A DNA stretch of 64,000 bases from Aquitalea aquatilis (GTDB lineage Bacteria; Pseudomonadota; Gammaproteobacteria; Burkholderiales; Chromobacteriaceae): positions 3,720,001-3,784,000 of the forward strand of contig NZ_CP039731.1 in assembly GCF_005155025.1 (NCBI RefSeq). Direction: 5' to 3'. The position numbers and the translations under genes were made by a program. Within the stretch, counting starts at the first letter, position 1; the number at the start of each line of letters is the position of its first letter. Below, in pieces: positions 1 to 64,000 of this stretch. The notes beneath the pieces were generated by a model. That model saw only the letters and a list, made by a program, of their open reading frames with translations, ran no database searches and had not been told where the DNA came from.

Positions 1-759
1 CACATCACCCAGTCCGCACTCAGCAAGCAGATACGGCGGCTGGAAGATGAAGTGGGTGCGCCGCTGTTTACCCGCAATGCCAGCAGCACCCGGCTGACCG
101 GGCTGGGCCGCGCACTGCAGGACAATGCCGCCCGCCTGCTGGATGACAGCCAGGCCTGGCTACGGCAGGCGGCCGATTGGCAGGCCGGTCGCAGTGGCAG
201 CTTGCGCATCGGCTTTGGCGCATCCACCCACACCCTGCTGCCGGGGCTGATTGCCCGCTTTCGCCACAGCCGGCCGCAGGTACGCATTACCCTGAGCGAC
301 CTGTCCAGCCATCACCAATGGCAAGCCATGCGCGAAGGCCGGCTGGATCTGGGCTTCTGCCGCCTGCCCGCCCCCGACGGCTGGCCCAGCCTGCCGGTAT
401 TGCAGGACCGCTTCCAGGCCGTGCTGCCACCGGGCTATCCGCCTGATATCAGCTTGCAGGCGCTTAGCGATCTACCCCTGGTCATCATCCGGCGCGAGCT
501 GGCCCCGGCCTATCACGACCATGTGCAGTACTACCTGGCCAGCCGGGCGCTGGATTGCCGCGACATCCTGCCGGTGACTGACTTTCCGGCCGCCGTGGCA
601 CTGACTGCCGCCGGTCTTGGCTGGGCACTGCTCCCGGCCTCGGCCAGCCTGGGCGGCCAACAGGTCCGCAGCATCCTGTTACGGGAAGACGCTGCCGCCT
701 GGCAGATCGGCCTGATCCGCCCGCCCAGCGTGGCCGGGCCACTAGTGGAGAGTTTCTGA
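1..759 (+). CDS. LysR-family transcriptional regulator (5' truncated)
   Basis: The reading frame is open from the first base, so the start lies outside the window. The first visible residues (HITQSALSKQIRRLEDEVG) are the recognition helix of a LysR winged helix-turn-helix, followed by the usual linker helix and GAPLFTR. From about residue 60 of the visible part (GSLRIGFGASTHTLLPGLI) the substrate-binding domain begins, with the two-lobe alpha/beta pattern typical of LysR proteins. About 252 residues are visible of the roughly 300 usual for the family. The effector and target genes cannot be told from this fragment. It converges on narI across a shared terminator hairpin. Confidence 0.9.
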   Translation, partial: HITQSALSKQIRRLEDEVGAPLFTRNASSTRLTGLGRALQDNAARLLDDSQAWLRQAADWQAGRSGSLRIGFGASTHTLLPGLIARFRHSRPQVRITLSDLSSHHQWQAMREGRLDLGFCRLPAPDGWPSLPVLQDRFQAVLPPGYPPDISLQALSDLPLVIIRRELAPAYHDHVQYYLASRALDCRDILPVTDFPAAVALTAAGLGWALLPASASLGGQQVRSILLREDAAAWQIGLIRPPSVAGPLVESF

Positions 760-805
760 GAGATGGTGCGGCAATCACTGCCAGTTAACACGGACACAAA
801 ATAAG

Positions 806-825
806 AAAGGCCCCGCAGGGCCTTT
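806..825. terminator. bidirectional intrinsic terminator between LysR gene and narI
   Basis: The arms AAAGGCCC and GGGCCTTT form an 8-bp stem with a 4-base loop. Read on the minus strand it is followed by CTTATTTT, so it is best placed to end the narGHJI transcript. It also lies just after the convergent LysR gene. Confidence 0.75.
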
Positions 826-845
826 GCTGATCAATCACTTACCGT

Positions 846-1532
846 TCAAGCACGCGGACGCACCAGCTGCCAGGCGCGGCCCAGATAGCCGACTGCAGCA
901 AAGCCGCTCCACACATGCACCAGGCGGGTGAAGGGGAAGATCACGAACAGGCTCATGCCCATGAACAGGTGCAGCTTGAACACCGGCGAGGCCGTCACGA
1001 TGAATTGCGCCGCATCTGCGCGCAGGGTAACGATATGCTGCGCCCAGGTCATCAGCAGCACCATTTCGTGGCCATCCAGATGCTGGGCGGACACGGCGAT
1101 GGTGGACAGGCCCAGTAGCAGCGTGGCCAGCAGCCACAGCAGTACCAGCTTGTCGCGCCAGGTGGTATTGGCCGCCAGGCGTTGGTTGGTGAGACGGCGA
1201 TGCAGCAGGATCAGCAGACCGATCAGGGCCAGGCTGCCCATGATGCCACCGGCGGTCATGGCGAATACCTGTTTGAAGCTGTGGGTCACACCCAGCGCTT
1301 CCCATACCGACAAGGGTGTCAGCAGGCCCACCAGATGGCCGAAGAACAGCCCGAGTACGCCGATGTGGAACAGGATGCTGCCCAGCCGCAGATTGCCGCG
1401 ATACACCAGTTGGGACGACTCGCTCTTCCAGCTGTACTGTTCGCGCTCGAAGCGCATCAGGCTGCCCAGCAGGAAAATGCCGAGCGCAATATAGGGATAA
1501 ATCCCGAAAACAAATTGATGCAGATAGTCCAT
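846..1532 (-). CDS. narI: respiratory nitrate reductase gamma subunit (cytochrome b)
   Basis: NarI is the membrane cytochrome b that takes electrons from quinol and passes them through two b hemes to NarH and NarG. The 228-residue protein starts MDYLHQFVFGIYPYIAL and has about five hydrophobic helices with conserved histidines (FHIGVLGLFFGH, FKLHLFMGMSLFVIFPFTRLVH), as expected for heme ligation. Length matches the family (about 225). The start has an AGGAG site just upstream. It is the last gene of narGHJI, 65 bases after narJ, and is followed by the terminator hairpin at 806-825. Confidence 0.97.
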   Translation of the reverse strand: MDYLHQFVFGIYPYIALGIFLLGSLMRFEREQYSWKSESSQLVYRGNLRLGSILFHIGVLGLFFGHLVGLLTPLSVWEALGVTHSFKQVFAMTAGGIMGSLALIGLLILLHRRLTNQRLAANTTWRDKLVLLWLLATLLLGLSTIAVSAQHLDGHEMVLLMTWAQHIVTLRADAAQFIVTASPVFKLHLFMGMSLFVIFPFTRLVHVWSGFAAVGYLGRAWQLVRPRA

Positions 1533-1597
1533 CTCTCTCTCCTTGCTGTTCCGGCCAGCCCCTGATTGAGGACAGGGCGGGCCGGAAACGGGCAGAT

Positions 1598-2245
1598 TCA
1601 GGCGCCGGATCGCGACGGGTAGAAGTTGACCGGAGCGATGGCCGGCAGGGCGGGCTTGAGCAGCGGCTCGCTGCCATCCGCACCGGGGCCAAAGGTTTCC
1701 AGCAGTTCGTCCATGTCGCGGATAGGCGGCACGCTCAGGGGCTCGGGCGCAACCGGCGACAGCCAGACCAAGAGGTCGAGCACGCCGGCATAGGGCGAGG
1801 ACGACTCGCGCAGCTTGCCGGCGATATGGCCCAGCACATGCACGGCATCACCCAGCAGACGGTCTGCCTCCTGCGGCTCGCATTGCGTCAGGAACTCCAG
1901 AAACAGCGGCACGTAATCCGGCAGTTCAGCGCACACCGGCTCAAAGCCGTGCTCCTTGTACTCTTCCAGCAAATCCACCATGGCCTGACCACGGGCGCGG
2001 TCCTCGCCATGAATGTGCTCGAACAGGTGCAGCGAGTGCGCCGGACTGCGGTCGAAGGTCTGCACATAGTTTTCCTGCAGACGGATCAGATCGCCCCCCT
2101 CCAGCTGCACCAGCAAGGGCTGCAGCATGCTGGCGGCGGTGGGGCTGGCTTCCAGCTGCTGGCGGATATCATCCAGCGCGGCCAGCAACTCGGGCTCCGG
2201 ATAGCACAGCAGCACCGAGCTGATCTTGTACAGTAACTGGTTCAT
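1598..2245 (-). CDS. narJ: nitrate reductase assembly chaperone NarJ
   Basis: NarJ is the cytoplasmic chaperone that binds the NarG N-terminus, holds NarGH off the membrane until the molybdenum cofactor is inserted, and is absent from the final enzyme. The 215-residue protein is helical throughout, with the typical start LLYKISSVLLCYPEPELLAAL and the central YVPLFLEFLTQC segment of the TorD/DmsD/NarJ superfamily. It begins three bases after the narH stop and has a GGAG site that overlaps the end of narH, so translation is probably coupled. Confidence 0.96.
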   Translation of the reverse strand: MNQLLYKISSVLLCYPEPELLAALDDIRQQLEASPTAASMLQPLLVQLEGGDLIRLQENYVQTFDRSPAHSLHLFEHIHGEDRARGQAMVDLLEEYKEHGFEPVCAELPDYVPLFLEFLTQCEPQEADRLLGDAVHVLGHIAGKLRESSSPYAGVLDLLVWLSPVAPEPLSVPPIRDMDELLETFGPGADGSEPLLKPALPAIAPVNFYPSRSGA

Positions 2246-2248
2246 GGC

Positions 2249-3799
2249 TTAACTCCCGGCGTTGGACTTGCGGTCGCGGCGCATGTCGTGGAAAACAATG
2301 GGCGTCGCCTTTTTCTTGCCAAACAGGCTGGCGTCCGACTTGCCATCCGAACAGCCATTGCCAAAGGTGAAGCCGCAACTGGCCTTGTCGTCGAAGGTGT
2401 TTTCCACCATTTCCTTGTGGCTGGACGGAATCACGAAGCGGTCTTCGTAATTGGCAATCGCCATCACCTGGTACATTTCTTCCACCTGGGCCGGTTTCAG
2501 ATGCGTGCCGCGCAGGGTGGCCGGGTCGCTCACCTTCTCCACACTCTTTTTGCGCATGTAGCGGCGCATGGCGACCATGGTTTCCAGTGCGCTCACCACC
2601 GGCTCTTCTTTGCCTGCGGTCAGCAGATTGGCCAGATAGCGGATGGGGATACGCAGGTCTTTCACGTCCGGGATGATGCCGTTTTCACCGATCAGGCCGT
2701 TTTCCAGCGCGCTCTGGATGGGCGACAGCGGCGGGATGTACCACACCATGGGCAGGGTGCGGTATTCCGGATGCAGCGGGAAGGCCACTTTCCATTCCAT
2801 GGCCATCTTGTACACCGGCGACTTTTGCGCCGAGTCGATCCAGCTTTGCGGAATGCCCTGCTTTTGCGCTTCGGCAATCACCTCTGGTGCATTCGGGTCG
2901 AGGAACACACCCAGCTGTGCTTCGTACAGGCTCTTCGGGTCTTCCACGCTGGCAGCCGCTTCGATCTTGTCGGCGTCGTACAGCAGTACACCCAGATAGC
3001 GGATGCGGCCGACACAGGTTTCCGAGCACACGGTCGGCTGGCCGGCTTCGATGCGCGGATAGCAGAAGATGCACTTCTCGGCCTTGCCGCTGGTCCAGTT
3101 GTAGTAAATCTTCTTGTACGGGCAGCCGGACACACACATGCGCCAGCCACGGCACTTGTCCTGATCGATCAGCACGATGCCGTCGTCTTCGCGCTTGTAG
3201 ATGGAGCCGGACGGGCAGGAGGCGACACAGGCCGGGTTCAGACAGTGTTCGCACAGGCGCGGCAGATACATCAGGAAGGTGTTCTCGAAGGCCGAGTACA
3301 TTTCCTTCTGGATGCCTTCAAACAGCGCGTCCTTGCTGCGCTTGGCGAACTCGCCGCCCAGGTCGTCTTCCCAGTTGGGGCCCCATTCGATCTTGTCCAT
3401 CTTCTTGCCGGTCAGCACCGATACCGGGCGGGCCGTCGGCGGCGTCTGCATTTCCGGCGCGTTCTGCAAGTGCTCGTAATCGAAGGTGAACGGCTCGTAG
3501 TAGTCGTCGATGGACGGCAGGTTCGGGTTGGCAAAGATATTGGCCAGAATGCGCATCTTGCCGCCCTGCTTGGGCACCAGCTTGCCATTGGGCTTGCGCT
3601 CCCAGCCGCCCTGCCATTTTTCCTGGTTTTCCCAATCCTTGGGGTAGCCGATGCCCGGCTTGCTTTCCACATTGTTGAACCAGGCGTATTCCACGCCGTC
3701 GCGGCTGGTCCAGACGTTTTTGCAGGTAACCGAACAGGTATGGCAGCCAATGCACTTGTCCAGGTTCAGCACCATGCCGATTTGTGCACGGATTTTCAT
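2249..3799 (-). CDS. narH: respiratory nitrate reductase beta subunit (Fe-S)
   Basis: NarH wires electrons from NarI to NarG through three [4Fe-4S] clusters and one [3Fe-4S] cluster. All four cysteine sets are visible: CIGCHTCSVTC near residue 16, CEHCLNPACVASC, CRGWRMCVSGC (Trp replaces one Cys, as known for the 3Fe-4S site), and CIFCYPRIEAGQPTVCSETC. I place the start at MKIRAQIGM, not at the in-frame codon ten residues upstream, because that ATG overlaps the narG stop (ATGA) and follows a GGAGAAG site. Length 516, normal for the family. Confidence 0.97.
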   Translation of the reverse strand: MKIRAQIGMVLNLDKCIGCHTCSVTCKNVWTSRDGVEYAWFNNVESKPGIGYPKDWENQEKWQGGWERKPNGKLVPKQGGKMRILANIFANPNLPSIDDYYEPFTFDYEHLQNAPEMQTPPTARPVSVLTGKKMDKIEWGPNWEDDLGGEFAKRSKDALFEGIQKEMYSAFENTFLMYLPRLCEHCLNPACVASCPSGSIYKREDDGIVLIDQDKCRGWRMCVSGCPYKKIYYNWTSGKAEKCIFCYPRIEAGQPTVCSETCVGRIRYLGVLLYDADKIEAAASVEDPKSLYEAQLGVFLDPNAPEVIAEAQKQGIPQSWIDSAQKSPVYKMAMEWKVAFPLHPEYRTLPMVWYIPPLSPIQSALENGLIGENGIIPDVKDLRIPIRYLANLLTAGKEEPVVSALETMVAMRRYMRKKSVEKVSDPATLRGTHLKPAQVEEMYQVMAIANYEDRFVIPSSHKEMVENTFDDKASCGFTFGNGCSDGKSDASLFGKKKATPIVFHDMRRDRKSNAGS

Positions 3800-6700
3800 T
3801 TGTCTTCTCCTGCAGGCTGATCCATCCAATCCACTTTTTTCATCTTGCGCACGATGACGAATTCGTCACGGTTGGCACCTACCGTCCCGTAGTAGTTGAA
3901 GCCCCAGGACAGCTGGGCGTAACCGCCAATCATGTGGGTAGGCTTGGTCACCGCACGGGTCACCGAGTTGTGGATGCCGCCGCGCTTGCCACTGGTTTCC
4001 GCACCCGGCACGTTCACGATCTTCTCCTGGGCGTGGTACATCAGCGTCATGCCTTCCGGTACGCGCTGCGACACCACCGCACGGGCAGTCAGCGTGCCGT
4101 TGACGTTGAACACCTCGATCCAGTCGTTGTCGACGATGCCGGCCTTCTTGGCGTCCACTTCCGATACCCAGACGTGCGGGCCGCCACGCGACAGCGTCAG
4201 CATGCGCAGGTTGTCCGAGTAGGTACTGTGAATGCCCCATTTCTGGTGCGGGGTGATGAAGTTGAGCACCAGCTCGTGATTGCCGTTGGACTTCCTGCCC
4301 AGGATGGCCTGGGTGGTTTTCAGGTCCACATGCGGCTTGTACACGCACAGGCCTTCGCCGAAAGCGCGCATCCACTGGTGATCCTGATAGAACTGCTGGC
4401 GGCCGGTGATGGTGCGCCATGGAATCAGCTCGTGCACATTGGTGTAGCCGGCGTTGTAGCTGACTTCTTCGCTTTCCAGGCCAGACCAGGTGGGCGAGGA
4501 AATGATCTTGCGCGGCTGCGCCTGTACATCGCGGAAGCGGATGCTGTCATGCTCGCGTGGCAGCGCCAGATGGGTGTGGTCGATACCGGTAATCTTCGAC
4601 AGCGCATCCCAGGCTTTCACCGCCACATGGCCGTTGGTTTCCGGAGCCAGGGTCAGAATCATCTCGGCGGCGTCGATGGCGGTATTGAGCTTGGGCTGAC
4701 CCTTGCCCGCGCCTTCGGCCACGGTATGGTTCAGGCCGCGCAGCACGTCCACTTCATGGCCGGTTTTCCAGCTGATGCCCTTGCCGCCATTGCCCACTTT
4801 TTCCAGCAAGGGGCCGATGGAGGTGAACTTGTCGTAGATGGCACCGTAATCGCGTTCCACCACCGTCATCGCCGGCATGGTCTTGCCCGGCACCGGCTCG
4901 CACTCGCCTTTTTTCCAGTCCTTCGGATCGAAGGCCTGGCCCAGCTCCTGCGGGGTGTCGTGCATCAGCGGGGTGAGGATGAGGTCTTGCTGCACGCCCA
5001 GGTAGTCCTTGCCGATTTCGGAAATCTTCTTGGCAAAGCCCTTGTAGATTTCCCAGTCGGACTTGGCCTGCCACAAGGGCTGCACGGCTTCGGACAGCGG
5101 GTGGATGAAGGGGTGCATGTCGGACGTGTTGAGGTCGTCCTTTTCATACCAGGTGGCGGTCGGCAACACGATGTCGCCGTACAGGCAGGTGGTGGACATG
5201 CGGAAATCCAGCACGACCAGCAGGTCCAGCTTGCCTTCCACCGCCGGGCGCACGGTGATTTCGGTCGGCGTGATGCAGTCGTCTTCGCTGCCCATTACCG
5301 CGTTCTGCGTGCCCAGCAGGTATTTGAGGAAGTACTCGTGGCCCTTGCCGGAGCTGCCCAGAATATTGGAACGCCACACAAACATATTGCGCGGGAAGTT
5401 CTTCGGGTTGTCCGGGTCGTTGCAGGACATGTCCAGCGCGCCGGACTTGAGGTTTTCCACGGCCCAGGCCACCGGGTCCTTGCCTTCGGCAGCGGCCTGT
5501 CGGGTCACGTCCAGCGGGTTGGTGGTCAGCTGCGGGGCCGACGGCAGCCAGCCCATGCGTTCGGCCTTGGCGTTGTAATCGATCAGCGCCATCGAACCCA
5601 TGGTCTGGTCTGCGGTGGGGCAAAGGATTTCGTTCACGCCCAGCTTTTCATGCCGCCACTGGCTGGTATGGGCATAGAAGAAGCTGGTGCCGTTCATCTG
5701 GCGCGCCGGGCGTACCCAGTCGCCGGCAAAGGCCAGCGGGGCCCAGCCGGTTTGCGGGCGCAGTTTTTCCTGGCCCACATAGTGGCACCAGCCGCCGCCG
5801 CTCTGGCCGATACAGCCACACAGCATCAGCATATTGATGATGCCGCGATAGCTCATGTCCATGTGATACCAGTGGTTGAGCGCGGCACCGACGATCACCA
5901 TGGATTTGCCATGGGTCTGATCGGCGTTCTGGGCGAATTCGCGCGCAACCTGGATCACCATTTCCGGCTTCACGCCGGTGTGTTTTTGCTGCCAGGCCGG
6001 GGTATACGGCACATCGGCCATGTAGTCGTTGGTGACGTTGCCACCGCCCAGGCCACGGTCGATGCCGTAGTTGGCGGCCATCAGGTCGAACACGGTCGCC
6101 AGCAGCACTTCGCTGCCATCGGCCAGCACCGCCTTGCGCACCGGTACATTGCGGGTGAGCAGTTCCTCGTGCTCGGCGCCAAAGTAAGGGAAGCCCACGC
6201 CGACGACATCGTCGCGATGGTCAATCTGCGACAGGCGGGCCGAGACTTCACGGCCAGTGCTGCCATCATGCTGCTGCAGGTTCCACTTGCCACTCTGGCC
6301 CCAACGGAAGCCGATGGAACCAGTCGGTGCCACGATGTCGCCACTGGTTTCGTCGAAAACCAGGGTCTTCCATTCCGGATTGTTGTCTTCGTTCAGGTGG
6401 CCCGCCAGATGGCTGGCGCGCAGGAAGTAGTCCGGCACATAGCGCTCGCCATCCTTGCGCAGGGTCACCAGCATCGGCATGTCGGTGTAGCGGCGGATGT
6501 AGTCGGTGAAGTAGGCCGACGGCTTGTCCAGGTGGAATTCTTTAAAGATGACATGACCCATGGCCATGGCCAGCGCGGCATCGGTGCCCTGCTTCGGGGC
6601 CAGCCAGATGTCGCCAAACTTGGCCATTTCGCCAAAGTCACTGGAAACGGCTACGGTCTTGGTGCCCTTGTAGCGCACTTCGGTATAGAAGTGGGCATCC

Positions 6701-7485
6701 GGGGTACGGGTCATCGGCACATTGGAACCCCACACCATCAGATAGGTGGAGTTGTACCAGTCGGCCGATTCGGCCACGTCAGTCTGCTCGCCCCACACCT
6801 GCGGGCTGGCCGGCGGCAAGTCGCAATACCAGTCGTAGAAGGACAGCGGCACGCCGCCGATCAGGCTGAGGTAACGGCTGCCCGCTGCGTAGGACACCAT
6901 GGACATGGCCGGAATCGGCGAGAAGCCCACCACGCGGTCCGGGCCGTAATTCTTGATGGTGTAGGCATTGGAGGCCGCGATGATTTCGTTGGCCTCGTCC
7001 CAGTTGGCACGCACGAAACCACCCTGGCCGCGCTTGCTCTTGTACTGCTTGGCCAGTTCCGGGTTCTGGCTGATGTGTTCCCAGGCCTGTACCGGGCTCA
7101 TGCTCTGGCGCGCTTCGCGCCACAACTTGGCCAGGCGGCCGCGGATCATCGGGTATTTCACCCGCTGCGCCGAATACACATACCAGCTGTAGGACGCGCC
7201 ACGCGGGCAGCCGCGCGGTTCGTGGTTGGGCAGGTCCGGCCGGGTGCGCGGATAGTCGGTCTGCTGGGTTTCCCAGGTGATCAGACCGTTCTTTACATAC
7301 ACTTTCCAGCTACAGGAGCCGGTGCAGTTCACCCCGTGGGTGGAGCGCACGATCTTGTCGTGCTGCCAGCGTTGGCGATAGGCGTCTTCCCATTGGCGGT
7401 CTTCATTGACCACCGCGCCATGGCCATCAGCAAAGGTGGATTTCACCTTGCCAAGGAAATTCAGTCTGTCCAGAAAATGGCTCAT
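3796..7485 (-). CDS. narG: respiratory nitrate reductase alpha subunit (Mo-bisMGD)
   Basis: NarG is the catalytic subunit that reduces nitrate to nitrite at a molybdenum bis-MGD site on the cytoplasmic face. The N-terminus begins MSHFLDRLNFL, the region NarJ recognises, with no signal peptide. The FS0 cluster ligands are seen as His50, Cys54 and Cys58 (HGVNCTGSC) and Cys93 (RGCPRGASYSWY). The 1229-residue length is close to the family's usual 1220-1250. The C-terminal molybdopterin dinucleotide-binding domain is intact. Its stop overlaps the narH start by four bases. First gene of narGHJI; the narK genes lie about 3.3 kb away rather than directly upstream. Confidence 0.98.
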   Translation of the reverse strand: MSHFLDRLNFLGKVKSTFADGHGAVVNEDRQWEDAYRQRWQHDKIVRSTHGVNCTGSCSWKVYVKNGLITWETQQTDYPRTRPDLPNHEPRGCPRGASYSWYVYSAQRVKYPMIRGRLAKLWREARQSMSPVQAWEHISQNPELAKQYKSKRGQGGFVRANWDEANEIIAASNAYTIKNYGPDRVVGFSPIPAMSMVSYAAGSRYLSLIGGVPLSFYDWYCDLPPASPQVWGEQTDVAESADWYNSTYLMVWGSNVPMTRTPDAHFYTEVRYKGTKTVAVSSDFGEMAKFGDIWLAPKQGTDAALAMAMGHVIFKEFHLDKPSAYFTDYIRRYTDMPMLVTLRKDGERYVPDYFLRASHLAGHLNEDNNPEWKTLVFDETSGDIVAPTGSIGFRWGQSGKWNLQQHDGSTGREVSARLSQIDHRDDVVGVGFPYFGAEHEELLTRNVPVRKAVLADGSEVLLATVFDLMAANYGIDRGLGGGNVTNDYMADVPYTPAWQQKHTGVKPEMVIQVAREFAQNADQTHGKSMVIVGAALNHWYHMDMSYRGIINMLMLCGCIGQSGGGWCHYVGQEKLRPQTGWAPLAFAGDWVRPARQMNGTSFFYAHTSQWRHEKLGVNEILCPTADQTMGSMALIDYNAKAERMGWLPSAPQLTTNPLDVTRQAAAEGKDPVAWAVENLKSGALDMSCNDPDNPKNFPRNMFVWRSNILGSSGKGHEYFLKYLLGTQNAVMGSEDDCITPTEITVRPAVEGKLDLLVVLDFRMSTTCLYGDIVLPTATWYEKDDLNTSDMHPFIHPLSEAVQPLWQAKSDWEIYKGFAKKISEIGKDYLGVQQDLILTPLMHDTPQELGQAFDPKDWKKGECEPVPGKTMPAMTVVERDYGAIYDKFTSIGPLLEKVGNGGKGISWKTGHEVDVLRGLNHTVAEGAGKGQPKLNTAIDAAEMILTLAPETNGHVAVKAWDALSKITGIDHTHLALPREHDSIRFRDVQAQPRKIISSPTWSGLESEEVSYNAGYTNVHELIPWRTITGRQQFYQDHQWMRAFGEGLCVYKPHVDLKTTQAILGRKSNGNHELVLNFITPHQKWGIHSTYSDNLRMLTLSRGGPHVWVSEVDAKKAGIVDNDWIEVFNVNGTLTARAVVSQRVPEGMTLMYHAQEKIVNVPGAETSGKRGGIHNSVTRAVTKPTHMIGGYAQLSWGFNYYGTVGANRDEFVIVRKMKKVDWMDQPAGEDK

Positions 7486-7839
7486 CTTGCCTCCGAGTAT
7501 TTACCGCAGATGCGGTGCAGCGGCCCTGCCGCGCAGCCTTTGCTTACCCTGCAGAGATTACGTCCGGGCAACAACAGCGCCCATTGGCCACTAGAGGAAA
7601 AACCCATGCGCAGAGTGAGGAGACGCATAAGCCATAAGAAGTAGGTGGAACTACACAGGCTGGCCAGCGAAAAACGGAGCGCTGCTGACGATACGCTCAA
7701 TGAGCCGGAATGCATGACGATCAATGACAAACGAATGGATTTGTGCTGCTGGCATGGCCAAGTCCGCAACGTGTACTACGCGCCATCCGTACGACACCGG
7801 CTCGCCAGGGCGGCAAGCCTTGATCTGGATTTGCTGTAA
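7486..7839. other. narG leader region with no intact gene
   Basis: These roughly 350 bases must hold the narGHJI promoter. I looked for an FNR site (TTGAT-N4-ATCAA) and found no good match; the nearest, on the minus strand at about 7713-7726, keeps three of five bases in each half. On the minus strand an unbroken frame from about 7869 down to 7649 lacks a good start but reads like the tail of a protein (for example HVADLAMPAAQIHSFVIDRH). It may be a remnant of a deleted gene, or chance. Confidence 0.3.
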
Positions 7840-7992
7840 CGCCGGAAAAACTCCCGCATCGGCTTAAAACAGGATTGCCAGCGCTACACCTGTCCAAAAT
7901 GCCAGAAATCTTTCATATCAAGCAAAATTATCTATATACAAATCAGCAACTTCAAAGCAAGGCCGTCATCAGTAAATAAATCTAAAAAATGA
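7840..7992 (+). pseudogene. degenerate transposase zinc-ribbon fragment
   Basis: In the plus frame this segment reads NSRIGLKQDCQRYTCPKC and continues QKSF. This resembles the QRY-x-C-x2-C-x-K-x-F/W zinc ribbon at the start of IS1/InsA- and IS1595-type transposases. The frame is interrupted by a TAA at 7837-7839 and ends after about 50 codons with an AT-rich tail, with no catalytic domain following. It is best read as the decayed stub of an insertion sequence next to narG. Family assignment rests on one short motif. Confidence 0.35.
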
Positions 7993-8045
7993 ATGAATTG
8001 CTACTAAGTTGTATCTCGGGAAAACATACCATTAGGAGTAGCTCC

Positions 8046-8579
8046 ATGCAGCGCACACTCGCTATTTTCTGCACCGCTTGCGCCGGCCTCATCTCTCAAG
8101 CGCATGCTTCGGACGGCACCATTACCTTTACCGGCAATATTGCAGCAACAACCTGCACCATCAGCGTTGCAGGGGGCAGCAGCAGTGGCTCCATCAGCTT
8201 GCCCAGCATTTCCACCAAGGCATTGGCGGTCGCTTCCGCCACGGCAGGCACTATCCCGTTTTCCATTGCCCTTAGCGGCTGTACCGGCGCAGCCACCCAA
8301 GCCGCCATCTGGTTTGAAAATGACAGCAATGTCAACGCTGCCGGTCGCTTGATCAATACCGGCACAGCAAGCAATGTCGATGTGGCTCTCTACAACACGA
8401 GTTCAAGCTCCCACATTCTCATTGGGCAAACCAGTAGCACATTTGGTAGTAGCGGCATGGCATTTCCAATCAGCAGTGGCAACGCCACCCTGCGCTATCT
8501 GGCAAAGTATTACGCTAGCGGAGTAGCCACTGCCGGCACGGTCACCGCCATTGCCAACTACACCGTTCAGTATCAGTAA
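8046..8579 (+). CDS. type 1 fimbrial-family major pilin-like protein (orphan)
   Basis: The start at 8046 follows an AGGAG site and gives a clean signal peptide (MQRTLAIFCTACAGLISQAHA, cut before SDGTITF); the in-frame ATG 19 codons upstream lacks these. The mature protein of about 155 residues has the hallmarks of a chaperone-usher pilin: an early TGNIAATTCTI strand, a second cysteine about 45 residues later (LSGCTGA) for the subunit disulfide, Ser/Thr/Gly-rich beta strands, and a C-terminal beta-zipper ending NYTVQYQ with the penultimate-type tyrosine. No chaperone or usher gene lies nearby, so assembly would depend on genes elsewhere. Confidence 0.8.
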   Translation: MQRTLAIFCTACAGLISQAHASDGTITFTGNIAATTCTISVAGGSSSGSISLPSISTKALAVASATAGTIPFSIALSGCTGAATQAAIWFENDSNVNAAGRLINTGTASNVDVALYNTSSSSHILIGQTSSTFGSSGMAFPISSGNATLRYLAKYYASGVATAGTVTAIANYTVQYQ

Positions 8580-8716
8580 GTGAGGCCCAGCGGGGTGCCG
8601 ATTTGCCAAGCAGAATCCGGGCAGCAAATGGCAAAAGCAGCCTGTGGCGATCCGCTCTGCCACACGGCATGCCAGTACGGTGGATTGCCTTCCTGCACAC
8701 CATCACCACAGTCTGC

Positions 8717-10693
8717 TCAGTGACTGGTGTGCTGGAAACGGTCTACCAGCTCCACCATCTTGCCGGCAGTGCGGTTAAGCTGGCCGGACAAGGCAGCGGC
8801 CTCCTGCACGATATGGGCATTGTTTTCCGCCAGCGCGGCAATCTTGCTGACATTGGTGGCGACATCGTTGCTGGCAGCAGTCTGCTCTTGCATCGCCAGC
8901 GTGGTACTGCGGCTCTTGTCGGCAGTATCGCTGGCCTTGCCGTGAATCAGCGCCAGGTCTTCCACCGTCAGATCCACCTCAGCCATGCCACCCTGCATGC
9001 GCTGCCGCGCCGTGGCCATCTGCTGCGCCACGCCCTGGGTTTCGCGGCGGATATCTTCAATCAGCGCGGCGATGTCCAGCGTTTCCTTGCTGGTGCGCTC
9101 GGCCAGCTTGCGTACCTCGTCCGCCACCACGGCAAAACCGCGCCCCATTTCGCCAGCCCGTGCCGCCTCGATGGCGGCGTTAAGGGCCAGCAGATTGGTC
9201 TGGTCGGCAATCTCGCGAATGGCGGTGACAATGCTGTGAATACCCTCGGACTTGTCGCGCAGCATGTCCACACTTTCGCCGGTATGGGTCAGGCCATCGG
9301 CGGTTTCACTCAGCGCGGTGGCGGTACTGCGCATGCGGTCGCGACCATCATCCACACAGCCCTGCATGTCCTCGGCCACGCGCATGGCTTGCAAGGCATT
9401 GTCGGTCACGGCGGCAATGCCGGCGGACATTTCCTCGATGGCGGCGGCGATGTCCACGGATGAGCGGCTTTGCACCTCCGCCGTGGAGGCAGCACGGGCC
9501 GATACATCATTCAGTGAGTTGGCTGCCGCCATCATCTGGTGCGCTTCGCTCTTGATCTGGCGCAGGGTGTCGGCAAAGGCGTCTGCCAGATGGTCGAATG
9601 CCTGGCCCATACGGGCAATTTCGTCGCTGCCGGGCAGCGCGGCACGGCGCGACAGGTCGAAGTCGCGGCTCATGCCGCTCATCAATTGCTCCAGCCGGGA
9701 AATCGGCCGCTCCACGCTGTGGTAAATGGCCCAGCCCAGCACCGACAACAGCAGAATGGTGGCGGCAGAACCCAGCAGGGTGAACCACAGCTGGAAGCGC
9801 GCCTCACCCAGCAGCCGCTGCATATCACCATCCAGTTGTCGCAGCAGTTGATCCTGCAGCTTTTTCAGATTGGCCATTTGGGCGCTGGCGGTCTTGAACC
9901 ACAGGGCCGGTGCCACGCCCAGCGGCTGCCCCAAGGGCACGGCCATGATCTGCTGGCGCATGGCCTGTACCGCAGCCGCCTCGGCGGACTGATCGGCCTG
10001 CTGTGATGCCTGGCGAATCTCGGCAGATGCCACCAGCCGCAGCTGGCTGGCACAGGCTTGTTGCCGGGCCTGCATGCCAGCAGCCTGCAGCAAGGCGGCC
10101 TGGTCAAAACTGCCCCGCCCCAGCAGGCCATTGATGAAGCCACGCTCCCGCCCGGCAAATTCCTTCTGGCATTGCAGATTGAGCAGCGCCACCGCATCGT
10201 GCAGCAGCCCGGCATCGCTGGTGCTGCCTGCCAAGCCGGCAATCAGGCCAATCAGCTGTTCGATATTGCCCGAGTAAGCGGCAAACATTTGCGCCGCCGG
10301 CTGGCTACGGCTGTCGATGGCGGCGCGCCCCTGCAGCAGGCTGCGCACCTGACCCTCCGCCGCTGTCGCCTGCGTGGCCTCTGGCAACTGCGCCAGGCTG
10401 GCGTGGAAGTCGGCCAGCGCGCTGTCAGTTTGCTGCCGTGCGCTTTGCAGATCGGCCGGCAGGCTGCTGCCTGCCACGCTCAGAAAGCCATTGCTCAAGC
10501 CCCGTTCGGCCTGCAACTGGTGAATCAGGCTGCTGGCCTTGCCAGCCACCTGCAATAGCTGGCCGGAAGCCTGCAGACGCGACAGGCTGTGCCATTTTTC
10601 CAGCGACAGCACGCCGGCAAGGCCGGCAATCACCAGGACGAAAGGCAGGATCAGCAGGCTCAGCCTGCTGGCAATGGAGAGTCTGGACAACAT
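8717..10693 (-). CDS. methyl-accepting chemotaxis protein with NIT (nitrate/nitrite-sensing) domain
   Basis: A 658-residue chemoreceptor. An N-terminal membrane helix (residues about 8-30) precedes a large periplasmic helical domain with the NIT signature ([17 protein letters not shown]), followed by a second membrane helix ([21 protein letters not shown]), a HAMP segment, and a cytoplasmic signalling hairpin whose tip reads [23 protein letters not shown] domains are known in nitrate/nitrite-responsive regulators such as NasR. Lying between narG and narK2, it probably couples swimming to the same ligands. GTGAGG upstream serves as the ribosome site. A CheR/CheB pentapeptide tether at the C-terminus is not seen. 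Confidence 0.92.
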
Positions 10694-10785
10694 GACAGCC
10701 TCACAATCGGCGTGGGGGGAGTGGTGTGTTGCAATGCACTAACAGCATAGGCAATTTTTAACTGACAGCAAATATGCCGATAAAG

Positions 10786-10815
10786 TAAAAAAGGGGAAGC
10801 AGCCACGCTTCCCCT
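10786..10815 (-). terminator. intrinsic terminator after narK2
   Basis: On the minus strand the arms AGGGGAAGC and GCTTCCCCT form a 9-bp stem with a 6-base loop (GTGGCT), followed by TTTTTTAC. It lies 40 bases past the narK2 stop and separates narK1-narK2 from the chemoreceptor gene. Confidence 0.85.
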
Positions 10816-10854
10816 GCTCTCCCCGTTACCAGGGAGCTTGTCAGCCGCGCTGGA

Positions 10855-12234
10855 TCAGCAGCGGATTTCCGCGTTCTGGCGCGCGTAGAACCACCAGTTG
10901 ATCAGCACGCAGCTGGCATAGAACAGGATGAAGGCATACAGCGCAGCCTCCACACCACCGGTCATGGCAATGGAAGTGCCATAGCTCTTGGGAATGAAGA
11001 AGCCGCCATACGCACCAATCGCACCAGAGAAGCCCAGCACGGCTGCGGCCTCGCGCGTGGCATCGGCCTGCGCCTGCTTCTGTGCCGCCTCACCCTTGCC
11101 GGCCAGACGCTGATGCAGCGTCAGGAAAATCACCGGCACCTGCATGAAGGTAGAACCATTGCCCAGCCCGGTCAGGGCAAACAGGCAGAGGAACATGGCG
11201 AAGAAGCCCTGGAAGTTGCCACCCTGGCCAGCATGCGGCAGAAAGCCCAGCACGCCGCCCACTGCCAGCATCATCAGCACAAACACCGCCTGGGTCACCT
11301 TGGCACCGCCGATCTTGTCCGCGATCCAGCCACCGACCGGACGGGCCAGCGCCCCCACCAGCGGGCCGTAGAACACATACTTGGTGGGGTCTACATCCGG
11401 GAACTGGCCTTTCATCAGCAGCGGGAAACCAGCGGAGAAACCGATAAAGGAGCCGAAAGTGCCGATATACAGCCAGCACATCAACCAATTGTGCTTGCGC
11501 CGGAAAATCACCACCTGGTCGGCAAACGAGGCGCGGGCCGAGGCAATGTCATTCATGCCCAGCCAGGCAGCGACAGTGGACAGCACGATGAACGGCACCC
11601 AGACAAAACCGGCATTCTGCAGCCACATTTTCTTGTGCACCGCGCCCTTGATCCAGGTTTGCGGGTCGCCGCCAAAGGCACCGAACACGCCCATGGTGAT
11701 CACCAGCGGCACCACAAACTGCACCAGCGACACCCCCAGGTTGCCCAGACCGGCATTCAGACCCAGCGCCGTGCCCTTTTCCGCCTTGGGGAAAAAGAAG
11801 CTGATATTGGACATGGATGAGCTGAAGTTACCGCCACCAAAACCGCACAGCAGCGCCAGCACCACCATGGTGATGTAGCTGGTATTCGGGTCCTGCACGG
11901 CAAAGCCGATGCCGATTGCCGGAATCAGCAGGCTGGCAGTGGACAGGGCCGTCCATTTGCGGCCACCAAACACCGGCACCATGAAGCTGTAGAAAATCCG
12001 CAGGGTGGCACCGGACAAGGCCGGCAGCGCCGCCAGCCAGAACAGCTGGTTTTGCGAATAGCCGAAACCGATATTCGGCATGTTCAGCACCGCCACGCTC
12101 CACACCTGCCAGATGACAAAGGCCAGCATCAACGCCGGGATGGATATCCACAGATTGCGCCGTGCTACCGCCTTGCCTTGCTGCTGCCAGAATTCGGCAT
12201 TCTCCGGTTCCCACCGGTTAAGTATATGTGACAT
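10855..12234 (-). CDS. narK2: NarK2-type nitrate/nitrite transporter (MFS)
   Basis: A 12-helix major facilitator protein of 459 residues. The NarK nitrate signature is visible (LLCGFGGGNFSSSMSNISFF, continuing FPKAEKGTALGLNAGLGNLG), placing it in the group usually assigned nitrate/nitrite antiport. I start at MSHILNRWEPEN because it follows GGAGGACTTG with ideal spacing; the longer frame adds 12 residues without support. It lies 53 bases after narK1 on the same strand, so the two are probably co-transcribed, giving a nitrate importer plus an exchanger that also removes nitrite made by NarG. Confidence 0.93.
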   Translation of the reverse strand: MSHILNRWEPENAEFWQQQGKAVARRNLWISIPALMLAFVIWQVWSVAVLNMPNIGFGYSQNQLFWLAALPALSGATLRIFYSFMVPVFGGRKWTALSTASLLIPAIGIGFAVQDPNTSYITMVVLALLCGFGGGNFSSSMSNISFFFPKAEKGTALGLNAGLGNLGVSLVQFVVPLVITMGVFGAFGGDPQTWIKGAVHKKMWLQNAGFVWVPFIVLSTVAAWLGMNDIASARASFADQVVIFRRKHNWLMCWLYIGTFGSFIGFSAGFPLLMKGQFPDVDPTKYVFYGPLVGALARPVGGWIADKIGGAKVTQAVFVLMMLAVGGVLGFLPHAGQGGNFQGFFAMFLCLFALTGLGNGSTFMQVPVIFLTLHQRLAGKGEAAQKQAQADATREAAAVLGFSGAIGAYGGFFIPKSYGTSIAMTGGVEAALYAFILFYASCVLINWWFYARQNAEIRC

Positions 12235-12287
12235 CAAGTCCTCCCTGACGGCACGCTGACCGTCAATCAAAAATGGGGTTGGCGCGA

Positions 12288-13541
12288 TCAGGCCGACTGT
12301 CTGGCAACGCTGGCCACGGCCTTGCCCTGCGCGGGCTTAAAGGAAAAATGCATCCACACCAGCGATACGCATACCGTGCCGTACAGCAGCATGAAAGCGC
12401 TGGTACGCACACCGGTCACATCCAGCAGCACACCGAACAGGATGGGCAACAGGAAACCGCCCATGCCGCCAGCCAGGCCTACCACGCCGGATACCGCGCC
12501 GATATTGTCGGGAAACTCATTGGCAATGAACTTGAACACCGACGCCTTGCCGATGGCCATGGCAATGCCCACGCCAAACAGCATCAGGGTGAACTGGGTC
12601 ACGCCCAGGCCGATATGAAAGCTTTGCACGCCGTGCGTGGTGGTAATGCTGAAGTCGGTTTGCGGGTAGGACAGGATGAAAAAGGCCACCCAGCAGGTCC
12701 ACATCACGCCCCAGGTCACCTTGTAAGGGCCGAAACGGTCGGACAGCCAGCCGCCCATGGCACGCAGCACGCCGCCCGGCAGGGAGAAACAGGCCGCCAG
12801 AAACGCGGCATGCTTGATATCAAAGCCATACTCGCCAACGTAGTATTTGGTCATCCACAAGGCCAGCGCCACATAGCCGCCAAACACCACCGAGTAATAC
12901 TGGCAATAGCGCAGCACCGCCGGGTCTTTCATCAGGGCCAGCTGCTGGCGCAGGCTCACCTTGCTGCTGACCAGATGGGCCGAATCCTGATAGGAAAACA
13001 GCCAGAACAGGATGGCCGTTACCAGCATGGTGATGGCGTATACCGTGGGCACCATTTGCCAGCCAGCCACGGCAATAATGGTGGGCGCCACCAGTTTGGT
13101 CAGCGAGGAACCGGCATTACCGGCACCAAACACCCCCATGGCCATGCCCTGCTGCTCGGGACGGAACCAGCGCGCCACATAAGGCGTGCCTACCGAAAAA
13201 GCACCGCCAGCCAGCCCTACCAGCAGGCCGATGGCCAGAAACTGCCAGTAAGCGGTGGCGTACTGCATGATGAAGATGAAGGGCACGCATACCAGCATCA
13301 GCACAAACATCACGATGCGGCCGCCGAAACGGTCGGTCCAGATGCCCAGTGGTACGCGAATCAGCGAGCCGGACAGCACCGGCGTCGCCGCCAGAATGCC
13401 GAATTCGGTTTCATTCAGGCCCAGATGCTGCTTGATGGGGATGCCCAAAACCGCAAACATCATCCAGATCATGAAACAGATGGTAAATGCCAGGGTGCTG
13501 GATGCCAGCACGGCGTACTGCTTGAAGCGTGGGGAAGCCAT
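12288..13541 (-). CDS. narK1: NarK1-type nitrate transporter (MFS)
   Basis: A 12-helix major facilitator protein of about 417 residues with the NarK1-type motifs FTICFMIWMMFAVLGIPIK in helix 1 and AGGAFSVGTPYVARWF plus GVFGAGNAGSSLTKLV in the nitrate signature region. This group is usually assigned proton-driven nitrate uptake. The chosen start (MASPRFKQYAVL) follows AAGG at a suitable distance; an ATG 11 codons upstream (position 13574) is possible but lacks a ribosome site. It is first in a narK1-narK2 operon and divergent from narXL. Confidence 0.93.
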   Translation of the reverse strand: MASPRFKQYAVLASSTLAFTICFMIWMMFAVLGIPIKQHLGLNETEFGILAATPVLSGSLIRVPLGIWTDRFGGRIVMFVLMLVCVPFIFIMQYATAYWQFLAIGLLVGLAGGAFSVGTPYVARWFRPEQQGMAMGVFGAGNAGSSLTKLVAPTIIAVAGWQMVPTVYAITMLVTAILFWLFSYQDSAHLVSSKVSLRQQLALMKDPAVLRYCQYYSVVFGGYVALALWMTKYYVGEYGFDIKHAAFLAACFSLPGGVLRAMGGWLSDRFGPYKVTWGVMWTCWVAFFILSYPQTDFSITTTHGVQSFHIGLGVTQFTLMLFGVGIAMAIGKASVFKFIANEFPDNIGAVSGVVGLAGGMGGFLLPILFGVLLDVTGVRTSAFMLLYGTVCVSLVWMHFSFKPAQGKAVASVARQSA

Positions 13542-13788
13542 GGTGCCTTGCTCCGCGATGGGGATAGCAGGCATTTAACCCTGATACGCACACGGGAAAT
13601 ATTCGCCGATAGCAGCAAAACGCGCAGCATGAGGAGCTAGCCCGACCCTGCAGATGGGGAAGCCGGACTAATCACAAAGTAGCATGCCACCCCGCGCGGC
13701 CTTAGCCATTGCAGCCGGCCCCGGACATGTCACGCCACTGCGCCCTACCCCTTACGGAGAATTGCTGTCCGGCAGGCCAGGGGTTATT
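13542..13788. promoter_or_regulatory. divergent narK1 / narX promoter region
   Basis: About 250 bases between the narK1 and narX starts must carry both promoters. One plus-strand heptamer TACCCCT at 13746-13752 fits the NarL consensus TACYYMT, but a single 7-mer may be chance and no paired 7-2-7 arrangement was seen. No clear FNR box was found. The stretch is GC-rich and contains no other gene. Confidence 0.3.
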
Positions 13789-15753
13789 GTGGGCAGCATT
13801 GCCTTTGGCAATACCATGCCACCCGCCACCCGGATGCCCCGCACGATGATGCTCTACCAGACCCCGCGCCTAAGCAGCCTGTCCACCAAGCTCTTGCTGC
13901 TGACCATCGCCTGGCTGCTGCTGGCCATGACCTCCATCGGCTACACCCTCATCCTGTCGTGGAAGCTGGAAGGCGGCGCGGCCGCCATCAACGATGCCGG
14001 CAGCTTGCGCATGCGCAGCTACCATATCGCGCTGCAAGTAAGCGAAGGCGCACCGCTGGCCGCCATTCATGAAGGCGAGCAGCAGTTCGCCGCCATCCTG
14101 GCCCGGCTGAAGCAGGGCGATCCGGCGCGGCCGCTGTTCCTGCCGGACAATGCCACGGTCAGGCAGCAGGTGCGCGATATCGAGCACTCATGGCAGTCCG
14201 ACATGCTGCCGCTGCTGGAAACCACAGCCAGTCAGCATGCCGGCCAGCGCCAGATGGAAAGCCCGGACATCGCCCGCTTCGTCAACCGTATCGACCGCCT
14301 GGTCAAGCTGGTGGAAGAAGACAACGCCCGCAATACCACCCTGCTGCGCTTTTTCCAGATGGCGCTGATCGCCATGGCCATCATTGGCTCGTTCAGCATG
14401 ATGTTCCTGCTGTTCCTGCTGGTGATCCGGCCACTCAACACCCTGGGCGAAGGCATGCTGCGACTGCGCGACGGCAATCTGGACGCCCGGGTCAGCGTGG
14501 ACAATAACGACGAATTTGCCACCATTGCCACCGGTTTCAACCAGATGGCCGACCGTTTGCAGGACCTGTACGCCACACTGGAACAGAAAGTGGCCGACAA
14601 GACCCGCTCGGTGGAATACAAGAACCGCCAGCTGGCCGCCCTGTACAACGTCACTGCCTTCCTGCATGACTCGCACAGCCTGACCGACATGTGCAGCGGC
14701 TTCATCGAGCGGCTGATCGAGCTGACCGGTGCCGATGCCGGCAGTGTGCGGCTGGTGGATTTCAAACGCGGACGGCTGGAGTTGATCGCCCAGAACGGCC
14801 TGCCGGCCGAACTGCAGGAAGAAGACGATTGCGCCACGCTCAATGGCTGCCTGTGTGGCGATACCGTGCCGCAGCCCTTCTCCGTGCTGCATCGCTTCGA
14901 CCAGTTGCCGGCGGCGACCGAAAAGCACTGCCAGCGCGCCGGCTTCTCCAGCATTGCCGTGTTTCACATCCGGCACAACCAGACCAATGTCGGCATTTTC
15001 ACCCTGTACTTCTATCAGGACCCCAAGCTGGCCACGCAAGACCAGTTTCTGCTGGAAACCCTGGGCAGCCATCTGGGCGTGGCGGTGGAAAACCACCGCC
15101 TGGCAGCCCGCGACCGCCAGTTTGCCGTATCAGAAGAGCGCAACCTGATGGCCCAAGGCCTGCACGACAGCATTGCCCAGTCGCTGTCCTTCCTGAATCT
15201 GCAAGTACAGATGCTGGACGCCGCACTGGCCGAGCAGCAAATGGAGCAGGCGCAGGAAAACCTTGGCTTCATCCGCGCCGGAGTGCAGGAATGCTATGAA
15301 GACGTGCGCGAACTGCTGCTGAATTTCCGCACCCGCATCAGCAAGGAAGACTTTTCCGATGCCGTGCGCACCCTGCTGGAGCGCTTTGAAAAGCAGACGC
15401 ACATCCCCACCCAGCTCAATATGGGTGGTGACGGGCTGGCGCTCAATCCACAGCAGCAGTTGCAGCTGATCTTCATCCTGCAAGAAGCGCTGTCCAATGT
15501 GCGCAAACATGCGCAGGCACAGCGCGTACGCATAGAAATACTCAACCAGGCCGATTTCAGCATGAGCATACGGGACGACGGCTGCGGCTTTGATGAGGAT
15601 GTCGTTGCCACCCGCCGCGCCAGCCATGTCGGGCTATCCATCATGCAGGAGCGCGCAGCCCGCATTCGCAGCCAGATCAGCATTCATCCCCATCCGCACG
15701 GCGGCACCGAAGTACAATTGCTGCTACCACAAAGTGAAAGACAAGCCGCATGA
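13789..15753 (+). CDS. narX: nitrate/nitrite sensor histidine kinase NarX
   Basis: Domains in order: membrane helix 1 (LLLLTIAWLLLAMTSIGYTL), a periplasmic helical sensor with the P-box-like INDAGSLRMRSYHIALQV, membrane helix 2, HAMP, a GAF-like domain with several cysteines (CATLNGCLCGD), the HisKA_3 H-box (AQGLHDSIAQSLSFLNLQV, phospho-acceptor His) and a HATPase domain (NVRKHAQAQRVRIEI). This is the NarX/NarQ layout. The start is uncertain: GTG at 13789 has AGGGG five bases upstream; ATGs at 13684, 13816 and 13846 are alternatives. The stop overlaps the narL start by four bases. Confidence 0.93.
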   Translation: MGSIAFGNTMPPATRMPRTMMLYQTPRLSSLSTKLLLLTIAWLLLAMTSIGYTLILSWKLEGGAAAINDAGSLRMRSYHIALQVSEGAPLAAIHEGEQQFAAILARLKQGDPARPLFLPDNATVRQQVRDIEHSWQSDMLPLLETTASQHAGQRQMESPDIARFVNRIDRLVKLVEEDNARNTTLLRFFQMALIAMAIIGSFSMMFLLFLLVIRPLNTLGEGMLRLRDGNLDARVSVDNNDEFATIATGFNQMADRLQDLYATLEQKVADKTRSVEYKNRQLAALYNVTAFLHDSHSLTDMCSGFIERLIELTGADAGSVRLVDFKRGRLELIAQNGLPAELQEEDDCATLNGCLCGDTVPQPFSVLHRFDQLPAATEKHCQRAGFSSIAVFHIRHNQTNVGIFTLYFYQDPKLATQDQFLLETLGSHLGVAVENHRLAARDRQFAVSEERNLMAQGLHDSIAQSLSFLNLQVQMLDAALAEQQMEQAQENLGFIRAGVQECYEDVRELLLNFRTRISKEDFSDAVRTLLERFEKQTHIPTQLNMGGDGLALNPQQQLQLIFILQEALSNVRKHAQAQRVRIEILNQADFSMSIRDDGCGFDEDVVATRRASHVGLSIMQERAARIRSQISIHPHPHGGTEVQLLLPQSERQAA

Positions 15754-16406
15754 CACCCATCCGCATTTTGCTGGTTGACGACCACACCCTGTTCCGCAGC
15801 GGCCTGAAGGCGCTGCTGCAACGACAAAGTGATTTCGACATCATTGGCGAAGCGGCCGACGGCCTGGAAGGCGTCAAGCTGTGCGAACAACTGAAGCCGG
15901 ACGTGGTCCTGCTGGATATCGACATGCCGCAGATGAACGGGCGCGAGGCGCTGGCACAGATCATGGTCAGCCAGCCGCAACTGGCGGTGCTGATGCTCAC
16001 CGTATCGGAAGACGGTGAAGATCTGGCCGAATGCCTGAAACTGGGCGCGCGCGGCTATCTGCTGAAAAACATCAATGCCGACTTCCTGCTGGCCAGCATT
16101 CGCCGCGCAGTGGATGGCGACAGCGTGCTGTCGCCGGAAATGACCTCACGGCTGCTGCAACAGCTACGCAGCGTCGACACGCAGAAAAACAAGCCGACCG
16201 GGCTGGATCAACTGACCCAGCGTGAACGCGAAATCCTGGCCTGGCTCAGCCGGGGCATCAGCAACAAGGAAATCGCCCGTGCGCTGGATCTGGCCGAGAG
16301 CACCATCAAGGTGCATGTACAGAACATCCTGCGCAAACTGAACCTGAACGGCCGGGTGCAGGCCGCGCTGTTTGCCGTGGAGCACGGGCTGGACAAGCTG
16401 CCCTGA
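15750..16406 (+). CDS. narL: nitrate/nitrite response regulator NarL
   Basis: A 218-residue response regulator. The receiver domain begins IRILLVDDHTLFRSGLKALL with the phospho-acceptor Asp in VVLLDIDMPQMNG. The C-terminal LuxR/NarL helix-turn-helix reads LTQREREILAWLSRGISNKE and STIKVHVQNILRKLNL. Partner of the overlapping narX. In known systems NarL-phosphate activates narK and narG promoters in nitrate; here the target narK1 is divergent from the pair, which suits that role. Confidence 0.95.
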   Translation: MTPIRILLVDDHTLFRSGLKALLQRQSDFDIIGEAADGLEGVKLCEQLKPDVVLLDIDMPQMNGREALAQIMVSQPQLAVLMLTVSEDGEDLAECLKLGARGYLLKNINADFLLASIRRAVDGDSVLSPEMTSRLLQQLRSVDTQKNKPTGLDQLTQREREILAWLSRGISNKEIARALDLAESTIKVHVQNILRKLNLNGRVQAALFAVEHGLDKLP

Positions 16407-16539
16407 AGCCAGGGCGGTATCCGCCCTTTCGCACCAGCCCCCTACTCCCTCAGACCTAGCGAAAACCCCACCACCGGCCAACTGGCAAGCCCGCTGGATG
16501 CGCCTACACTCTGGCCATTCTCCCCTCAGAGGGTCAGCC

Positions 16540-17514
16540 ATGTTACGCGACCGTTTTGGCAGAAGCATCGACTATCTGCGGCTATCCGTTACCGACCGCT
16601 GCGATCTGCGCTGCAGCTACTGCATACCCAAGGGTTTCAAGAACTTTGAAGAACCGGCCAACTGGCTGGGCTTTGCCGAAATCCAGCGGGTGGTGGCAGC
16701 CTTTGCCCGCCTGGGAACCCGGCGCTTTCGCCTGACCGGCGGCGAACCGCTATTGCGGCGCAATCTGCCAGAGTTGATCGGCATGCTCGCCAGCCAGCCC
16801 GGCGTGGACGACCTGTCGCTCAGCACCAATGGCACCCAGCTGGCCGCCCAGGCCGGTGCGCTCAAGGCGGCAGGCTTGCAACGGCTGAACGTCAGCCTCG
16901 ACTCGCTACGGCGAGACTGCGTCGCCAGCATCAGCGGCAGCGACAGCCTGGAGCAGGTATTGCAGGGACTGTCGATCGCCCGCGCTGCCGGTTTCAAGAG
17001 CATCAAGATCAATATGGTGCCACTGGCCGGCGTCAACGACCACGATATCGACGCCATGCTGGCTTACTGCAAGACACATGGATTCATCCTGCGCCTGATC
17101 GAAGCCATGCCCATGGGCCATACCGGCCAGCAAGCAGACGGGCTGGATTTGTCACAGCTCTTGCACAGCCTGAGCGAACGCCATGGCCTGACCCCCAGCG
17201 CGCTGAGCCTGGGCGGCGGCCCTGCCCGCTACTGGCAAAGCCAGGACGGCAGCTGCACGCTGGGGCTGATTACGCCGATGTCGCAGCATTTCTGCGCCAG
17301 CTGCAACCGGGTGCGCCTGTCGGTGGATGGCACCTTGTATATGTGCCTGGGACAAGAGGAAAAGCTGGAACTGCGCCCGCTACTGCGCGCAGGCTGCAGC
17401 GATGCCGAACTGGAAACAGCCATTCGCACCGCCATCGAACTGAAACCGGAACGCCACGAATTCAACCAGCAACCGCAGCAAATCATGCGTTTCATGTCGA
17501 TGACCGGGGGCTGA
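16540..17514 (+). CDS. moaA: GTP 3',8-cyclase MoaA (molybdenum cofactor synthesis)
   Basis: A radical SAM enzyme for the first step of molybdopterin synthesis, GTP to 3',8-cyclo-GTP. The SAM cluster motif CDLRCSYC lies near residue 25, followed by FRLTGGEPLLRRNL. The second cluster needed for GTP binding is seen as FCASCNRVRLSVDGTLYMC. It is 324 residues, near the usual 320-340, but ends in NQQPQQIMRFMSMTGG rather than the common GG-terminated tail preceded by a longer helix. The start follows GAGGG; the longer upstream frame overlaps narL. Its place next to narXL fits a copy dedicated to supplying nitrate reductase. Confidence 0.93.
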   Translation: MLRDRFGRSIDYLRLSVTDRCDLRCSYCIPKGFKNFEEPANWLGFAEIQRVVAAFARLGTRRFRLTGGEPLLRRNLPELIGMLASQPGVDDLSLSTNGTQLAAQAGALKAAGLQRLNVSLDSLRRDCVASISGSDSLEQVLQGLSIARAAGFKSIKINMVPLAGVNDHDIDAMLAYCKTHGFILRLIEAMPMGHTGQQADGLDLSQLLHSLSERHGLTPSALSLGGGPARYWQSQDGSCTLGLITPMSQHFCASCNRVRLSVDGTLYMCLGQEEKLELRPLLRAGCSDAELETAIRTAIELKPERHEFNQQPQQIMRFMSMTGG

Positions 17515-17533
17515 GGCCAGCCCATCATGCAAG

Positions 17534-17565
17534 GAGCGAGCTGCCGGCCAAGGCAGGGCTCGCTC
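17534..17565 (+). terminator. hairpin after moaA, probable terminator
   Basis: GAGCGAGCTGCC pairs with GGCAGGGCTCGCTC across a 6-base loop, with a two-base bulge. It lies 20 bases past the moaA stop and before the convergent CHAT gene. No strong T-run follows, so termination may be weak. Confidence 0.5.
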
Positions 17566-17648
17566 ATCCCACCGCGCGAGTCAGTCCCCTGGCTTGTACC
17601 AAGTCCCCGTCCCCGCATGACGCATATTTTTACCGTCAGCCGCTGTTT

Positions 17649-20609
17649 TCAGTCTCCGACATAAACAAACGGTGCCCAAAAGAAAGGGTGTGCGCGCGAA
17701 ACCTGCTGCCCGGCATTGCCATAGCGGCTTTGCTTGAGCTCACGCCGTGCCGCTTCGATAGCCGCCGTGGCGCTGCTGCCGGCCTTCAGGCGGCTGAACG
17801 TGGCCACCATCAATTCCTGCGTGGCCTGGCTTTCCACACTCCAGTGACTGACCAGCAAGCCCTGCGCGCCAGCATACATAAAGGCCCGCGCCAGGCCGGC
17901 AAAGCCTTCGCCGCTATGCGCCACATCATGCTCGCCAGCGGTATTGCAGGCAGACAGCACCACCAGCTCGGCGCTCAGGTTCAGTTGATCCACCACCTCA
18001 TGCATGGTCAGCAGGCCGTCCTCACCATGCAGATTGCCGGACAGCGACAGCAATAGCGCAGGCTCCGGATGCAGGCGACTGCTGTCGCTCCCCTCATCCG
18101 CCAAGGATTCCTTGAGCATGACAAACTCGCCGCCCAGCAAACCGTGGGTGGCAAAGTGCAGGTAGCGGGTGGTGCTGAGGTCCAGATGCTTCAGCGTGTA
18201 TTCCTGCGCATTTTCTTCCAGGTACAGGGTGTTGTTGCCACCCAGGATACGGTCGATGCCACGGGCCTCCTGCGCGGTTTCCGGCAGGCGCGGAATATTC
18301 AGCTGGCTGGCCTTGGGCTTGCCATAGTTGCGGGTCAGGCTTTGCCCCAGCAGGCTGGAGAAAAAGCCCGATTCCTGCTGCGCCGTCGCATCGAACAGCG
18401 GGTCGGCAAAGGACACCAGCTCGTGCCGGTAGGCAATGCGCGGGCGACGGTATTCACGCATCGACACCAGTGAGGACAGGCTGGGCAAATAAGCCAGCTG
18501 GTAGCGGTCGCCCAGATAATGCAGACCGGCATACTCGCCCAGCAGCGGCTGTTGCTGGCGGGCCTGGGCAAACTGTTGCTGGTCGGTGTCATCCCAGCGG
18601 GTGATCAGCATTTCCAGCGGCAGGGTGTGCAGCGGGCCATCGCCCACCGACAGCAGCCGGCTTCCCGGCTTCAGCCAGGGCTCCAGCGGCTGGAACAGCT
18701 GCTGATAGGCGCGGTACAGCAGGGCCGGGTCCAGTTGCTGCAAGCTGGCCATGGCGTCGCCGGCGGCCTCCTCCGGTGCGCGTAGTGCGGTAACCAGCTC
18801 GGCCACCTGCTTTTTCCCCACGGGCAGTCGCACCATGTGAAAACTATCGGTGGTGGTGACAAAAGCCAGGGTTTCCTTGTCGAGCAGGAAATAAGTCAGC
18901 AGGCTTTCGCCGGGATGCAGGATGTTCTTTTGCAGGCGCTGCACGTCTACCGCTTTGGGTTCGGCCAGGTCCATGAAGCGCGGAAACTGCTGCCACAGCT
19001 GTTGGTTGACGCCTTGCAGCGCCTGGCGCGCCTGGTGGATATCGGCATCGATACGCTGCCGGCTGGCCTGTACCCGCTCCTGCACCAGCTTGTCCCTGCC
19101 GGTGTTGTCACTGTCGCTGGAGGCCGCTCGCCCATCATCCGGATTTTCATTGAAGGCCCCGGTATTGGTGCGTTCGCGGCGCAACTCGGCCAGACGGGTC
19201 TGCAGCTCTTGCTGCTGTCGGCGCAAGGCGCGGAAGCTGCTGTTGTCGTTCAGGCGGCTGACATCGGCCTGCTTCAGCAGTTCGCTGAACAAACGGCTCT
19301 GGGTACGCGACACCACCGCCAGGATCTGCCGGTCGTAGCCGGCCGTTGGCTGCTGCTGGTGCAGACGCAACAGCAGCTGGATGGTTTCCAGATAATTGAC
19401 ATGAAAGCGCGAGACAAAACCTTCACGCACGCCATCATCCAGCCCGCGCGTCTGGGCAAACTGCTTGTCTACCGCGTCCAGCGTCTGCTGATAGATGGCC
19501 AGCGCCTCTTCCAGCCGGCCGTGGCGGGCGAGAAAACGCCCATACAGCAGGCCGGCGCGGCTGAAACTGTTCAGCGCATTCAGCTGCTCCAGCTGGGCGA
19601 CCGCAGGTCGATACAGTGCGTCTGCCTCTGCGTCCTGCCCGCCATTCTCCAGCGCCAGCGCCAGATCGACGCCACTTTGCGCGGTGAGCGGATGCAACGG
19701 CCCCAGTACCTGGCTGGATAGCTGACGGGCCTGGCGCAGCACGCTGACGGCCTTTGCATAGCGCTTTTGCTGCAGATACAGCATGCCCTGGGAATTCAAT
19801 ATCTGAATGCTGGTGGCCGACTCTTTGGCACCCGGCAACTGGTGATAGCGGTCCAGTGCCTGCTGATAGAATTTCTCCTCAGCCGCCCGGTTGCCCAGGC
19901 CCGCCTGACACAAGCCATGCAGGTAGAGGCTGCTGGCACGCACTTTGGTCACGGTATTCGGGCCGGAGCCGTTATCGTCCGGGTCCATCGGCTCGGCCAC
20001 CACCTTGAGCGCATCCGCTTTCTGCAGCACCTCCTCCGCCTGCTTGTCCTGATGCAGCTGGTGCAGCACGGAGGCCTGCAGATTGTAGAGCTCCACCATG
20101 GAGATGCGATCCGGCGCATACGCCAGCTGGCGGCGCATGCCTTCGCTGATGAAGGCCTGTGCTTCCTGGAAACGAGCCTGACGGATCATCAGCTTGGCCA
20201 GATTCTTCAGCACGCCAATCGGCTGGCGATTATTGCTGCCATGCTTGCTTTCAACCAGTGGCAGTGCCTGACGCAGCACCACTTCGGCCTCCACCCATTT
20301 GCCACGCATCACCAGCGTGCCGCCAAGGTTACGGTAGCCATCGCCCAGATGGTCGGTACCCAGGCTCATGGCCACGCGGGAGCGGGCGGTGGCTTCGGCA
20401 TTCGGGTAGTCCTCCTGCAGCATGTACTGGGTCCACTGCCAGCCCATCTCCGACACCTGGCGGCCCAGTCCGTTACCGGCAAAGGCCGGGCTGGCCAGCA
20501 ACAGGGCCAGCACAGCCAGCCGATGACGCAAGGGGCTGCGCTGGCGCAAAGTCGGACACAGCAATTTCAACAGCGTGGCAACACGGCCAGGACGATGGCA
20601 AACAGACAT
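17649..20609 (-). CDS. exported TPR-CHAT domain protease-like protein
   Basis: 986 residues. A long basic N-terminus and a hydrophobic core ending LLLASPAFA (about residue 44) make a signal peptide. Residues about 50-430 are tetratricopeptide helices, a coiled segment (QELQTRLAELRRERT) lies near 480, and a CHAT domain fills the C-terminal third. The catalytic pair is visible: His822 in HFATHG and Cys888 in LSACNTAGEHD. CHAT proteases are caspase relatives; known ones act in the cytoplasm, whereas this one appears to be exported. Last gene of a four-gene operon, 12 bases after the small exported protein. The start has only a weak ribosome site. Substrate unknown. Confidence 0.88.
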   Translation of the reverse strand: MSVCHRPGRVATLLKLLCPTLRQRSPLRHRLAVLALLLASPAFAGNGLGRQVSEMGWQWTQYMLQEDYPNAEATARSRVAMSLGTDHLGDGYRNLGGTLVMRGKWVEAEVVLRQALPLVESKHGSNNRQPIGVLKNLAKLMIRQARFQEAQAFISEGMRRQLAYAPDRISMVELYNLQASVLHQLHQDKQAEEVLQKADALKVVAEPMDPDDNGSGPNTVTKVRASSLYLHGLCQAGLGNRAAEEKFYQQALDRYHQLPGAKESATSIQILNSQGMLYLQQKRYAKAVSVLRQARQLSSQVLGPLHPLTAQSGVDLALALENGGQDAEADALYRPAVAQLEQLNALNSFSRAGLLYGRFLARHGRLEEALAIYQQTLDAVDKQFAQTRGLDDGVREGFVSRFHVNYLETIQLLLRLHQQQPTAGYDRQILAVVSRTQSRLFSELLKQADVSRLNDNSSFRALRRQQQELQTRLAELRRERTNTGAFNENPDDGRAASSDSDNTGRDKLVQERVQASRQRIDADIHQARQALQGVNQQLWQQFPRFMDLAEPKAVDVQRLQKNILHPGESLLTYFLLDKETLAFVTTTDSFHMVRLPVGKKQVAELVTALRAPEEAAGDAMASLQQLDPALLYRAYQQLFQPLEPWLKPGSRLLSVGDGPLHTLPLEMLITRWDDTDQQQFAQARQQQPLLGEYAGLHYLGDRYQLAYLPSLSSLVSMREYRRPRIAYRHELVSFADPLFDATAQQESGFFSSLLGQSLTRNYGKPKASQLNIPRLPETAQEARGIDRILGGNNTLYLEENAQEYTLKHLDLSTTRYLHFATHGLLGGEFVMLKESLADEGSDSSRLHPEPALLLSLSGNLHGEDGLLTMHEVVDQLNLSAELVVLSACNTAGEHDVAHSGEGFAGLARAFMYAGAQGLLVSHWSVESQATQELMVATFSRLKAGSSATAAIEAARRELKQSRYGNAGQQVSRAHPFFWAPFVYVGD

Positions 20610-20621
20610 GCAGGGGCTCGA

Positions 20622-21092
20622 TCAGGGTTTTCTGGTCAGGATGACGCGATTGATGACGGCATTGCCACCCGCGTCCTTGTAGTAATACACCTTGGCGTTG
20701 TAGCGCTTGGCCTGCGCATTCACCAGTGCTTCCCGCGCCTCCCCCACCATGGAATACATGATGGGCAGCAGGGCAAACAGTGCGCGCTGGTTCAACTGGG
20801 CCGGCTCGGGGATTTCCTGCAGCTCCATCAGGCCATTCTCGCCAATCAGCGACAGCCAGCGGTCCAGCCGCGGCGAGATATTGGTCAGGGTAATCTGGCC
20901 GGACATGGTGATTTCCAGCTTGTCCGGCTGCTTGCTCAGTTCGTTGTACAAGCGGCCATCAAACAGTTTGGAATCAATGAACATCAGGCTCTGGCTGGTC
21001 GGCTGCGCCGGTGGGGTGCTGGCCGGCAGCGGAAGGTTTTCTGCATGGCTCAGGCTGGCAGCCAGCAACAACAGGGTGGCGAGGCGTTTCAT
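20622..21092 (-). CDS. small predicted exported protein of unknown function
   Basis: I do not recognise a family. The start at MKRLATLLLLAASLSHA follows GGAGAACC and gives a textbook signal peptide; the longer frame adds 27 residues that overlap the upstream gene. The mature part of about 139 residues has a Pro-rich first stretch, then mixed alpha/beta sequence (DKLEITMSGQITLTNISPRL; ALVNAQAKRYNAKVYYYKDA) ending in basic residues. It lies between the caspase-like and CHAT genes, separated by 37 and 12 bases, so it is likely a functional member of the set, perhaps a substrate, inhibitor or adaptor. Confidence 0.75.
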   Translation of the reverse strand: MKRLATLLLLAASLSHAENLPLPASTPPAQPTSQSLMFIDSKLFDGRLYNELSKQPDKLEITMSGQITLTNISPRLDRWLSLIGENGLMELQEIPEPAQLNQRALFALLPIMYSMVGEAREALVNAQAKRYNAKVYYYKDAGGNAVINRVILTRKP

Positions 21093-21129
21093 GCGCGGTT
21101 CTCCATGGGAGGGATTGGGGGCGAACGGG

Positions 21130-22704
21130 CTAGTCCACTTCCTGCAATGGCAACAGCGCCGAGGCAAAGGCATCCGAACAGCGTTTGCTGACCTGCAGGT
21201 TACGCAGCGGGGTGGCGCTGCTGCACTCTGTCATGCCGGTATTGGCCGAACTGGCCATCACCTGCTGCAACAGGGAACGGCCCTGCTTGTCGAGCAGGGT
21301 CTGCACAAAGGGGCCGGCCGCTTCGCCCTTCAGCTGTTTGAGCTGGCGCGGCGAGTCGGTCACCATCACCAACAGGCTGTCACGCCCTGCCGGCCCACCG
21401 GCGTCCACCTGCCATGTCTTGCGTGGCAATTGCACGGTCTGCCCGGCCTTGATCCGGTTGTCGCCATCCAGCTTGTTGGGGTAGAGCAGGTAGAGGCTCT
21501 TGCCATCCGAACCGGCCAGCGCAATGTAGAGATAGCCGTCCTGCGGTGCAGTCACGCTGAGTTCCAGCTTGTCGCGGCCTATCTTCAGCTGCTCGCGCCC
21601 CATTTTGACCTGCAGTTCACGGCTACCATCGCGCTGGGCATGAATCTGCTCCAGAATTTCCGCCGGGCTGGCCTGGTGTACAACAGTTTGCGGCAGCGGT
21701 GCCGGACGGTTGGCGGAGGCCGGCGTGGCAAGGGGCGGTGTGGGCGGTGTCGGTGTCACGAAGGCGCTCTTGATCCAGGCCGGCACAAATTCCTTGTTGC
21801 CACCTACCGTCATGTGCTGACCCAGCACACCGGGCTGATTGGCCAGATTGTCATCCAGCTTGGCCTGGGCACAGCGGGTGATTTCATCCACGGTAATGGC
21901 ACCACTGCCATCCAGATCACGCGCCTCACCCTGCAGGCAATCGCGCCAGGCAGTAGTGGCCAGGCCTCCGCGCTGGGCATTGTCAAAAGACACTTCGTCC
22001 GGCTTGCTGGCGGCGATATGAACAATATTCTGCGGCAGACCGCCCTGCTCTTTCAGCGCGGCGCTGAGCGAGCGTGTTTTGAAATTGCTGGGGCTGAAGC
22101 AACTGCCCGGTGCCGTTTCGGAGGTGAACTTGGGGGTATACAGGGTATTGTTGATGGTCAGCGCCCGCGTCTTCATCGGATTGGCCACCACGCCACCGGA
22201 GAAGCAGGAGTCATAAAACACCATCATCTTGTCGGTCTTGCGCGCCAGCGGCTCCAGCAACTTGCCCATTTCCCGGTTGCTCAGCACATCGCCATCGGTG
22301 GCGACCAGGCCCTCGGTACACATGCCCTCGGCACTGCTCGATTCATGCCAGCGAGTGCCATGACCGGAGTAATAAACAAACAGCCGGTCACCGCTGTGCA
22401 GGCGCTGGTTTAATTGGGCAATCGCCTGGCGGATATGCTCGGCCGTGGCCTGCTCATCGCGCAGATAGCTGATGTTTTCGTCCGGAATACCCATGCTGGC
22501 CGCCATCTGGTGCGCACTGCCCATATCATGCTGCACCCCCTTGAGCGATGGAATGGCGGCATTGCTGTAATGCCCAATGCCGATGATCAGCGCAAAACGG
22601 TTGTTCACCACGGCCGGGGCATCGGCCGCCAGGGTGATGCCAGAGGCGCACAGCGCGGCCAGCGTGGCGGATAACAGGCTTTTCTTCATCGCAGTGGCTT
22701 TCAC
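21130..22704 (-). CDS. exported caspase-like (peptidase C14) protein with EF-hand and DUF4384-like domain
   Basis: The protein is 524 residues from a GTG start that overlaps the upstream stop (GTGA); an ATG five codons later is possible. A signal peptide ends at about residue 27 (SGITLAADA). The p20-like domain starts RFALIIGIGHYSN; the catalytic dyad is His115 (YYSGHG) and Cys167 (YDSCFSGG). A canonical EF-hand loop lies at 263-274 (DLDGSGAITVDE). After a Pro-rich linker near 325-345, the region near 390-460 (GYLYIALAGSDGKSLYLLYP) resembles DUF4384, often fused to bacterial caspases. Second gene of the OmpA-caspase-unknown-CHAT operon. Site of action probably periplasm or cell surface. Confidence 0.9.
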   Translation of the reverse strand: MKATAMKKSLLSATLAALCASGITLAADAPAVVNNRFALIIGIGHYSNAAIPSLKGVQHDMGSAHQMAASMGIPDENISYLRDEQATAEHIRQAIAQLNQRLHSGDRLFVYYSGHGTRWHESSSAEGMCTEGLVATDGDVLSNREMGKLLEPLARKTDKMMVFYDSCFSGGVVANPMKTRALTINNTLYTPKFTSETAPGSCFSPSNFKTRSLSAALKEQGGLPQNIVHIAASKPDEVSFDNAQRGGLATTAWRDCLQGEARDLDGSGAITVDEITRCAQAKLDDNLANQPGVLGQHMTVGGNKEFVPAWIKSAFVTPTPPTPPLATPASANRPAPLPQTVVHQASPAEILEQIHAQRDGSRELQVKMGREQLKIGRDKLELSVTAPQDGYLYIALAGSDGKSLYLLYPNKLDGDNRIKAGQTVQLPRKTWQVDAGGPAGRDSLLVMVTDSPRQLKQLKGEAAGPFVQTLLDKQGRSLLQQVMASSANTGMTECSSATPLRNLQVSKRCSDAFASALLPLQEVD

Positions 22705-23354
22705 GGATTGACCTGATCGGTATTGACGATACGAACGCGGCGGTTTTCAGCTGCATAGGGGTCTGCCTTGTTGGCCGGCTCGTCCGAACCCTTGCCTAGT
22801 GCGCGCAATTGCTGGGCAGCCACACCACGGGTAATCAGCAGCTTGCGTACGGCATCGGCCCGCAGCTGCGACAGCTTGCGGTTATAGGCTGGCAGGCCCT
22901 TGGCATCGGTATGCCCCTCGATCAGGAAATGAAAGTCGCGCAGCTCGCTGGACTGCAGCGCCGAAGCCAGCCGTGCCAGCGCCTGCTGGCTAGCGCTGCT
23001 GATCTGTACCGAATTGGGATCAAACTGAATGGCCAGCGACAGGCTGGGCGCAGCCTCGGCCTGCGGTGGCGTGGCTGCAAGCGGCGCGGCGGCGACCGGC
23101 GTCGGCTGGTTACTCGCCGCAGGCACGGCGGGTGGCAGATTGACACTGTCGACGGCGGCCTCGGCAGCAGGCTCGGCCACCGGCTTGACCGGGCTCACCT
23201 GCAGATTGCGCAAGCTGCGGGTTTTCAGTGGCTTGAGCGACTCGATCATGGACCGGGTATCCGGCGCATCTTCTGCCTGCGCCACGCCTTGACAAACGAA
23301 TAAAAACGCCATGACACCCCATGCCAGACGCAGCATGCTCTTGTTCTTGTACAT
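22701..23354 (-). CDS. OmpA-family peptidoglycan-binding protein
   Basis: 217 residues. The signal peptide (LRLAWGVMAFLFVCQGVAQA) is followed by an Ala/Pro-rich low-complexity linker of about 80 residues and a C-terminal OmpA-like domain with the peptidoglycan-binding signature HTDAKGLPAYNRKLSQLRAD. There is no beta-barrel and no lipobox cysteine, so it is probably a periplasmic protein held to the cell wall. The chosen ATG lies six bases after GGGAG; the GTG one codon upstream is less well placed. First gene of the four-gene operon, overlapping the caspase-like gene by four bases. Confidence 0.88.
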   Translation of the reverse strand: MYKNKSMLRLAWGVMAFLFVCQGVAQAEDAPDTRSMIESLKPLKTRSLRNLQVSPVKPVAEPAAEAAVDSVNLPPAVPAASNQPTPVAAAPLAATPPQAEAAPSLSLAIQFDPNSVQISSASQQALARLASALQSSELRDFHFLIEGHTDAKGLPAYNRKLSQLRADAVRKLLITRGVAAQQLRALGKGSDEPANKADPYAAENRRVRIVNTDQVNP

Positions 23355-23393
23355 CACGACTCCCTGCCATTTTTATTGATGGTTTCTTGTATG

Positions 23394-23412
23394 GCGGGCC
23401 TTCCCGGCCCGC
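23394..23412 (-). promoter_or_regulatory. leader hairpin upstream of the OmpA-caspase-CHAT operon
   Basis: GCGGGCC and GGCCCGC form a perfect 7-bp GC stem with a 5-base loop, 40 bases before the OmpA start. It may fold in the mRNA leader. The rest of 23355-23704 holds no gene; a TTGACA on the minus strand at about 23502-23507 is a possible -35 element but no convincing -10 follows at 17 bases. Confidence 0.35.
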
Positions 23413-23648
23413 AGACACTCCGGCAGCACCCGACAGCCACCACATATCCCATTTTCATGATAACAAACTGGCCTGCAAAAACCGAAAAAGCAAAGCATTT
23501 TTGTCAAGTGATAGAGGTAGCAACAACACCGCGACAAGGGACAGTGATCCACCCTTTGGGCAAGAAGGCCCGCTCAGGATGAGTGCGCCCTGCCAGAGCA
23601 ACTGGCGGTGGTGGGCATGCAGCGAGGGTGGAACGCAGCAAATGCAAC

Positions 23649-23680
23649 AGCCCGGTCTTTCACAGGAAAGATACCGGGCT
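23649..23680 (-). terminator. terminator hairpin after patD
   Basis: AGCCCGGT pairs with ACCGGGCT, and an inner CTTTC/GAAAG extends the stem, with a two-base bulge and a 4-base loop. It lies 25 bases past the patD stop on the minus strand. No long T-run follows. Confidence 0.55.
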
Positions 23681-23704
23681 GGCAGGAAGCGCTGACGGGC
23701 CTTG

Positions 23705-25141
23705 TCAGTGCTTGAGCATCACATGGCGCACGCAGCTGTAGTCTTCCAGCGCGTACATGGACATGTCTTTGCCGTAGCCGGAACGCTTCATGCCGCCATG
23801 CGGCATTTCGTTCACCAGCATGAAGTGGGTATTCACCCAGGTGCAGCCATATTGCAATTGCGCACTCAGCTGCATGGCGCGCCCCACATCGGCAGTCCAT
23901 ACCGAGCTGGCCAGGCCGTAATCCGAATCATTGGCCCACTGGATGACCTGATCGGCATCGTCGAACGGGGTAATGGACACCACCGGGCCAAACACCTCGC
24001 GTTGCACGATTTCATCCTGCTGCTGCGCACCGGCAATCACCGTGGGCTGGTAGAAAAAGCCCGGCCCCTCACCCAGCTTGCCACCGGTCAGCACCTCGAC
24101 ATGGGACAGTTGCTGGGCGCGCTCGACAAAGCTGGCGACGCGATTGCGCTGACGTTCGGAAATCAGCGGCCCCATCTCCACGCCATCCAGGTGTTGATGG
24201 CCCACTTTGATGGTGCTGACGGCACTGGCCAGATCAGCAGCAAAACGTTCGTACAGCCCTTTTTGCACATACAGGCGGCAGGCTGCAGTGCAGTCCTGGC
24301 CAGCGTTGTAATAACCAAAAGCACGGATGCCCTCTACTGCGGAAGCCAGATCGGCATCATCAAAAATGATCACCGGCGCCTTGCCGCCCAGCTCCAGATG
24401 GGTACGCTTGACCGAGCGCGAGGCGGTTTCCAGCACACGCTGACCGGTGGAAACATCACCCGTAATGGAGATCATGCGGACCTGCGGCTGGGAAATCAGC
24501 GGGCTACCCACGGTTTCGCCACGGCCCAGCACCAGGTTGAACACCCCGGCCGGAAACAGACCTGCCACCAGCTCGGCCAGCTTCAGCGTGGACAGCGGCG
24601 TCTGTTCCGATGGCTTGAGCACCACGGTATTGCCGGCAGCCAGCGCCGGGGCAATTTTCCAGGCGGCCATCATCAGCGGGTAGTTCCACGGTGCAATCGA
24701 CGCCACCACGCCCAGCGGGTCGCGGCGAATCATGCTGGTATGGCCTGGCAGATATTCACCGGCCAGCATGCCCGTCTGGGCACGCACCGCACCGGCAAAG
24801 AAGCGGAACACGTCCACCACGGCGGGGATTTCATCGTTCAGTGCCAGATGATAGGGCTTGCCACAGTTAAGCGACTCGAGCCGGGCAAATTCCGGCCCGC
24901 GCGCCTCGATGGCATCCGCCAGTTGCAACAGGCGTTCGGATCGCTCACGCGGGCTGGTGCGCGCCCAGGCCGGGAAGGCTGCCTGGGCCGCCGCCACCGC
25001 CGCCTGCACCTGCTCCAGTGACGCTTCGTTGACATGCACAATCAGCTCGCCAGTGGCCGGGTTGAGAATGCCCTCCTGCTCGCCCTCTCCCGTCACGAAT
25101 TCGCCGTTGATCAGCATCTTGCATTGCAGAGTCTTGTCCAT
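23705..25141 (-). CDS. patD: gamma-aminobutyraldehyde dehydrogenase
   Basis: An NAD-dependent aldehyde dehydrogenase of 478 residues that would oxidise 4-aminobutanal to GABA in putrescine breakdown. The fold's landmarks are visible: [20 protein letters not shown], the catalytic Glu in [10 protein letters not shown], the catalytic Cys in [11 protein letters not shown], and [12 protein letters not shown] near the C-terminus. The [11 protein letters not shown] form is characteristic of PatD/YdcW. It lies 14 bases after the permease gene of a ydcSTUV-type transporter, the same order as in E. coli ydcSTUVW, which supports the assignment. Confidence 0.9.
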
Positions 25142-25155
25142 GCTTGTTCCTCGTC

Positions 25156-25971
25156 TTATTTGCCGCTACCGGCAATGTCTTCCGTGCCACGGGTCAGGGT
25201 GTAGGCAGCCAGAATGGGCAGTGCTGTCATCAGCATCACGCACAGGGCCACCACATTGGTAATGGGTACATCGCGCGGGCGGCTCAGCTGGTTCAGCATC
25301 CAGATGGGCAGTGTCACTTCATTGCCCGCGGTAAAAGTGGTGACAATGATTTCGTCAAAGCTCAGGGCAAAGGCCAGCATGCCCCCGGCCAGCAGCGCGG
25401 TAGCAATTTGCGGCAGGATGACATAGCGGAAGCTTTGCCACATATTGGCACCCAAGTCCTGCGAGGCCTCCAGCAGGCTGGTGCTGATGCGGCGAAAGCG
25501 GGCAATCACATTGTTGTACACCACCACCACACAGAAGGTGGCGTGGCCGATGGCGATGGTCCAGAAGCCGGGTGTGATGTCCGCCAGCCGGAATGCCGAC
25601 AGCAAGGCAATGCCGGTAATGATGCCAGGCAGCGCAATCGGCAGGATCAGCATCATGGTGATGGCGTCCTTGCCCAGAAAGTCGCGCCGATACAGCGCGG
25701 CAGCCGCCAGGGTACCCAGCAGCAGCGCCAGCACCGTGGCCAGCGCAGCCAGCCGCACTGACAGGCCAATGGCGGCCATCACGTCATCACGCGCAAAGGC
25801 AGCGGCAAACCAGCCCAGGGTGAAGCCCTGTGGCGGAAAGCTGTAACCGGAACTCTCCGCGTTGAAGGCGTACAGCACGATGACGGCAATGGGCAGAAAC
25901 AGAAAGCCGATGCCACCAAAGGCCAGCAGACGCAGCAACCACGGCGCGCGGTCGGATTGATCAGAGTGCAT
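25156..25971 (-). CDS. ydcV: ABC transporter permease (YdcV/PotC type)
   Basis: Second membrane subunit of a polyamine/GABA-type ABC importer, 271 residues with six membrane helices. The binding-protein-dependent transport EAA loop is visible as [22 protein letters not shown]. The start at [11 protein letters not shown] follows GGAG and overlaps the upstream permease gene by 11 bases; the longer frame is spurious. With YdcU it forms the channel through which the solute bound by YdcS passes. Confidence 0.9.
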
Positions 25972-26917
25972 CGAACGCTCCCAGTTTGCGGGCACCCAGC
26001 AGGTACAAGCCGATGATGCATACCGGCACCACGGTAAAGGCGGCGGCCAGCGGCATATTGCCGATGGAACCCTGCATGGTGTACACCATGGAGCCGATGA
26101 ACAGGCCGGAAGGGCCAATCAGCTGCGGAATGATGTAATCGCCCAGTGTCAGCGAGAAGGTGAAGATGGAACCGGCCACCACGCCCGGAAAGGCCAGCGG
26201 CAGGATGACGTGACGGAAGGTTTGCGCACCACTGGCCCCCAGATCGCTGCTGGCCTGCAGCAGATTGGCCGGCACCCGCTCCAGAGCCGCCTGAATCGGC
26301 AGAATCATGAAGGGCAGCCAGATATAGGTGAACACGGTAAAGCGCCCCAGGTTGGACGTGGTCAGCGAATTCCCCCCGATCAGCGGCAGTGCCATCAACC
26401 AGTCGACAATCCCCTGCAGGCCCAGCGTCTGGTAAGCCCAGTACACGATGCCGCCCTTGGCCAGCAGTACGGTCCAGGCATACACCTTGACGATATAGCT
26501 GGCCCACATCGGCAGCATCACCGCCACATAGAAGAAGCCCTTCTGCCAGCCACGGGCATAGCGCACCATGTAATAAGCCAGCGGGAAAGCCAGTACCGCC
26601 GAAGCCAGTGACACCAGCGTGGCCATGCTGAGCGTGCGCAACACCACGTCCAGATTGGCCGGCGACAGCAGCTGGCGGTAGTTGTCCAGCGTCAGTTCGC
26701 GGCTGACCGACATGGTGAAGTCGTCAAAGGTCAACACGCTCTGTGCCAGCAAGGTACACAGCGCACCCAGATACACCAGCACGAACCACAGCAGCGGCAG
26801 TGCCAGCAGCAAGGCCAGTTGCAGGGCGGGATGGCGATACAGCGCGCCTCCCAGCCGCAACAAGATGCCCGGGCGGGTTGGGGTGGCCTGCCCTTCTGGC
26901 AGTGAAACAGTCATCAT
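25961..26917 (-). CDS. ydcU: ABC transporter permease (YdcU/PotB type)
   Basis: First membrane subunit of the importer, 318 residues. A cytoplasmic N-terminus ([19 protein letters not shown]) leads into six membrane helices; the EAA loop reads [20 protein letters not shown] with LPLAFPG. The AGGAG site is five bases before the chosen ATG, with a second ATG directly after. It overlaps ydcV and lies nine bases after the ATPase gene, so the three are translated as a unit. Confidence 0.9.
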
Positions 26918-26926
26918 GTCATCTCC

Positions 26927-27943
26927 TTAGCCGGCCAGCGCATGCATGGCCTGCGCCGGCAGCCACACCGTAACCGCCTGACCGGGAGTCAACACCTGGC
27001 GAGCGGCTGCATCGTCATTGGGCAACACCATGCTGATGATGCGCTCCGGGCCGGCTTCCAGCTCGTAGCGGCTGACTGCGCCCAGGTACTGCACGTCGAG
27101 CAGCCGGGTGGGCAAGCGGATGCCATCGCCAGCCTGGCCATCCTGCACCGGGCGGATGCGCTCCGGACGCACGGCAAAAGCCTGCTGCTGGCCGGTCAGG
27201 CAGGCCGCCCAAGCAGCATCGAAAACATTCGACGTCCCGACAAAATCCGCCACAAAGGCAGTGGCCGGCTGGGTATAGAGCACCTGCGGGGCGGCAATCT
27301 GTTCGATGCGGCCCTTGTTGAACACCGCCACCCGGTCGGACATCGACAACGCCTCGCCCTGATCGTGGGTGACATAAATAAAGGTAATGCCCAGCTTGCG
27401 CTGCAGGGCCTTCAGTTCGGTCTGCATCTGCTCGCGCAGCTTCAGGTCCAGCGCACCCAGCGGTTCGTCCAGCAACAGCACCCGCGGCTGCAGAATCAAT
27501 GCGCGCGCCAGGGCCACCCGCTGGCGTTGGCCACCGGACAAGGCGGACGGACGGCGGCTGCCGTACTGGCCCAGTTTCACCATGTCCAGCATGGCTTCGG
27601 CACGGCGGTGGCGCTCGGCCCGCGCCGCGCCCTTGATCATCAAGCCGTAGGCCACATTGTCCAGCACGCTCATGTGCGGAAACAGCGCGTAGTCCTGGAA
27701 CACGGTATTCACGTCGCGCAGATTGGGCGGCAAGCCAGCGGCTTCGCGGCCAAAAATCTGGATGGAGCCACTGCTGGGCTGCTCGAAACCGGCAATCAGC
27801 CGCAAACTGGTGGTTTTGCCTGAACCGGACGGCCCCAGCATGGAAAAGAATTCGCCCTCGGCAATGGCCAGGTCGATCTGGTCCACCGCACGCACGGCAT
27901 CGTAATGGCGGCTAACCTGTTGGAAACGGACGGCAAGGGTCAT
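26927..27943 (-). CDS. ydcT: ABC transporter ATP-binding protein (YdcT/PotA type)
   Basis: 338-residue ATPase of the importer. Walker A is GPSGSGKTT, the Q-loop is in NTVFQDYALFPHMSV, the signature is LSGGQRQRVALARAL, Walker B is VLLLDEPLGALD, and the switch His is in THDQGEALSMSD. The C-terminal third is a TOBE-type regulatory domain (AFAVRPERIRPV). A GGGAG site precedes the ATG. It sits between the binding-protein and permease genes. Confidence 0.93.
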   Translation of the reverse strand: MTLAVRFQQVSRHYDAVRAVDQIDLAIAEGEFFSMLGPSGSGKTTSLRLIAGFEQPSSGSIQIFGREAAGLPPNLRDVNTVFQDYALFPHMSVLDNVAYGLMIKGAARAERHRRAEAMLDMVKLGQYGSRRPSALSGGQRQRVALARALILQPRVLLLDEPLGALDLKLREQMQTELKALQRKLGITFIYVTHDQGEALSMSDRVAVFNKGRIEQIAAPQVLYTQPATAFVADFVGTSNVFDAAWAACLTGQQQAFAVRPERIRPVQDGQAGDGIRLPTRLLDVQYLGAVSRYELEAGPERIISMVLPNDDAAARQVLTPGQAVTVWLPAQAMHALAG

Positions 27944-28003
27944 GACTCAAACTCCCGGCTGCCCATCGGCACCGTGCCGACAGGCAGCATGTTCTGCATG
28001 CGG

Positions 28004-28132
28004 TCAGCGACCGCCCATGATGGCAATGTAATCGGCAGTCCAGCGGCTATACGGCACACAGCTGCCCTGGCCACACTTGGCCACAGGAGTACGCCAGAAG
28101 CGGATCTGGGCAAAGCGGTCAAAGCCGTTGCT
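28004..28132 (-). pseudogene. orphaned C-terminal tail of ydcS after an in-frame TAG
   Basis: Directly after the TAG that ends ydcS (28133-28135), the same frame stays open for 42 codons and ends in TGA at 28004-28006. It reads SNGFDRFAQIRFWRTPVAKC, then a second Cys (GQGSC), then RWTADYIAIMGGR. This resembles the normal end of YdcS-type binding proteins and would bring the protein to 384 positions, close to the 381 known for E. coli YdcS. It therefore looks like a recent nonsense change rather than random sequence. Confidence 0.75.
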
Positions 28133-29158
28133 CTAGCAGAAATTGCTGCCGCCAGGGGCCTTGGTCTGGCAGGCTTCGGCCACCACCGGGTTAGAGCCAA
28201 ACCACTCGGCCAGACCAGACTGCAGCTTTTTATTGAGCGACCACTCCATCCACTTGTAGGCGCACACCGGGTGCTGCGCCTGAGCATGCAGCATGGTGGT
28301 ATCGGCCCAGCCCGTGGCCCCTTCTTGCGGAATGGTGCCGGCCACCGGGAATTTCTCTGCCTGCAGGGTGTTGATGGTGTAACCCCAGGCACTGGATACG
28401 GCCACGCCTTCTTTCTTGAAGTCATTCATCTGCACGGTGACATCATGCCAGTAGCGATGGGTCAGGCCTTTTTGCTGACGCAGCAGCTTCAGCACGGCGG
28501 CGTACTGGGCTTCATTCAGCTCATAGGGGTCTTTGATGCCCAGCTTGGGGTTCTTGTGCATCAGGTAGAGTGCGGCGTCCGCAATGTAGATGGCGCCATC
28601 GTAAGCCTGCACCCGGCCCTTGTTGGGCTTGCCATCGGGCAGATTGCCCGGCTCGAACAGCACCGACCAGCTGGTGGGTGCCTTGCTGAAGACCTTGCTG
28701 TTGTACATCAGGAAGTTGGCCCCCCACTGGTAGGGTACGCCATAGGGTTTTCCGGCCACGGTAAACCAGTTACCACTCTTCACTCGCGGGTCCAGCGTGT
28801 TCCAGCTGGGGATCAACGCCGGGTTGATTTCCTGCACCTTCTTGCCGTAGATCAGCCGCAGCGAAGCATCACCCGAGGCTGTTACCAGGTCGTAATTGGG
28901 TGAATTCATCAGCGACACCATTTCGTCCGAGGTGGCCGCGGTTTTCACGTTCACCTGGCAGCCGGTGGACTTTTCGAAACCGGTCACCCAGTCGTAATTC
29001 TTGTCGCTCTGCCCGCGCTCGATATAACCGGGCCAGGCAATGATATTGAGTTTGCCTTCCGGCTTGCCCAATGTGGCCAATGGTGCGGCCAGCACGGCAG
29101 GGGCAATCAGGCTGGAACTGACCAGGGCGGCGGTCAGGCGAATCAGGCTGCTTTGCAT
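28133..29158 (-). CDS. ydcS: ABC transporter substrate-binding protein (YdcS type), ended early by an amber codon
   Basis: Periplasmic solute receptor of the ydcSTUV importer. The start MQSSLIRLTAAL follows AAGGAG and gives a signal peptide ending VLAAP; the upstream frame extension is unsupported. The mature protein is a spermidine/putrescine-type binding fold (KLNIIAWPGYIERGQ, YDLVTASGDASLRLIYG, KPYGVPYQWGANFLMYN). It stops at TAG after SNFC with 341 residues, while 42 family-like codons follow in frame. The truncated form may be less stable, or the TAG may be read through. First gene of the transporter operon. Confidence 0.85.
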   Translation of the reverse strand: MQSSLIRLTAALVSSSLIAPAVLAAPLATLGKPEGKLNIIAWPGYIERGQSDKNYDWVTGFEKSTGCQVNVKTAATSDEMVSLMNSPNYDLVTASGDASLRLIYGKKVQEINPALIPSWNTLDPRVKSGNWFTVAGKPYGVPYQWGANFLMYNSKVFSKAPTSWSVLFEPGNLPDGKPNKGRVQAYDGAIYIADAALYLMHKNPKLGIKDPYELNEAQYAAVLKLLRQQKGLTHRYWHDVTVQMNDFKKEGVAVSSAWGYTINTLQAEKFPVAGTIPQEGATGWADTTMLHAQAQHPVCAYKWMEWSLNKKLQSGLAEWFGSNPVVAEACQTKAPGGSNFC

Positions 29159-29372
29159 CACGTTTCTCCTTCTCCAAGGACTGCGCATTGTGCGTCTGGG
29201 AATGTGTGAGCCGATTCTAGGCAGCACACGGCAGAGCCCCTAGCCAGTCCGGCCAATGACAGGGATTGGAAAAACAGATAGCAATGCTTTGGTGCAGGAG
29301 AAAAAGAATAAGACAGGCCGGCGGCTGGACAGCAAGCGCTTGTCCGCAGCAAGACAACAGCATGAGGCGCAC

Positions 29373-29399
29373 TAAGCCATCGCAATAAATGATGGCTTA
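29373..29399. promoter_or_regulatory. inverted repeat between LysR gene and ydcS
   Basis: TAAGCCATC and GATGGCTTA form a perfect 9-bp inverted repeat with a 9-base AT-rich spacer in the 266-base gap between the LysR stop and ydcS. It could end the LysR transcript or act as an operator for the operon. There is no T-run after the stem. The rest of this gap must contain the ydcS promoter, which I could not assign. Confidence 0.4.
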
Positions 29400-29424
29400 T
29401 GAATGATTATCGAAAATACAGATA

Positions 29425-30342
29425 TCAAGAAAAGGTTTGTTTATGACTGCGGCTGTACTCTCTGGCCAGAGCAAGGAAGTTGTGAGTGCTGTCAGAAACC
29501 CGCATACCGCGCCGCCACACCACGCCTACTTCCAGCGTTGGGGTTTCTTCCTGTAAGGGCAGCACCTCCAGACGGTCCCCTTCTAGCGACCACGGGCGAT
29601 AGAGCACATCCGGCATGATGGCCAGGCCAGCCCCGGTGGCCACCAGGCTACGCATGGCCTCGACCGAAGCCGTGCGCACCGCCAGTTGCGGCTTGCGGCC
29701 AATCTGCCGCCACAAGGCAGTCGCCACATCCTCCAGCTCATCCAGCTTCAGCGCCACCAGCGGCTGCTCGGCCAGGTCCGTCAACGTGACTACGCCACCA
29801 TCCAGCAAACGATGGCCAGCCGGCAGCCATAAACGATAACTGGACTGCTGCAATACCTCGGCCTGTAGCGCCTGACGGTTCTGAACATTGGAGACGATCA
29901 GCACCGCCGCATCCAGCTCGCCATTGACCAGCAGGTGTTCGATATAGTCGCGCTGGTCTTCCACTACCCGCACTTCCACCTGCGGGAAAGTGCTGCGAAA
30001 GCGCTCCAGCAGATAAGGCAGGAAATAACCACACACCAGGCTGGTGACACCGATATTGAGCTGGCCGGTTACCGCATCCGGTCGCATCGACAGGGCTTCG
30101 CGCGCATGCCGCACCGATGCCAGGATCTGGTGGGCATGACGCAGAAACTGATAACCAGCATGGGTCAGGCTCATGCCACGGGCGTGTCGTGTAAACAGCT
30201 GCACCCCCAGGTCAAGCTCCAGCGCACGGATGGCTTCGGTCACCACCGATTGCGATACATTCAGATCCTGCACCGCGCGTGAAATCGACTGCATTTCAGC
30301 CACAGCAACAAAATAGCGCACATTTTTCAGCGTGATCGACAC
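29425..30342 (-). CDS. LysR-family transcriptional regulator, probably of the ydcSTUV-patD operon
   Basis: 305 residues from a GTG start (VSITLKNVRYFVAVAEMQS) that follows GAGGG; the longer frame adds 52 residues beyond the usual length. The helix-turn-helix reads ISRAVQDLNVSQSVVTEAIR, and the effector domain begins GQLNIGVTSLVCGYFLPYLL. It lies on the same strand directly upstream of the transporter operon, which suggests control of putrescine/GABA-type uptake, but the effector is not shown by the sequence. Confidence 0.85.
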   Translation of the reverse strand: MSITLKNVRYFVAVAEMQSISRAVQDLNVSQSVVTEAIRALELDLGVQLFTRHARGMSLTHAGYQFLRHAHQILASVRHAREALSMRPDAVTGQLNIGVTSLVCGYFLPYLLERFRSTFPQVEVRVVEDQRDYIEHLLVNGELDAAVLIVSNVQNRQALQAEVLQQSSYRLWLPAGHRLLDGGVVTLTDLAEQPLVALKLDELEDVATALWRQIGRKPQLAVRTASVEAMRSLVATGAGLAIMPDVLYRPWSLEGDRLEVLPLQEETPTLEVGVVWRRGMRVSDSTHNFLALAREYSRSHKQTFS

Positions 30343-30511
30343 TTCCGCCCTCTTCACCCTATTGTTATGGCGCGATTGTGCCCGAGACCCGTTGCTGCGA
30401 ACAGCCTCATGCCACGGCTGTCCTGCCCAAGCAGGAGCCAAGGGGCATTTCACCCAGAGAAGCCCGCTCGGTCGTGACAACGGACAAGACCTCTTCACCC
30501 GCTATGGATGG

Positions 30512-30952
30512 TCATTCTGTCGGGAGAATGATGCTGATCGGCCGGGTCCCGATGGGAAAGCCGGTTGCCCCATCAATGGCCACGGGCTGAATCTCGGTAC
30601 CGTTCTCAGTATCCATAAAACGTATCATCTCGCCGCCGCCACGATGCTTGCGGCCCCACGCTCCGATCATGAACAACACCGGCAAGAAGTCTGTGCCTGC
30701 CGTAGTCAGGACATATTCGTCACGTGGCGGGTGTTCTGAATAACGCCTCTTCTCCAGCAAACCCTCCTCCGTCAGCTTGGCCAGTCTAGTCGTCAGCATG
30801 GTTGGCGCGATTCCCAGGCTTTTCCTGAATTGGTCAAAGCGGGTCAATCCTGCATGCGCATCGCGCAGGATAAGCATGCTCCATGCATCGCCAACCAGGG
30901 CAAGGCTGCGGGCGATTGGGCAGGGGTTGCTACAACTATTTTTCTTGTCCAT
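30512..30952 (-). CDS. HxlR-family transcriptional regulator
   Basis: 146-residue winged-helix regulator with the family's start (CPIARSLALVGDAWSMLILRD) and recognition region (GIAPTMLTTRLAKLTEEGLL, then EKRRYSEHPPRDEYVLT). A short Cys-containing N-terminus (NSCSNPCPIAR) is typical of redox-responsive HxlR proteins, where the conserved Cys senses electrophiles or disulfide stress. It is divergent from an operon of five redox genes, with palindromic sequences between, so it is probably their repressor. No good ribosome site precedes the ATG. Confidence 0.9.
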   Translation of the reverse strand: MDKKNSCSNPCPIARSLALVGDAWSMLILRDAHAGLTRFDQFRKSLGIAPTMLTTRLAKLTEEGLLEKRRYSEHPPRDEYVLTTAGTDFLPVLFMIGAWGRKHRGGGEMIRFMDTENGTEIQPVAIDGATGFPIGTRPISIILPTE

Positions 30953-30961
30953 ATCAATTTA

Positions 30962-31014
30962 ATAGTGACTATCGAGAAAAAGAATGCTACTGTTACTTTC
31001 AAATTGATAGTAAC
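30962..31014. promoter_or_regulatory. candidate HxlR operators
   Basis: Two inverted repeats lie in the divergent gap: ATAGT-G-ACTAT at 30962-30972 and GTTACT-N11-AGTAAC at 30992-31014, the latter ending within sequence that repeats GATAGT. The spacing and AT-rich character fit operators for the dimeric HxlR regulator next door. Both hxlR-type and redox promoters must lie here. Confidence 0.5.
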
Positions 31015-31101
31015 ACCTTCGTGACCAAGAATCCATCTGCCCACCAAAGCTGAAGCAAAGGATGAATGGTCCGCAACCGCTCAACATACAGGAGTTTTCC
31101 C

Positions 31102-31263
31102 ATGCTCATCCTCGCGGCCCCGCTGACTTACCTTGTTTTCACGCTGATGACTGTTGGCATTGGTCATGACCTGTCCACGGCAAAGGATGCCACTGCTCAG
31201 CCAGCCTACAGTGCCGACCAAAGCAGCAATTTGGTCCCGACTGCAGCAGGTATGGCGCAATGA
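31102..31263 (+). CDS. small hydrophobic protein of unknown function
   Basis: 53 residues (MLILAAPLTYLVFTLMTVGI, then a polar Ala/Ser-rich tail). AGGAG lies seven bases before the ATG at 31102; the frame from 31066 lacks a ribosome site. One membrane helix or an uncleaved signal anchor. It is the first open frame after the divergent promoter and 70 bases before the reductase gene. I do not recognise a family; it could be a short remnant of a membrane protein. Confidence 0.45.
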   Translation: MLILAAPLTYLVFTLMTVGIGHDLSTAKDATAQPAYSADQSSNLVPTAAGMAQ

Positions 31264-31336
31264 GTCGTTCTACCATTGAATCTGATCAAGCAAGAAACGT
31301 TGAGCCCATGCAAGTACTGAGAATGGAGAGAAATTG

Positions 31337-32338
31337 ATGAAAGCCCTTACCTTCAAGCGCTATGGCAAGTCACCCGATATCGGCTTCTCAGACGTGCCGC
31401 GTCCCATTCTGAAACCCAATGAGCTACTGGTTGAAGTGCATGCTGCAGGTTTGAACCCGATAGACAACATGATTCCGACCGGAATGTTCAAACCCGTACT
31501 GCACTTTCAGCTGCCAGCGACACTCGGCAGCGATCTTGCCGGGGTGGTGATGGAAGTCGGCAGCAGTGTCACGCACTTCAAGCCGGGTGATGCTGTTTTT
31601 GCCAGCATTTTTGACCAGGGAACGGGCTCCATTGCCGAGTTTGCTGTTGTGCCGGAAGAGTCTGCCGCACACAAACCGGCCAATCTGGACTTTGTGCAAG
31701 CGGCATCCATTCCGATGGTGGGATTGACCTCCTGGCAGGCACTGAAAGAACGCGCCGAACTGAAAAAAGGGCAGAAAGTCTTTATCCCGGCGGGTTCGGG
31801 TGGCATCGGAACATTTGCAATCCAGTTAGCCAAGTATTTTGGTGCCAAGGTTGGCACCACGACGAGTACGAGCAATGTGCAACTGGTAAGCCGTCTTGGT
31901 GCTGATGAGGTGGTTGACTACAAGAAACAAGAGTTCGAAAACGTGCTGCACGGCTATGACGTGGTGCTGGGAACCATCAAAGGGGATGCAATCGAGAAGT
32001 CGCTACGCATTCTGAAACCGGGCGGCAAGATCGTGTCACTCATTGGCCCGCTGGATGCTGCATTTGCCCGTGCCAAACGCTTGAATTTCGTTCTTACCTT
32101 CATTTTTGGCCTGATGAGTCGAAAGATCACACGCCTGGCAAAAAACCGAGGCGTCAGCTACGCCTTTCACTTTGTACGGCCTGATGGTGCTCAGCTCGCT
32201 GAAATCGGCAATCTCCTTAATGCAGAGCGCATCCAACCCGTCATCGACAAGGTATTTCCATTTGCACAAGCAAAGGAAGCCCTTGCCTACCTTGCTCAAG
32301 GACGGGCCAAAGGCAAGGTGGTGGTCAAAATCAGATAG
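31337..32338 (+). CDS. quinone oxidoreductase-like MDR dehydrogenase
   Basis: 333-residue medium-chain reductase of the QOR branch. N-terminal GroES-like fold (VEVHAAGLNPIDNMI, LGSDLAGVVMEVGSSV) and a Rossmann domain with the glycine motif PAGSGGIGTFAIQLAKYFGA. Zinc-binding cysteines are absent, so it is a zinc-free NADPH-dependent reductase of quinones or enones. GGAG precedes the ATG at 31337. First enzyme of an operon divergent from hxlR, with an SDR, a hydrolase, a small SCP2-like protein and an OYE-like flavoenzyme. Confidence 0.9.
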   Translation: MKALTFKRYGKSPDIGFSDVPRPILKPNELLVEVHAAGLNPIDNMIPTGMFKPVLHFQLPATLGSDLAGVVMEVGSSVTHFKPGDAVFASIFDQGTGSIAEFAVVPEESAAHKPANLDFVQAASIPMVGLTSWQALKERAELKKGQKVFIPAGSGGIGTFAIQLAKYFGAKVGTTTSTSNVQLVSRLGADEVVDYKKQEFENVLHGYDVVLGTIKGDAIEKSLRILKPGGKIVSLIGPLDAAFARAKRLNFVLTFIFGLMSRKITRLAKNRGVSYAFHFVRPDGAQLAEIGNLLNAERIQPVIDKVFPFAQAKEALAYLAQGRAKGKVVVKIR

Positions 32339-32427
32339 CGCCTGACACTAGCCACTCCGGCGTTTCCAATTGCGGTCACACCTGAGCAGGAGTGACGTGT
32401 TTTCCCTATACGACCTGGTTTCCCCAG

Positions 32428-33213
32428 ATGAAAAATGAAAATGCTGTTGTTTTGATTACCGGTGCTTCCAGCGGCATTGGCGCTACCTATGCGGAACGGT
32501 TTGCCCGCCGTGGCCACGATCTTGTTCTGGTAGCACGAGACAGAACACGACTGGATGCCCTGGCAACACGCTTGCGGGAAGAATTCAATGTCCTTGTTGA
32601 AGTCCTTCCGGCCGACCTGACCCAGCCCACCGACCTGCACGCAGTGGAAGACCGCCTGCGCAATGACGCCAGAATTGGCATCCTGATTAACAACGCAGGC
32701 ATTGCACAGGCAGGCAGCTTTGTGCAGCAGACCCCGGACAGTATCGACCAGCTGATTACGCTGAATACGCAGTCGCTCACACGGCTTGCCGCTGCGGTCG
32801 CCCCGCGCTTTGTACAGGCTGGCAGGGGTTCCATTGTCAACATCGGTTCTGTGGTCGCTTTTGCACCCGAATTTGGCATGTCGATCTACGGTGCGACCAA
32901 AGCTTTCGTCTTGTTCCTGTCTCAAGGGCTGCATCAAGAGTTATCCCCCCAAGGCGTCTATGTACAAGCCGTGCTGCCGGCCGCAACCCGTACCGACTTG
33001 TGGCAGCGTGCCGGCATCGACATCAATACGCTGCCGGAAGTCATGGATGTTGGCGAGCTGGTCGATGCAGCGCTGCTTGGCTTTGATCGCCGTGAGCTGA
33101 TCACCATTCCGCCGCTGCATGTAGCCGAACGCTGGGATGCGCTGGATGCTGCACGCCAAGGGCTGATGTCAGACATTCGGCAAGCACAAGCTGCCGCGCG
33201 ATATCGCGGCTGA
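32428..33213 (+). CDS. short-chain dehydrogenase/reductase
   Basis: 261 residues. The cofactor motif TGASSGIG follows the first strand, NNAG is at the usual place, and the catalytic Ser-Tyr-Lys set is seen around NIGSVVAFAPEFGMSIYGATK. The start at MKNENAVVLITG is chosen because residues upstream lack conservation and a ribosome site. Substrate unknown; the resemblance is to classical SDRs of about 260 residues annotated as YqjQ/DltE-like. Second enzyme of the HxlR-divergent operon. Confidence 0.9.
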   Translation: MKNENAVVLITGASSGIGATYAERFARRGHDLVLVARDRTRLDALATRLREEFNVLVEVLPADLTQPTDLHAVEDRLRNDARIGILINNAGIAQAGSFVQQTPDSIDQLITLNTQSLTRLAAAVAPRFVQAGRGSIVNIGSVVAFAPEFGMSIYGATKAFVLFLSQGLHQELSPQGVYVQAVLPAATRTDLWQRAGIDINTLPEVMDVGELVDAALLGFDRRELITIPPLHVAERWDALDAARQGLMSDIRQAQAAARYRG

Positions 33214-33238
33214 TGCACAAGTATTTCGGAGAACAGTA

Positions 33239-34084
33239 ATGACGGAAAATCACCTGACTACCCCGACGCGATTCGTTGATGTGGGTGGCGCAAAAATCGC
33301 CTACCGGCGCTGGGGTAATGCCAAGGCAGGCCAGCCACCCTTGCTGTTTCTGCAGCACTTCCGTGGCGGGATGGATCACTGGGACCCATTGATGACAGAT
33401 GGGCTTGCCGAAGGCCGGGAGGTCATTCTTTATAACGGCCGCGGTATCGCATCGTCTGGTGGTCAAGCACGCACCCGTATCGAAGAGATGGCCGATGATG
33501 CCGCCGCCTTTGTTCGCACATTGGGCTTGGAACAAATCGATGTGCTGGGGTTTTCCTTGGGGGGCTTCCAGGCACTGGACCTGACCTGGAGACACCCGAC
33601 ACTGGTGCGCAAGCTGATGCTGCTAGGCACAGGACCGCGCGGGGGCGATCCCGCAATGGAAACACCGGTGCTGACCGCAGCGGCACGGCCAGCCCCTGTA
33701 TTTGAAGACTTTCTGTATCTGTTTTTTGGCAAGTCCGCACAGGCTGAACAGGCTGCACGTGCATTCTGGGCGCGGCGTCACCAGCGCGTGGAGCAGGACC
33801 CGCCATCTTCACCCGAAGTTGCCAGGGCGCAGATTGAGGCCAATATGCTGTATCTGCCCAGATTGTCGGAGGAGGATCCATTCGCTTACCTGCGTGGCAT
33901 CCAGCAACCCACCTTCATCCTGAACGGAGTAAATGATGTGATGATTCCGACCGTCAACTCATTCTACATGGTGCGAAATCTGCCAAATGCGCAGTTATTC
34001 ATCTATCCGGATAGCGGCCATGCTGCGCAATTCCAGTACCCGCAGCGCTTCCTGCATCACGCAGCCCATTTTTTGAGTGAGTGA
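33239..34084 (+). CDS. alpha/beta hydrolase
   Basis: 281 residues with an alpha/beta hydrolase fold: oxyanion strand LLFLQHFRGGMDHWDPLM, nucleophile elbow GFSLGGFQ (Ser), acid in the LNGVNDVM loop, and terminal His in YPDSGHAAQFQYP. The family includes haloperoxidase-like and ester-cleaving enzymes. GGAG lies seven bases before the ATG. Third enzyme of the redox operon, 25 bases after the SDR gene. Substrate unknown. Confidence 0.88.
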   Translation: MTENHLTTPTRFVDVGGAKIAYRRWGNAKAGQPPLLFLQHFRGGMDHWDPLMTDGLAEGREVILYNGRGIASSGGQARTRIEEMADDAAAFVRTLGLEQIDVLGFSLGGFQALDLTWRHPTLVRKLMLLGTGPRGGDPAMETPVLTAAARPAPVFEDFLYLFFGKSAQAEQAARAFWARRHQRVEQDPPSSPEVARAQIEANMLYLPRLSEEDPFAYLRGIQQPTFILNGVNDVMIPTVNSFYMVRNLPNAQLFIYPDSGHAAQFQYPQRFLHHAAHFLSE

Positions 34085-34133
34085 TGCCAGCAGCAGCTCT
34101 TCCTATTTACCATCCAGTACCTAAGGTTCTGCC

Positions 34134-34532
34134 ATGCTCAAATTCAAGCTCCTGCTGTGGGCGTTCACCCAGCTACTGAAACGACAGATCAAACACAACC
34201 CCGATTGCGCGCGTTACGTTGAAGGCAAGAGCCTCGCGTTTCAGATCCGCACCGCGTCTGGGGTTGGTCGTCACTACGTCATCCGCAATGGCACGATTCA
34301 TTCCTCTGCAGAGCTGGCATCGAATCCGCAATTTACCTTGAACTTCAGGGATGCAGCCAAAGGCTTTGCCATCCTGGCGGCAAAAGATAGCCAGGCTGCC
34401 TTCCTGCGTGGTCTTGGTAGTAAAGACTTGATCATCAGCGGAGATTTCCAGGAGGTCATGTGGTTTCAGGGCCTGACAGCTTTCCTGCAAGCACCCAAGG
34501 AAATTTCTCCCTATGATCGCACCGCATTTTGA
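34134..34532 (+). CDS. small SCP2-like sterol/lipid carrier domain protein
   Basis: 132 residues. After a helical N-terminus (KFKLLLWAFTQLLKRQI) the sequence follows the SCP2 pattern: SLAFQIRTASGVGRHYVIRN strands, a NPQFTLNFRDAAKGFAIL segment and a C-terminal hydrophobic helix. Such domains usually bind hydrophobic ligands. It is six bases before the flavin oxidoreductase gene, so a role in presenting a hydrophobic substrate to the neighbouring reductases is plausible. AAGG precedes the ATG. Confidence 0.6.
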   Translation: MLKFKLLLWAFTQLLKRQIKHNPDCARYVEGKSLAFQIRTASGVGRHYVIRNGTIHSSAELASNPQFTLNFRDAAKGFAILAAKDSQAAFLRGLGSKDLIISGDFQEVMWFQGLTAFLQAPKEISPYDRTAF

Positions 34533-34538
34533 GGATTT

Positions 34539-35789
34539 ATGGATAAAAACCTGCTGAACCAGCCTTTGAAGCTGCCTAATGGCAGCATGCTGCGCAACCG
34601 CCTTGCCAAAGCAGCCATGAGCGAAGCGCTGGGGACCTATGACAATCGTCCAACCGCGGACTTGGTGAAGTTGTACCAGCGTTGGGCTGCTTCGGGATTG
34701 GGCCTGATTGTGACGGGTAATGTCATGATCGACCGTCGGGCACTGGGAGAACCCGGCAATGTGGTGATTGAGGACGAGGCAGACCTGCCTGTTTTACGTG
34801 AGTGGGCCAAGGCAGCGACGGCCCAAGGGGCTGACATCTGGGTCCAGCTCAACCATCCGGGCAAACAATCTCCGAAAGGGTTGAATGCCTATAACCTGTC
34901 GCCATCGGCAGTCCCATTCCGGGAAGACATGGCCGCATTCTTCGACACGCCACGCGAAGCGACTCCTGCCGAAATACAAGACATCATTGCCCGTTTCGGG
35001 CGCAGTGCCGCGATCTGCAAGAAAGCAGGCTTCAGTGGTGTGGAAATTCATGGCGCGCATGGCTACTTGCTTAGCCAGTTTCTTTCTCCGCATCACAACC
35101 GCCGCAATGATGAATGGGGTGGCAGCCCCGAAAAGCGCCGACGTTTCGTGCTTGAGGTTTACGCGGAGATTCGCCGGCAAGTAGGGCCAGACTTCCCCGT
35201 GGGAATCAAACTCAACTCGGCAGACTTCCAACGTGGAGGCTTTAGCGAAGAAGAATCGATCGAGACAATTCGGGCACTCGCCGATGCAGGCATTGACCTG
35301 ATTGAGATCTCAGGTGGCACCTACGAGGCACCGGCCATGAGTGGCTCAGTAGAATCAGCCAAGATGGCTTCCACATCAACACGCGAAGCTTATTTCCTGG
35401 AATTTGCCGAAAAAGTGCGGGCCGCCGTGACGGTTCCCTTGATGGTAACGGGTGGCTTCCGTACAGCCGCAGGCATGAATGCAGCCTTGCGTTCCAATGC
35501 GCTGGACATCGTCGGTCTTGCGCGATTGCTGGCCATTGATCCGGATGCGCCTGCCGCCCTGCTACAAGGACGTGACAGCCTGCAACAGGTGCGCCCCATC
35601 CGTACCGGCATCAAGAGCATCGACCGCCTGGGAGTCATGGAAGTACTGTGGTACACCCGTCAGCTCAAGCGCATTGCAAGGGGGCACAAGCCATGCCCAG
35701 ATGAAAGCGGCCTGTTCGCATTCTTGAAATCGCTGCTCCACAGTAGTTGGGGGACTTATCGAACACGGCGATTACGGGCAGCTGCTTGA
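34539..35789 (+). CDS. NADH:flavin oxidoreductase (old yellow enzyme family)
   Basis: 416-residue FMN enzyme with a TIM barrel. Family motifs seen are KLPNGSMLRNRLAKAAMSE, GLIVTGNVMID, WVQLNHPGKQ, the substrate-binding pair His-x2-His in VEIHGAHGYLLSQFLSPHHN and NRRNDEWGGS, and the flavin-phosphate region MVTGGFRTAAGM followed by DIVGLARLLAIDP. Without a second NADH/Fe-S domain, it belongs with the short OYE-like group. It would reduce alpha,beta-unsaturated carbonyls, a good match to an electrophile-sensing HxlR regulator. Last gene of the operon, with a terminator 34 bases downstream. Confidence 0.92.
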   Translation: MDKNLLNQPLKLPNGSMLRNRLAKAAMSEALGTYDNRPTADLVKLYQRWAASGLGLIVTGNVMIDRRALGEPGNVVIEDEADLPVLREWAKAATAQGADIWVQLNHPGKQSPKGLNAYNLSPSAVPFREDMAAFFDTPREATPAEIQDIIARFGRSAAICKKAGFSGVEIHGAHGYLLSQFLSPHHNRRNDEWGGSPEKRRRFVLEVYAEIRRQVGPDFPVGIKLNSADFQRGGFSEEESIETIRALADAGIDLIEISGGTYEAPAMSGSVESAKMASTSTREAYFLEFAEKVRAAVTVPLMVTGGFRTAAGMNAALRSNALDIVGLARLLAIDPDAPAALLQGRDSLQQVRPIRTGIKSIDRLGVMEVLWYTRQLKRIARGHKPCPDESGLFAFLKSLLHSSWGTYRTRRLRAAA

Positions 35790-35822
35790 TCAGGATGAAT
35801 CGTTCCCGCGTGTAGCTACTTT

Positions 35823-35854
35823 TGGCTGCATCAATACTGGCGCAGCCATTTTTT
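35823..35854 (+). terminator. terminator of the redox operon
   Basis: TGGCTGC pairs with GCAGCCA over a 12-base loop and is followed directly by TTTTTT. It lies 34 bases after the OYE-like stop. Confidence 0.7.
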
Positions 35855-36202
35855 ATCCCGCCTACAAATGGCAGCCTTGGCCGATCAACCGCCGAAGAGT
35901 CAGCCAGACAGGCGGCCGTTTGGCCTATGAACAAGTTCTAAGCGCACAGTCACGCGAACTTGGGCCAACGACCGCGGCAGACGACATTCCAGACGATTGA
36001 GGCGCTACTGTTGCAAAAGCTGCTCGGTGGAGACCTTGGCAAGGCCAATCGCATCTGCCAGGTACACGTTGACCGCAAACGCTACTGCTTACCATGTGGG
36101 CCAGCAAGATACTGTTTATCGGCCTGCTCGGCATTGGCAGCCATGTGTGATGCAAATGGACTGCCAAGTAGCGGAGACCTCTGGTGCAGCCACCTTGCTC
36201 TC
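35855..36202. other. gap with no supported gene
   Basis: About 350 bases between the redox-operon terminator and ampC. A plus-strand frame from 35855 to 36000 (ending ELGPTTAADDIPDD) could be the tail of a lost gene, but it has no start and no family I recognise. Other open frames here are short and continue antisense into ampC. Confidence 0.3.
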
Positions 36203-37381
36203 TCAGGGGCGTGCGCTACCCTCGGTGGCAAGTTGCGACATGATTTGGTACGCCACACTCACCCGCTCACCCAGCGGGGTGTTCTTGTTGGCCAGCATCA
36301 CAATACCCACGCGCTTCTCGGGTACAAACGCGACATACGCGCCAAAACCGTTAGTCGACCCCGTCTTGTTAATCCAGACATCAGCACGCGGTGGCTGATG
36401 CGGCTTGATCTCGGTCGCCGGTATTGCTTCTACCATGCTCGACCCGTTTCCTTCTAGCAGCGTCGGTAAAGCGACGGGATACGGATACTGCTCCCAGATC
36501 AGGTCCTGAATCATTGGCCCGGCCCGGAAATAAGCCGTATGCGTCTCGTCTATCGCGCGCTGTAGCTTTTCGTCGAGTGAGATCGCATGCATATTGGCGT
36601 CGATAAAGCGCAGCAAATCCGCGGCCGTACTCTTGACACCGTAAGCTTCGGCCGACAACACCCCACCTTTCATCCGGATCGGCACACCGGTCTTGCTATA
36701 GCCCTGCGCATAATCGGCTAATTTGGCGGCCGGAACATCGATATAACTGTTGTTCATCCCCAGTGCCGGAAACAGCTTCTGCTCGATCAGCGCAGTAAAA
36801 TCCTGCTTCATGCTTTTTGCCGTGATCCAACCCAGCGTACCGATGCCGGGGTTGGCATAGGTACGGTAGGTGCCAGGGGTATAGGCCGGCTGCCACGCCT
36901 TGAAGTAATGTAGCAATTGCTCGTCGTTATGAATGTTCGCCGGCACTTGTAATGGCAAGCCGCCAGGTGTGTGCGTCCCCAAATTGAGCAGGCTTACTTC
37001 ACCGAAGGGACTCCCGCTTAGCGACGGCAAATACTTGCTAGTTTTGTCCTGCAGAGAGAGGTAGCCCCTCACTTGCGCATAAGAGGCCAGCGTGGCAGTG
37101 AAAGTCTTGCTCACCGAGCCAATCTCGAACAAAGTGTCGCGCGTGACCGGCTGGCGCGTTTCCAGAGAGGCCACGCCATAGTTGTATACGTAGGTCGTCC
37201 CCGCGACAGTGACCCCAACGGCCATGCCAGGAATGCCATCTTTGACCATCAAGGTGTGGATCGCTTTGTCCACTAAACTTTTGATTTTATCTTGCGGCAT
37301 ATCGGACGCCTGACTGACAGTGGCGGTCGCACAGAACACCGCACAGACCACTGCGGCGAAACGCATGGTGTTGGATTTCAT
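36203..37381 (-). CDS. ampC: class C beta-lactamase (AmpC)
   Basis: 392 residues with a signal peptide ending ATVSQA. All class C active-site motifs are present: S-V-S-K (Ser89, Lys92 in FEIGSVSKTF), the Tyr-Ala-Asn motif in RTYANPGIG, and K-T-G in WINKTGSTNGFGAYVAFVP. Class C enzymes are periplasmic serine hydrolases of cephalosporins and penicillins. It is divergent from ampR, the usual inducible arrangement. AAGGAAG precedes the ATG. Length is normal for the class (about 380-395). Confidence 0.95.
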   Translation of the reverse strand: MKSNTMRFAAVVCAVFCATATVSQASDMPQDKIKSLVDKAIHTLMVKDGIPGMAVGVTVAGTTYVYNYGVASLETRQPVTRDTLFEIGSVSKTFTATLASYAQVRGYLSLQDKTSKYLPSLSGSPFGEVSLLNLGTHTPGGLPLQVPANIHNDEQLLHYFKAWQPAYTPGTYRTYANPGIGTLGWITAKSMKQDFTALIEQKLFPALGMNNSYIDVPAAKLADYAQGYSKTGVPIRMKGGVLSAEAYGVKSTAADLLRFIDANMHAISLDEKLQRAIDETHTAYFRAGPMIQDLIWEQYPYPVALPTLLEGNGSSMVEAIPATEIKPHQPPRADVWINKTGSTNGFGAYVAFVPEKRVGIVMLANKNTPLGERVSVAYQIMSQLATEGSARP

Positions 37382-37535
37382 GACTTTCTTCCTTTCGTCT
37401 TGCTCGTGGGAGGCTACCTCGACTCATTAGCCTTGTTTATGTATTGATTGCGCCAAGTATTTTCATTTCTTGCCGTATCAACCACAAGCGACGAAAATTT
37501 GTATTAGACAATAGAAATTCTTATACATAAGCCCA
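37382..37535. promoter_or_regulatory. ampC-ampR divergent regulatory region
   Basis: 154 bases between two divergent starts. AmpR proteins bind a site with LysR-type T-N11-A symmetry in this position. AT-rich sequence near 37490-37530 (ATTTGTATTAGACAATAGAA) is the most likely place for it and for the overlapping promoters; I cannot fix exact borders. Confidence 0.45.
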
Positions 37536-38411
37536 ATGCGCCCACACTTACCGTTAAACGCTCTCCGGGCGTTCGAGGCCTCGGCCCGGCACCTGAACTT
37601 CACCCGAGCCGGGCTGGAATTGAAGGTTACCCAAGCGGCGGTCAGCCAGCAGGTGCGAATGCTGGAAGACTGGCTCGGTACCCCGCTATTCAAACGCCTA
37701 CCGCGCGGCTTGGGACTGACGGACGAAGCCAGGGCGATCCTGCCGGTGCTGAGCGATGCGTTCAACCGTATCGAAGCGGTACTCAAGCAATGTGAAGGTG
37801 GCCATATGAGCGAGGTGCTGACCATAGGCGTGGTCGGCACCTTCGCCGTTGGCTGGCTGCTGCCTCGGCTCAAACTATTTCGCGATGCTCATCCCTTTGT
37901 GGATCTGCGGCTGCTTACCCATAACAATCTGGTCGACCATGCCGCCGAGGGGCTGGATTTTGCGATTCGCTTCGGCGAAGGAGGCTGGCCAAGCACCGAG
38001 AATGCTTTGTTGTTTGATGCTCCGCTCTCGGTGCTCTGCTCGCCGGAGATCGCCAGGCGGCTTGCCGTGCCGGCCGATTTGACCAGGGAAACCTTACTGC
38101 GCTCCTACCGCACCGAAGAATGGATGCAATGGTTCGAAGTAGCACGACTGGAACCATGGACCATCAGTGGCCCGATCTTCGACTCCTCGCGCTTGATGGT
38201 AGAAGCGGCGATGCAAGGGGCAGGTATCGCGCTGGCTCCAGCACGGATGTTCCAGCGTGAGCTGCAGTCGGGTGTTCTGGCGCGACCTTTTGAATTGGAA
38301 GTACGCACCGGCAGCTACTGGCTTACTTGGTTGAAATCACGCAGCCGGTCCCCGGCCATGCAGATGTTCCACGACTGGCTTTTGCATGAGGCCGCCTGCG
38401 CATCTGGCTAG
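37536..38411 (+). CDS. ampR: LysR-type regulator AmpR
   Basis: 291 residues with the AmpR N-terminus (LPLNALRAFEASARHLNFTR, then VTQAAVSQQVRMLEDWLG) and the conserved effector-domain signature IGVVGTFAVGWLLPRL followed by DLRLLTHNNLVDHAAEGLDF. AmpR activates ampC when it binds muropeptides released by beta-lactam damage and represses it with UDP-MurNAc-pentapeptide. Divergent placement to ampC supports inducible resistance. No strong ribosome site precedes the ATG. Confidence 0.93.
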   Translation: MRPHLPLNALRAFEASARHLNFTRAGLELKVTQAAVSQQVRMLEDWLGTPLFKRLPRGLGLTDEARAILPVLSDAFNRIEAVLKQCEGGHMSEVLTIGVVGTFAVGWLLPRLKLFRDAHPFVDLRLLTHNNLVDHAAEGLDFAIRFGEGGWPSTENALLFDAPLSVLCSPEIARRLAVPADLTRETLLRSYRTEEWMQWFEVARLEPWTISGPIFDSSRLMVEAAMQGAGIALAPARMFQRELQSGVLARPFELEVRTGSYWLTWLKSRSRSPAMQMFHDWLLHEAACASG

Positions 38412-38552
38412 CCGGGGCCGTGTCCGCAATGATGTGTATAGCCGCCGTTTTCACTACTCGATGGCGCGTTCGCCAAGGCCGAACCGCCGCCGAACAGGCT
38501 GACGAACCGCCAGATGATCGGCCGAAACGGTCTTGCGGCTGCAAAATGGAAT

Positions 38553-38581
38553 ATGGCTGCATCCACCCGTGATGCAGCCAT
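38553..38581. terminator. perfect hairpin in the ampR-yciI gap
   Basis: ATGGCTGCATC and GATGCAGCCAT form an 11-bp perfect stem with a 7-base loop. It lies 140 bases past ampR and 79 bases past the convergent YciI-like gene. No T-run follows on either strand, so it may be a Rho-assisted end or a small repeat. The gap 38412-38659 holds no other feature. Confidence 0.45.
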
Positions 38582-38659
38582 AAAGCATCTGGCCCTCAAG
38601 GTCGAGTCAGACGCTCACAGCGTCCGTCACCAAGCTGCAATGCAGCCCACCCATCTGCG

Positions 38660-38971
38660 TCAAGCCACTGACTTGGCTGCGTTTGCCCATATCTGAGGGA
38701 ACTGCTCGGCACGGATGGCCGGCGCAATGGCCTGGATGCTGAAGCTGGCCAGTTGGTGGCTATCAAAAGGGTCGGCTGCAATCATCTGCTGCATGTCAGC
38801 CTTCTGCTCGCCGTGTGCCAGGATAAATCCGCCCGTGCCGCTGACCAGCGGGCCGGCAAACAGGATGCGGCCTTGGCGGATATTGTCGGCCAACCATGCC
38901 TTGTGGCCTTCCAGTTGTGTCTGGACTTCCTGCTCCGGGCGCAAATAGTTGAGGGTAATGGCAAATAGCAT
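38660..38971 (-). CDS. YciI-like domain protein
   Basis: 103 residues (LFAITLNYLRPEQEVQTQLE, LVSGTGGFILAHGEQKADMQ). The ferredoxin-like YciI fold with its HxxWL motif (GHKAWLADNIRQG) is recognisable. Members are small dimeric proteins of unclear enzymatic role, often beside oxidoreductases. GGAG precedes the ATG. It lies 26 bases after the azoreductase gene, probably in one operon with it and the hydrolase. Confidence 0.85.
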   Translation of the reverse strand: MLFAITLNYLRPEQEVQTQLEGHKAWLADNIRQGRILFAGPLVSGTGGFILAHGEQKADMQQMIAADPFDSHQLASFSIQAIAPAIRAEQFPQIWANAAKSVA

Positions 38972-38997
38972 GCTTTTTCTCCGGTAATGAAGGTGAC

Positions 38998-39615
38998 TTA
39001 CAGTCCGCCGAGGCTACGGTTAATGGCGCTTTTGGCTTTGGCAATGCCTGCCGCACGGATTTCAGCGGCTTTCGATGCGCCTTCTGCACGGACGAACTGC
39101 ACATCGTCGATACCCAGAAAGCCGAAGAGTGCGCGCAGATAGCCCTCCTGGAAGTCCATGTGCGCCAGCGGGCCTTCGGCATAGAAACCACCACGGGCCG
39201 AGACGACAATCACGCGCTTGCCACCGGCCAGACCAACGGGGCCGCGCTCGGTGTACTGGAAGCTACGCCCGGCCTGGGCCAGGCGATCCAGCCATGCCTT
39301 GAGCTGGGAGGGGACGGAAAAATTGTACATGGGGGCAGCCACGACGATGACATCGCTGGCCATGAACTCCTGCAGCAGTAACTCCGATAATTGATGTTCC
39401 TGCAGCGTGGCCGCGTCAAACGCGCTCACGCCGCTGGGCCGGAATCCGGCTGCGATGGCAGCGGTCAGATGGCGGATTTCCTGCTGCACCACGTCGCGGT
39501 AAACAAGCCGGGCGTCAGGGTGCGTGGCTTGCAGCTGCTGCACCACGGCAGCAGCCAAGTCACGGGTGATGGACTGTGCGCCAAGAATGCTGGCATCAAT
39601 TTGCAAAATATTCAT
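38998..39615 (-). CDS. azoR: FMN-dependent NADH-azoreductase
   Basis: 205-residue flavodoxin-like quinone/azo reductase. It starts MNILQIDASILGAQSITRDL (phosphate-binding loop of FMN), with APMYNFSVPSQLKAWLDRL and RGGFYAEGPL at the isoalloxazine-binding positions, all typical of AzoR. The enzyme reduces quinones and azo compounds by two-electron transfer and protects against thiol stress. Second gene of a minus-strand set (hydrolase, azoR, YciI) divergent from the GlxA-type regulator. Confidence 0.92.
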   Translation of the reverse strand: MNILQIDASILGAQSITRDLAAAVVQQLQATHPDARLVYRDVVQQEIRHLTAAIAAGFRPSGVSAFDAATLQEHQLSELLLQEFMASDVIVVAAPMYNFSVPSQLKAWLDRLAQAGRSFQYTERGPVGLAGGKRVIVVSARGGFYAEGPLAHMDFQEGYLRALFGFLGIDDVQFVRAEGASKAAEIRAAGIAKAKSAINRSLGGL

Positions 39616-39640
39616 GGGTATCTCTTTGCTGGGTGAGGTG

Positions 39641-40462
39641 TTAGCGACTGGCGGCTCTGGCTGCCTGATCCAGCAGGCTGGCGATGGCCGCCGGGCGGGA
39701 AATCATGGAGAGATGACTGGATGGCACCGACCACACGGTGGCACCGATTTGCCTGGCCATGCGCAGCTGTACCTCGGGCGGCAAGGCCTGGTCACGTGTG
39801 GTGTGCACATACCAGCGGGGCTTGTCGCGCCAGGCGGCATGCCCGATCTTGCTGCCAAAGCTGGCGCTGGCAATGGGCTGCTGCACGGCGGCCAACAGCC
39901 GCACCTGTTTGAGAGGCACATCTGCAGCCATCACCTGACGGAACTGGGCCGGCTGATCCAGCCAGAGCATGCCATGCTCATCGGCAGCAAGACCTTCCAT
40001 GGGAGCGTGCAAGCGCGTCAGCAGCTCACTGACTGATTCATTACTGTCCGGCACCAGGGCCGACAGGTAGACCAGGCCTTTCACCTTGGGATCATTCCCC
40101 GCCTGGGTGATAACCGCTCCGGCCCAGGAGTGGCCAACCAGCAGCACATCTCCCGTCTGGCGCTGCAATACTTTTTCAGTGGCAGCCACATCGTCAGCCA
40201 AGGAAGTCAGCGGGTTTTGTACGGCGCTGACGTGATAACCCAGGCGCTGCAGCCTGCTGATGACTGGCGACCAGCTGGAGCCATCGGCGAATGCGCCATG
40301 CACCAGCACGATATTGCGGATGGTGGGCGCAGCCTGGCTTGGCGTGCTGGCCAGCGTCAATACCACACCGGCAAGGGCAAGCAGTTTCTGCTTCCAGTCA
40401 CGGGGGAGCCGTGCGCTGGCATTCTTGCTTGAAAATTCTTTTGAATCATTGGCTTGTGACAT
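39641..40462 (-). CDS. exported alpha/beta hydrolase
   Basis: About 273 residues from MSQANDSKEF; the frame continues 25 residues upstream into the divergent promoter region, and no start has a strong ribosome site. A hydrophobic stretch (LLALAGVVLTLASTPSQAAP) looks like a signal peptide. The fold then reads NIVLVHGAFADGSSWSPVI (oxyanion), GHSWAGAVI (nucleophile Ser) and the terminal His in VPSSHLSMISRP. Similar proteins of the EstC/MhpC-like group occur beside GlxA-type regulators. Substrate unknown. Confidence 0.82.
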   Translation of the reverse strand: MSQANDSKEFSSKNASARLPRDWKQKLLALAGVVLTLASTPSQAAPTIRNIVLVHGAFADGSSWSPVISRLQRLGYHVSAVQNPLTSLADDVAATEKVLQRQTGDVLLVGHSWAGAVITQAGNDPKVKGLVYLSALVPDSNESVSELLTRLHAPMEGLAADEHGMLWLDQPAQFRQVMAADVPLKQVRLLAAVQQPIASASFGSKIGHAAWRDKPRWYVHTTRDQALPPEVQLRMARQIGATVWSVPSSHLSMISRPAAIASLLDQAARAASR

Positions 40463-40576
40463 TTCTTGCATCCGGCAAATCAATGTCATGCAGTGTAGCC
40501 GGGTGGATGAAGGCAAATAAGATGGCGAATTGGACATTGTTCATGCAAAATTCGCCAAACAAACAAGGGGAAGATC

Positions 40577-41581
40577 ATGCAGATCGCCATCGTGGCACTG
40601 GAAGGCAGTTTGTTATCCGCCATCAGCGGCCTGGCGGACATGTTCTGGATCTGCAATCAGGCCAGCCGCAATCCGCCACCCGGGGTGGTGACCGCACGGG
40701 CTGGCAGTCCCGGCCCGTTGTTCCATAGCCGTATTGTCAGTGCCGATGGCCTGCCGCTGCGCGACCCGCAAGGACGGTGGATTCCGGTAGATGCTGCGTT
40801 TGATACAGAAACCGCCTACGATGCCATCCTGATTGCCGGCATGGCGCTGGGGCCGGACGGCCAGCCCCCACATACCGGCGCACAAGCACAGGCTGCCCGC
40901 TGGCTGTCATCCCGCCATCAGGCTGGCGTGCTGATTGGCGGTGCCTGTGCCGGCACCTTTGTGCTGGGAGAGGCCGGTTTGCTCGACCGGCGTCGTTGTA
41001 CCACCACCTGGTGGTTACACCATGTATTCAAGCAGCGCTTTCCCGCTGCCTGCCATGTGTGGGGTAGTGCCATGGAGGAGCAAGACGGCATCATTACCAC
41101 GGGAGGGCCGCTCTCCTGGGTGGATCTTGCGCTGCATGTCATCCGGCACCTAGCCGGCCCGGAACTGGCCCGACTGGCCGCAGACATTGCAGTGGCCGAC
41201 AGCCTGCCCTTACCCCAGTTGCTGTATGCCCCGCGTGGCTTCGTCAACACGGCCAACCCCCTGCTTTTGCAGGCAGAACAAATCATCCGCCATGCCCAGC
41301 CCGGGATAACGGCGGAGGCCTTGGCCCAGGCATTGCACCTGAGTGAACGCACCTTGCACCGCCGCCTGAAGCAACTGACCGGTGAGTCACCCAAGGCCTT
41401 TATCACCCGCGTCCGCATCGAGACGGCCTGCGTGTTACTGGGTACGCCGGGCATCGGCATCAAGCAGGTGGCCAGCCAGTGTGGTTATGGCGATGAAACG
41501 GCTTTCCGACGGGCCTTCATACAGGCCATGGGTCTGACTCCGGTGGATTACCGCCGCCGGATGCAAAGCCGCAACAGCTAA
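40577..41581 (+). CDS. GlxA-family AraC-type regulator (DJ-1/PfpI-like domain)
   Basis: 334 residues. The N-terminal half is a class I glutamine amidotransferase-like DJ-1/PfpI domain (IAIVALEGSLLSAISGLADM; GGACAGTFVLGEAGLL with Cys at the nucleophile elbow). The C-terminal half is an AraC double helix-turn-helix (LAQALHLSERTLHRRLKQLT; IKQVASQCGYGDETAFRRAF). Such regulators respond to small metabolites. Divergent from the hydrolase-azoR-YciI operon, which it probably controls. AGGGG precedes the ATG. Confidence 0.92.
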   Translation: MQIAIVALEGSLLSAISGLADMFWICNQASRNPPPGVVTARAGSPGPLFHSRIVSADGLPLRDPQGRWIPVDAAFDTETAYDAILIAGMALGPDGQPPHTGAQAQAARWLSSRHQAGVLIGGACAGTFVLGEAGLLDRRRCTTTWWLHHVFKQRFPAACHVWGSAMEEQDGIITTGGPLSWVDLALHVIRHLAGPELARLAADIAVADSLPLPQLLYAPRGFVNTANPLLLQAEQIIRHAQPGITAEALAQALHLSERTLHRRLKQLTGESPKAFITRVRIETACVLLGTPGIGIKQVASQCGYGDETAFRRAFIQAMGLTPVDYRRRMQSRNS

Positions 41582-41584
41582 ATA

Positions 41585-41736
41585 GTTAGCTTCAGCAGTC
41601 CGGCTCTCCTGCTCTGCGGGCAAGTTGCGCCTGCAGGAGGCGAAATACGGTGAAATAGCACAGAAAACCGGGCTGGCTAGGCAGTTGGGGTGGCTGAAAA
41701 TCAAGAAAATGGCCTAGCCAGTCATCGGAAGCTAAC
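41585..41736. repeat. nested inverted repeats between two genes
   Basis: An outer pair GTTAGCTTC (41585-41593) / GAAGCTAAC (41728-41736) encloses an inner perfect 10-bp pair CTGGCTAGGC (41673-41682) / GCCTAGCCAG (41712-41721). Together they could fold into a branched structure between the GlxA-type gene and the copper operon. It may be a small non-autonomous mobile repeat or a terminator region. Nothing else is seen in 41582-41817. Confidence 0.5.
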
Positions 41737-41817
41737 GCTTGGAAAGTTGTACTTCACGTGTTTTTCAACCGAGCAGCCACTAAGGGGAACAGTAATCAGC
41801 CCCCTCCCCTCATGTGC

Positions 41818-43302
41818 TTACACCACCTCCAATTGCCCCATCATCCCAGCAGCCTCATGTTCGAGAATGTGGCAATGGAACATCCGGATGCATGGCCAGT
41901 GCTGTACCGTTTTGATACGCACAGTTTCACCCGACTTCAGGTTGATGGTGTCGTGCCAGGCCAGATAGGGCTCGGCCTTGACCACACCGTCCATTTCCCG
42001 CGATTGCACCTGGAACTGTGTGCCATGCAGATGGAAGGGATGATCCATGTCGGACTGGTTGACGATCTCCCATAGCTCCACCTCATCGACTCGGCTGCTC
42101 AAGTCAATGCGATGCATGTCGTACTCCTTGCCATTCACCAGGAACTGCATGCCATGCTGGCCATTGGTCATGGTCATTTTTTCGGAGAAGACAACCCGCT
42201 TTTGGGCAACCGGGCGTCCCAGATCCTTGATGGTGGCCAGCCTGGCCGGCAAGGGTGCAACTTGGCCAGTCGTAACCCGTGAAAAATCGACAGTCAGAAT
42301 GTCCAGCGGCGTGTCAGGGGCAACCTCTCCCATTTTTCCACGCGCATACACTGCGGCAATCAGCTTGCCCTGATCACGCCGTTTGCCCGCATCAACGATC
42401 AATTCGATACGCTGGCCCGGTGCCAACACATGCTCGGTCAAACCGGTGACGGGCCGTTCCAGCAAGCCACCATCTGTTCCAATCAGGATCAGCAGCGAGC
42501 CAGGCAACTGCAGGCGCAGATAGCGCGCGCTATTGGCATTCCAGATCCGCCAGCGCTCACGTCCCCCCGCATCGAAATGGACGGTCGGCTTATTCTGCGC
42601 ATTGGTCAGGACAAACTGCCCTTCGCGCCCGTTCATCCAGTCATCGCTGTTATTCGGCGCAATCTGCCCCATGTGATCCAACTTCAGATCAGACAGAATC
42701 AGCAAACGCTCCGGCACTCCGGCAAGTGGGTCTTGTTTCGCCCGAACGATAAAGCCACCGGCAAGGCCACGAAAGGCCTGTTCTGCCGTGAACTCATGTG
42801 GATGAGGGTGATACCAGTAAGTCCCGGCGCTGCCTTCCGGCAAGGTAAAACGATACGTAATGTGCTGGCCGGGAGCGACGGCCTGCTGTGGGTTGCCATC
42901 CTGATTCGGTGGCACCGGCAGTCCATGCCAGTGAATTGAGGTCGGTTGGCTCAGTTGGTTGTGCAACGTGATTTCAACCGTATCGCCTTCCATCACATCA
43001 ATCAGTGGCCCGGGCAGGCTGCCGTTATAAGTCCAGAATTCGGTCGGCCCGTCTTTCAGCAGCGGGACGCCTACCGCTTTTGCCGTCAGCGTAGCCTTGA
43101 ACAAGCCGGGCTGGCTGCTTTCATTGGCGAGTAAGGGCATGCTGCCCAGATCCGCAGCTGAAGCCAGTAATGCCGGATCCAGCAAGGGCATGGGGCTGCC
43201 ATCAACCGGCATGGCATGTGACATGGAGGCAGCGAGGGACTTCAGGCTGAAGCCCCCCAGGCTTGCCAGCAACATGCCGCTCAAGAATGAACGTCTGTGC
43301 AT
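41818..43302 (-). CDS. Tat-exported multicopper oxidase
   Basis: 494 residues. A twin-arginine signal (HRRSFLSGMLLASLGGF) directs folded export. The four copper-binding motifs are complete: HWHG, HPHPHEFT, HPFHLHG and HCHILEHEAAGMM, giving the type 1 centre and the trinuclear cluster. A methionine-rich insert as in CueO is not obvious, but the protein lies in a copper operon after a Met-rich protein. It probably oxidises cuprous ion in the periplasm. GAGG precedes the ATG. Last of four genes. Confidence 0.93.
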   Translation of the reverse strand: MHRRSFLSGMLLASLGGFSLKSLAASMSHAMPVDGSPMPLLDPALLASAADLGSMPLLANESSQPGLFKATLTAKAVGVPLLKDGPTEFWTYNGSLPGPLIDVMEGDTVEITLHNQLSQPTSIHWHGLPVPPNQDGNPQQAVAPGQHITYRFTLPEGSAGTYWYHPHPHEFTAEQAFRGLAGGFIVRAKQDPLAGVPERLLILSDLKLDHMGQIAPNNSDDWMNGREGQFVLTNAQNKPTVHFDAGGRERWRIWNANSARYLRLQLPGSLLILIGTDGGLLERPVTGLTEHVLAPGQRIELIVDAGKRRDQGKLIAAVYARGKMGEVAPDTPLDILTVDFSRVTTGQVAPLPARLATIKDLGRPVAQKRVVFSEKMTMTNGQHGMQFLVNGKEYDMHRIDLSSRVDEVELWEIVNQSDMDHPFHLHGTQFQVQSREMDGVVKAEPYLAWHDTINLKSGETVRIKTVQHWPCIRMFHCHILEHEAAGMMGQLEVV

Positions 43303-43317
43303 GATAAGCCTCGTCTG

Positions 43318-43782
43318 TTATTGCGCCGTCGGCATTTTCATCATTGACGACTGCTGGTCCATCATCTGCATCATCATGTCCATCATGCGCATATCACCCT
43401 GCATCATGGATTTCATCGGCATGCCATCACCCTGCTTCATCCCTTTCATCATGCCCATATTGGACATGCCACCCTGACAGTGCGCCATGTGCATTTGCTT
43501 CATCATGCCCATGCTGTCCTTCATCACTGCCATTCCTTCTTGCATGGCGGCTTGCCGTTCTTCCGGCGTTTTGGCAGCAGCCATTTTTGCGTGTACCGCA
43601 TTCATTTTTTCCATCTGGGCCTCCATCTCCTTGCTTGCTGCCATTTGTTTGACAGTGGGCTTGGCCGCTTTCTTGGTGACGACCGCAGCGGAAGCATCCT
43701 GGTGATGGGCTTCATTTGCCTGTGCGGTAAAGGTGGTGGCGGCAATAGCCAGGGCGATAACGGTTTTCCATTGGGTTTTCAT
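43318..43782 (-). CDS. periplasmic methionine-rich copper-binding protein
   Basis: 154 residues from MKTQWKTVIALAIAATTFTA (signal peptide), chosen over a longer frame because of GGAG upstream. After a Lys/Ala-rich helical section the C-terminal 70 residues are strikingly Met-rich (MKDSMGMMKQMHMAHCQGGM, and DMRMMDMMMQMMDQQSSMM), with spaced Met-x2-Met pairs suited to Cu(I) or Ag(I). It lies 15 bases before the oxidase gene, so it may hand cuprous ion to that enzyme. No named family recognised. Confidence 0.8.
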   Translation of the reverse strand: MKTQWKTVIALAIAATTFTAQANEAHHQDASAAVVTKKAAKPTVKQMAASKEMEAQMEKMNAVHAKMAAAKTPEERQAAMQEGMAVMKDSMGMMKQMHMAHCQGGMSNMGMMKGMKQGDGMPMKSMMQGDMRMMDMMMQMMDQQSSMMKMPTAQ

Positions 43783-43876
43783 GATTCGACTCCGTATAGA
43801 CGTGACAAAGGATTGTCCTGCCACGATGGCAGGAGAGGGGCACGAGGGTGGCTGCGCCACCCCATCGGGTAATGAC

Positions 43877-44314
43877 TTAGAAGCGGCCGAACAGCACGCC
43901 GGTACGTTGGTCTTTAGTCATGGTGTAGATGGCCAGCGTACCTGGCTTTTCTTCACCCATACCGGGGCTGTTCAATGGCATGCCGGGGGCAGACAGGCCC
44001 ACTACGTCGGCCTTGCTGGCGATCAGCTTTTTGATGGCGGCCACTGGTACATGGCCTTCAATGGTGTAGCGGCCAATCTTGGCGGTATGGCAGCTGCCCA
44101 GACCCGGCGTGACACCCATCTGCTGCTTGATCGGCTGCATGTCGTCGCGATTGATGGCGGTGACATCAAAGCCGTTGTGCTTGAGATAGCTGATATAGGC
44201 CTCGCAGCAGCTGCAAGTCGGGCTCTTGTACAGCGTGACTGGAGTGGCGGCAAAAACGGAGGTGCTGAACGCGCCGATCAAGACGGCAAGAACGCGGGTA
44301 CGGATGGTGGCCAT
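43877..44314 (-). CDS. DUF411 metal-binding protein
   Basis: 145 residues with a signal peptide (VLAVLIGAFSTSVFA) and the DUF411 signature LYKSPTCSCCEAYISYLKHN, then GSCHTAKIGRYTIEGHVPV. The Cys-Ser-Cys-Cys motif and Cys-His pair suggest periplasmic copper binding in a thioredoxin-like fold; DUF411 genes are regularly found in copper and metal resistance clusters. GGAGGG precedes the ATG. Third-from-last gene of the copper operon. Confidence 0.9.
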   Translation of the reverse strand: MATIRTRVLAVLIGAFSTSVFAATPVTLYKSPTCSCCEAYISYLKHNGFDVTAINRDDMQPIKQQMGVTPGLGSCHTAKIGRYTIEGHVPVAAIKKLIASKADVVGLSAPGMPLNSPGMGEEKPGTLAIYTMTKDQRTGVLFGRF

Positions 44315-44384
44315 GATGGCCCTCCTTCTGGCAATGACAATGATTCAGATAACCGGCAACAGGCCGGCAAGTCAGAAAATACGG

Positions 44385-44759
44385 TCAGGCGAGTAAAGGG
44401 GGGCGATGCGGCGGAGAAAGGGTGATACCAGCCAGTTTGGCGGGCTGGGTAGGGACAAAAATACCAACCTGGGCTAGCGGGGCAGCAGACCAAGCTGCTT
44501 GCTGGAACAAGGACGGTGCACAGAGTTGCACGCAGCCTGCACCGCTACACAACATGCCATGCGCAGCTTTTGCATGGGCGGCATGTGTCGGCATCTTGCC
44601 TGCGGTTTCCTCATGGCAGGCCGCATGGGTTTCATGGGCCATGCAGTCTGCCGATATGATTGCCTCGCCTGCCATGGCCATATCTGCACTTGCTGCCAGC
44701 ACATTGAGTGCCGGAAGCGCGAGCAGAAGCATGAGCAGGAAACGGTATAAGGCTTTCAT
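44385..44759 (-). CDS. small exported His/Cys-rich protein of the copper operon
   Basis: 124 residues. The signal peptide MKALYRFLLMLLLALPALNV is followed by a His-, Met- and Cys-rich stretch (MAHETHAACHEETAGKMPTH, then AHAKAAHGMLCSGAGCVQLC). The arrangement resembles the small DUF2946/CopL-like proteins at the head of copper operons, but I cannot name the family. The track-length frame begins at a TTG three codons earlier; the ATG is preferred. First gene of the four; a promoter should lie just upstream near 44770-44860. Confidence 0.65.
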   Translation of the reverse strand: MKALYRFLLMLLLALPALNVLAASADMAMAGEAIISADCMAHETHAACHEETAGKMPTHAAHAKAAHGMLCSGAGCVQLCAPSLFQQAAWSAAPLAQVGIFVPTQPAKLAGITLSPPHRPPLLA

Positions 44760-44871
44760 ATTCGGCAAGATAGCACTGTTAAGCGGCTAAGGTGAATGCA
44801 AAATAATTCTTTGCTATCGCATTGTTGATCTGGATCAGTCGCACTACCAGCATGTCGCCACCTCACTTCAC

Positions 44872-45041
44872 GGGCAGGTCCGCATTTTTGTGTAAACGGG
44901 TTTTGGGTTACGTCTGTGGCATGCGTTCCTCGAACTGAATGGTAAGGCGCGTCAGCTCCGCCTTCCACTCGCCTTCGCCCATCATCTTGATGCCGGCACG
45001 GTCCACGAGGCGATGCAGACAAACCGACACCATGTCGCGCC
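44872..45041 (-). mobile_element. remnant of an IS256-like element (transposase C-terminus and end)
   Basis: On the minus strand, a short frame ends in EWKAELTRLTIQFEERMPQT. The W-K-x2-L-x4-I-x-F-E-x-R-x-P pattern matches the tail of IS256-family transposases. Directly after its stop lies GTTTACACAAAAATGCGGAC (44878-44897), which looks like the terminal inverted repeat of such elements. Only about 45 codons remain, so the element is a truncated fossil. The family call is from memory of the motif. Confidence 0.45.
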
Positions 45042-45088
45042 TGTCAGAAGTTCTTCGGAAGTTACACGGTCTCTCCGGCAACAAGGCC

Positions 45089-45370
45089 ATGACACCAAAC
45101 GTGATTGGACATATTCAAGTTGTCGCAAAAGGCAGCAGTTACTCGGGGCTGAAGCCTGCAAAGATCGCTATTGTCGAATGCAAAGTGCCGCCATTCGCAT
45201 TTACAGACCGCGATGTTCAAACCTCGTATATTGCCCAGGCAACTGAAATTATTCACGAAACATCTGATCGCAAACACCCGAAGGAGTACATCTGGGTCAA
45301 CATGACTCACGCCATTGACGGTGCATGGGGCATTGCAGGCAAGGCGTATATCCAGCCCGATCAAGAATAG
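45089..45370 (+). CDS. tautomerase-like protein, start uncertain
   Basis: About 93 residues from MTPNVIGHIQVV. The C-terminal part (HPKEYIWVNMTHAIDGAWGI) matches the end of tautomerase-superfamily proteins of the 4-oxalocrotonate tautomerase type. In active members Pro follows directly after the initiator Met; here a Thr intervenes (M-T-P), and the frame runs on upstream through IS256-like remnant sequence. The true start may have been lost when the element inserted, so the gene may be broken or inactive. Confidence 0.5.
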   Translation: MTPNVIGHIQVVAKGSSYSGLKPAKIAIVECKVPPFAFTDRDVQTSYIAQATEIIHETSDRKHPKEYIWVNMTHAIDGAWGIAGKAYIQPDQE

Positions 45371-45456
45371 AGAGACAGCGACCGGCCATGATGCGTCAAC
45401 ATCAGGCCGGCCAGCTGACCCGCAGAACGACCCTGCAAGTCACCCCAAGGCTGCCA

Positions 45457-45472
45457 CTTTCTGCGCAGAAAG
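45457..45472. promoter_or_regulatory. 16-bp perfect palindrome upstream of the com-like gene
   Basis: CTTTCTGCGCAGAAAG is a perfect palindrome 43 bases before the com-like start. It is followed by a short direct repeat (AACGGTTAAACGGT). It could be an operator for the com-methyltransferase pair. Confidence 0.4.
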
Positions 45473-45515
45473 CCCGGACAGTCTAACGGTTAAACGGTCC
45501 TGGACCACCTTGCCG

Positions 45516-45707
45516 ATGTCACTACCCGAAATCCGCTGCGGCCATTGCGGCCGCAAACTCGCCGAGGGCCACGTACTGGTCCTCAGCATCAAATGCCCGC
45601 GCTGCCGGGCACACAATCACCTGAAGGCCGCCGAGCCTCCTGCCAGCGCGTCATCGCACGCCACTGCAAAGGATGCACATGCATGGCCCACAACCCACCA
45701 TCGGTAG
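45516..45707 (+). CDS. Mu Com-like zinc finger translational regulator
   Basis: 63 residues: MSLPEIRCGHCGRKLAEGHV, then LSIKCPRCRAHNHLKA. The two C-x2-C pairs and the RCxxCxRKLA/IKCPRC framework are those of phage Mu Com, which binds mom mRNA and unmasks its start codon. The start at 45516 is chosen because upstream residues have no Com character. It overlaps the following methyltransferase gene, copying the com-mom arrangement of Mu. Probably a prophage remnant. Confidence 0.85.
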   Translation: MSLPEIRCGHCGRKLAEGHVLVLSIKCPRCRAHNHLKAAEPPASASSHATAKDAHAWPTTHHR

Positions 45708-46509
45708 CCTGTTCGCCGGCATCGGCGGCTTCGACATCGGCTTTGAAAACGCCGGTTTCACCACCGCCTGGCAAGTCGAAATCAACCCCGTCTGCCGCGC
45801 CGTCCTCGCCGACCGTTTCCCCCACGCCCGCCAGTTCGACGACGTGCGCACCGTCGGAGCCCACAACCTCAGCGCCGTTGACATCCTGGTCGGCGGCTTT
45901 CCCTGCCAGGACCTGTCCACCATGGGAGCCCGGCAAGGCCTGGCCGGCCAGCGCTCTGGCCTGTTCTTTGAAGTCTGCCGCCTCGCCCGTGAGTTACAAC
46001 CTCGCTGGCTGGTCCTTGAAAACGTCACGGGGCTGCTCTCTTGCCGAGATGGCCAGGATTTCCAGGCAGTCATTTCCACGCTTGCCGAATGCGGGTATCT
46101 GGGATGCTGGCGGGTGCTGGATGCTTCATGTTTCGGAGTCCCCACAAAACGCCGTCGCGTATTCATTATTGCCGGTCTTCACGAACAGCCCCCCATCAAG
46201 CTGCTGGCTGACGCCAGCCCAGTGGCAACAGTTCCTGGCACGCCGCCAGCGCAACAATCCGAACTCAAGCCTTTCCCTACTTTACTTGCCGGACAAGCTG
46301 CCAGCCAGATCCCTATCAATGGCGCAGGCCTCGTCGCTCAAGCCGACGGATGGGATTCGATGGCTGAACGGGCCCGAGCGTCTGAGCATCATGGGCTTTG
46401 CCTCGGACTGGATGCGACCAACTTTGCAGAGGCTCAAGCTGCCGGCAACGCCGTTGTGCCGCAAGTCGTGGAATGGATCGCCCGGAAGCTGAGGGGGACT
46501 TATGTGTAG
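45679..46509 (+). CDS. DNA (cytosine-5-)-methyltransferase
   Basis: 276 residues. C5-methylase motifs in order: I (GSLFAGIGGFDIGFENAGF), IV with catalytic Cys (GGFPCQDLSTMG), VI (LVLENVTGLLS), VIII (TKRRRVFIIAG), and X (AAGNAVVPQVVEWIA). The target-recognition region between VIII and X is short, so the recognised site may be very short. The ATG at 45679 has AAAGG at good spacing; 45673 is the alternative. No restriction endonuclease gene lies nearby, so it is probably a phage-type solitary methylase that masks DNA from host enzymes. It overlaps com by 29 bases. Confidence 0.92.
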   Translation: MHGPQPTIGSLFAGIGGFDIGFENAGFTTAWQVEINPVCRAVLADRFPHARQFDDVRTVGAHNLSAVDILVGGFPCQDLSTMGARQGLAGQRSGLFFEVCRLARELQPRWLVLENVTGLLSCRDGQDFQAVISTLAECGYLGCWRVLDASCFGVPTKRRRVFIIAGLHEQPPIKLLADASPVATVPGTPPAQQSELKPFPTLLAGQAASQIPINGAGLVAQADGWDSMAERARASEHHGLCLGLDATNFAEAQAAGNAVVPQVVEWIARKLRGTYV

Positions 46510-46532
46510 GGCTGGGGGGTAATCAGGATGAA

Positions 46533-46553
46533 GGGGGTGGAGGCCCCCTTTTT
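46533..46553 (+). terminator. terminator after the methyltransferase gene
   Basis: GGGGG and CCCCC with a 6-base loop are followed by five T. It lies 24 bases past the methyltransferase stop. Confidence 0.7.
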
Positions 46554-46708
46554 GCGTTGTGGATTAGGAGTAAGGTGGCTGGATTCGGCCAGTTGCGGGC
46601 ATAGGGAAGCTTCAACTACTCGGCAGCTGAACGGCCAGTATTTATCGAAGAGCTGCCATCAACGTTCGACATGAGCGGCAGTCTTTATTCCGTCCACACG
46701 ACAGAGCG

Positions 46709-47128
46709 TCATACGATGAATGATTTTGGCAGTAGCTTGTTTATAAAAACATCTTGCTCATATTTGTTTTTGAGTTCCATTTCTGCCATAGCCTCTCTGA
46801 CTCTTTCCTGTGATAAGTGGCAGATATACGGAGGCGAGCAAGAAATAAGTAGAAAATATTCGCCGCACTCATTCCGGCAAATTCTATGAAGATCCTCGAA
46901 AGTGTATCGCATATGCTCTAGCCGTTGAACTACGATCTCTGCCTTGGCTCCATCAAATTCATACTTTGGATCATCAGCCTTTAGCTTGATCTTTTTTAGG
47001 ATCGCATCCGCACTGGAAATTTCTTTGATCTTTGCTCTTGAGTATGCATAACTTCCAAAAAAGAAAATAACATACATCACGGCCAGTGTAGGCAGCCCTG
47101 TGATAAGAAAAATCAGAAGAAATGTCAT
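46709..47128 (-). CDS. small single-pass membrane protein of unknown function
   Basis: 139 residues. The N-terminus is a membrane helix (FLLIFLITGLPTLAVMYVIF) followed by a basic, charged cytoplasmic-type domain (KIKEISSADAILKKIKLKAD; RLEHMRYTFEDLHRICRNEC). I do not recognise a family. The base composition is clearly more AT-rich than the methyltransferase gene next door, which suggests a separate origin. It has no close operon partner. Confidence 0.6.
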   Translation of the reverse strand: MTFLLIFLITGLPTLAVMYVIFFFGSYAYSRAKIKEISSADAILKKIKLKADDPKYEFDGAKAEIVVQRLEHMRYTFEDLHRICRNECGEYFLLISCSPPYICHLSQERVREAMAEMELKNKYEQDVFINKLLPKSFIV

Positions 47129-47483
47129 AAATTAGGTTTCTTTATCAAGTTCATTTCTTCAATCACCAATAGTATTTGAAGACACATCATAGCGAATGAA
47201 AAACTGTCGGCTGCAATAGTTGGTTAGCTGTTTCCAGTATCGCGTTGAACGAGGTGAAAACGCACTACAACGTTGAACGCAATGCCTCTAGCATGTCAAT
47301 TGATTTTGATGACAAAATTTATATCCCCAACCGATTGACATGTAAAGGCATTGTCATAACAGGGACCCATAGATGCCTCAGACCAAGCCCCGATAAGTGG
47401 CAGCCACAAGCTGCGAAGTAGACGCCACTTGGCCAAAGGGGCAAGTGACCGCTTTGGGTCGAAAGCAGTCACCGACCAGCATC

Positions 47484-47512
47484 ACACCCTGCCTTCACGC
47501 AGGGTGTTTTCA
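47484..47512 (+). terminator. intrinsic terminator in the accessory gap
   Basis: ACACCCTGC and GCAGGGTGT form a 9-bp stem with a 6-base loop followed by TTTCATTT. No gene precedes it closely on the plus strand; it may belong to a lost gene. The gap 47129-48075 otherwise holds the repeats and attachment-like site listed separately, and no coding region I can support. Confidence 0.6.
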
Positions 47513-47621
47513 TTTACAGGTAGTGGTAGAACACTGAGAAGTAAGACTGGACCACCCTCCTCCATCACAGGAAAAGGTAGCAGTAAAGGAAGCGTTAGAT
47601 CGCTATGGATTTTTGCACCCC

Positions 47622-47708
47622 GGTGACAAAAAAAGCGCAAATAGTGCCAAAAACCCTGCAAATTAGCGGTGACAATAAAAGTGCAAACGAGTGCCAAAAC
47701 GGCCGCAA
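47622..47708. repeat. two 46-bp-period direct repeats resembling an IS21-family end
   Basis: Two copies of about 40 bases begin GGTGACAA (47622 and 47668) and share the blocks GTGACAA, AAAAG, GCAAA and GTGCCAAAA followed by GCAAA. Multiple short terminal repeats of this type mark the ends of IS21-family elements. No istA or istB gene follows, so only the end remains. The same array could also be iteron-like binding sites. Confidence 0.45.
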
Positions 47709-47902
47709 AGTTACATTGGGGGTGGCGCTGCAGGCCGGTGGGTAACATTGGCATCGTTCATTGAGTTCCGATCCAGAGTATAGGAAGCCAAGAAAAAAAC
47801 TGAACTCTTATCGCCAATGTGTAGGAGTGTTGTGTAGAACTCAGGGGCAAAAAAGCCTTATAGAACCTGAATTTACTGTAAAAACAACACTTTAGGGGTG
47901 TT

Positions 47903-47916
47903 TGGCGGAGAGGGGG
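47903..47916 (-). other. attachment-site-like tRNA 3'-end fragment
   Basis: TGGCGGAGAGGGGG, read on the minus strand, gives CCCCCTCTCCGCCA, which resembles the 3' end of a serine-type tRNA including CCA. No full tRNA is present. It is 160 bases before a P4-type integrase gene, the usual place for an att site. A second copy at the other end of the element was not seen within the window. Confidence 0.4.
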
Positions 47917-48075
47917 ACCGCTTGAATATCATCCAACACGACTCAAAGATAGCCATTTAACCTAGTAAAATCATAACACTACGAGAATATAAAGTCTTTT
48001 AGTGTCCAACGACATCTCGTAGCAGCGCGAATAAATGGCATACTAACTGGCATACCACATCTGCAGGAACTGCTC

Positions 48076-49272
48076 ATGGCCGTCCTTACTGATACCAAAG
48101 CGCGCGCAATCAAACCCGGTGACAAAAACCTCCCTCATGGCGGAGTTACAGGGCTGACCCTCCACCCGTCTGAGACCAAGGGACGAGGGAAGTGGGTTTT
48201 CCGCTACGTCAGCCCGACTACCCACAAACGCCGCAACAAAGGACTTGGCCCCTACCCCGAGGTCGGCATTGCGGAAGCTGGCAAAGTTGCTCAGGAGTTA
48301 CGCGTGCTGCTTGCCCAAGGCGTAGACCCACTTGCGGCAGAAGAACCACTGCCGCAAGTACAGCCCACACCAACATTCCACGAAGCCGCTGAACTTTTAC
48401 ATGGTGATCTCAAGCCTGGCTGGAAAAATGCCAAACACGCCGTGCAATGGATAAGCACGCTGGAAAAATTTGCATTTCCAACTATTGGTTCCATGCCGCT
48501 CAACACAATTGAGCCACGCCATATCGCTGACGTTTTACGTCCTATCTGGCTCGAAAAAGCGGAAACTGCAAGCCGCGTAAAGCAGCGTCTCCATGCTGTT
48601 ATGGCCTGGGGATGGGCTCATGGTCATAACCAGGCCAATCCAGTGGATGTCGTCGTACACCTGCTTCCACAGCAACCAGGTAAATCTGTTCGCACTCAGC
48701 GCCAGCCCGCCATGCCTTGGCAAGATCTTCCCCAGTTTTATGTCGATCATTTCAAGGCACGAAAAACCTATGACATCACACGCTCTACCCTTCTGTTCCT
48801 GATTCTGACCGCAGCACGCTCGGGCGAAGTGCGCGGGATGACCTGGAGTGAAGTCGACCTGAAAGCTAAGGTCTGGGTCATTCCTCCAGATCGCATGAAA
48901 GCAAAAGTTCAGCACCGCGTTCCATTGAGTGATGTCGCCATTGAAATTCTTCGTCGCCAGATGGGACTACATCGAGAACTGGTCTTTCCCTCACCTCGAG
49001 ATGCAGTTGTCTTGTCAGACATGGTTCTCACGGCATACCTGCGGCGCGTACGCGCTATCAGTGATGTGGAGGGGCGGGTTGCAACCGCTCACGGATTTCG
49101 TTCGAGCTTCCGCGACTGGTGCAGTGAGAACGGCTTTGCGCGGGATCTGGCAGAACGCGCACTAGCACATACCGTGGAAAACAAAGTCGAAGCAGCCTAT
49201 CACCGTACTGACCTGCTTGAGCAGCGACGCCCCATGATGGACGCATGGGCCTCATTCATCACAGGAAGATAA
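48076..49272 (+). CDS. P4-type tyrosine recombinase (integrase)
   Basis: 398 residues. The N-terminal DUF4102 arm-binding domain starts LTDTKARAIKPGDKNLPHGG; a core-binding domain lies near 95-180. The catalytic set is visible: Arg in TAARSGEVRGM, His-x2-Arg in AHGFRSSFRDWC, a second His in ERALAHTVENK and the nucleophile Tyr in EAAYHRTDLLEQRR. Such integrases insert elements at tRNA 3' ends. AGGAA precedes the ATG. Composition is less AT-rich than the genes that follow, a common pattern in integrative islands. Confidence 0.95.
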   Translation: MAVLTDTKARAIKPGDKNLPHGGVTGLTLHPSETKGRGKWVFRYVSPTTHKRRNKGLGPYPEVGIAEAGKVAQELRVLLAQGVDPLAAEEPLPQVQPTPTFHEAAELLHGDLKPGWKNAKHAVQWISTLEKFAFPTIGSMPLNTIEPRHIADVLRPIWLEKAETASRVKQRLHAVMAWGWAHGHNQANPVDVVVHLLPQQPGKSVRTQRQPAMPWQDLPQFYVDHFKARKTYDITRSTLLFLILTAARSGEVRGMTWSEVDLKAKVWVIPPDRMKAKVQHRVPLSDVAIEILRRQMGLHRELVFPSPRDAVVLSDMVLTAYLRRVRAISDVEGRVATAHGFRSSFRDWCSENGFARDLAERALAHTVENKVEAAYHRTDLLEQRRPMMDAWASFITGR

Positions 49273-49477
49273 CTTCGCAACACTCAGCCACATGGTGGCT
49301 CATAAAGGCAGAACATAAGTTTCAATTAAAAAACAATAACATAGATAATAAATTAGGAAAAACACTGTGGCAAAAGCAAAAAAATTGGTTGTGTGACTTT
49401 CAAACCAACAAAGTGCAGAGTATTGTAAAAAAGCCAGCTTAACTGGTGATTTTTACTTTAACCAAACAGGAGTAAGC

Positions 49478-50074
49478 ATGGATCTCACAGCTACAAGCGA
49501 GCTTTTAACGCCGGACATCACCTATGTTTGCAACACATTCGCCGACTCAATGGAAGGTAGGCGGCAAGCGGTCCAAGCCGTAGAAACAGATTCCGGGCCT
49601 ACCGCATCGGAAGCAGTAAAGGAAATTTTCAATCAAGTTCTAAATCACATCCAAAAAGCAAAAAAAGTTCTAGAACCTATTGTTAGTTTTATAAAAAACC
49701 GCCAGCAGGCCGTAAATCTCTGTTCTCGCATTTCGTTGAGTGTGAAGCGTATTGGTACGCACCGTGCTCAGCGCAGTACCCGTCGTAGCTCTACCAAGCG
49801 TGCAAAACCATCAGGTTCATCCGACTCCGACGGAGGCCCCGCTGCGTCAGACACATCTGATCGACGTATCGTCTACCGTACCTCTCTTCCGCATTACCTC
49901 AGCTTTTCCAGTAACACCGCAGTAAACTCCTCTAGTAAATCAATAGCACACTCCAGCAATGGCTATTTATGCCATGCTATTTCCACGCTTCTCATCTGGC
50001 TTTATTACTTAGCCTTAATACCATTTCAAATCGACATATCAACCTCGTCACGCATGGGGGTGAGTCATGTCTAA
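49478..50074 (+). CDS. uncharacterised element protein, basic middle and hydrophobic C-terminus
   Basis: 198 residues, no family recognised. Three parts are visible: a helical N-terminus (residues about 40-80, including VLNHIQKAKKVLEPIVSFIK), a Ser/Arg/Lys-rich basic linker (RIGTHRAQRSTRRSSTKRAK), and a hydrophobic segment near the end (AISTLLIWLYYLALIPFQID). An ideal AGGAG site precedes the ATG. It overlaps the AlpA-like gene by eight bases, so it is probably the first gene of an element operon. Confidence 0.65.
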   Translation: MDLTATSELLTPDITYVCNTFADSMEGRRQAVQAVETDSGPTASEAVKEIFNQVLNHIQKAKKVLEPIVSFIKNRQQAVNLCSRISLSVKRIGTHRAQRSTRRSSTKRAKPSGSSDSDGGPAASDTSDRRIVYRTSLPHYLSFSSNTAVNSSSKSIAHSSNGYLCHAISTLLIWLYYLALIPFQIDISTSSRMGVSHV

Positions 50075-50309
50075 TCAAAATTCCCCAGTACAAATTCTGC
50101 GAATAAAAGATGTAATTGCAGTAACAGGATTAAGTCGATCCTCGATATATAACAAAATTAGCCCAAAGAGCATCTATTACGACAAATCATTTCCAAAATC
50201 ATTCAAGCTTGGAGAAAGAGCAATTGGCTGGTTAGAAGGCGATATTGAACAATGGATTTTAGAAACATCGAAATGTTTTCATACAGTGGAGAACGTGAAT
50301 GGAAACTAA
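50067..50309 (+). CDS. AlpA-family helix-turn-helix regulator (excisionase-like)
   Basis: 80 residues: VQILRIKDVIAVTGLSRSSI, then YNKI, followed by SFPKSFKLGERAIGWLEGDI with EQWI. This is the complete AlpA/MerR-like winged helix used by P4-type satellites to control integrase or excision. It overlaps both neighbours (8 and 11 bases), so it is translated with them. Expected role: regulation of element excision or of the replication genes. Confidence 0.88.
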   Translation: MSNQNSPVQILRIKDVIAVTGLSRSSIYNKISPKSIYYDKSFPKSFKLGERAIGWLEGDIEQWILETSKCFHTVENVNGN

Positions 50310-51753
50310 TTATTACCCCCCATACGAGTTCAAAATCGACATTAAAGAACTTGTCAAAAATTATACAATGGGAGAAAAATCATTTCCATTCGAATCTCTA
50401 CCCCTCATATCTGAAAATACAGTTGACGAAGCACATCAGAACACAGGCATCAGTAAAGGGTTACTTGCTCACATAATTCTGGCAGCAATGTGCACTTCGG
50501 CCCAAGGGCTTTATGACGTCAGCCCGACACCTGGCTTTATAAGACCCATAACTCTATCCATCATCGGAATAGGAGAATCCGGAATAGGGAAAACTACGGC
50601 CGTTGAAATACTATTCAAGTCAATTTTTGAATATGAACAAAAATTGGATGATAAATATAAAAATGAACTTGAAGAATACAATGCAGATCTAGTCATCTGG
50701 GATGCCATAAGCAAAGACTTAATAGGAGAAATTACTAAAACTGCCGATGAAAAAATTAGCAACCAAATAAAAGAACACCAAAAAAATAAACCAAAACTAC
50801 CAAGGAAAAAATCCATCGCAGCCAGTGACTACTCCAACGCTGGACTTATCAAGGAACTTAATAACAACCCCAAAACATTTACGCTAATATCAGCGGAGGC
50901 TGCCGAAATACTTAACAGCAAAGAATTCAAAAACCCAACACTACTACTAAAAGGATGGGGAAGTGAAAGTATTAGAAAAATACGACACAACACCGAGAAC
51001 GTCAATCTTAACGAATATCGACTCTCCCTTACAGCACTGACAAACAAAGCGCAATTTGATCAATTCAGATCGGGAAATGGAAAAAACGCAAAGGAAATAG
51101 GATTTGATGCAAGAACCCTATTCATGGAAATTACAGAGAAGAAAAAACCATCATCAACAGCAGAGTACAAAGAAGAGAAATTAAATATCTTTTACTCATT
51201 CACAAATAAGCTCCTTGATAAAACATTTGATGGCAATAACAGTACTTCAGAAAGAGAGTGCTTGAATTTCTCAAAAAAAGCTTCTGAGCGTTGGCATCAA
51301 ATTATAGAGGACGTAAATCGTGCATGTGAACCAGGTGGTTACTTTGAACACCACCATGAATACGCCGCAAAGTGGCCTGACAATGTCGCCAGGATTGCTG
51401 CGCTTCTTCACATATTTGATCAGTCAACTGGGGAGATATGCCTAAGCACATTAAATAGGGCTGAGAAAATTTGCAGTTGGTTCGCTGATGAATTTCTTGG
51501 AATATTTTCGACAAACCCCATCAGCACCCCCTTAGAGCAATATGCTGAAAATTTAATAAATTTCATCTTGTCCGAATGTAGAAATTTGAATAAAAATTGC
51601 ATTCCATTCAATCGAATTCTTCAATACGGACGAGGCATTTCAAGAGACAAAACTGAAAGAAATAAGGCCACGGACTATTTAATACAACAAGGAAGACTTC
51701 GCAAATTCATGTATGGGAAAACCATGTACATAGAACCAATCATCTTACCGTAA
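50299..51753 (+). CDS. DUF3987/YfjI-family P-loop protein
   Basis: 484 residues. A Walker A-like loop is seen in ITLSIIGIGESGIGKTTAVE near residue 95. A charged coiled section follows (about 115-170), then TLISAEAAEILNSKEFKN and a helical C-terminal part ending in a winged-helix-like FNRILQYGRGISRDKTERNK. This matches the DUF3987 group common in P4-like and inovirus-like integrative elements, where a primase/helicase-associated role is presumed. GGAG precedes the ATG, and the gene overlaps alpA. Strongly AT-rich. Confidence 0.8.
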   Translation: METNYYPPYEFKIDIKELVKNYTMGEKSFPFESLPLISENTVDEAHQNTGISKGLLAHIILAAMCTSAQGLYDVSPTPGFIRPITLSIIGIGESGIGKTTAVEILFKSIFEYEQKLDDKYKNELEEYNADLVIWDAISKDLIGEITKTADEKISNQIKEHQKNKPKLPRKKSIAASDYSNAGLIKELNNNPKTFTLISAEAAEILNSKEFKNPTLLLKGWGSESIRKIRHNTENVNLNEYRLSLTALTNKAQFDQFRSGNGKNAKEIGFDARTLFMEITEKKKPSSTAEYKEEKLNIFYSFTNKLLDKTFDGNNSTSERECLNFSKKASERWHQIIEDVNRACEPGGYFEHHHEYAAKWPDNVARIAALLHIFDQSTGEICLSTLNRAEKICSWFADEFLGIFSTNPISTPLEQYAENLINFILSECRNLNKNCIPFNRILQYGRGISRDKTERNKATDYLIQQGRLRKFMYGKTMYIEPIILP

Positions 51754-51787
51754 AGTACTTTAAACCGTAGCAACTACGAAAAGTATA

Positions 51788-51843
51788 CCCTGCTATTCTT
51801 GCTATTCCTGCTATTTGTAGCAGGAATAGCAAGAATAGCAGGG
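51788..51843. repeat. perfect 26-bp-stem hairpin upstream of the replication-type genes
   Basis: The left arm 51788-51813 and the right arm 51818-51843 are exact reverse complements, joined by the loop TTTG. Each arm is built from repeats of TGCTATTC (left) or GAATAGCA (right). It lies 34 bases after the DUF3987 stop and 90 bases before the first Gp2-like gene. It is too long and not T-tailed for an ordinary terminator. An origin or nick site for rolling-circle-type initiation is a good possibility. Confidence 0.85.
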
Positions 51844-51933
51844 TTGTAACAATCAACAAAACACCGTCAAGGCAATAGAACAAGCACTGATTGAGGGTTA
51901 GCAACACTTCACCAAACCAAAAAGGAATTTACC

Positions 51934-53334
51934 GTGCAATACATGAAAGGTCCACATCACAAAGGCAACGTAAATAACACCCAGCAAAATAAAATTTCAA
52001 TTAACACCACCCCGTACACAATGCCTTTCAACAATTCAGCAGGTATGTTCCCAACAACAATGAACATGAACATGGCAAACAATCAATACTGGGGAAATTT
52101 CACACCACAGATAACAAATTACTTCAAACCAAATAACATCAACTTACCATTAAATCCATCATTCACAGAAAGCACTTGGAAGAACAACACTTTCACACCC
52201 AACAACATCCACAACAGCGTCCAACCCGAATTGAGTCACGATACTGAGCAAAACATCATACATCAACGCCCCCACCCGACCCCCTCTATTGATAGCTTCT
52301 CAATTTACGCCAGGGATACTCATTTAGTCGAAAAAACACCTGCAAACGACAAACCAACAATTATCATTCCTATTAATAATCAAATTTACCACGATCTAAA
52401 GTATTTACGAAAAATCGCAAAACAACTTAGCAGAGAAAATGGATATTTTTTTCAAATAGATGAATTTAAAAACAGGGCTAAATTCATTGGCTGTGAAAAG
52501 TATAAATTAGCTTATAACGCACTATCAAACCGTATTGATTTACAAGCCATTAAAGAAAAGATGCCATACATGCAACTACACCCGATGCTTACTCTTTTAC
52601 GTGAAACACTTTGCAATGAAGAATGGGTTGGATGCCATCCTAATCAGACCATGTCAAATGGCGAACTAGCAGCAACTCACTTTGACCGATGGCTTGACAA
52701 GTTTCGTACTTTCCTAAGAAAGCCGGCGAACGAAGAGAAAATTGCAGAATGGGAATATGAACCCAACAAGCAATACAATGATACCGTAGCAAAATTCAAT
52801 TTAATGCTCAAAAACACAGATCATACACCGACCATATCCAGGTTTGATCTCAGCACTACCAACCAACCTTTTAATACAAATGATCTACGCCTCCTGTCCG
52901 ACTCGTTAGATGATTTACTAAAAGCCATTCGTAACAAGAAGCTGCCTGCAACTATTCATGGCCTCATTTGGCACCTTCAATATCTAGAACGGAAAGGGTT
53001 TTATTATCACTGCATGATCTTCTATACCGGCACAGATAACGAAACAGAAAGTGAAATTCTTGAAGAAGTAGTGGAGCATTGGAAATACACCATCCTAAGA
53101 GGAAAGGGAACAGTGACTAATTGCGAAGAGGAATTATCACATTATCGAAAAATGGGAATAGGAACTCATGATTTTCCAAATCAACAAGAATACGATCAGT
53201 TTTGCAATAATGTATTGCCGATGTACAGCCTCATTGACCAGGACTTTCGACTGTGCGTCCCCGATGTATTGTTAGAAACAAATAACATCAAAAGACACAA
53301 ATTACAAACAGTTGGATCATGGTTAAAATATTAA
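51934..53334 (+). CDS. inovirus Gp2-like protein with degenerate HUH motif
   Basis: 466 residues from a GTG that follows AAGGA. The first 140 residues are low-complexity, rich in Asn, Thr, Pro and Met (NMNMANNQYWGNFTPQITNY). The C-terminal part resembles the YfjJ/YagK inovirus Gp2 replication domain: LIWHLQYLERKGFYYHCMIF, then VVEHWKYTILRGKGT. Where active relatives have H-x-H, this one has Y357-Y358-H359. It therefore may bind DNA but not cleave it, or use another residue. Paired with the intact-looking 53573-54670 protein. Confidence 0.65.
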   Translation: MQYMKGPHHKGNVNNTQQNKISINTTPYTMPFNNSAGMFPTTMNMNMANNQYWGNFTPQITNYFKPNNINLPLNPSFTESTWKNNTFTPNNIHNSVQPELSHDTEQNIIHQRPHPTPSIDSFSIYARDTHLVEKTPANDKPTIIIPINNQIYHDLKYLRKIAKQLSRENGYFFQIDEFKNRAKFIGCEKYKLAYNALSNRIDLQAIKEKMPYMQLHPMLTLLRETLCNEEWVGCHPNQTMSNGELAATHFDRWLDKFRTFLRKPANEEKIAEWEYEPNKQYNDTVAKFNLMLKNTDHTPTISRFDLSTTNQPFNTNDLRLLSDSLDDLLKAIRNKKLPATIHGLIWHLQYLERKGFYYHCMIFYTGTDNETESEILEEVVEHWKYTILRGKGTVTNCEEELSHYRKMGIGTHDFPNQQEYDQFCNNVLPMYSLIDQDFRLCVPDVLLETNNIKRHKLQTVGSWLKY

Positions 53335-53360
53335 AACAATACAATCTCACCAAGGAATAA

Positions 53361-53372
53361 GTATGTACATAC
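53361..53372. promoter_or_regulatory. 12-bp palindrome between the two Gp2-like genes
   Basis: GTATGTACATAC is a perfect palindrome 27 bases past the first Gp2-like stop. A second weaker symmetric sequence (TATAAC-TTA-GTTATA) lies near 53505-53519. The AT-rich gap 53335-53572 has no coding region and probably contains the promoter and operator of the next gene. Confidence 0.4.
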
Positions 53373-53572
53373 TCAATTGAATAATTTATAGCAATTTCAA
53401 AAAAGAGTTCAACCAATGAAAGGAAAATAACACTACATTAAACACATCCTCATCACAAGAACAATGTGGTATACATTTATTATTACTTGCAGTATTTATA
53501 TATAACTTAGTTATAAATATCATTCATAACTTAATGATTAGGAAGTAACAAACCAATCCAAGGGTGTAAGCG

Positions 53573-54670
53573 ATGAATAAGTCCACAATCAATAGAGACA
53601 ATTACACTCTGTCACCAGGAGCACAGGAAGAGCTAATCTTAAGCAGAATCAACCACCCTCTTCTACAGCAACACACTGGTCCTACTATTGCCAGCCACAT
53701 TCTGGCATACCGTAGAACAATTGAACTCGCTGAATGGCTTTTTAAAGCAGACTTACCCATTCTTGCCATTAGTAACAAAGGAAAGTCGTTAGCTACTGTC
53801 ACAACCACTAACCCTGACGATATAGACTATGCTAGCAGGCTGATCAGCACACCTAGGTCACACTACTTTACCAATGCATTTCCTGACGTTTTTATTCACC
53901 CTTTTGTGGAGTTAATTACTACTAAGCTTGACGCGCTTGAATGCCGCTCTATGGAGCTTGGCAGGGTACTTGCTGATGGTAAAGTCGTTGCTGAGCAACT
54001 CAATCAAGCAATTGCAGAGTATCAACGTGAAGCATCGGCTCCTAGCATTCAAAAACAGGTTGCTGTATGGCGTGCAATGCAAAGCGATCATTACGCAACA
54101 GCAAAGCGTTTTATTCAGTCCTGTGAGCCAGCAGGCTATCCACGCGTACTTGTTGTTCGTGTCGATTTATCTTTGAAGGAGCCGTATCAAAAGACCAGTA
54201 GCATTTTTACATTCCATCAGGCTGTGCATGCTTTATGGAAGAATCATCGCCATAAGCCAAATATCTTTCAACACTGCTTAGGGTGGGTATGGTCAATCGA
54301 ATACGCGGAAGAATGTAACTACCATGCACACTGCGTTTTTATCTTCGATGGCAACAAGGTCCAGAATGATTGCTACTATGCCGATCAGATCGGTCAATAC
54401 TGGATCAAGACGATTACGCATGGGAAAGGTAGCTATTACAACTGCAATCGGGACAAGGCCAAATATCAGTATTGTGGATTAGGCAGGATAGATCTTAGAA
54501 GCTCACAGAAACGCCGCTACTTGCTTGAGCGTGTTTTGCCCTACCTGGCCAAGGAAGACACCGAGATCGCAGCTGCTATAGCCCTAGACGGGGCTGCAAT
54601 GGGACTTGCAGCACAAAACATCAGAACATTTGGCTGCTCAGGCCAATTGAAACACAAATTAATCCGTTAA
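53573..54670 (+). CDS. inovirus Gp2-like (YfjJ/YagK) putative HUH replication protein
   Basis: 365 residues. The C-terminal domain has the family pattern: GWVWSIEYAEECNYHAHCVF (H251-x-H253, an HUH-type metal motif), IFDGNKVQ, IGQYWIKTITHGKGSYYNCN, and KYQYCGLGRIDLR. HUH proteins nick single-stranded DNA with a Tyr to start rolling-circle replication; candidate tyrosines lie in the C-terminal third. The N-terminal half (about 1-180) is not assigned. The AAGGG site precedes the ATG. Together with the hairpin and integrase it points to an element that can replicate. Confidence 0.75.
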   Translation: MNKSTINRDNYTLSPGAQEELILSRINHPLLQQHTGPTIASHILAYRRTIELAEWLFKADLPILAISNKGKSLATVTTTNPDDIDYASRLISTPRSHYFTNAFPDVFIHPFVELITTKLDALECRSMELGRVLADGKVVAEQLNQAIAEYQREASAPSIQKQVAVWRAMQSDHYATAKRFIQSCEPAGYPRVLVVRVDLSLKEPYQKTSSIFTFHQAVHALWKNHRHKPNIFQHCLGWVWSIEYAEECNYHAHCVFIFDGNKVQNDCYYADQIGQYWIKTITHGKGSYYNCNRDKAKYQYCGLGRIDLRSSQKRRYLLERVLPYLAKEDTEIAAAIALDGAAMGLAAQNIRTFGCSGQLKHKLIR

Positions 54671-54741
54671 ATATCTAAGTTTTCTTGACTTAATGGATAG
54701 CGCCTGCTGAAATGCAGAGCATACTTACCATGGAGACAAAA

Positions 54742-55050
54742 ATGAATCTGTCTGAACTGAGCTTTGCTGAACTGCAAGACCTGCATGCTAAAATTGCTAC
54801 TGCTATCGAGCAGCAACAAGCTGCTGAAAAAGCGGAAGCCAAGAAACAGATCCTGGAGCTGGTTAAGCTACATGGTCTTAGCCTGGATGACGTACTGAGC
54901 AAGGCCACTGCTACTGTACGTAAGCCGGTAGAAGCCAAGTACAAGAACCCGAATGATGAGTCCCAGACCTGGACTGGTCGTGGTCGCAAGCCGGTATGGG
55001 TACAGGCACTGCTGGATGAAGGTTTTAGCCTGGAAGATCTGGCAATCTGA
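54742..55050 (+). CDS. H-NS-family histone-like protein
   Basis: 102 residues from MNLSELSFAELQDLHAKIAT; GGAG lies six bases upstream of this ATG. The N-terminal half is a charged coiled coil (oligomerisation). The C-terminal DNA-binding core reads KYKNPNDESQTWTGRGRKPV, with the conserved Thr-Trp-x-Gly-Arg-Gly-x-x-Pro loop that enters AT-rich minor grooves. Its placement at the end of an AT-rich element suggests it silences the element's own genes or modifies host H-NS function. Followed by a strong terminator. Confidence 0.92.
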   Translation: MNLSELSFAELQDLHAKIATAIEQQQAAEKAEAKKQILELVKLHGLSLDDVLSKATATVRKPVEAKYKNPNDESQTWTGRGRKPVWVQALLDEGFSLEDLAI

Positions 55051-55067
55051 TCGCACTGAATACCAGT

Positions 55068-55098
55068 AAAAAAGCGCTCCATAAGGTAGCGCTTTTTT
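55068..55098. terminator. intrinsic terminator after the H-NS gene
   Basis: AAAAAAGCGCT and AGCGCTTTTTT form an 11-bp stem with a 9-base loop and a T-run. It would end transcripts from both directions and follows the H-NS stop by 17 bases. Confidence 0.9.
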
Positions 55099-55148
55099 TA
55101 ATTCATGGTGCTTATCCTATGTAGACCATACAGTCCAAGGATATCGCC

Positions 55149-55373
55149 ATGTTTACGTTCATCAAACGGTTCATCACCCGATTCAGACCAAGACCCAAGC
55201 CATTCACATCCGACATCATCGTAGGCTATCAATGCACCAATTGCGAAATGACCCATGAGCTATTTGAAGCGTTTGAACGCCTTGGTCGAGTGCTCATTGA
55301 GCATAGAAAGAAAGCCAAGCCAGAAGTGAGTTCTTCAGTACCAGCAGCGACTGAGACACATAATTTGCACTAG
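55149..55373 (+). CDS. small basic protein of unknown function
   Basis: 74 residues: a basic start (MFTFIKRFITRFRPRPKPFT) and a Cys-x2-Cys pair (YQCTNCEMTHELFEAFERLG). AAGGA lies seven bases before the ATG. No family recognised. The Cys pair might bind metal in a dimer. It may be the last gene of the integrative element, as the next gene is a GC-rich tolC on the other strand. Confidence 0.5.
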   Translation: MFTFIKRFITRFRPRPKPFTSDIIVGYQCTNCEMTHELFEAFERLGRVLIEHRKKAKPEVSSSVPAATETHNLH

Positions 55374-55446
55374 TACATGTGAAGAGTTATCGATCATTTT
55401 TCGCCCCCCGCCAAGGCGTAGACATCCCGGAAGGGGTCGCCTGTAC

Positions 55447-56910
55447 CTAATTAACCGGTGTCAATTTCCCCAATGCACTCGCAAGCTGATATTTAGCCGT
55501 ATGCCAATCGGCAATAGACTGGATCCGCTGCTGACGTGCAGTTGCCAAGGCAGTTTGCACATTCATCAGCTCCATGATGTCGGCCACACCGGTTCGATAG
55601 CGTTTCTGGCTGGCGGTAAATGCCGCCTCTGCATGCCGCAACAATTCCGCCGTGGCAGCGACATTCAGGCCACTGGTCCGCAAGGCTTCATGGCTAGTCC
55701 ATACATCTCTTGCTACCTGCTGCTCGGCATCTGCCAAGCGTGCCTCCTGTAGATCAACTTCCGCTTCTGCATTACGGATCTTGTAAGTCCGTCCAAATCC
55801 TTCAAAAATCGGCACATTAAGCTCAATGCCGAGATAACGATCCTGCGAACGTGCCGGGGTAGTCGACAAACCTACGCCCAGGCTTTCCGGCTGGGTGTTG
55901 TGACTGGCACGTGCCACCAGATTGATACTGGGTCGCCCCTCTGCCCTGACCTGATCCACCCGGGCTCTGGCAGCATCCCGCTGTAGCCGTGCTGCTTTCA
56001 GAGTAGGATGCTCACGCTGGGCCTCACCCAACAGCACACTGACAGCTTCTCCTACTTGGTCGAGGTTCGCAGCTGTACTTTGCAAGGCAACTACCTTACG
56101 TAGTTGGTTGACTGGCAAGCCCATGTCCAGCGCCAATACACCCAGCGCATTATGCTGCTCTCCTTCCGCTTTGATACGACTGATCATCGCTTGGGTATAG
56201 GCAGTTTGTGCCTGTAGTTGATCGGTAATGGCCGAGACGCCGCCAGCCACCCGGCCGGAGGCGGCCTTTAGTGTTTGCTGGGCCGTCTGCTCATTCTCCA
56301 CTGCTGCAGCCAAAGCAGACTGTGCTGCTACGGCCTGATAGTAGTCACGAGCGGTATTGGCAAAAATCTTCAGCAAGGCTTGGTCGTACTGCCCCTGCGC
56401 GGCCTGCAGCAACAAACGGGCATTGTCCAGGGCCGCGGCGCGAGAACCAAAGTCGTAGAGCAGCCAATTCAGCGTGGCGGTATCGACATGGTAAGTATTG
56501 GCAATATCAGTACCAAGACGCGGGTACTGAGGCGTGGTGGTACGCGCCCGATTACGCACGCCCTGGATGCTGGCACTGATTGTGGGCAAGTAGGCTGACT
56601 CAGCCACACCCACTTGCATGGCCTGGGCTCGAATGCCGGCCCAGGCACTTTGGCTTTGCGGGTTATGGCACAAAGCCTGATCCACTGCGGTGGCCAGATC
56701 AATCTGCGTCTGCTCAGTCAGAATCGGACACGGGCCGCCACCTGAAAGTGGAGGCGCAACAAGTGCGGGCATCACCCTTAACGGATCTTGCGGATAAGGG
56801 TCCCAGGCGTGACAGATAGAGGGGCACAACAGCAATCCGCTGAATAAAACTGGCCATATTTTCCTGCGGGTACTCACAATTCGGGAGATCACAACAAAGC
56901 TTGATTTCAT
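55447..56910 (-). CDS. TolC-family outer membrane channel protein
   Basis: 487 residues with a signal peptide (VLFSGLLLCPSICHA). Two internally similar halves with long helices are visible, with the family motifs DLATAVDQALCHNPQSQSAW and LNWLLYDFGSRAAALDNARL in the first half and LGIELNVPIFEGFGRTYKIR in the second. These build the trans-periplasmic duct of type I secretion. The gene is directly downstream of the giant RTX gene on the same strand, so it is very likely the export channel for that protein. The partner ABC transporter and adaptor genes are not in the window. Confidence 0.92.
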   Translation of the reverse strand: MKSSFVVISRIVSTRRKIWPVLFSGLLLCPSICHAWDPYPQDPLRVMPALVAPPLSGGGPCPILTEQTQIDLATAVDQALCHNPQSQSAWAGIRAQAMQVGVAESAYLPTISASIQGVRNRARTTTPQYPRLGTDIANTYHVDTATLNWLLYDFGSRAAALDNARLLLQAAQGQYDQALLKIFANTARDYYQAVAAQSALAAAVENEQTAQQTLKAASGRVAGGVSAITDQLQAQTAYTQAMISRIKAEGEQHNALGVLALDMGLPVNQLRKVVALQSTAANLDQVGEAVSVLLGEAQREHPTLKAARLQRDAARARVDQVRAEGRPSINLVARASHNTQPESLGVGLSTTPARSQDRYLGIELNVPIFEGFGRTYKIRNAEAEVDLQEARLADAEQQVARDVWTSHEALRTSGLNVAATAELLRHAEAAFTASQKRYRTGVADIMELMNVQTALATARQQRIQSIADWHTAKYQLASALGKLTPVN

Positions 56911-56949
56911 GACACGAGACAGTTCATCAATAGGAATGTAAACAGTGAT

Positions 56950-56977
56950 ATATCCCCCGGCTAAGACCGGGGGATAT
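56950..56977. terminator. perfect hairpin between the RTX gene and tolC
   Basis: ATATCCCCCGG and CCGGGGGATAT form an 11-bp perfect stem with a 6-base loop (CTAAGA) 16 bases after the RTX stop. It probably reduces read-through into tolC or protects the 3' end of the RTX mRNA. Only a weak T-rich stretch follows on the minus strand. Confidence 0.7.
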
Positions 56978-56992
56978 CCTGAGTGTTAAGGC

Positions 56993-59900
56993 TTATTTCC
57001 AATTGGCAGCCAGAGTCGGCTGCAAGGAACTGCTGTAGTTGCTAGGCAAGCTGGTCTGGCCTGCGGCGGGCGGGCTGAAAGAAGCCATTGCACTGACCAG
57101 ATTCTGCACCTGGCTGTTCAACAGCAACTTGCCATCTCCGGAACGAATCTGCTCTACCTGATTATTCGTCCCACTGCCAGCCAGATACCAGTTCTGAATG
57201 GTCACCTTGTCACTGCTACCGATAATGGTTACCACCAGATCGTTGCTGCTCTTCTGGAACCAGAGCTGGTCGTAGCGGACATCAGACCCCAAAATCAGCT
57301 GGTCGGTATTACCTGCCGTACTGTCCTGATCCTGGATGATGTCGGCACCATCACCACGTTTGAGACGGTAAATATCATTACCCAGGCCACCTTTCAGCGT
57401 GTCACTGCCAGCGCCACCCCACAGATCGTCATTGCCGGCACCGCCATCCAGTATATTGCTGCCGGCATTGCCAATCAGCACATTGGCAAGGCTATTACCC
57501 GTGCCATTAATGGCGGTCGTGCCGGTCAGCGTCAGGTTCTCCAGATTATTACCCAGCGTCCAAGTCACCGAACTTTGCACCGTATCCGTCCCTTCATTGG
57601 CATTTTCGGTGATCTTGTCTCCCGTATTATCCACGATATACAGGTCATCACCGGTACCGCCGAGCAAGGTGTCGGCACCGGTACCGCCGTCCAGCCGGTC
57701 GTTGCCCGCACCGCCAGTCAGCGTATTGATAGCCGAATTTCCAATCAACACATTATCCAGCGCATTACCGGTGCCATTGATGGCTGCTGTACCGGTCAGG
57801 GTGAGGTTTTCAAGATTATTGCCCAAGGTGTAGCTGACCGAACTTTGTACGGTATCCGTCCCCTCGCTGGCATTCTCATTGATGACATCGGCAGTGCTAT
57901 CCACCACATAGGTATCGTTACCCAGGCCACCATTCATGGTGTCATTCCCTGCCCCGCCATCCAGCGTGTCGTTACCAGCTCCACCATTCAGGATGTCGTT
58001 ACCTGCCAGTCCACTCAGGGTATCGTTACCGGCCCCGCCATTTAGCGTATCAACACCGGAAGTACCAGTCAGGGTAAGGTTCTTCACCGACACGACCAGA
58101 TCGAACACATCGGAAGCCGTCAGATTGCCGCTATCACGAGCGGTCACCATGACACTGACGGTTCCAGAAGCACCGACGGGTGGTGTCCCGCTGAATTGGC
58201 GGGTGCTGGCATTGAAAGTGAGCCAGGAAGGCAAAGCCTTGCCGTCCGCGAGCGTCGCGCCATAGCTCAGCGTGTCACCACTATCCGGATCGGTAAACGC
58301 ATTACTCGCCACCGTGTAGGTGAAGGCTAGCCCTTCACCTGCTGTTTGATCCGGCAAGGCCGCCGACAGCACCGGGGCTCGATTGGCTGCGCCGATGGTC
58401 ATGTTGACGTATACCCCGGTGGAGTAGTTGTAATTATCGGTCCCCCACAGCACAAACTTCAGGCTGCCGACATTGGCAGTACCAGGCGTCCCCGACAGGG
58501 TGCGCGTGCTGGCATCAAAACTCAGCCACGATGGCAGTGGCGAACCGTCCTGCATCTTGACGCTGTAGGTGATCGAATCCCAGACATCCGGGTCGGTAAT
58601 CGTGTTGACGGGTACCACATAACTGAAGACAGCGCCGGCCTTGGCTTGCAAGGTAGGCAGACCGCTATTAAGTACTGGCGCATGGTTGTTATTGGCCCGA
58701 TCCACCACGCTCTGGATTTTTGCCTGGTCCCAAACCACGCCATTGGCAAACTCGATGCGATCAATCTTGTGATCAGCGGCCTGCCCATTAAGCGTGGTAT
58801 TGGCGGCGTAATAGTCCAGGAAACCAATCTGGTCTGTCGAGTTCTTGAGCTTCAAGAACATATTGTTGCCAGACTGGAAAGCCAGCACATCGGCTTCGGC
58901 AATCCCTGCGCCAAGTCGCAGGGTGTCACTGGCGCTGCTTACATCGGTATTATCGATAGTGTCCTGGCCATCACCCTTGTTAAACACATAGATGTCATTG
59001 CCCAGTCCGCCTGACAGATAGTCGTTGCCCGTGCCGCCAGCGAGGACATTATCGCCATCATTCCCCCACAGGCCATTGGCCAGTGCATTGCCTGTCGCAT
59101 TCAGATTTGCCGTACCGTCCAGAGCCAGCCGCTCGACATTGGCACCAAGCGTCCAACTGACCGAGGAGCGGACAAAATCATCCCCCTCGCCCTCCTGCTC
59201 CACGATCACATCGCCGACATCATCAATTTCGTAGTAGTCGTCACCGCTACCGCCAATCAATGTGTCCTGCCCCTCACCGCCGAACAGCGCATCATTGCCT
59301 GCACCACCAATCAGCGTGTCATTACCCGTCAGGCCCAACAGGCTGTTATCGGCGGCATTGCCGGTGATGACGTTATCCAGCTCATTGCCATTACCGTGAA
59401 TCACATTGCCTTTGAGGACAAGGTTCTCGACATTACGCTCCAGCACATACAGCGTGTCGTAACTGCGTTCGATGGTATCGATACCCTCAGACATCGACTC
59501 AATCACCTGATCACCTTCCGAGTCGACCACAAAAGTATCGTTACCCCGGCCGCCGTACAGGGTGTCCTGTCCAAGACCACCATCCAGACGATTATTGCCA
59601 TCGTTACCAGTCAGGATGTTATTGGCCGCGTTGCCTGTACCATCCAGGTTTGCCGAGCCGGTGAGTGTCAGATTTTCGACGTTGTCCTGCAGGGTATAAC
59701 TGAAGCTGCCGGTTTCGATGGTATCGCGGCCCTCATCCGCAAGCTCCACGACCACATCCTGCAGATTATCAATGACGTAAGTATCGTTGCCGGCGCCACC
59801 AATCAGGGTATCAGCACCGGCACCACCATCCAGGCGGTTGTCACTGACATTGCCGTACATGGTGTTGTCCTGCGCATTGCCGACCGCTTCCTGCATGCCC

Positions 59901-62900
59901 CCGTCTTCGGCCATGCGCAGGATCTCGACATTGTCCGCCATACGGGTAAGCCAGGACGTGGTGTAGATGGTATCGATTCCCTCATTGGCCGCCTCGACAA
60001 CAACGTCATTCAGGCTATCGATGTAGTAAGTATCATCACCCAGCCCACCAACCAATGTATCCGGAGCAGACAAGTCGACATTTCCCTTCAAAATGTCGTT
60101 GCCTGCGCCGCCATCCAGCAAACCGCTACCGATCAGCGTATCGTTGCCATCACCACCATACAGCGCATTGCGCCCCAGGCGGTCTTCGATGACATCATCA
60201 CCTGCCTCGCCATAGATGGTGTCATCTCCGATCAAACCATTCAGTTTGTCATTCCCCTTGCCACCATGGATCACATCATTTTCGGGGTGGCCGAAAATCA
60301 CGTCATCACCATCGCTACCCTGCAACACCTGCAGCCGGATGGCCTCCAGATCCCAGCTGGTGCCATCACCCAGAACAATCGTATCAATCGCCAGGGGATG
60401 GCTCTTGTCATACTCGGTGTAGAAATGTTGCTGGACGCGAATCTGGTCTGCCGTCACGGTATTGCTGATAACCAGGTCATCACCATCCCGGCGCAGAATG
60501 GCCGTTTTGGCAGTGAGGGAGGACAACACGATAGTGTCATTACCTGCCACATCCATGACGGTATCGCTGCCATCGCCAGCCACAAATACATAACGGTCAT
60601 CTCCTGTGCCGCCCAACAGGCTGTCATTACCCACACCGCCATTCAGGGTGTCATTGCCATCCATCCCCCACAGCGTGTCGTTGCCTGCAGCGCCAGACAA
60701 CACATCAGCCTTGGCCGAGCCTTCAATCACATCGTCAGCGGCTGATGGGCGCTGGGTGGCGGCAACAATTGCCACGGCATCCAGGGTCGTAACCGTATTA
60801 CCTTCCATCATCTGGATGACATTGCGTGGCATGTCCTCCCAGAAGAAACCACCCAGGGTAATGCGGTCTTCCGGGCTGCTGCTAAAGCTGAGTACCAGAT
60901 CATTGTTATGCCGCCGGAAGGTCACCTCACTGACCGACAAATCGATGAGGGCGACGGTAGTCAGGTCCTGATAGTCATCCATCACATAGTCTTTGCCATC
61001 GCCACGAGCAAAAACATAGGTGTCGGCGCCGGCATCGCCAGACAAGGTGTCATCGCCCGTCCCACCCTGCAGAATGTCATTACCGTTATCGCCATTCAGA
61101 GAATCGCGACCACTCCCACCACGCAGGATATCGGCACCATTGCCACCAACTAGCCAGTCATCCCCGTCGCCGCCATCCAGAGAGTCCTGACCATCACCAC
61201 CATCCAGCACATCGTTGCCAACAGCGCCTTGCAGTACATCGTTGCCATAGCCGCCAGACAGGTGGTCATCTCCGGCATCGCCATACAGCATGTCGTTTCC
61301 GTCACCACCGCTAAGCGTATCGTTGCCATTACCACCATGCAGGATATCGTTGCCACCCATGCCATCAATGATGTCATCACCGCCCAGGCCATCAATCACG
61401 TCATCAATGACATAACCACCAATATAATCATTACCCTCAGTGGCACGCTGCATGGAAACCAGTACATCCTTGACCAGCCACACCTTGCCATCAGCAAACT
61501 CGATACGGTCTACGGCATAGCCGGTTTGTCCATCACCATCGAAATAGCGTTCAACCGTGATGACATCCGTCGCAGAGCTATGAATCAGCAGATTATCGCC
61601 AACACGTTCAAGCGTGACCGCCGAGGATGCAATGGATGCATCAAAACGGATGATGTCGATCGAACCTTCGTTATTGTCATAGTTGCGGATGGTGTCTTTG
61701 CCATGGCCAGCCGAGAACAGGTAGGTATCCTGCCCTTTCCCGCCCACCAGCAAATCATCCCCCTCACCACCGATCAGGGTATCGTTGCCGGCATCGCCAG
61801 TGAGAAAATCATTGCCCTTGCCACCATCCAGCACATCATTGCCGGCATAGCCGTACAGCTTGTCGTTGCCGCTCAGTCCGTTGATACGATCATCAAGCGG
61901 CGTGCCATACAACTGGTCATCACCTGGCGTACTCGCACTGATCAGCCTGTTGACAAGGTCCCCATAACTCCAGCTACTGCCATCGGCAAAGCGGATGGAT
62001 TCAATCAATCCTTCCGCAACATTGCCATCAAAATCAAAGAAGCTATCAATCTGAATACGGTCGCCGGTATCGCGGCCGTTGGCATCCTGGATATTGATCC
62101 AAACTGTCGTTGCATCTCGTGTCAGACGCAGCCGATCAGGTGTTATGTCCGCGCTGAGGAAAACCAGTACATCCTGACCGGAACTATCGTAAATACGGTC
62201 TTGCCCATCGCCAATTTGAAATTGGTAGGTGTCATTACCTGCAGCGCCGAACAGCAAGTCATTACCTTTATGTCCTTGAATGACATCGTTTCGATCGCGT
62301 CCAATAATAGTATCGTCGGCATCCGTACCCAACTCGGCAACGATATCAAGCAGTTGCTGCTCCAACTGTGGGTTATACAAGGATAAATCATGTAATACGG
62401 ATAGAATGCCCGCCTTGATCGGATCATTCGGGTCCATTGCAGTAAGCGCTGCCTGCATGGCAGGGAAATCAATTGCCATCCCCTGAGAAGCAGAAGAAAA
62501 GGCACTATTGATAAAATCCAGCTTTCCGGCATAGACCGTTTGTGCCAGCAACTCAGCCTGGAAGAATTTTTTGAATTTTTCATACTCGGCAATAAGCACG
62601 GGAGCTGCCTTGCCGTGCGGGTTAGGGTCACGCGTCCCCCAGCACCAGGTGCCCAGATATCCCCGGCCAGACAGATGCTCCAGCGTAACCAGTTGGCGCG
62701 CATCCATCACATGGCCATAACCATTACTGGAGTCACGGCTATTGGGGTCTACGCCTTCAGAACCGGTCCAACGATAAATGATATTATCGAGTGGATTGGA
62801 TGCCGGATTGGCGATGTAATTTTCAACCATCTTGCGCAGTGTGGCATCACCTGCCATGGCGGTACGCAAGTCATGCACCTGGCCAAAGCCGATGGCATCA

Positions 62901-64000
62901 GGCAACTGATAAAGATCCATATCGATTTCATCCGGTGTGCTGTCGATACGGTTCTGATTATTGGTCTTGAACCAGACATCCACCGCCGCCGCGCTGGATC
63001 CGTCATTACGGATAACCGAGCCGGTCTGCCCCAGGGTATTGCCATTGGCATCAACGCTATTGGTGTCGGTGTACGCGGTATTGATGGCCTTGATGCCAGC
63101 CTGGGCCAGCGTCAATAACTCACCGTCATCGGTCACACCATCTCCATTGGCATCACGCCAGATATGCAGATCGGCAAAAATCTTGTCTGCTGCATCAATC
63201 TTGCCATCGCCATTGTCGTCAAAAGACGCAAGAGCCCGGAAACCGTTGGCAGCAGCCGAACCATCCGCGGCCAGCGTATTACTGCCAAACAACTCTCCAC
63301 CATTATTGATCTGGCCATCACCGTTCAGATCACGCACCAGCAGGCCATCATCCGCCCCCACCCAGGCGGTTTGCTCTTGCAAGCCATCCTTGTTGTGATC
63401 GAAGTAATGCGCACCAATACCGACGGTTTCGACACCATCACCATCCAGATCAATCACAATGGGAGAAGTAATGGGCTCTGCCTTGCCCATATTCGGCCCC
63501 GGAGGCAATGGCGGGTCTTCTTCCAGCAGATGAATACCCAGGTCATGGTTTTTATACTTATCAATCACTAGGCCGTTGTTAACGGTGAGCTTGTTACCCA
63601 CTAATACGTAAGTAAATCGACCATCCTTACTCTTATAGACGCCAGCTGGATCGTCTTTTTGGTGCACACCACCAGTCAATAACGACTTGCTAGCAATAAG
63701 CTCATTTTTCTTGAAATAGACCTCACCTTTTCCATCATCATCAAGAATATAATCTTGCATGTCGGTAATATACGAATCAAAGCCCCCCCCACCTTTTAAT
63801 GTATCGCGCCCGACTCCCCCAACAAGAAGATCACGCCCATCGCCCCCCAGTAGAACATCCTGGCCATTACCACCGAAAATTTTGTCATCACCTGCCCCCC
63901 CTGCCAAGAGGTCATCACCATCCATCCCAAACAGAATGTCATTCCCATCTCCAGCATCAAAAATATCTGAAGATATTCCGCCAACTACAGCATCATTACT
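56993..64000 (-). CDS. giant RTX protein, FrpC-like, N-terminus outside window
   Basis: The frame is open to the right edge, giving 2335 visible residues. Order from N to C: a GGxGxDxL calcium-binding block; an FrpC-type module (DLDGDGVETVGIGAHYFDHN and further EF-hand-like loops); a helical region; several RTX blocks alternating with strands such as IESIRFADGSSWSYGDLVN; about seven repeats of the type YYIDSLNDVVVEAANEGIDT; two cadherin-like domains (NRAPVLSAALPDQTAGEGLA); a last RTX array; and a C-terminal tail (SLQPTLAANWK) that probably holds the type I export signal. Likely a secreted or surface-retained adhesin or toxin. Exported by the TolC-family protein next door. Confidence 0.92.
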   Translation of the reverse strand, partial: SNDAVVGGISSDIFDAGDGNDILFGMDGDDLLAGGAGDDKIFGGNGQDVLLGGDGRDLLVGGVGRDTLKGGGGFDSYITDMQDYILDDDGKGEVYFKKNELIASKSLLTGGVHQKDDPAGVYKSKDGRFTYVLVGNKLTVNNGLVIDKYKNHDLGIHLLEEDPPLPPGPNMGKAEPITSPIVIDLDGDGVETVGIGAHYFDHNKDGLQEQTAWVGADDGLLVRDLNGDGQINNGGELFGSNTLAADGSAAANGFRALASFDDNGDGKIDAADKIFADLHIWRDANGDGVTDDGELLTLAQAGIKAINTAYTDTNSVDANGNTLGQTGSVIRNDGSSAAAVDVWFKTNNQNRIDSTPDEIDMDLYQLPDAIGFGQVHDLRTAMAGDATLRKMVENYIANPASNPLDNIIYRWTGSEGVDPNSRDSSNGYGHVMDARQLVTLEHLSGRGYLGTWCWGTRDPNPHGKAAPVLIAEYEKFKKFFQAELLAQTVYAGKLDFINSAFSSASQGMAIDFPAMQAALTAMDPNDPIKAGILSVLHDLSLYNPQLEQQLLDIVAELGTDADDTIIGRDRNDVIQGHKGNDLLFGAAGNDTYQFQIGDGQDRIYDSSGQDVLVFLSADITPDRLRLTRDATTVWINIQDANGRDTGDRIQIDSFFDFDGNVAEGLIESIRFADGSSWSYGDLVNRLISASTPGDDQLYGTPLDDRINGLSGNDKLYGYAGNDVLDGGKGNDFLTGDAGNDTLIGGEGDDLLVGGKGQDTYLFSAGHGKDTIRNYDNNEGSIDIIRFDASIASSAVTLERVGDNLLIHSSATDVITVERYFDGDGQTGYAVDRIEFADGKVWLVKDVLVSMQRATEGNDYIGGYVIDDVIDGLGGDDIIDGMGGNDILHGGNGNDTLSGGDGNDMLYGDAGDDHLSGGYGNDVLQGAVGNDVLDGGDGQDSLDGGDGDDWLVGGNGADILRGGSGRDSLNGDNGNDILQGGTGDDTLSGDAGADTYVFARGDGKDYVMDDYQDLTTVALIDLSVSEVTFRRHNNDLVLSFSSSPEDRITLGGFFWEDMPRNVIQMMEGNTVTTLDAVAIVAATQRPSAADDVIEGSAKADVLSGAAGNDTLWGMDGNDTLNGGVGNDSLLGGTGDDRYVFVAGDGSDTVMDVAGNDTIVLSSLTAKTAILRRDGDDLVISNTVTADQIRVQQHFYTEYDKSHPLAIDTIVLGDGTSWDLEAIRLQVLQGSDGDDVIFGHPENDVIHGGKGNDKLNGLIGDDTIYGEAGDDVIEDRLGRNALYGGDGNDTLIGSGLLDGGAGNDILKGNVDLSAPDTLVGGLGDDTYYIDSLNDVVVEAANEGIDTIYTTSWLTRMADNVEILRMAEDGGMQEAVGNAQDNTMYGNVSDNRLDGGAGADTLIGGAGNDTYVIDNLQDVVVELADEGRDTIETGSFSYTLQDNVENLTLTGSANLDGTGNAANNILTGNDGNNRLDGGLGQDTLYGGRGNDTFVVDSEGDQVIESMSEGIDTIERSYDTLYVLERNVENLVLKGNVIHGNGNELDNVITGNAADNSLLGLTGNDTLIGGAGNDALFGGEGQDTLIGGSGDDYYEIDDVGDVIVEQEGEGDDFVRSSVSWTLGANVERLALDGTANLNATGNALANGLWGNDGDNVLAGGTGNDYLSGGLGNDIYVFNKGDGQDTIDNTDVSSASDTLRLGAGIAEADVLAFQSGNNMFLKLKNSTDQIGFLDYYAANTTLNGQAADHKIDRIEFANGVVWDQAKIQSVVDRANNNHAPVLNSGLPTLQAKAGAVFSYVVPVNTITDPDVWDSITYSVKMQDGSPLPSWLSFDASTRTLSGTPGTANVGSLKFVLWGTDNYNYSTGVYVNMTIGAANRAPVLSAALPDQTAGEGLAFTYTVASNAFTDPDSGDTLSYGATLADGKALPSWLTFNASTRQFSGTPPVGASGTVSVMVTARDSGNLTASDVFDLVVSVKNLTLTGTSGVDTLNGGAGNDTLSGLAGNDILNGGAGNDTLDGGAGNDTMNGGLGNDTYVVDSTADVINENASEGTDTVQSSVSYTLGNNLENLTLTGTAAINGTGNALDNVLIGNSAINTLTGGAGNDRLDGGTGADTLLGGTGDDLYIVDNTGDKITENANEGTDTVQSSVTWTLGNNLENLTLTGTTAINGTGNSLANVLIGNAGSNILDGGAGNDDLWGGAGSDTLKGGLGNDIYRLKRGDGADIIQDQDSTAGNTDQLILGSDVRYDQLWFQKSSNDLVVTIIGSSDKVTIQNWYLAGSGTNNQVEQIRSGDGKLLLNSQVQNLVSAMASFSPPAAGQTSLPSNYSSSLQPTLAANWK
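62690..63466 (-). other. FrpC-type self-processing module within the RTX protein
   Basis: From PIVIDLDGDGVETVG to about the RWTGSEGVDPNS region the sequence follows the self-processing module known from Neisseria FrpC, with its EF-hand-like loops (FDHNKDGLQEQTAW, VRDLNGDGQINNGGELFGSN, DDNGDGKIDAADKIF, RDANGDGVTDDGEL). In FrpC, calcium triggers cleavage of an Asp-Pro bond at the module's start. Here the residue before that Pro is Ser (TSPIVIDLDGDG). The nearest Asp-Pro lies about 17 residues upstream (LLEEDPPLPP). Confidence 0.65.

Follow-up and report, generated by a model that had tools for sequence, protein, structure and literature searches.

A predicted exported caspase-like operon in Aquitalea aquatilis and its relatives

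Bacterial caspase-type proteases are often discussed as cytoplasmic death or defence enzymes. In a 64,000-nucleotide stretch of the Aquitalea aquatilis genome, hereafter the window, four open reading frames on the minus strand encode an OmpA-like protein, a caspase-like C14-DUF4384 protease, a small protein and a TPR-CHAT protease (Table 1), all with signal-like N-termini, which raises the question of where the two proteases would act and what part the small protein might play beside them.

Table 1. Genes of the operon, numbered from the first nucleotide of the window
Gene	Start (codon) to end	Strand	Product and evidence
OmpA-like	23357 (GTG) / 23354 (ATG) to 22701	-	predicted peptidoglycan-binding protein with predicted signal peptide; Pfam OmpA, E = 7.7e-22
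C14	22704 (GTG) / 22689 (ATG) to 21130	-	caspase-like protease; Pfam Peptidase_C14 and DUF4384
Small	21092 to 20622	-	predicted exported protein of a family without described members; family alignments
TPR-CHAT	20609 to 17649	-	predicted exported protease; Pfam CHAT, E = 6.7e-54, and TPRs

Layout and conservation of the operon

The first-pass annotation of this DNA described four tightly packed genes separated by a 4-base overlap and gaps of 37 and 12 bases, and all of its positions are exact. The overlap applies to the C14 gene read from its GTG codon; from the in-frame ATG, which is likely the true start, the first junction becomes a short gap. A promoter scan found none, terminator-like sites numbered 9, the mean for shuffled sequence being 5.2, and the window holds no tRNA or Rfam features.

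The small gene was found in 7 of the 61 host-family genomes searched, and in all seven the four-gene order is intact, so the arrangement is not a matter of chance and the genes move as one block, as expected of the conserved operon that had been proposed. The neighbours of the block mostly differ among these carriers, and the flank beside it differs in each of the four sister genomes fetched, so its site is variable. The idea of a mobile element was rejected, since the small protein has no plasmid or viral hit and the GC content of the operon resembles that of its surroundings. Close C14 orthologues are confined to the seven carriers and one more host-family genome, G008, in which the genes stand in the order OmpA-C14-CHAT, the small gene is absent, the CHAT protein is divergent and both catalytic dyads are nevertheless complete. 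The operon is therefore modular.

The two proteases

Both proteases belong to known kinds. The C14 protein matches Peptidase_C14 (2e-19, 70.6 bits against a cut-off of 21.4) and carries a C-terminal DUF4384 domain (2.3e-16), and the CHAT domain of the TPR-CHAT protein scores 183.7 bits. The His115/Cys167 dyad of the former and the His822/Cys888 dyad of the latter lie where they had been placed initially, and both are identical in all eight host-family operons read.

The nearest solved structures to the C14 protein by sequence are the plant metacaspase-4 and -9, and its Asp60 and Asp165, likewise identical in 8/8 operons, align with Asp residues of metacaspase-4. We take these to be the acidic residues of the S1 pocket, and from them a specificity for Arg or Lys is predicted; metacaspases and orthocaspases carry out Arg/Lys-specific proteolysis that is often Ca2+-dependent. 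The protein thus shares with the bacterial metacaspases and orthocaspases the catalytic domain, the His/Cys dyad and both aligned S1-type Asp residues, but it differs from them in its predicted export, its DUF4384 tail, its extra conserved cysteines and its fixed operon with the OmpA-like, small and CHAT genes. The extra cysteines number six, an even count, and are kept across the operons; the AlphaFold model (pLDDT 55.0, low confidence) is too weak to check for disulfides.

Known CHAT proteases include the TPR-CHAT of type III-E CRISPR systems and those cutting bacterial gasdermins. The protein described here shares with them the TPR and CHAT architecture and the His/Cys dyad, but it has a signal-like start, no PADLOC family at E<=0.1 (the presence of a Csx29 model in that library being unconfirmed) and no CRISPR or gasdermin partner among the four genes: gRAMP and Csx30 are not among the other three, and no gasdermin was recognised beside the CHAT gene, the small protein having only 156 residues and no family match above cut-off. 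The CHAT part has no match in the PDB at E<=1. Over all four proteins, the PADLOC hits were limited to a generic "caspase" model and, for the OmpA-like protein, ZorB/MotB, which leaves the suggested role as a defence system unsupported. No title on the four-gene operon or the small family appears in the open-licence literature, among the matches listed.

Export and retention at the cell wall

Export was judged by a simple hydrophobic-core heuristic on the first 60 residues. For each of the four proteins the orthologues show a hydrophobic N-terminal core; two reading frames had been called too long (the small gene in L011 and the OmpA gene in L012), and their signals are visible from inner starts. 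This conservation speaks for the signal peptide proposed for each protein and, together with the extra C14 cysteines, for the export of both proteases. A further indication for the C14 protein comes from the reuse of DUF4384, with a Cys pair, in a Ser/Thr kinase adjoining T6SS genes, where the domain follows a hydrophobic stretch that is probably a membrane helix, if a weakly predicted one (mean 1.66, barely above peaks within the kinase domain itself). TPR-CHAT proteins and caspases do occur in cytoplasmic systems, and it could be argued that the signals are miscalled starts of proteases that work in the cytoplasm like the known CHAT and caspase defence effectors, but signal-like starts recur among the orthologues of each of the four proteins and, with the conserved cysteines, make this highly improbable. 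In an oxidising compartment, on the other hand, a catalytic Cys that is free needs explaining, which counts against a periplasmic module. The view in the first-pass annotation that bacterial caspase-like and CHAT proteases usually work in the cytoplasm is too strong, as the available part of PMC3501461 describes an N-terminal helix, maybe a signal peptide, in many bacterial metacaspases and suggests surface roles for them.

The OmpA-like protein offers a putative anchor. Its GHTD and LS..RA motifs are present in 8/8 host-family operons, and their Asp and Arg are presumably the peptidoglycan-site residues of the OmpA domain, which speaks for the wall anchoring that had been proposed. The domain and both motifs are those of the Pal/OmpA C-terminal peptidoglycan-binding proteins, from which the protein differs in having no lipobox that could be found, a Pro/Ala-rich linker and a conserved TR[SG]L island that follows the signal; it also falls below the cut-off for the NCBIfam OmpA-type families, among the matches listed (25 of 35). 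The conserved island, MI..L.P..TR[SG]LRNL, directly follows the signal, with TR[SG]LRNL found in all eight operons. The seven residues LRNLQVS are common to this linker and the C14 tail, and RNL is conserved in the two of them in 8/8 cases. A specific docking tag for the C14 protease was considered and rejected, as OmpA proteins of Azospirillum and Paracoccus carry TR[SG]L too, and the stretch shown includes no annotated caspase gene in either case, which makes the motif a wider feature and not proof of docking.

The Paracoccus OmpA protein with a similar linker adjoins a two-partner-secretion adhesin gene, and in locus L083 a ShlB-type transporter gene adjoins CHAT. Both neighbourhoods, as well as the want of a defence-system match beyond generic models, would suit a pair of proteases with a maturation or housekeeping function, trimming adhesins, matrix proteins, lipoproteins or other envelope or surface proteins and unrelated to death or defence; however, the patchy presence in 7 of 61 host-family genomes is unlike housekeeping, and such a role is rather unlikely. 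The L083 transporter and the signal-like starts of all four proteins might be read as signs of proteases that pass through the outer membrane to act on neighbouring cells or prey. This is very unlikely, given that the four-gene operon has no transporter and that the peptidoglycan motifs of the OmpA-like protein and the lipoprotein nature predicted for the small proteins point to retention.

The small protein and a model of the module

Family alignments place the small protein among relatives most of which are predicted lipoproteins. Pfam, NCBIfam and PADLOC gave no match to it above cut-off, the single Pfam hit (E 0.035) being far below, and the PDB gave none. An AlphaFold model built from 5 sequences is of low confidence (pLDDT 58.6) and has no PDB match at E<=0.001, hence no claim about the fold is made. 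A hydrophobic run spans about residues 104-117, with Arg103 directly before it. In 40 of 51 family sequences the longest uncharged run is preceded by Lys or Arg, compared with a 51% share of these two among charged residues, and in 11 it is not; the sequences are related, and in a few rows (L031, L071, L082) the script picked a run other than the hydrophobic one. The preference could reflect membrane topology, but a basic residue so often placed before a hydrophobic stretch also makes the small protein a candidate substrate, with inhibitor and adaptor roles as alternatives.

Outside the host family, a C14 gene lies within 6 kb of the small gene in 19 of 44 loci, as counted by profile hits and leaving out L128, L113 and L033; single-linkage clustering gave 21/44, and the lower figure is preferred because at two of these loci, L070 and L122, the profile finds no C14 gene. 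Linkage, which the first-pass annotation would have given up had the homologues mostly proved single and unlinked, thus holds in the host family and weakens in distant genomes, where 25 of the 44 loci, some on short contigs, have no caspase-like gene within that distance. In family f83, which we infer to be the Beggiatoaceae, C14 lies this close to the small gene in 14 of 35 loci against 1.48 expected, with none of 200000 simulations as high; the expectation draws on Pfam C14 counts, whereas the observed genes were found with a purpose-built profile, and loci that are related are not independent of one another. These 35 loci hold 37 of the 42 matches; five that are partial or contain a stop (G622:C202, two of G1117:C126, G1128:C7 and G1128:C20) were left out, and the first of them has a C14 match close by, so that counting it would have favoured the reading preferred here. 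The small family is present in 25 of 42 f83 genomes, which carry up to 52 C14 matches each. The available part of PMC4853749 reports 59 metacaspases in Thiomargarita and metacaspase expansions in the Beggiatoaceae, in keeping with the many C14 genes of f83, where the small family is common, and says nothing of small lipoproteins linked to them.

In other families, groupings of small, C14 and OmpA genes occur at L024, L061-L063 and L128, and CHAT is absent from the stretches read there. The protease cascade and the envelope-level death role suggested in the first-pass annotation are thus candidate functions of a system that may lack the small gene, as in G008, or, as at these loci, CHAT. The gene caller, a simple one, missed small genes in L011, L023, L024 and L025, which were added from located frames, and OmpA genes in L062 and L063, so the OmpA counts are low. 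A same-strand run at L082 comprises two OmpA-domain genes, a C14-DUF4384 gene, a serpin, an unknown gene, a further C14 gene, a second serpin and a small lipoprotein gene. Such company raises the possibility that, in the same location, the small protein acts as inhibitor or chaperone silencing the exported caspase, replaced or supplemented elsewhere by serpins, and a plant serpin has been reported as a metacaspase inhibitor (by a title among the references of PMC8233489). Against this, no family matches the small protein above cut-off, and G008 retains both proteases with full dyads without it; silencing is possible but somewhat unlikely.

The frequent position of relatives of the small gene beside caspase-like genes suggests an envelope-located protease module. 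The reading preferred here, with a probability of roughly 0.45, is a peptidoglycan-tethered, extracytoplasmic and most likely periplasmic orthocaspase module whose second protease is exchangeable and whose accessory is the small protein. The OmpA-like protein would tether C14 to the cell wall, with the DUF4384 tail serving as a periplasmic docking or sensing domain. TPR-CHAT would be the exchangeable protease, and the small protein a dedicated accessory of the exported caspase. In the preferred version of this module, the C14 protease would cut the small protein after the conserved basic residue and, upon disturbance of the wall or envelope, free a hydrophobic segment there. In its fullest form, where the whole small family is a dedicated exported-orthocaspase substrate, a cut after Arg103 in the periplasm releases a C-terminal piece beginning with a hydrophobic, membrane-active helix as an envelope-level analogue of caspase-gasdermin execution, the OmpA-like protein is the anchor at the wall and serpins provide restraint in some bacteria, the proposal is decidedly doubtful.

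If a conserved, wall-tethered, exported caspase-like module with a small-protein partner of its own, and with serpins in one relative, does exist, regulated proteolysis of the caspase type would have a place in the envelope of bacteria, and the metacaspase expansion of the giant sulfur bacteria, as described in the available part of PMC4853749, would gain a defined partner gene.

The four-gene operon and its distribution in Chromobacteriaceae

The first-pass annotation described four close-set genes on the minus strand of the window, and the layout found here matches that description exactly. Pfam identifies OmpA in the first product, Peptidase_C14 together with DUF4384 in the second and TPR with CHAT in the fourth, and the C14 match, which marks a caspase-like protease, is the only one in the whole 4.36 Mb genome. 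The operon has an ordinary GC content and stands isolated, with an aldehyde dehydrogenase-like gene (by eye) upstream, whose end is separated from the GTG start by 347 bases; downstream lies a convergent MoaA-like gene (by eye). A close copy of the dehydrogenase gene occurs in 5 of the 10 genomes of the genus, and in the four other than that of the window the operon is absent beside it, so its place is variable. NarX/NarL- and MoaA-like genes (by eye) lie near both the window's operon and that of locus L024 from a different family, which is possibly a coincidence.

Within the family, the gene for the small third product is carried by 7 of the 61 genomes, including Neisseriaceae bacterium JH1-16, Crenobacter oryzisoli, Vogesella urethralis and Beta proteobacterium L13, and the four-gene order is identical in all seven. 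The surroundings vary among the carriers, except for two genomes of one genus (L013 and L014) that share theirs. Close C14 orthologues are present in eight of the 61 genomes, the seven carriers and the sister genome G008, while two further matches (G046, G047) are weak. CHAT orthologues of at least 51% identity are found in the same seven genomes; the remaining matches are short, apart from the divergent CHAT protein of G008 (about 31–32% identity). In G008, which is 61% complete, the OmpA, C14 and CHAT genes are contiguous, leaving no space for a small gene between the latter two. The unit is therefore modular, and the CHAT belongs to another type in this one case of a missing small gene.

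Coordinates and gene orders of the discussed features
Locus	Coordinates	Feature	Remark
Window	13684-17514	NarX/NarL- and MoaA-like genes	by eye
L024	26-3957	NarX/NarL- and MoaA-like genes	by eye
L024		C14, C14, OmpA, small
Window	23150-23290	OmpA-like linker, island MI..L.P..TR[SG]L directly after the signal
L061-L063		small, long C14, C14-DUF4384, OmpA	WD40-C14 in L061 by Pfam
L067	3541-4626	uncharacterised protein of ~360 residues	signal-like start
L082	1607-8677	two OmpA-domain genes, C14-DUF4384, serpin, unknown gene, C14, serpin, small lipoprotein	same strand
L083		small, C14, ShlB-type transporter, CHAT
L113	945-6134	OmpA-C14-CHAT, without small gene	sister genome G008
L123	3726-5522	Ser/Thr kinase with DUF4384 and Cys pair, homologous to C14 tail	Caballeronia plasmid
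L128		small-OmpA-C14	outside the 44 loci counted below

Catalytic residues and probable envelope location

The catalytic dyads of the C14 and CHAT proteins are both kept in all eight operons read, G008 included. Plant metacaspase-4 matches the C14 domain with an E-value of 4.6e-11, and Asp60 and Asp165 of the latter (8/8) align with metacaspase Asp residues that form the basic S1 pocket. On this alignment, the C14 protein is predicted to be specific for Arg or Lys.

The envelope location put forward in the first-pass annotation is well supported by the sequences. First, orthologues of all four proteins have signal-like starts by simple hydropathy rather than SignalP, with two ORFs called overlong, and by the same measure strong membrane helices are missing beyond these starts. 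Two of the CHAT starts, those of L013 and L014, resemble a lipobox. Next, the OmpA-like protein retains GHTD and LS..RA in 8/8. Six C14 cysteines besides Cys167 are likewise kept, five (129, 202, 256, 278 and 509) in all eight sequences and Cys494 in seven by the alignment, while in the eighth a cysteine stands a few residues off this position. Finally, C14 residues 346–523 recur at the C-terminus of a Caballeronia Ser/Thr kinase whose gene neighbours type VI secretion genes; there this part retains a Cys pair and comes after a hydrophobic stretch at about residues 355–373. The stretch has a mean of 1.66, slightly above the peaks within the kinase domain, and because it barely exceeds them a membrane helix is no more than probable; the arrangement fits a periplasmic location of this domain.

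TR[SG]L islands like that in the window's OmpA-like linker also occur in OmpA proteins of Azospirillum, Bradyrhizobium and Paracoccus (L143, L144, L146), and the motif LRNLQVS is common to this linker and the C14 C-terminus.

The small-protein family and its neighbours

The small protein gave nothing above cut-off against Pfam, NCBIfam and PADLOC, no relative among PDB sequences (best E 0.16) and no well-modelled structure. With the widest profile its relatives were found in 7/399 genomes of the order, three of them from the window's own family, and with the first profile in 6/399; the counts are 5/369 for the class and 2/299 for the phylum, with the window's own genome included in each. Profile searches of two other bacterial families found it in 4/43 (f5) and 25/42 (f83) genomes. 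In some of all these searches the first-look filter covered just a portion of the candidates, and absences are therefore soft. Genomes of f83 reach 8.8 Mb and 52 C14 matches, values that fit a putative assignment to Beggiatoaceae, with 59 metacaspases reported in Thiomargarita (PMC4853749). Beggiatoa is listed among genera rich in metacaspases (PMC4933709).

Of the 46 small proteins that come from beyond the window's family, 37 show a lipobox pattern; the six loci of that family in the same list all lack it, and none is seen by eye in the window's protein. The family is otherwise marked by D..xFD, IPxRL..W and YNA-like motifs and by an uncharged, mostly hydrophobic run (median 14.5 residues). 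K/R stands before the run in 40 of 51 distinct flanked proteins and after it in 24 of 52, against a background of 815 K + R among 1602 charged residues, a modest bias drawn from related rows, a few of which have a non-hydrophobic run taken.

By profile, 19 of the 44 loci outside the window's family have a caspase-like gene no more than 6 kb from the small gene. Caspases form the largest neighbour cluster (21 loci by single linkage, two without profile support) and OmpA the second (9/44), and CHAT is nearby in two loci (L060, L083). For f83, C14 was found within this distance in 14/35 loci versus 1.48 expected from own-genome C14 density, and 0 of 200000 simulations reached 14, a statistic that is optimistic because the loci are partly related. 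C14 is missing within reach in 25/44 loci, including 21/35 in f83, some contigs being short. An uncharacterised protein with a signal-like start is encoded near the small gene in six of the 44 loci (L067, L069, L074, L077, L089, L120).

The two serpins of L082 (Pfam 4.6e-104 and 5.6e-116) are possible inhibitors of the adjoining caspase-like proteases. Their presence argues for inhibition as part of the theme, which leaves the small protein a candidate inhibitor.

Proposed working of the system

The recurring core consists of OmpA, the small protein and C14, the last of which often carries DUF4384. The second-protease slot would be filled by CHAT, WD40-C14 or another C14, and the system may thus represent a protease that is held at the wall and whose partner can be exchanged. 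Hypothetically, a basic-specific protease could cleave the small protein after K/R, releasing a hydrophobic end. The earlier suggestions of a protease cascade and of a role in death or defence are both guesses.

Published work describes metacaspases in operons and metacaspases with N-terminal helices, maybe signals (PMC3501461), and lists DUF4384 with orthocaspases (PMC7475262). For putative conflict systems that use caspase-like and CHAT proteins as effectors, sensors are predicted in cytoplasm and periplasm (PMC10907252), and peptidoglycan-associating OmpA domains occur in other, membrane-near conflict systems (PMC7159879). Among the matches listed in the open-licence literature, no title describes the operon or the small family; it is this family, with its recurrent linkage to caspase-like genes, that is the new part.
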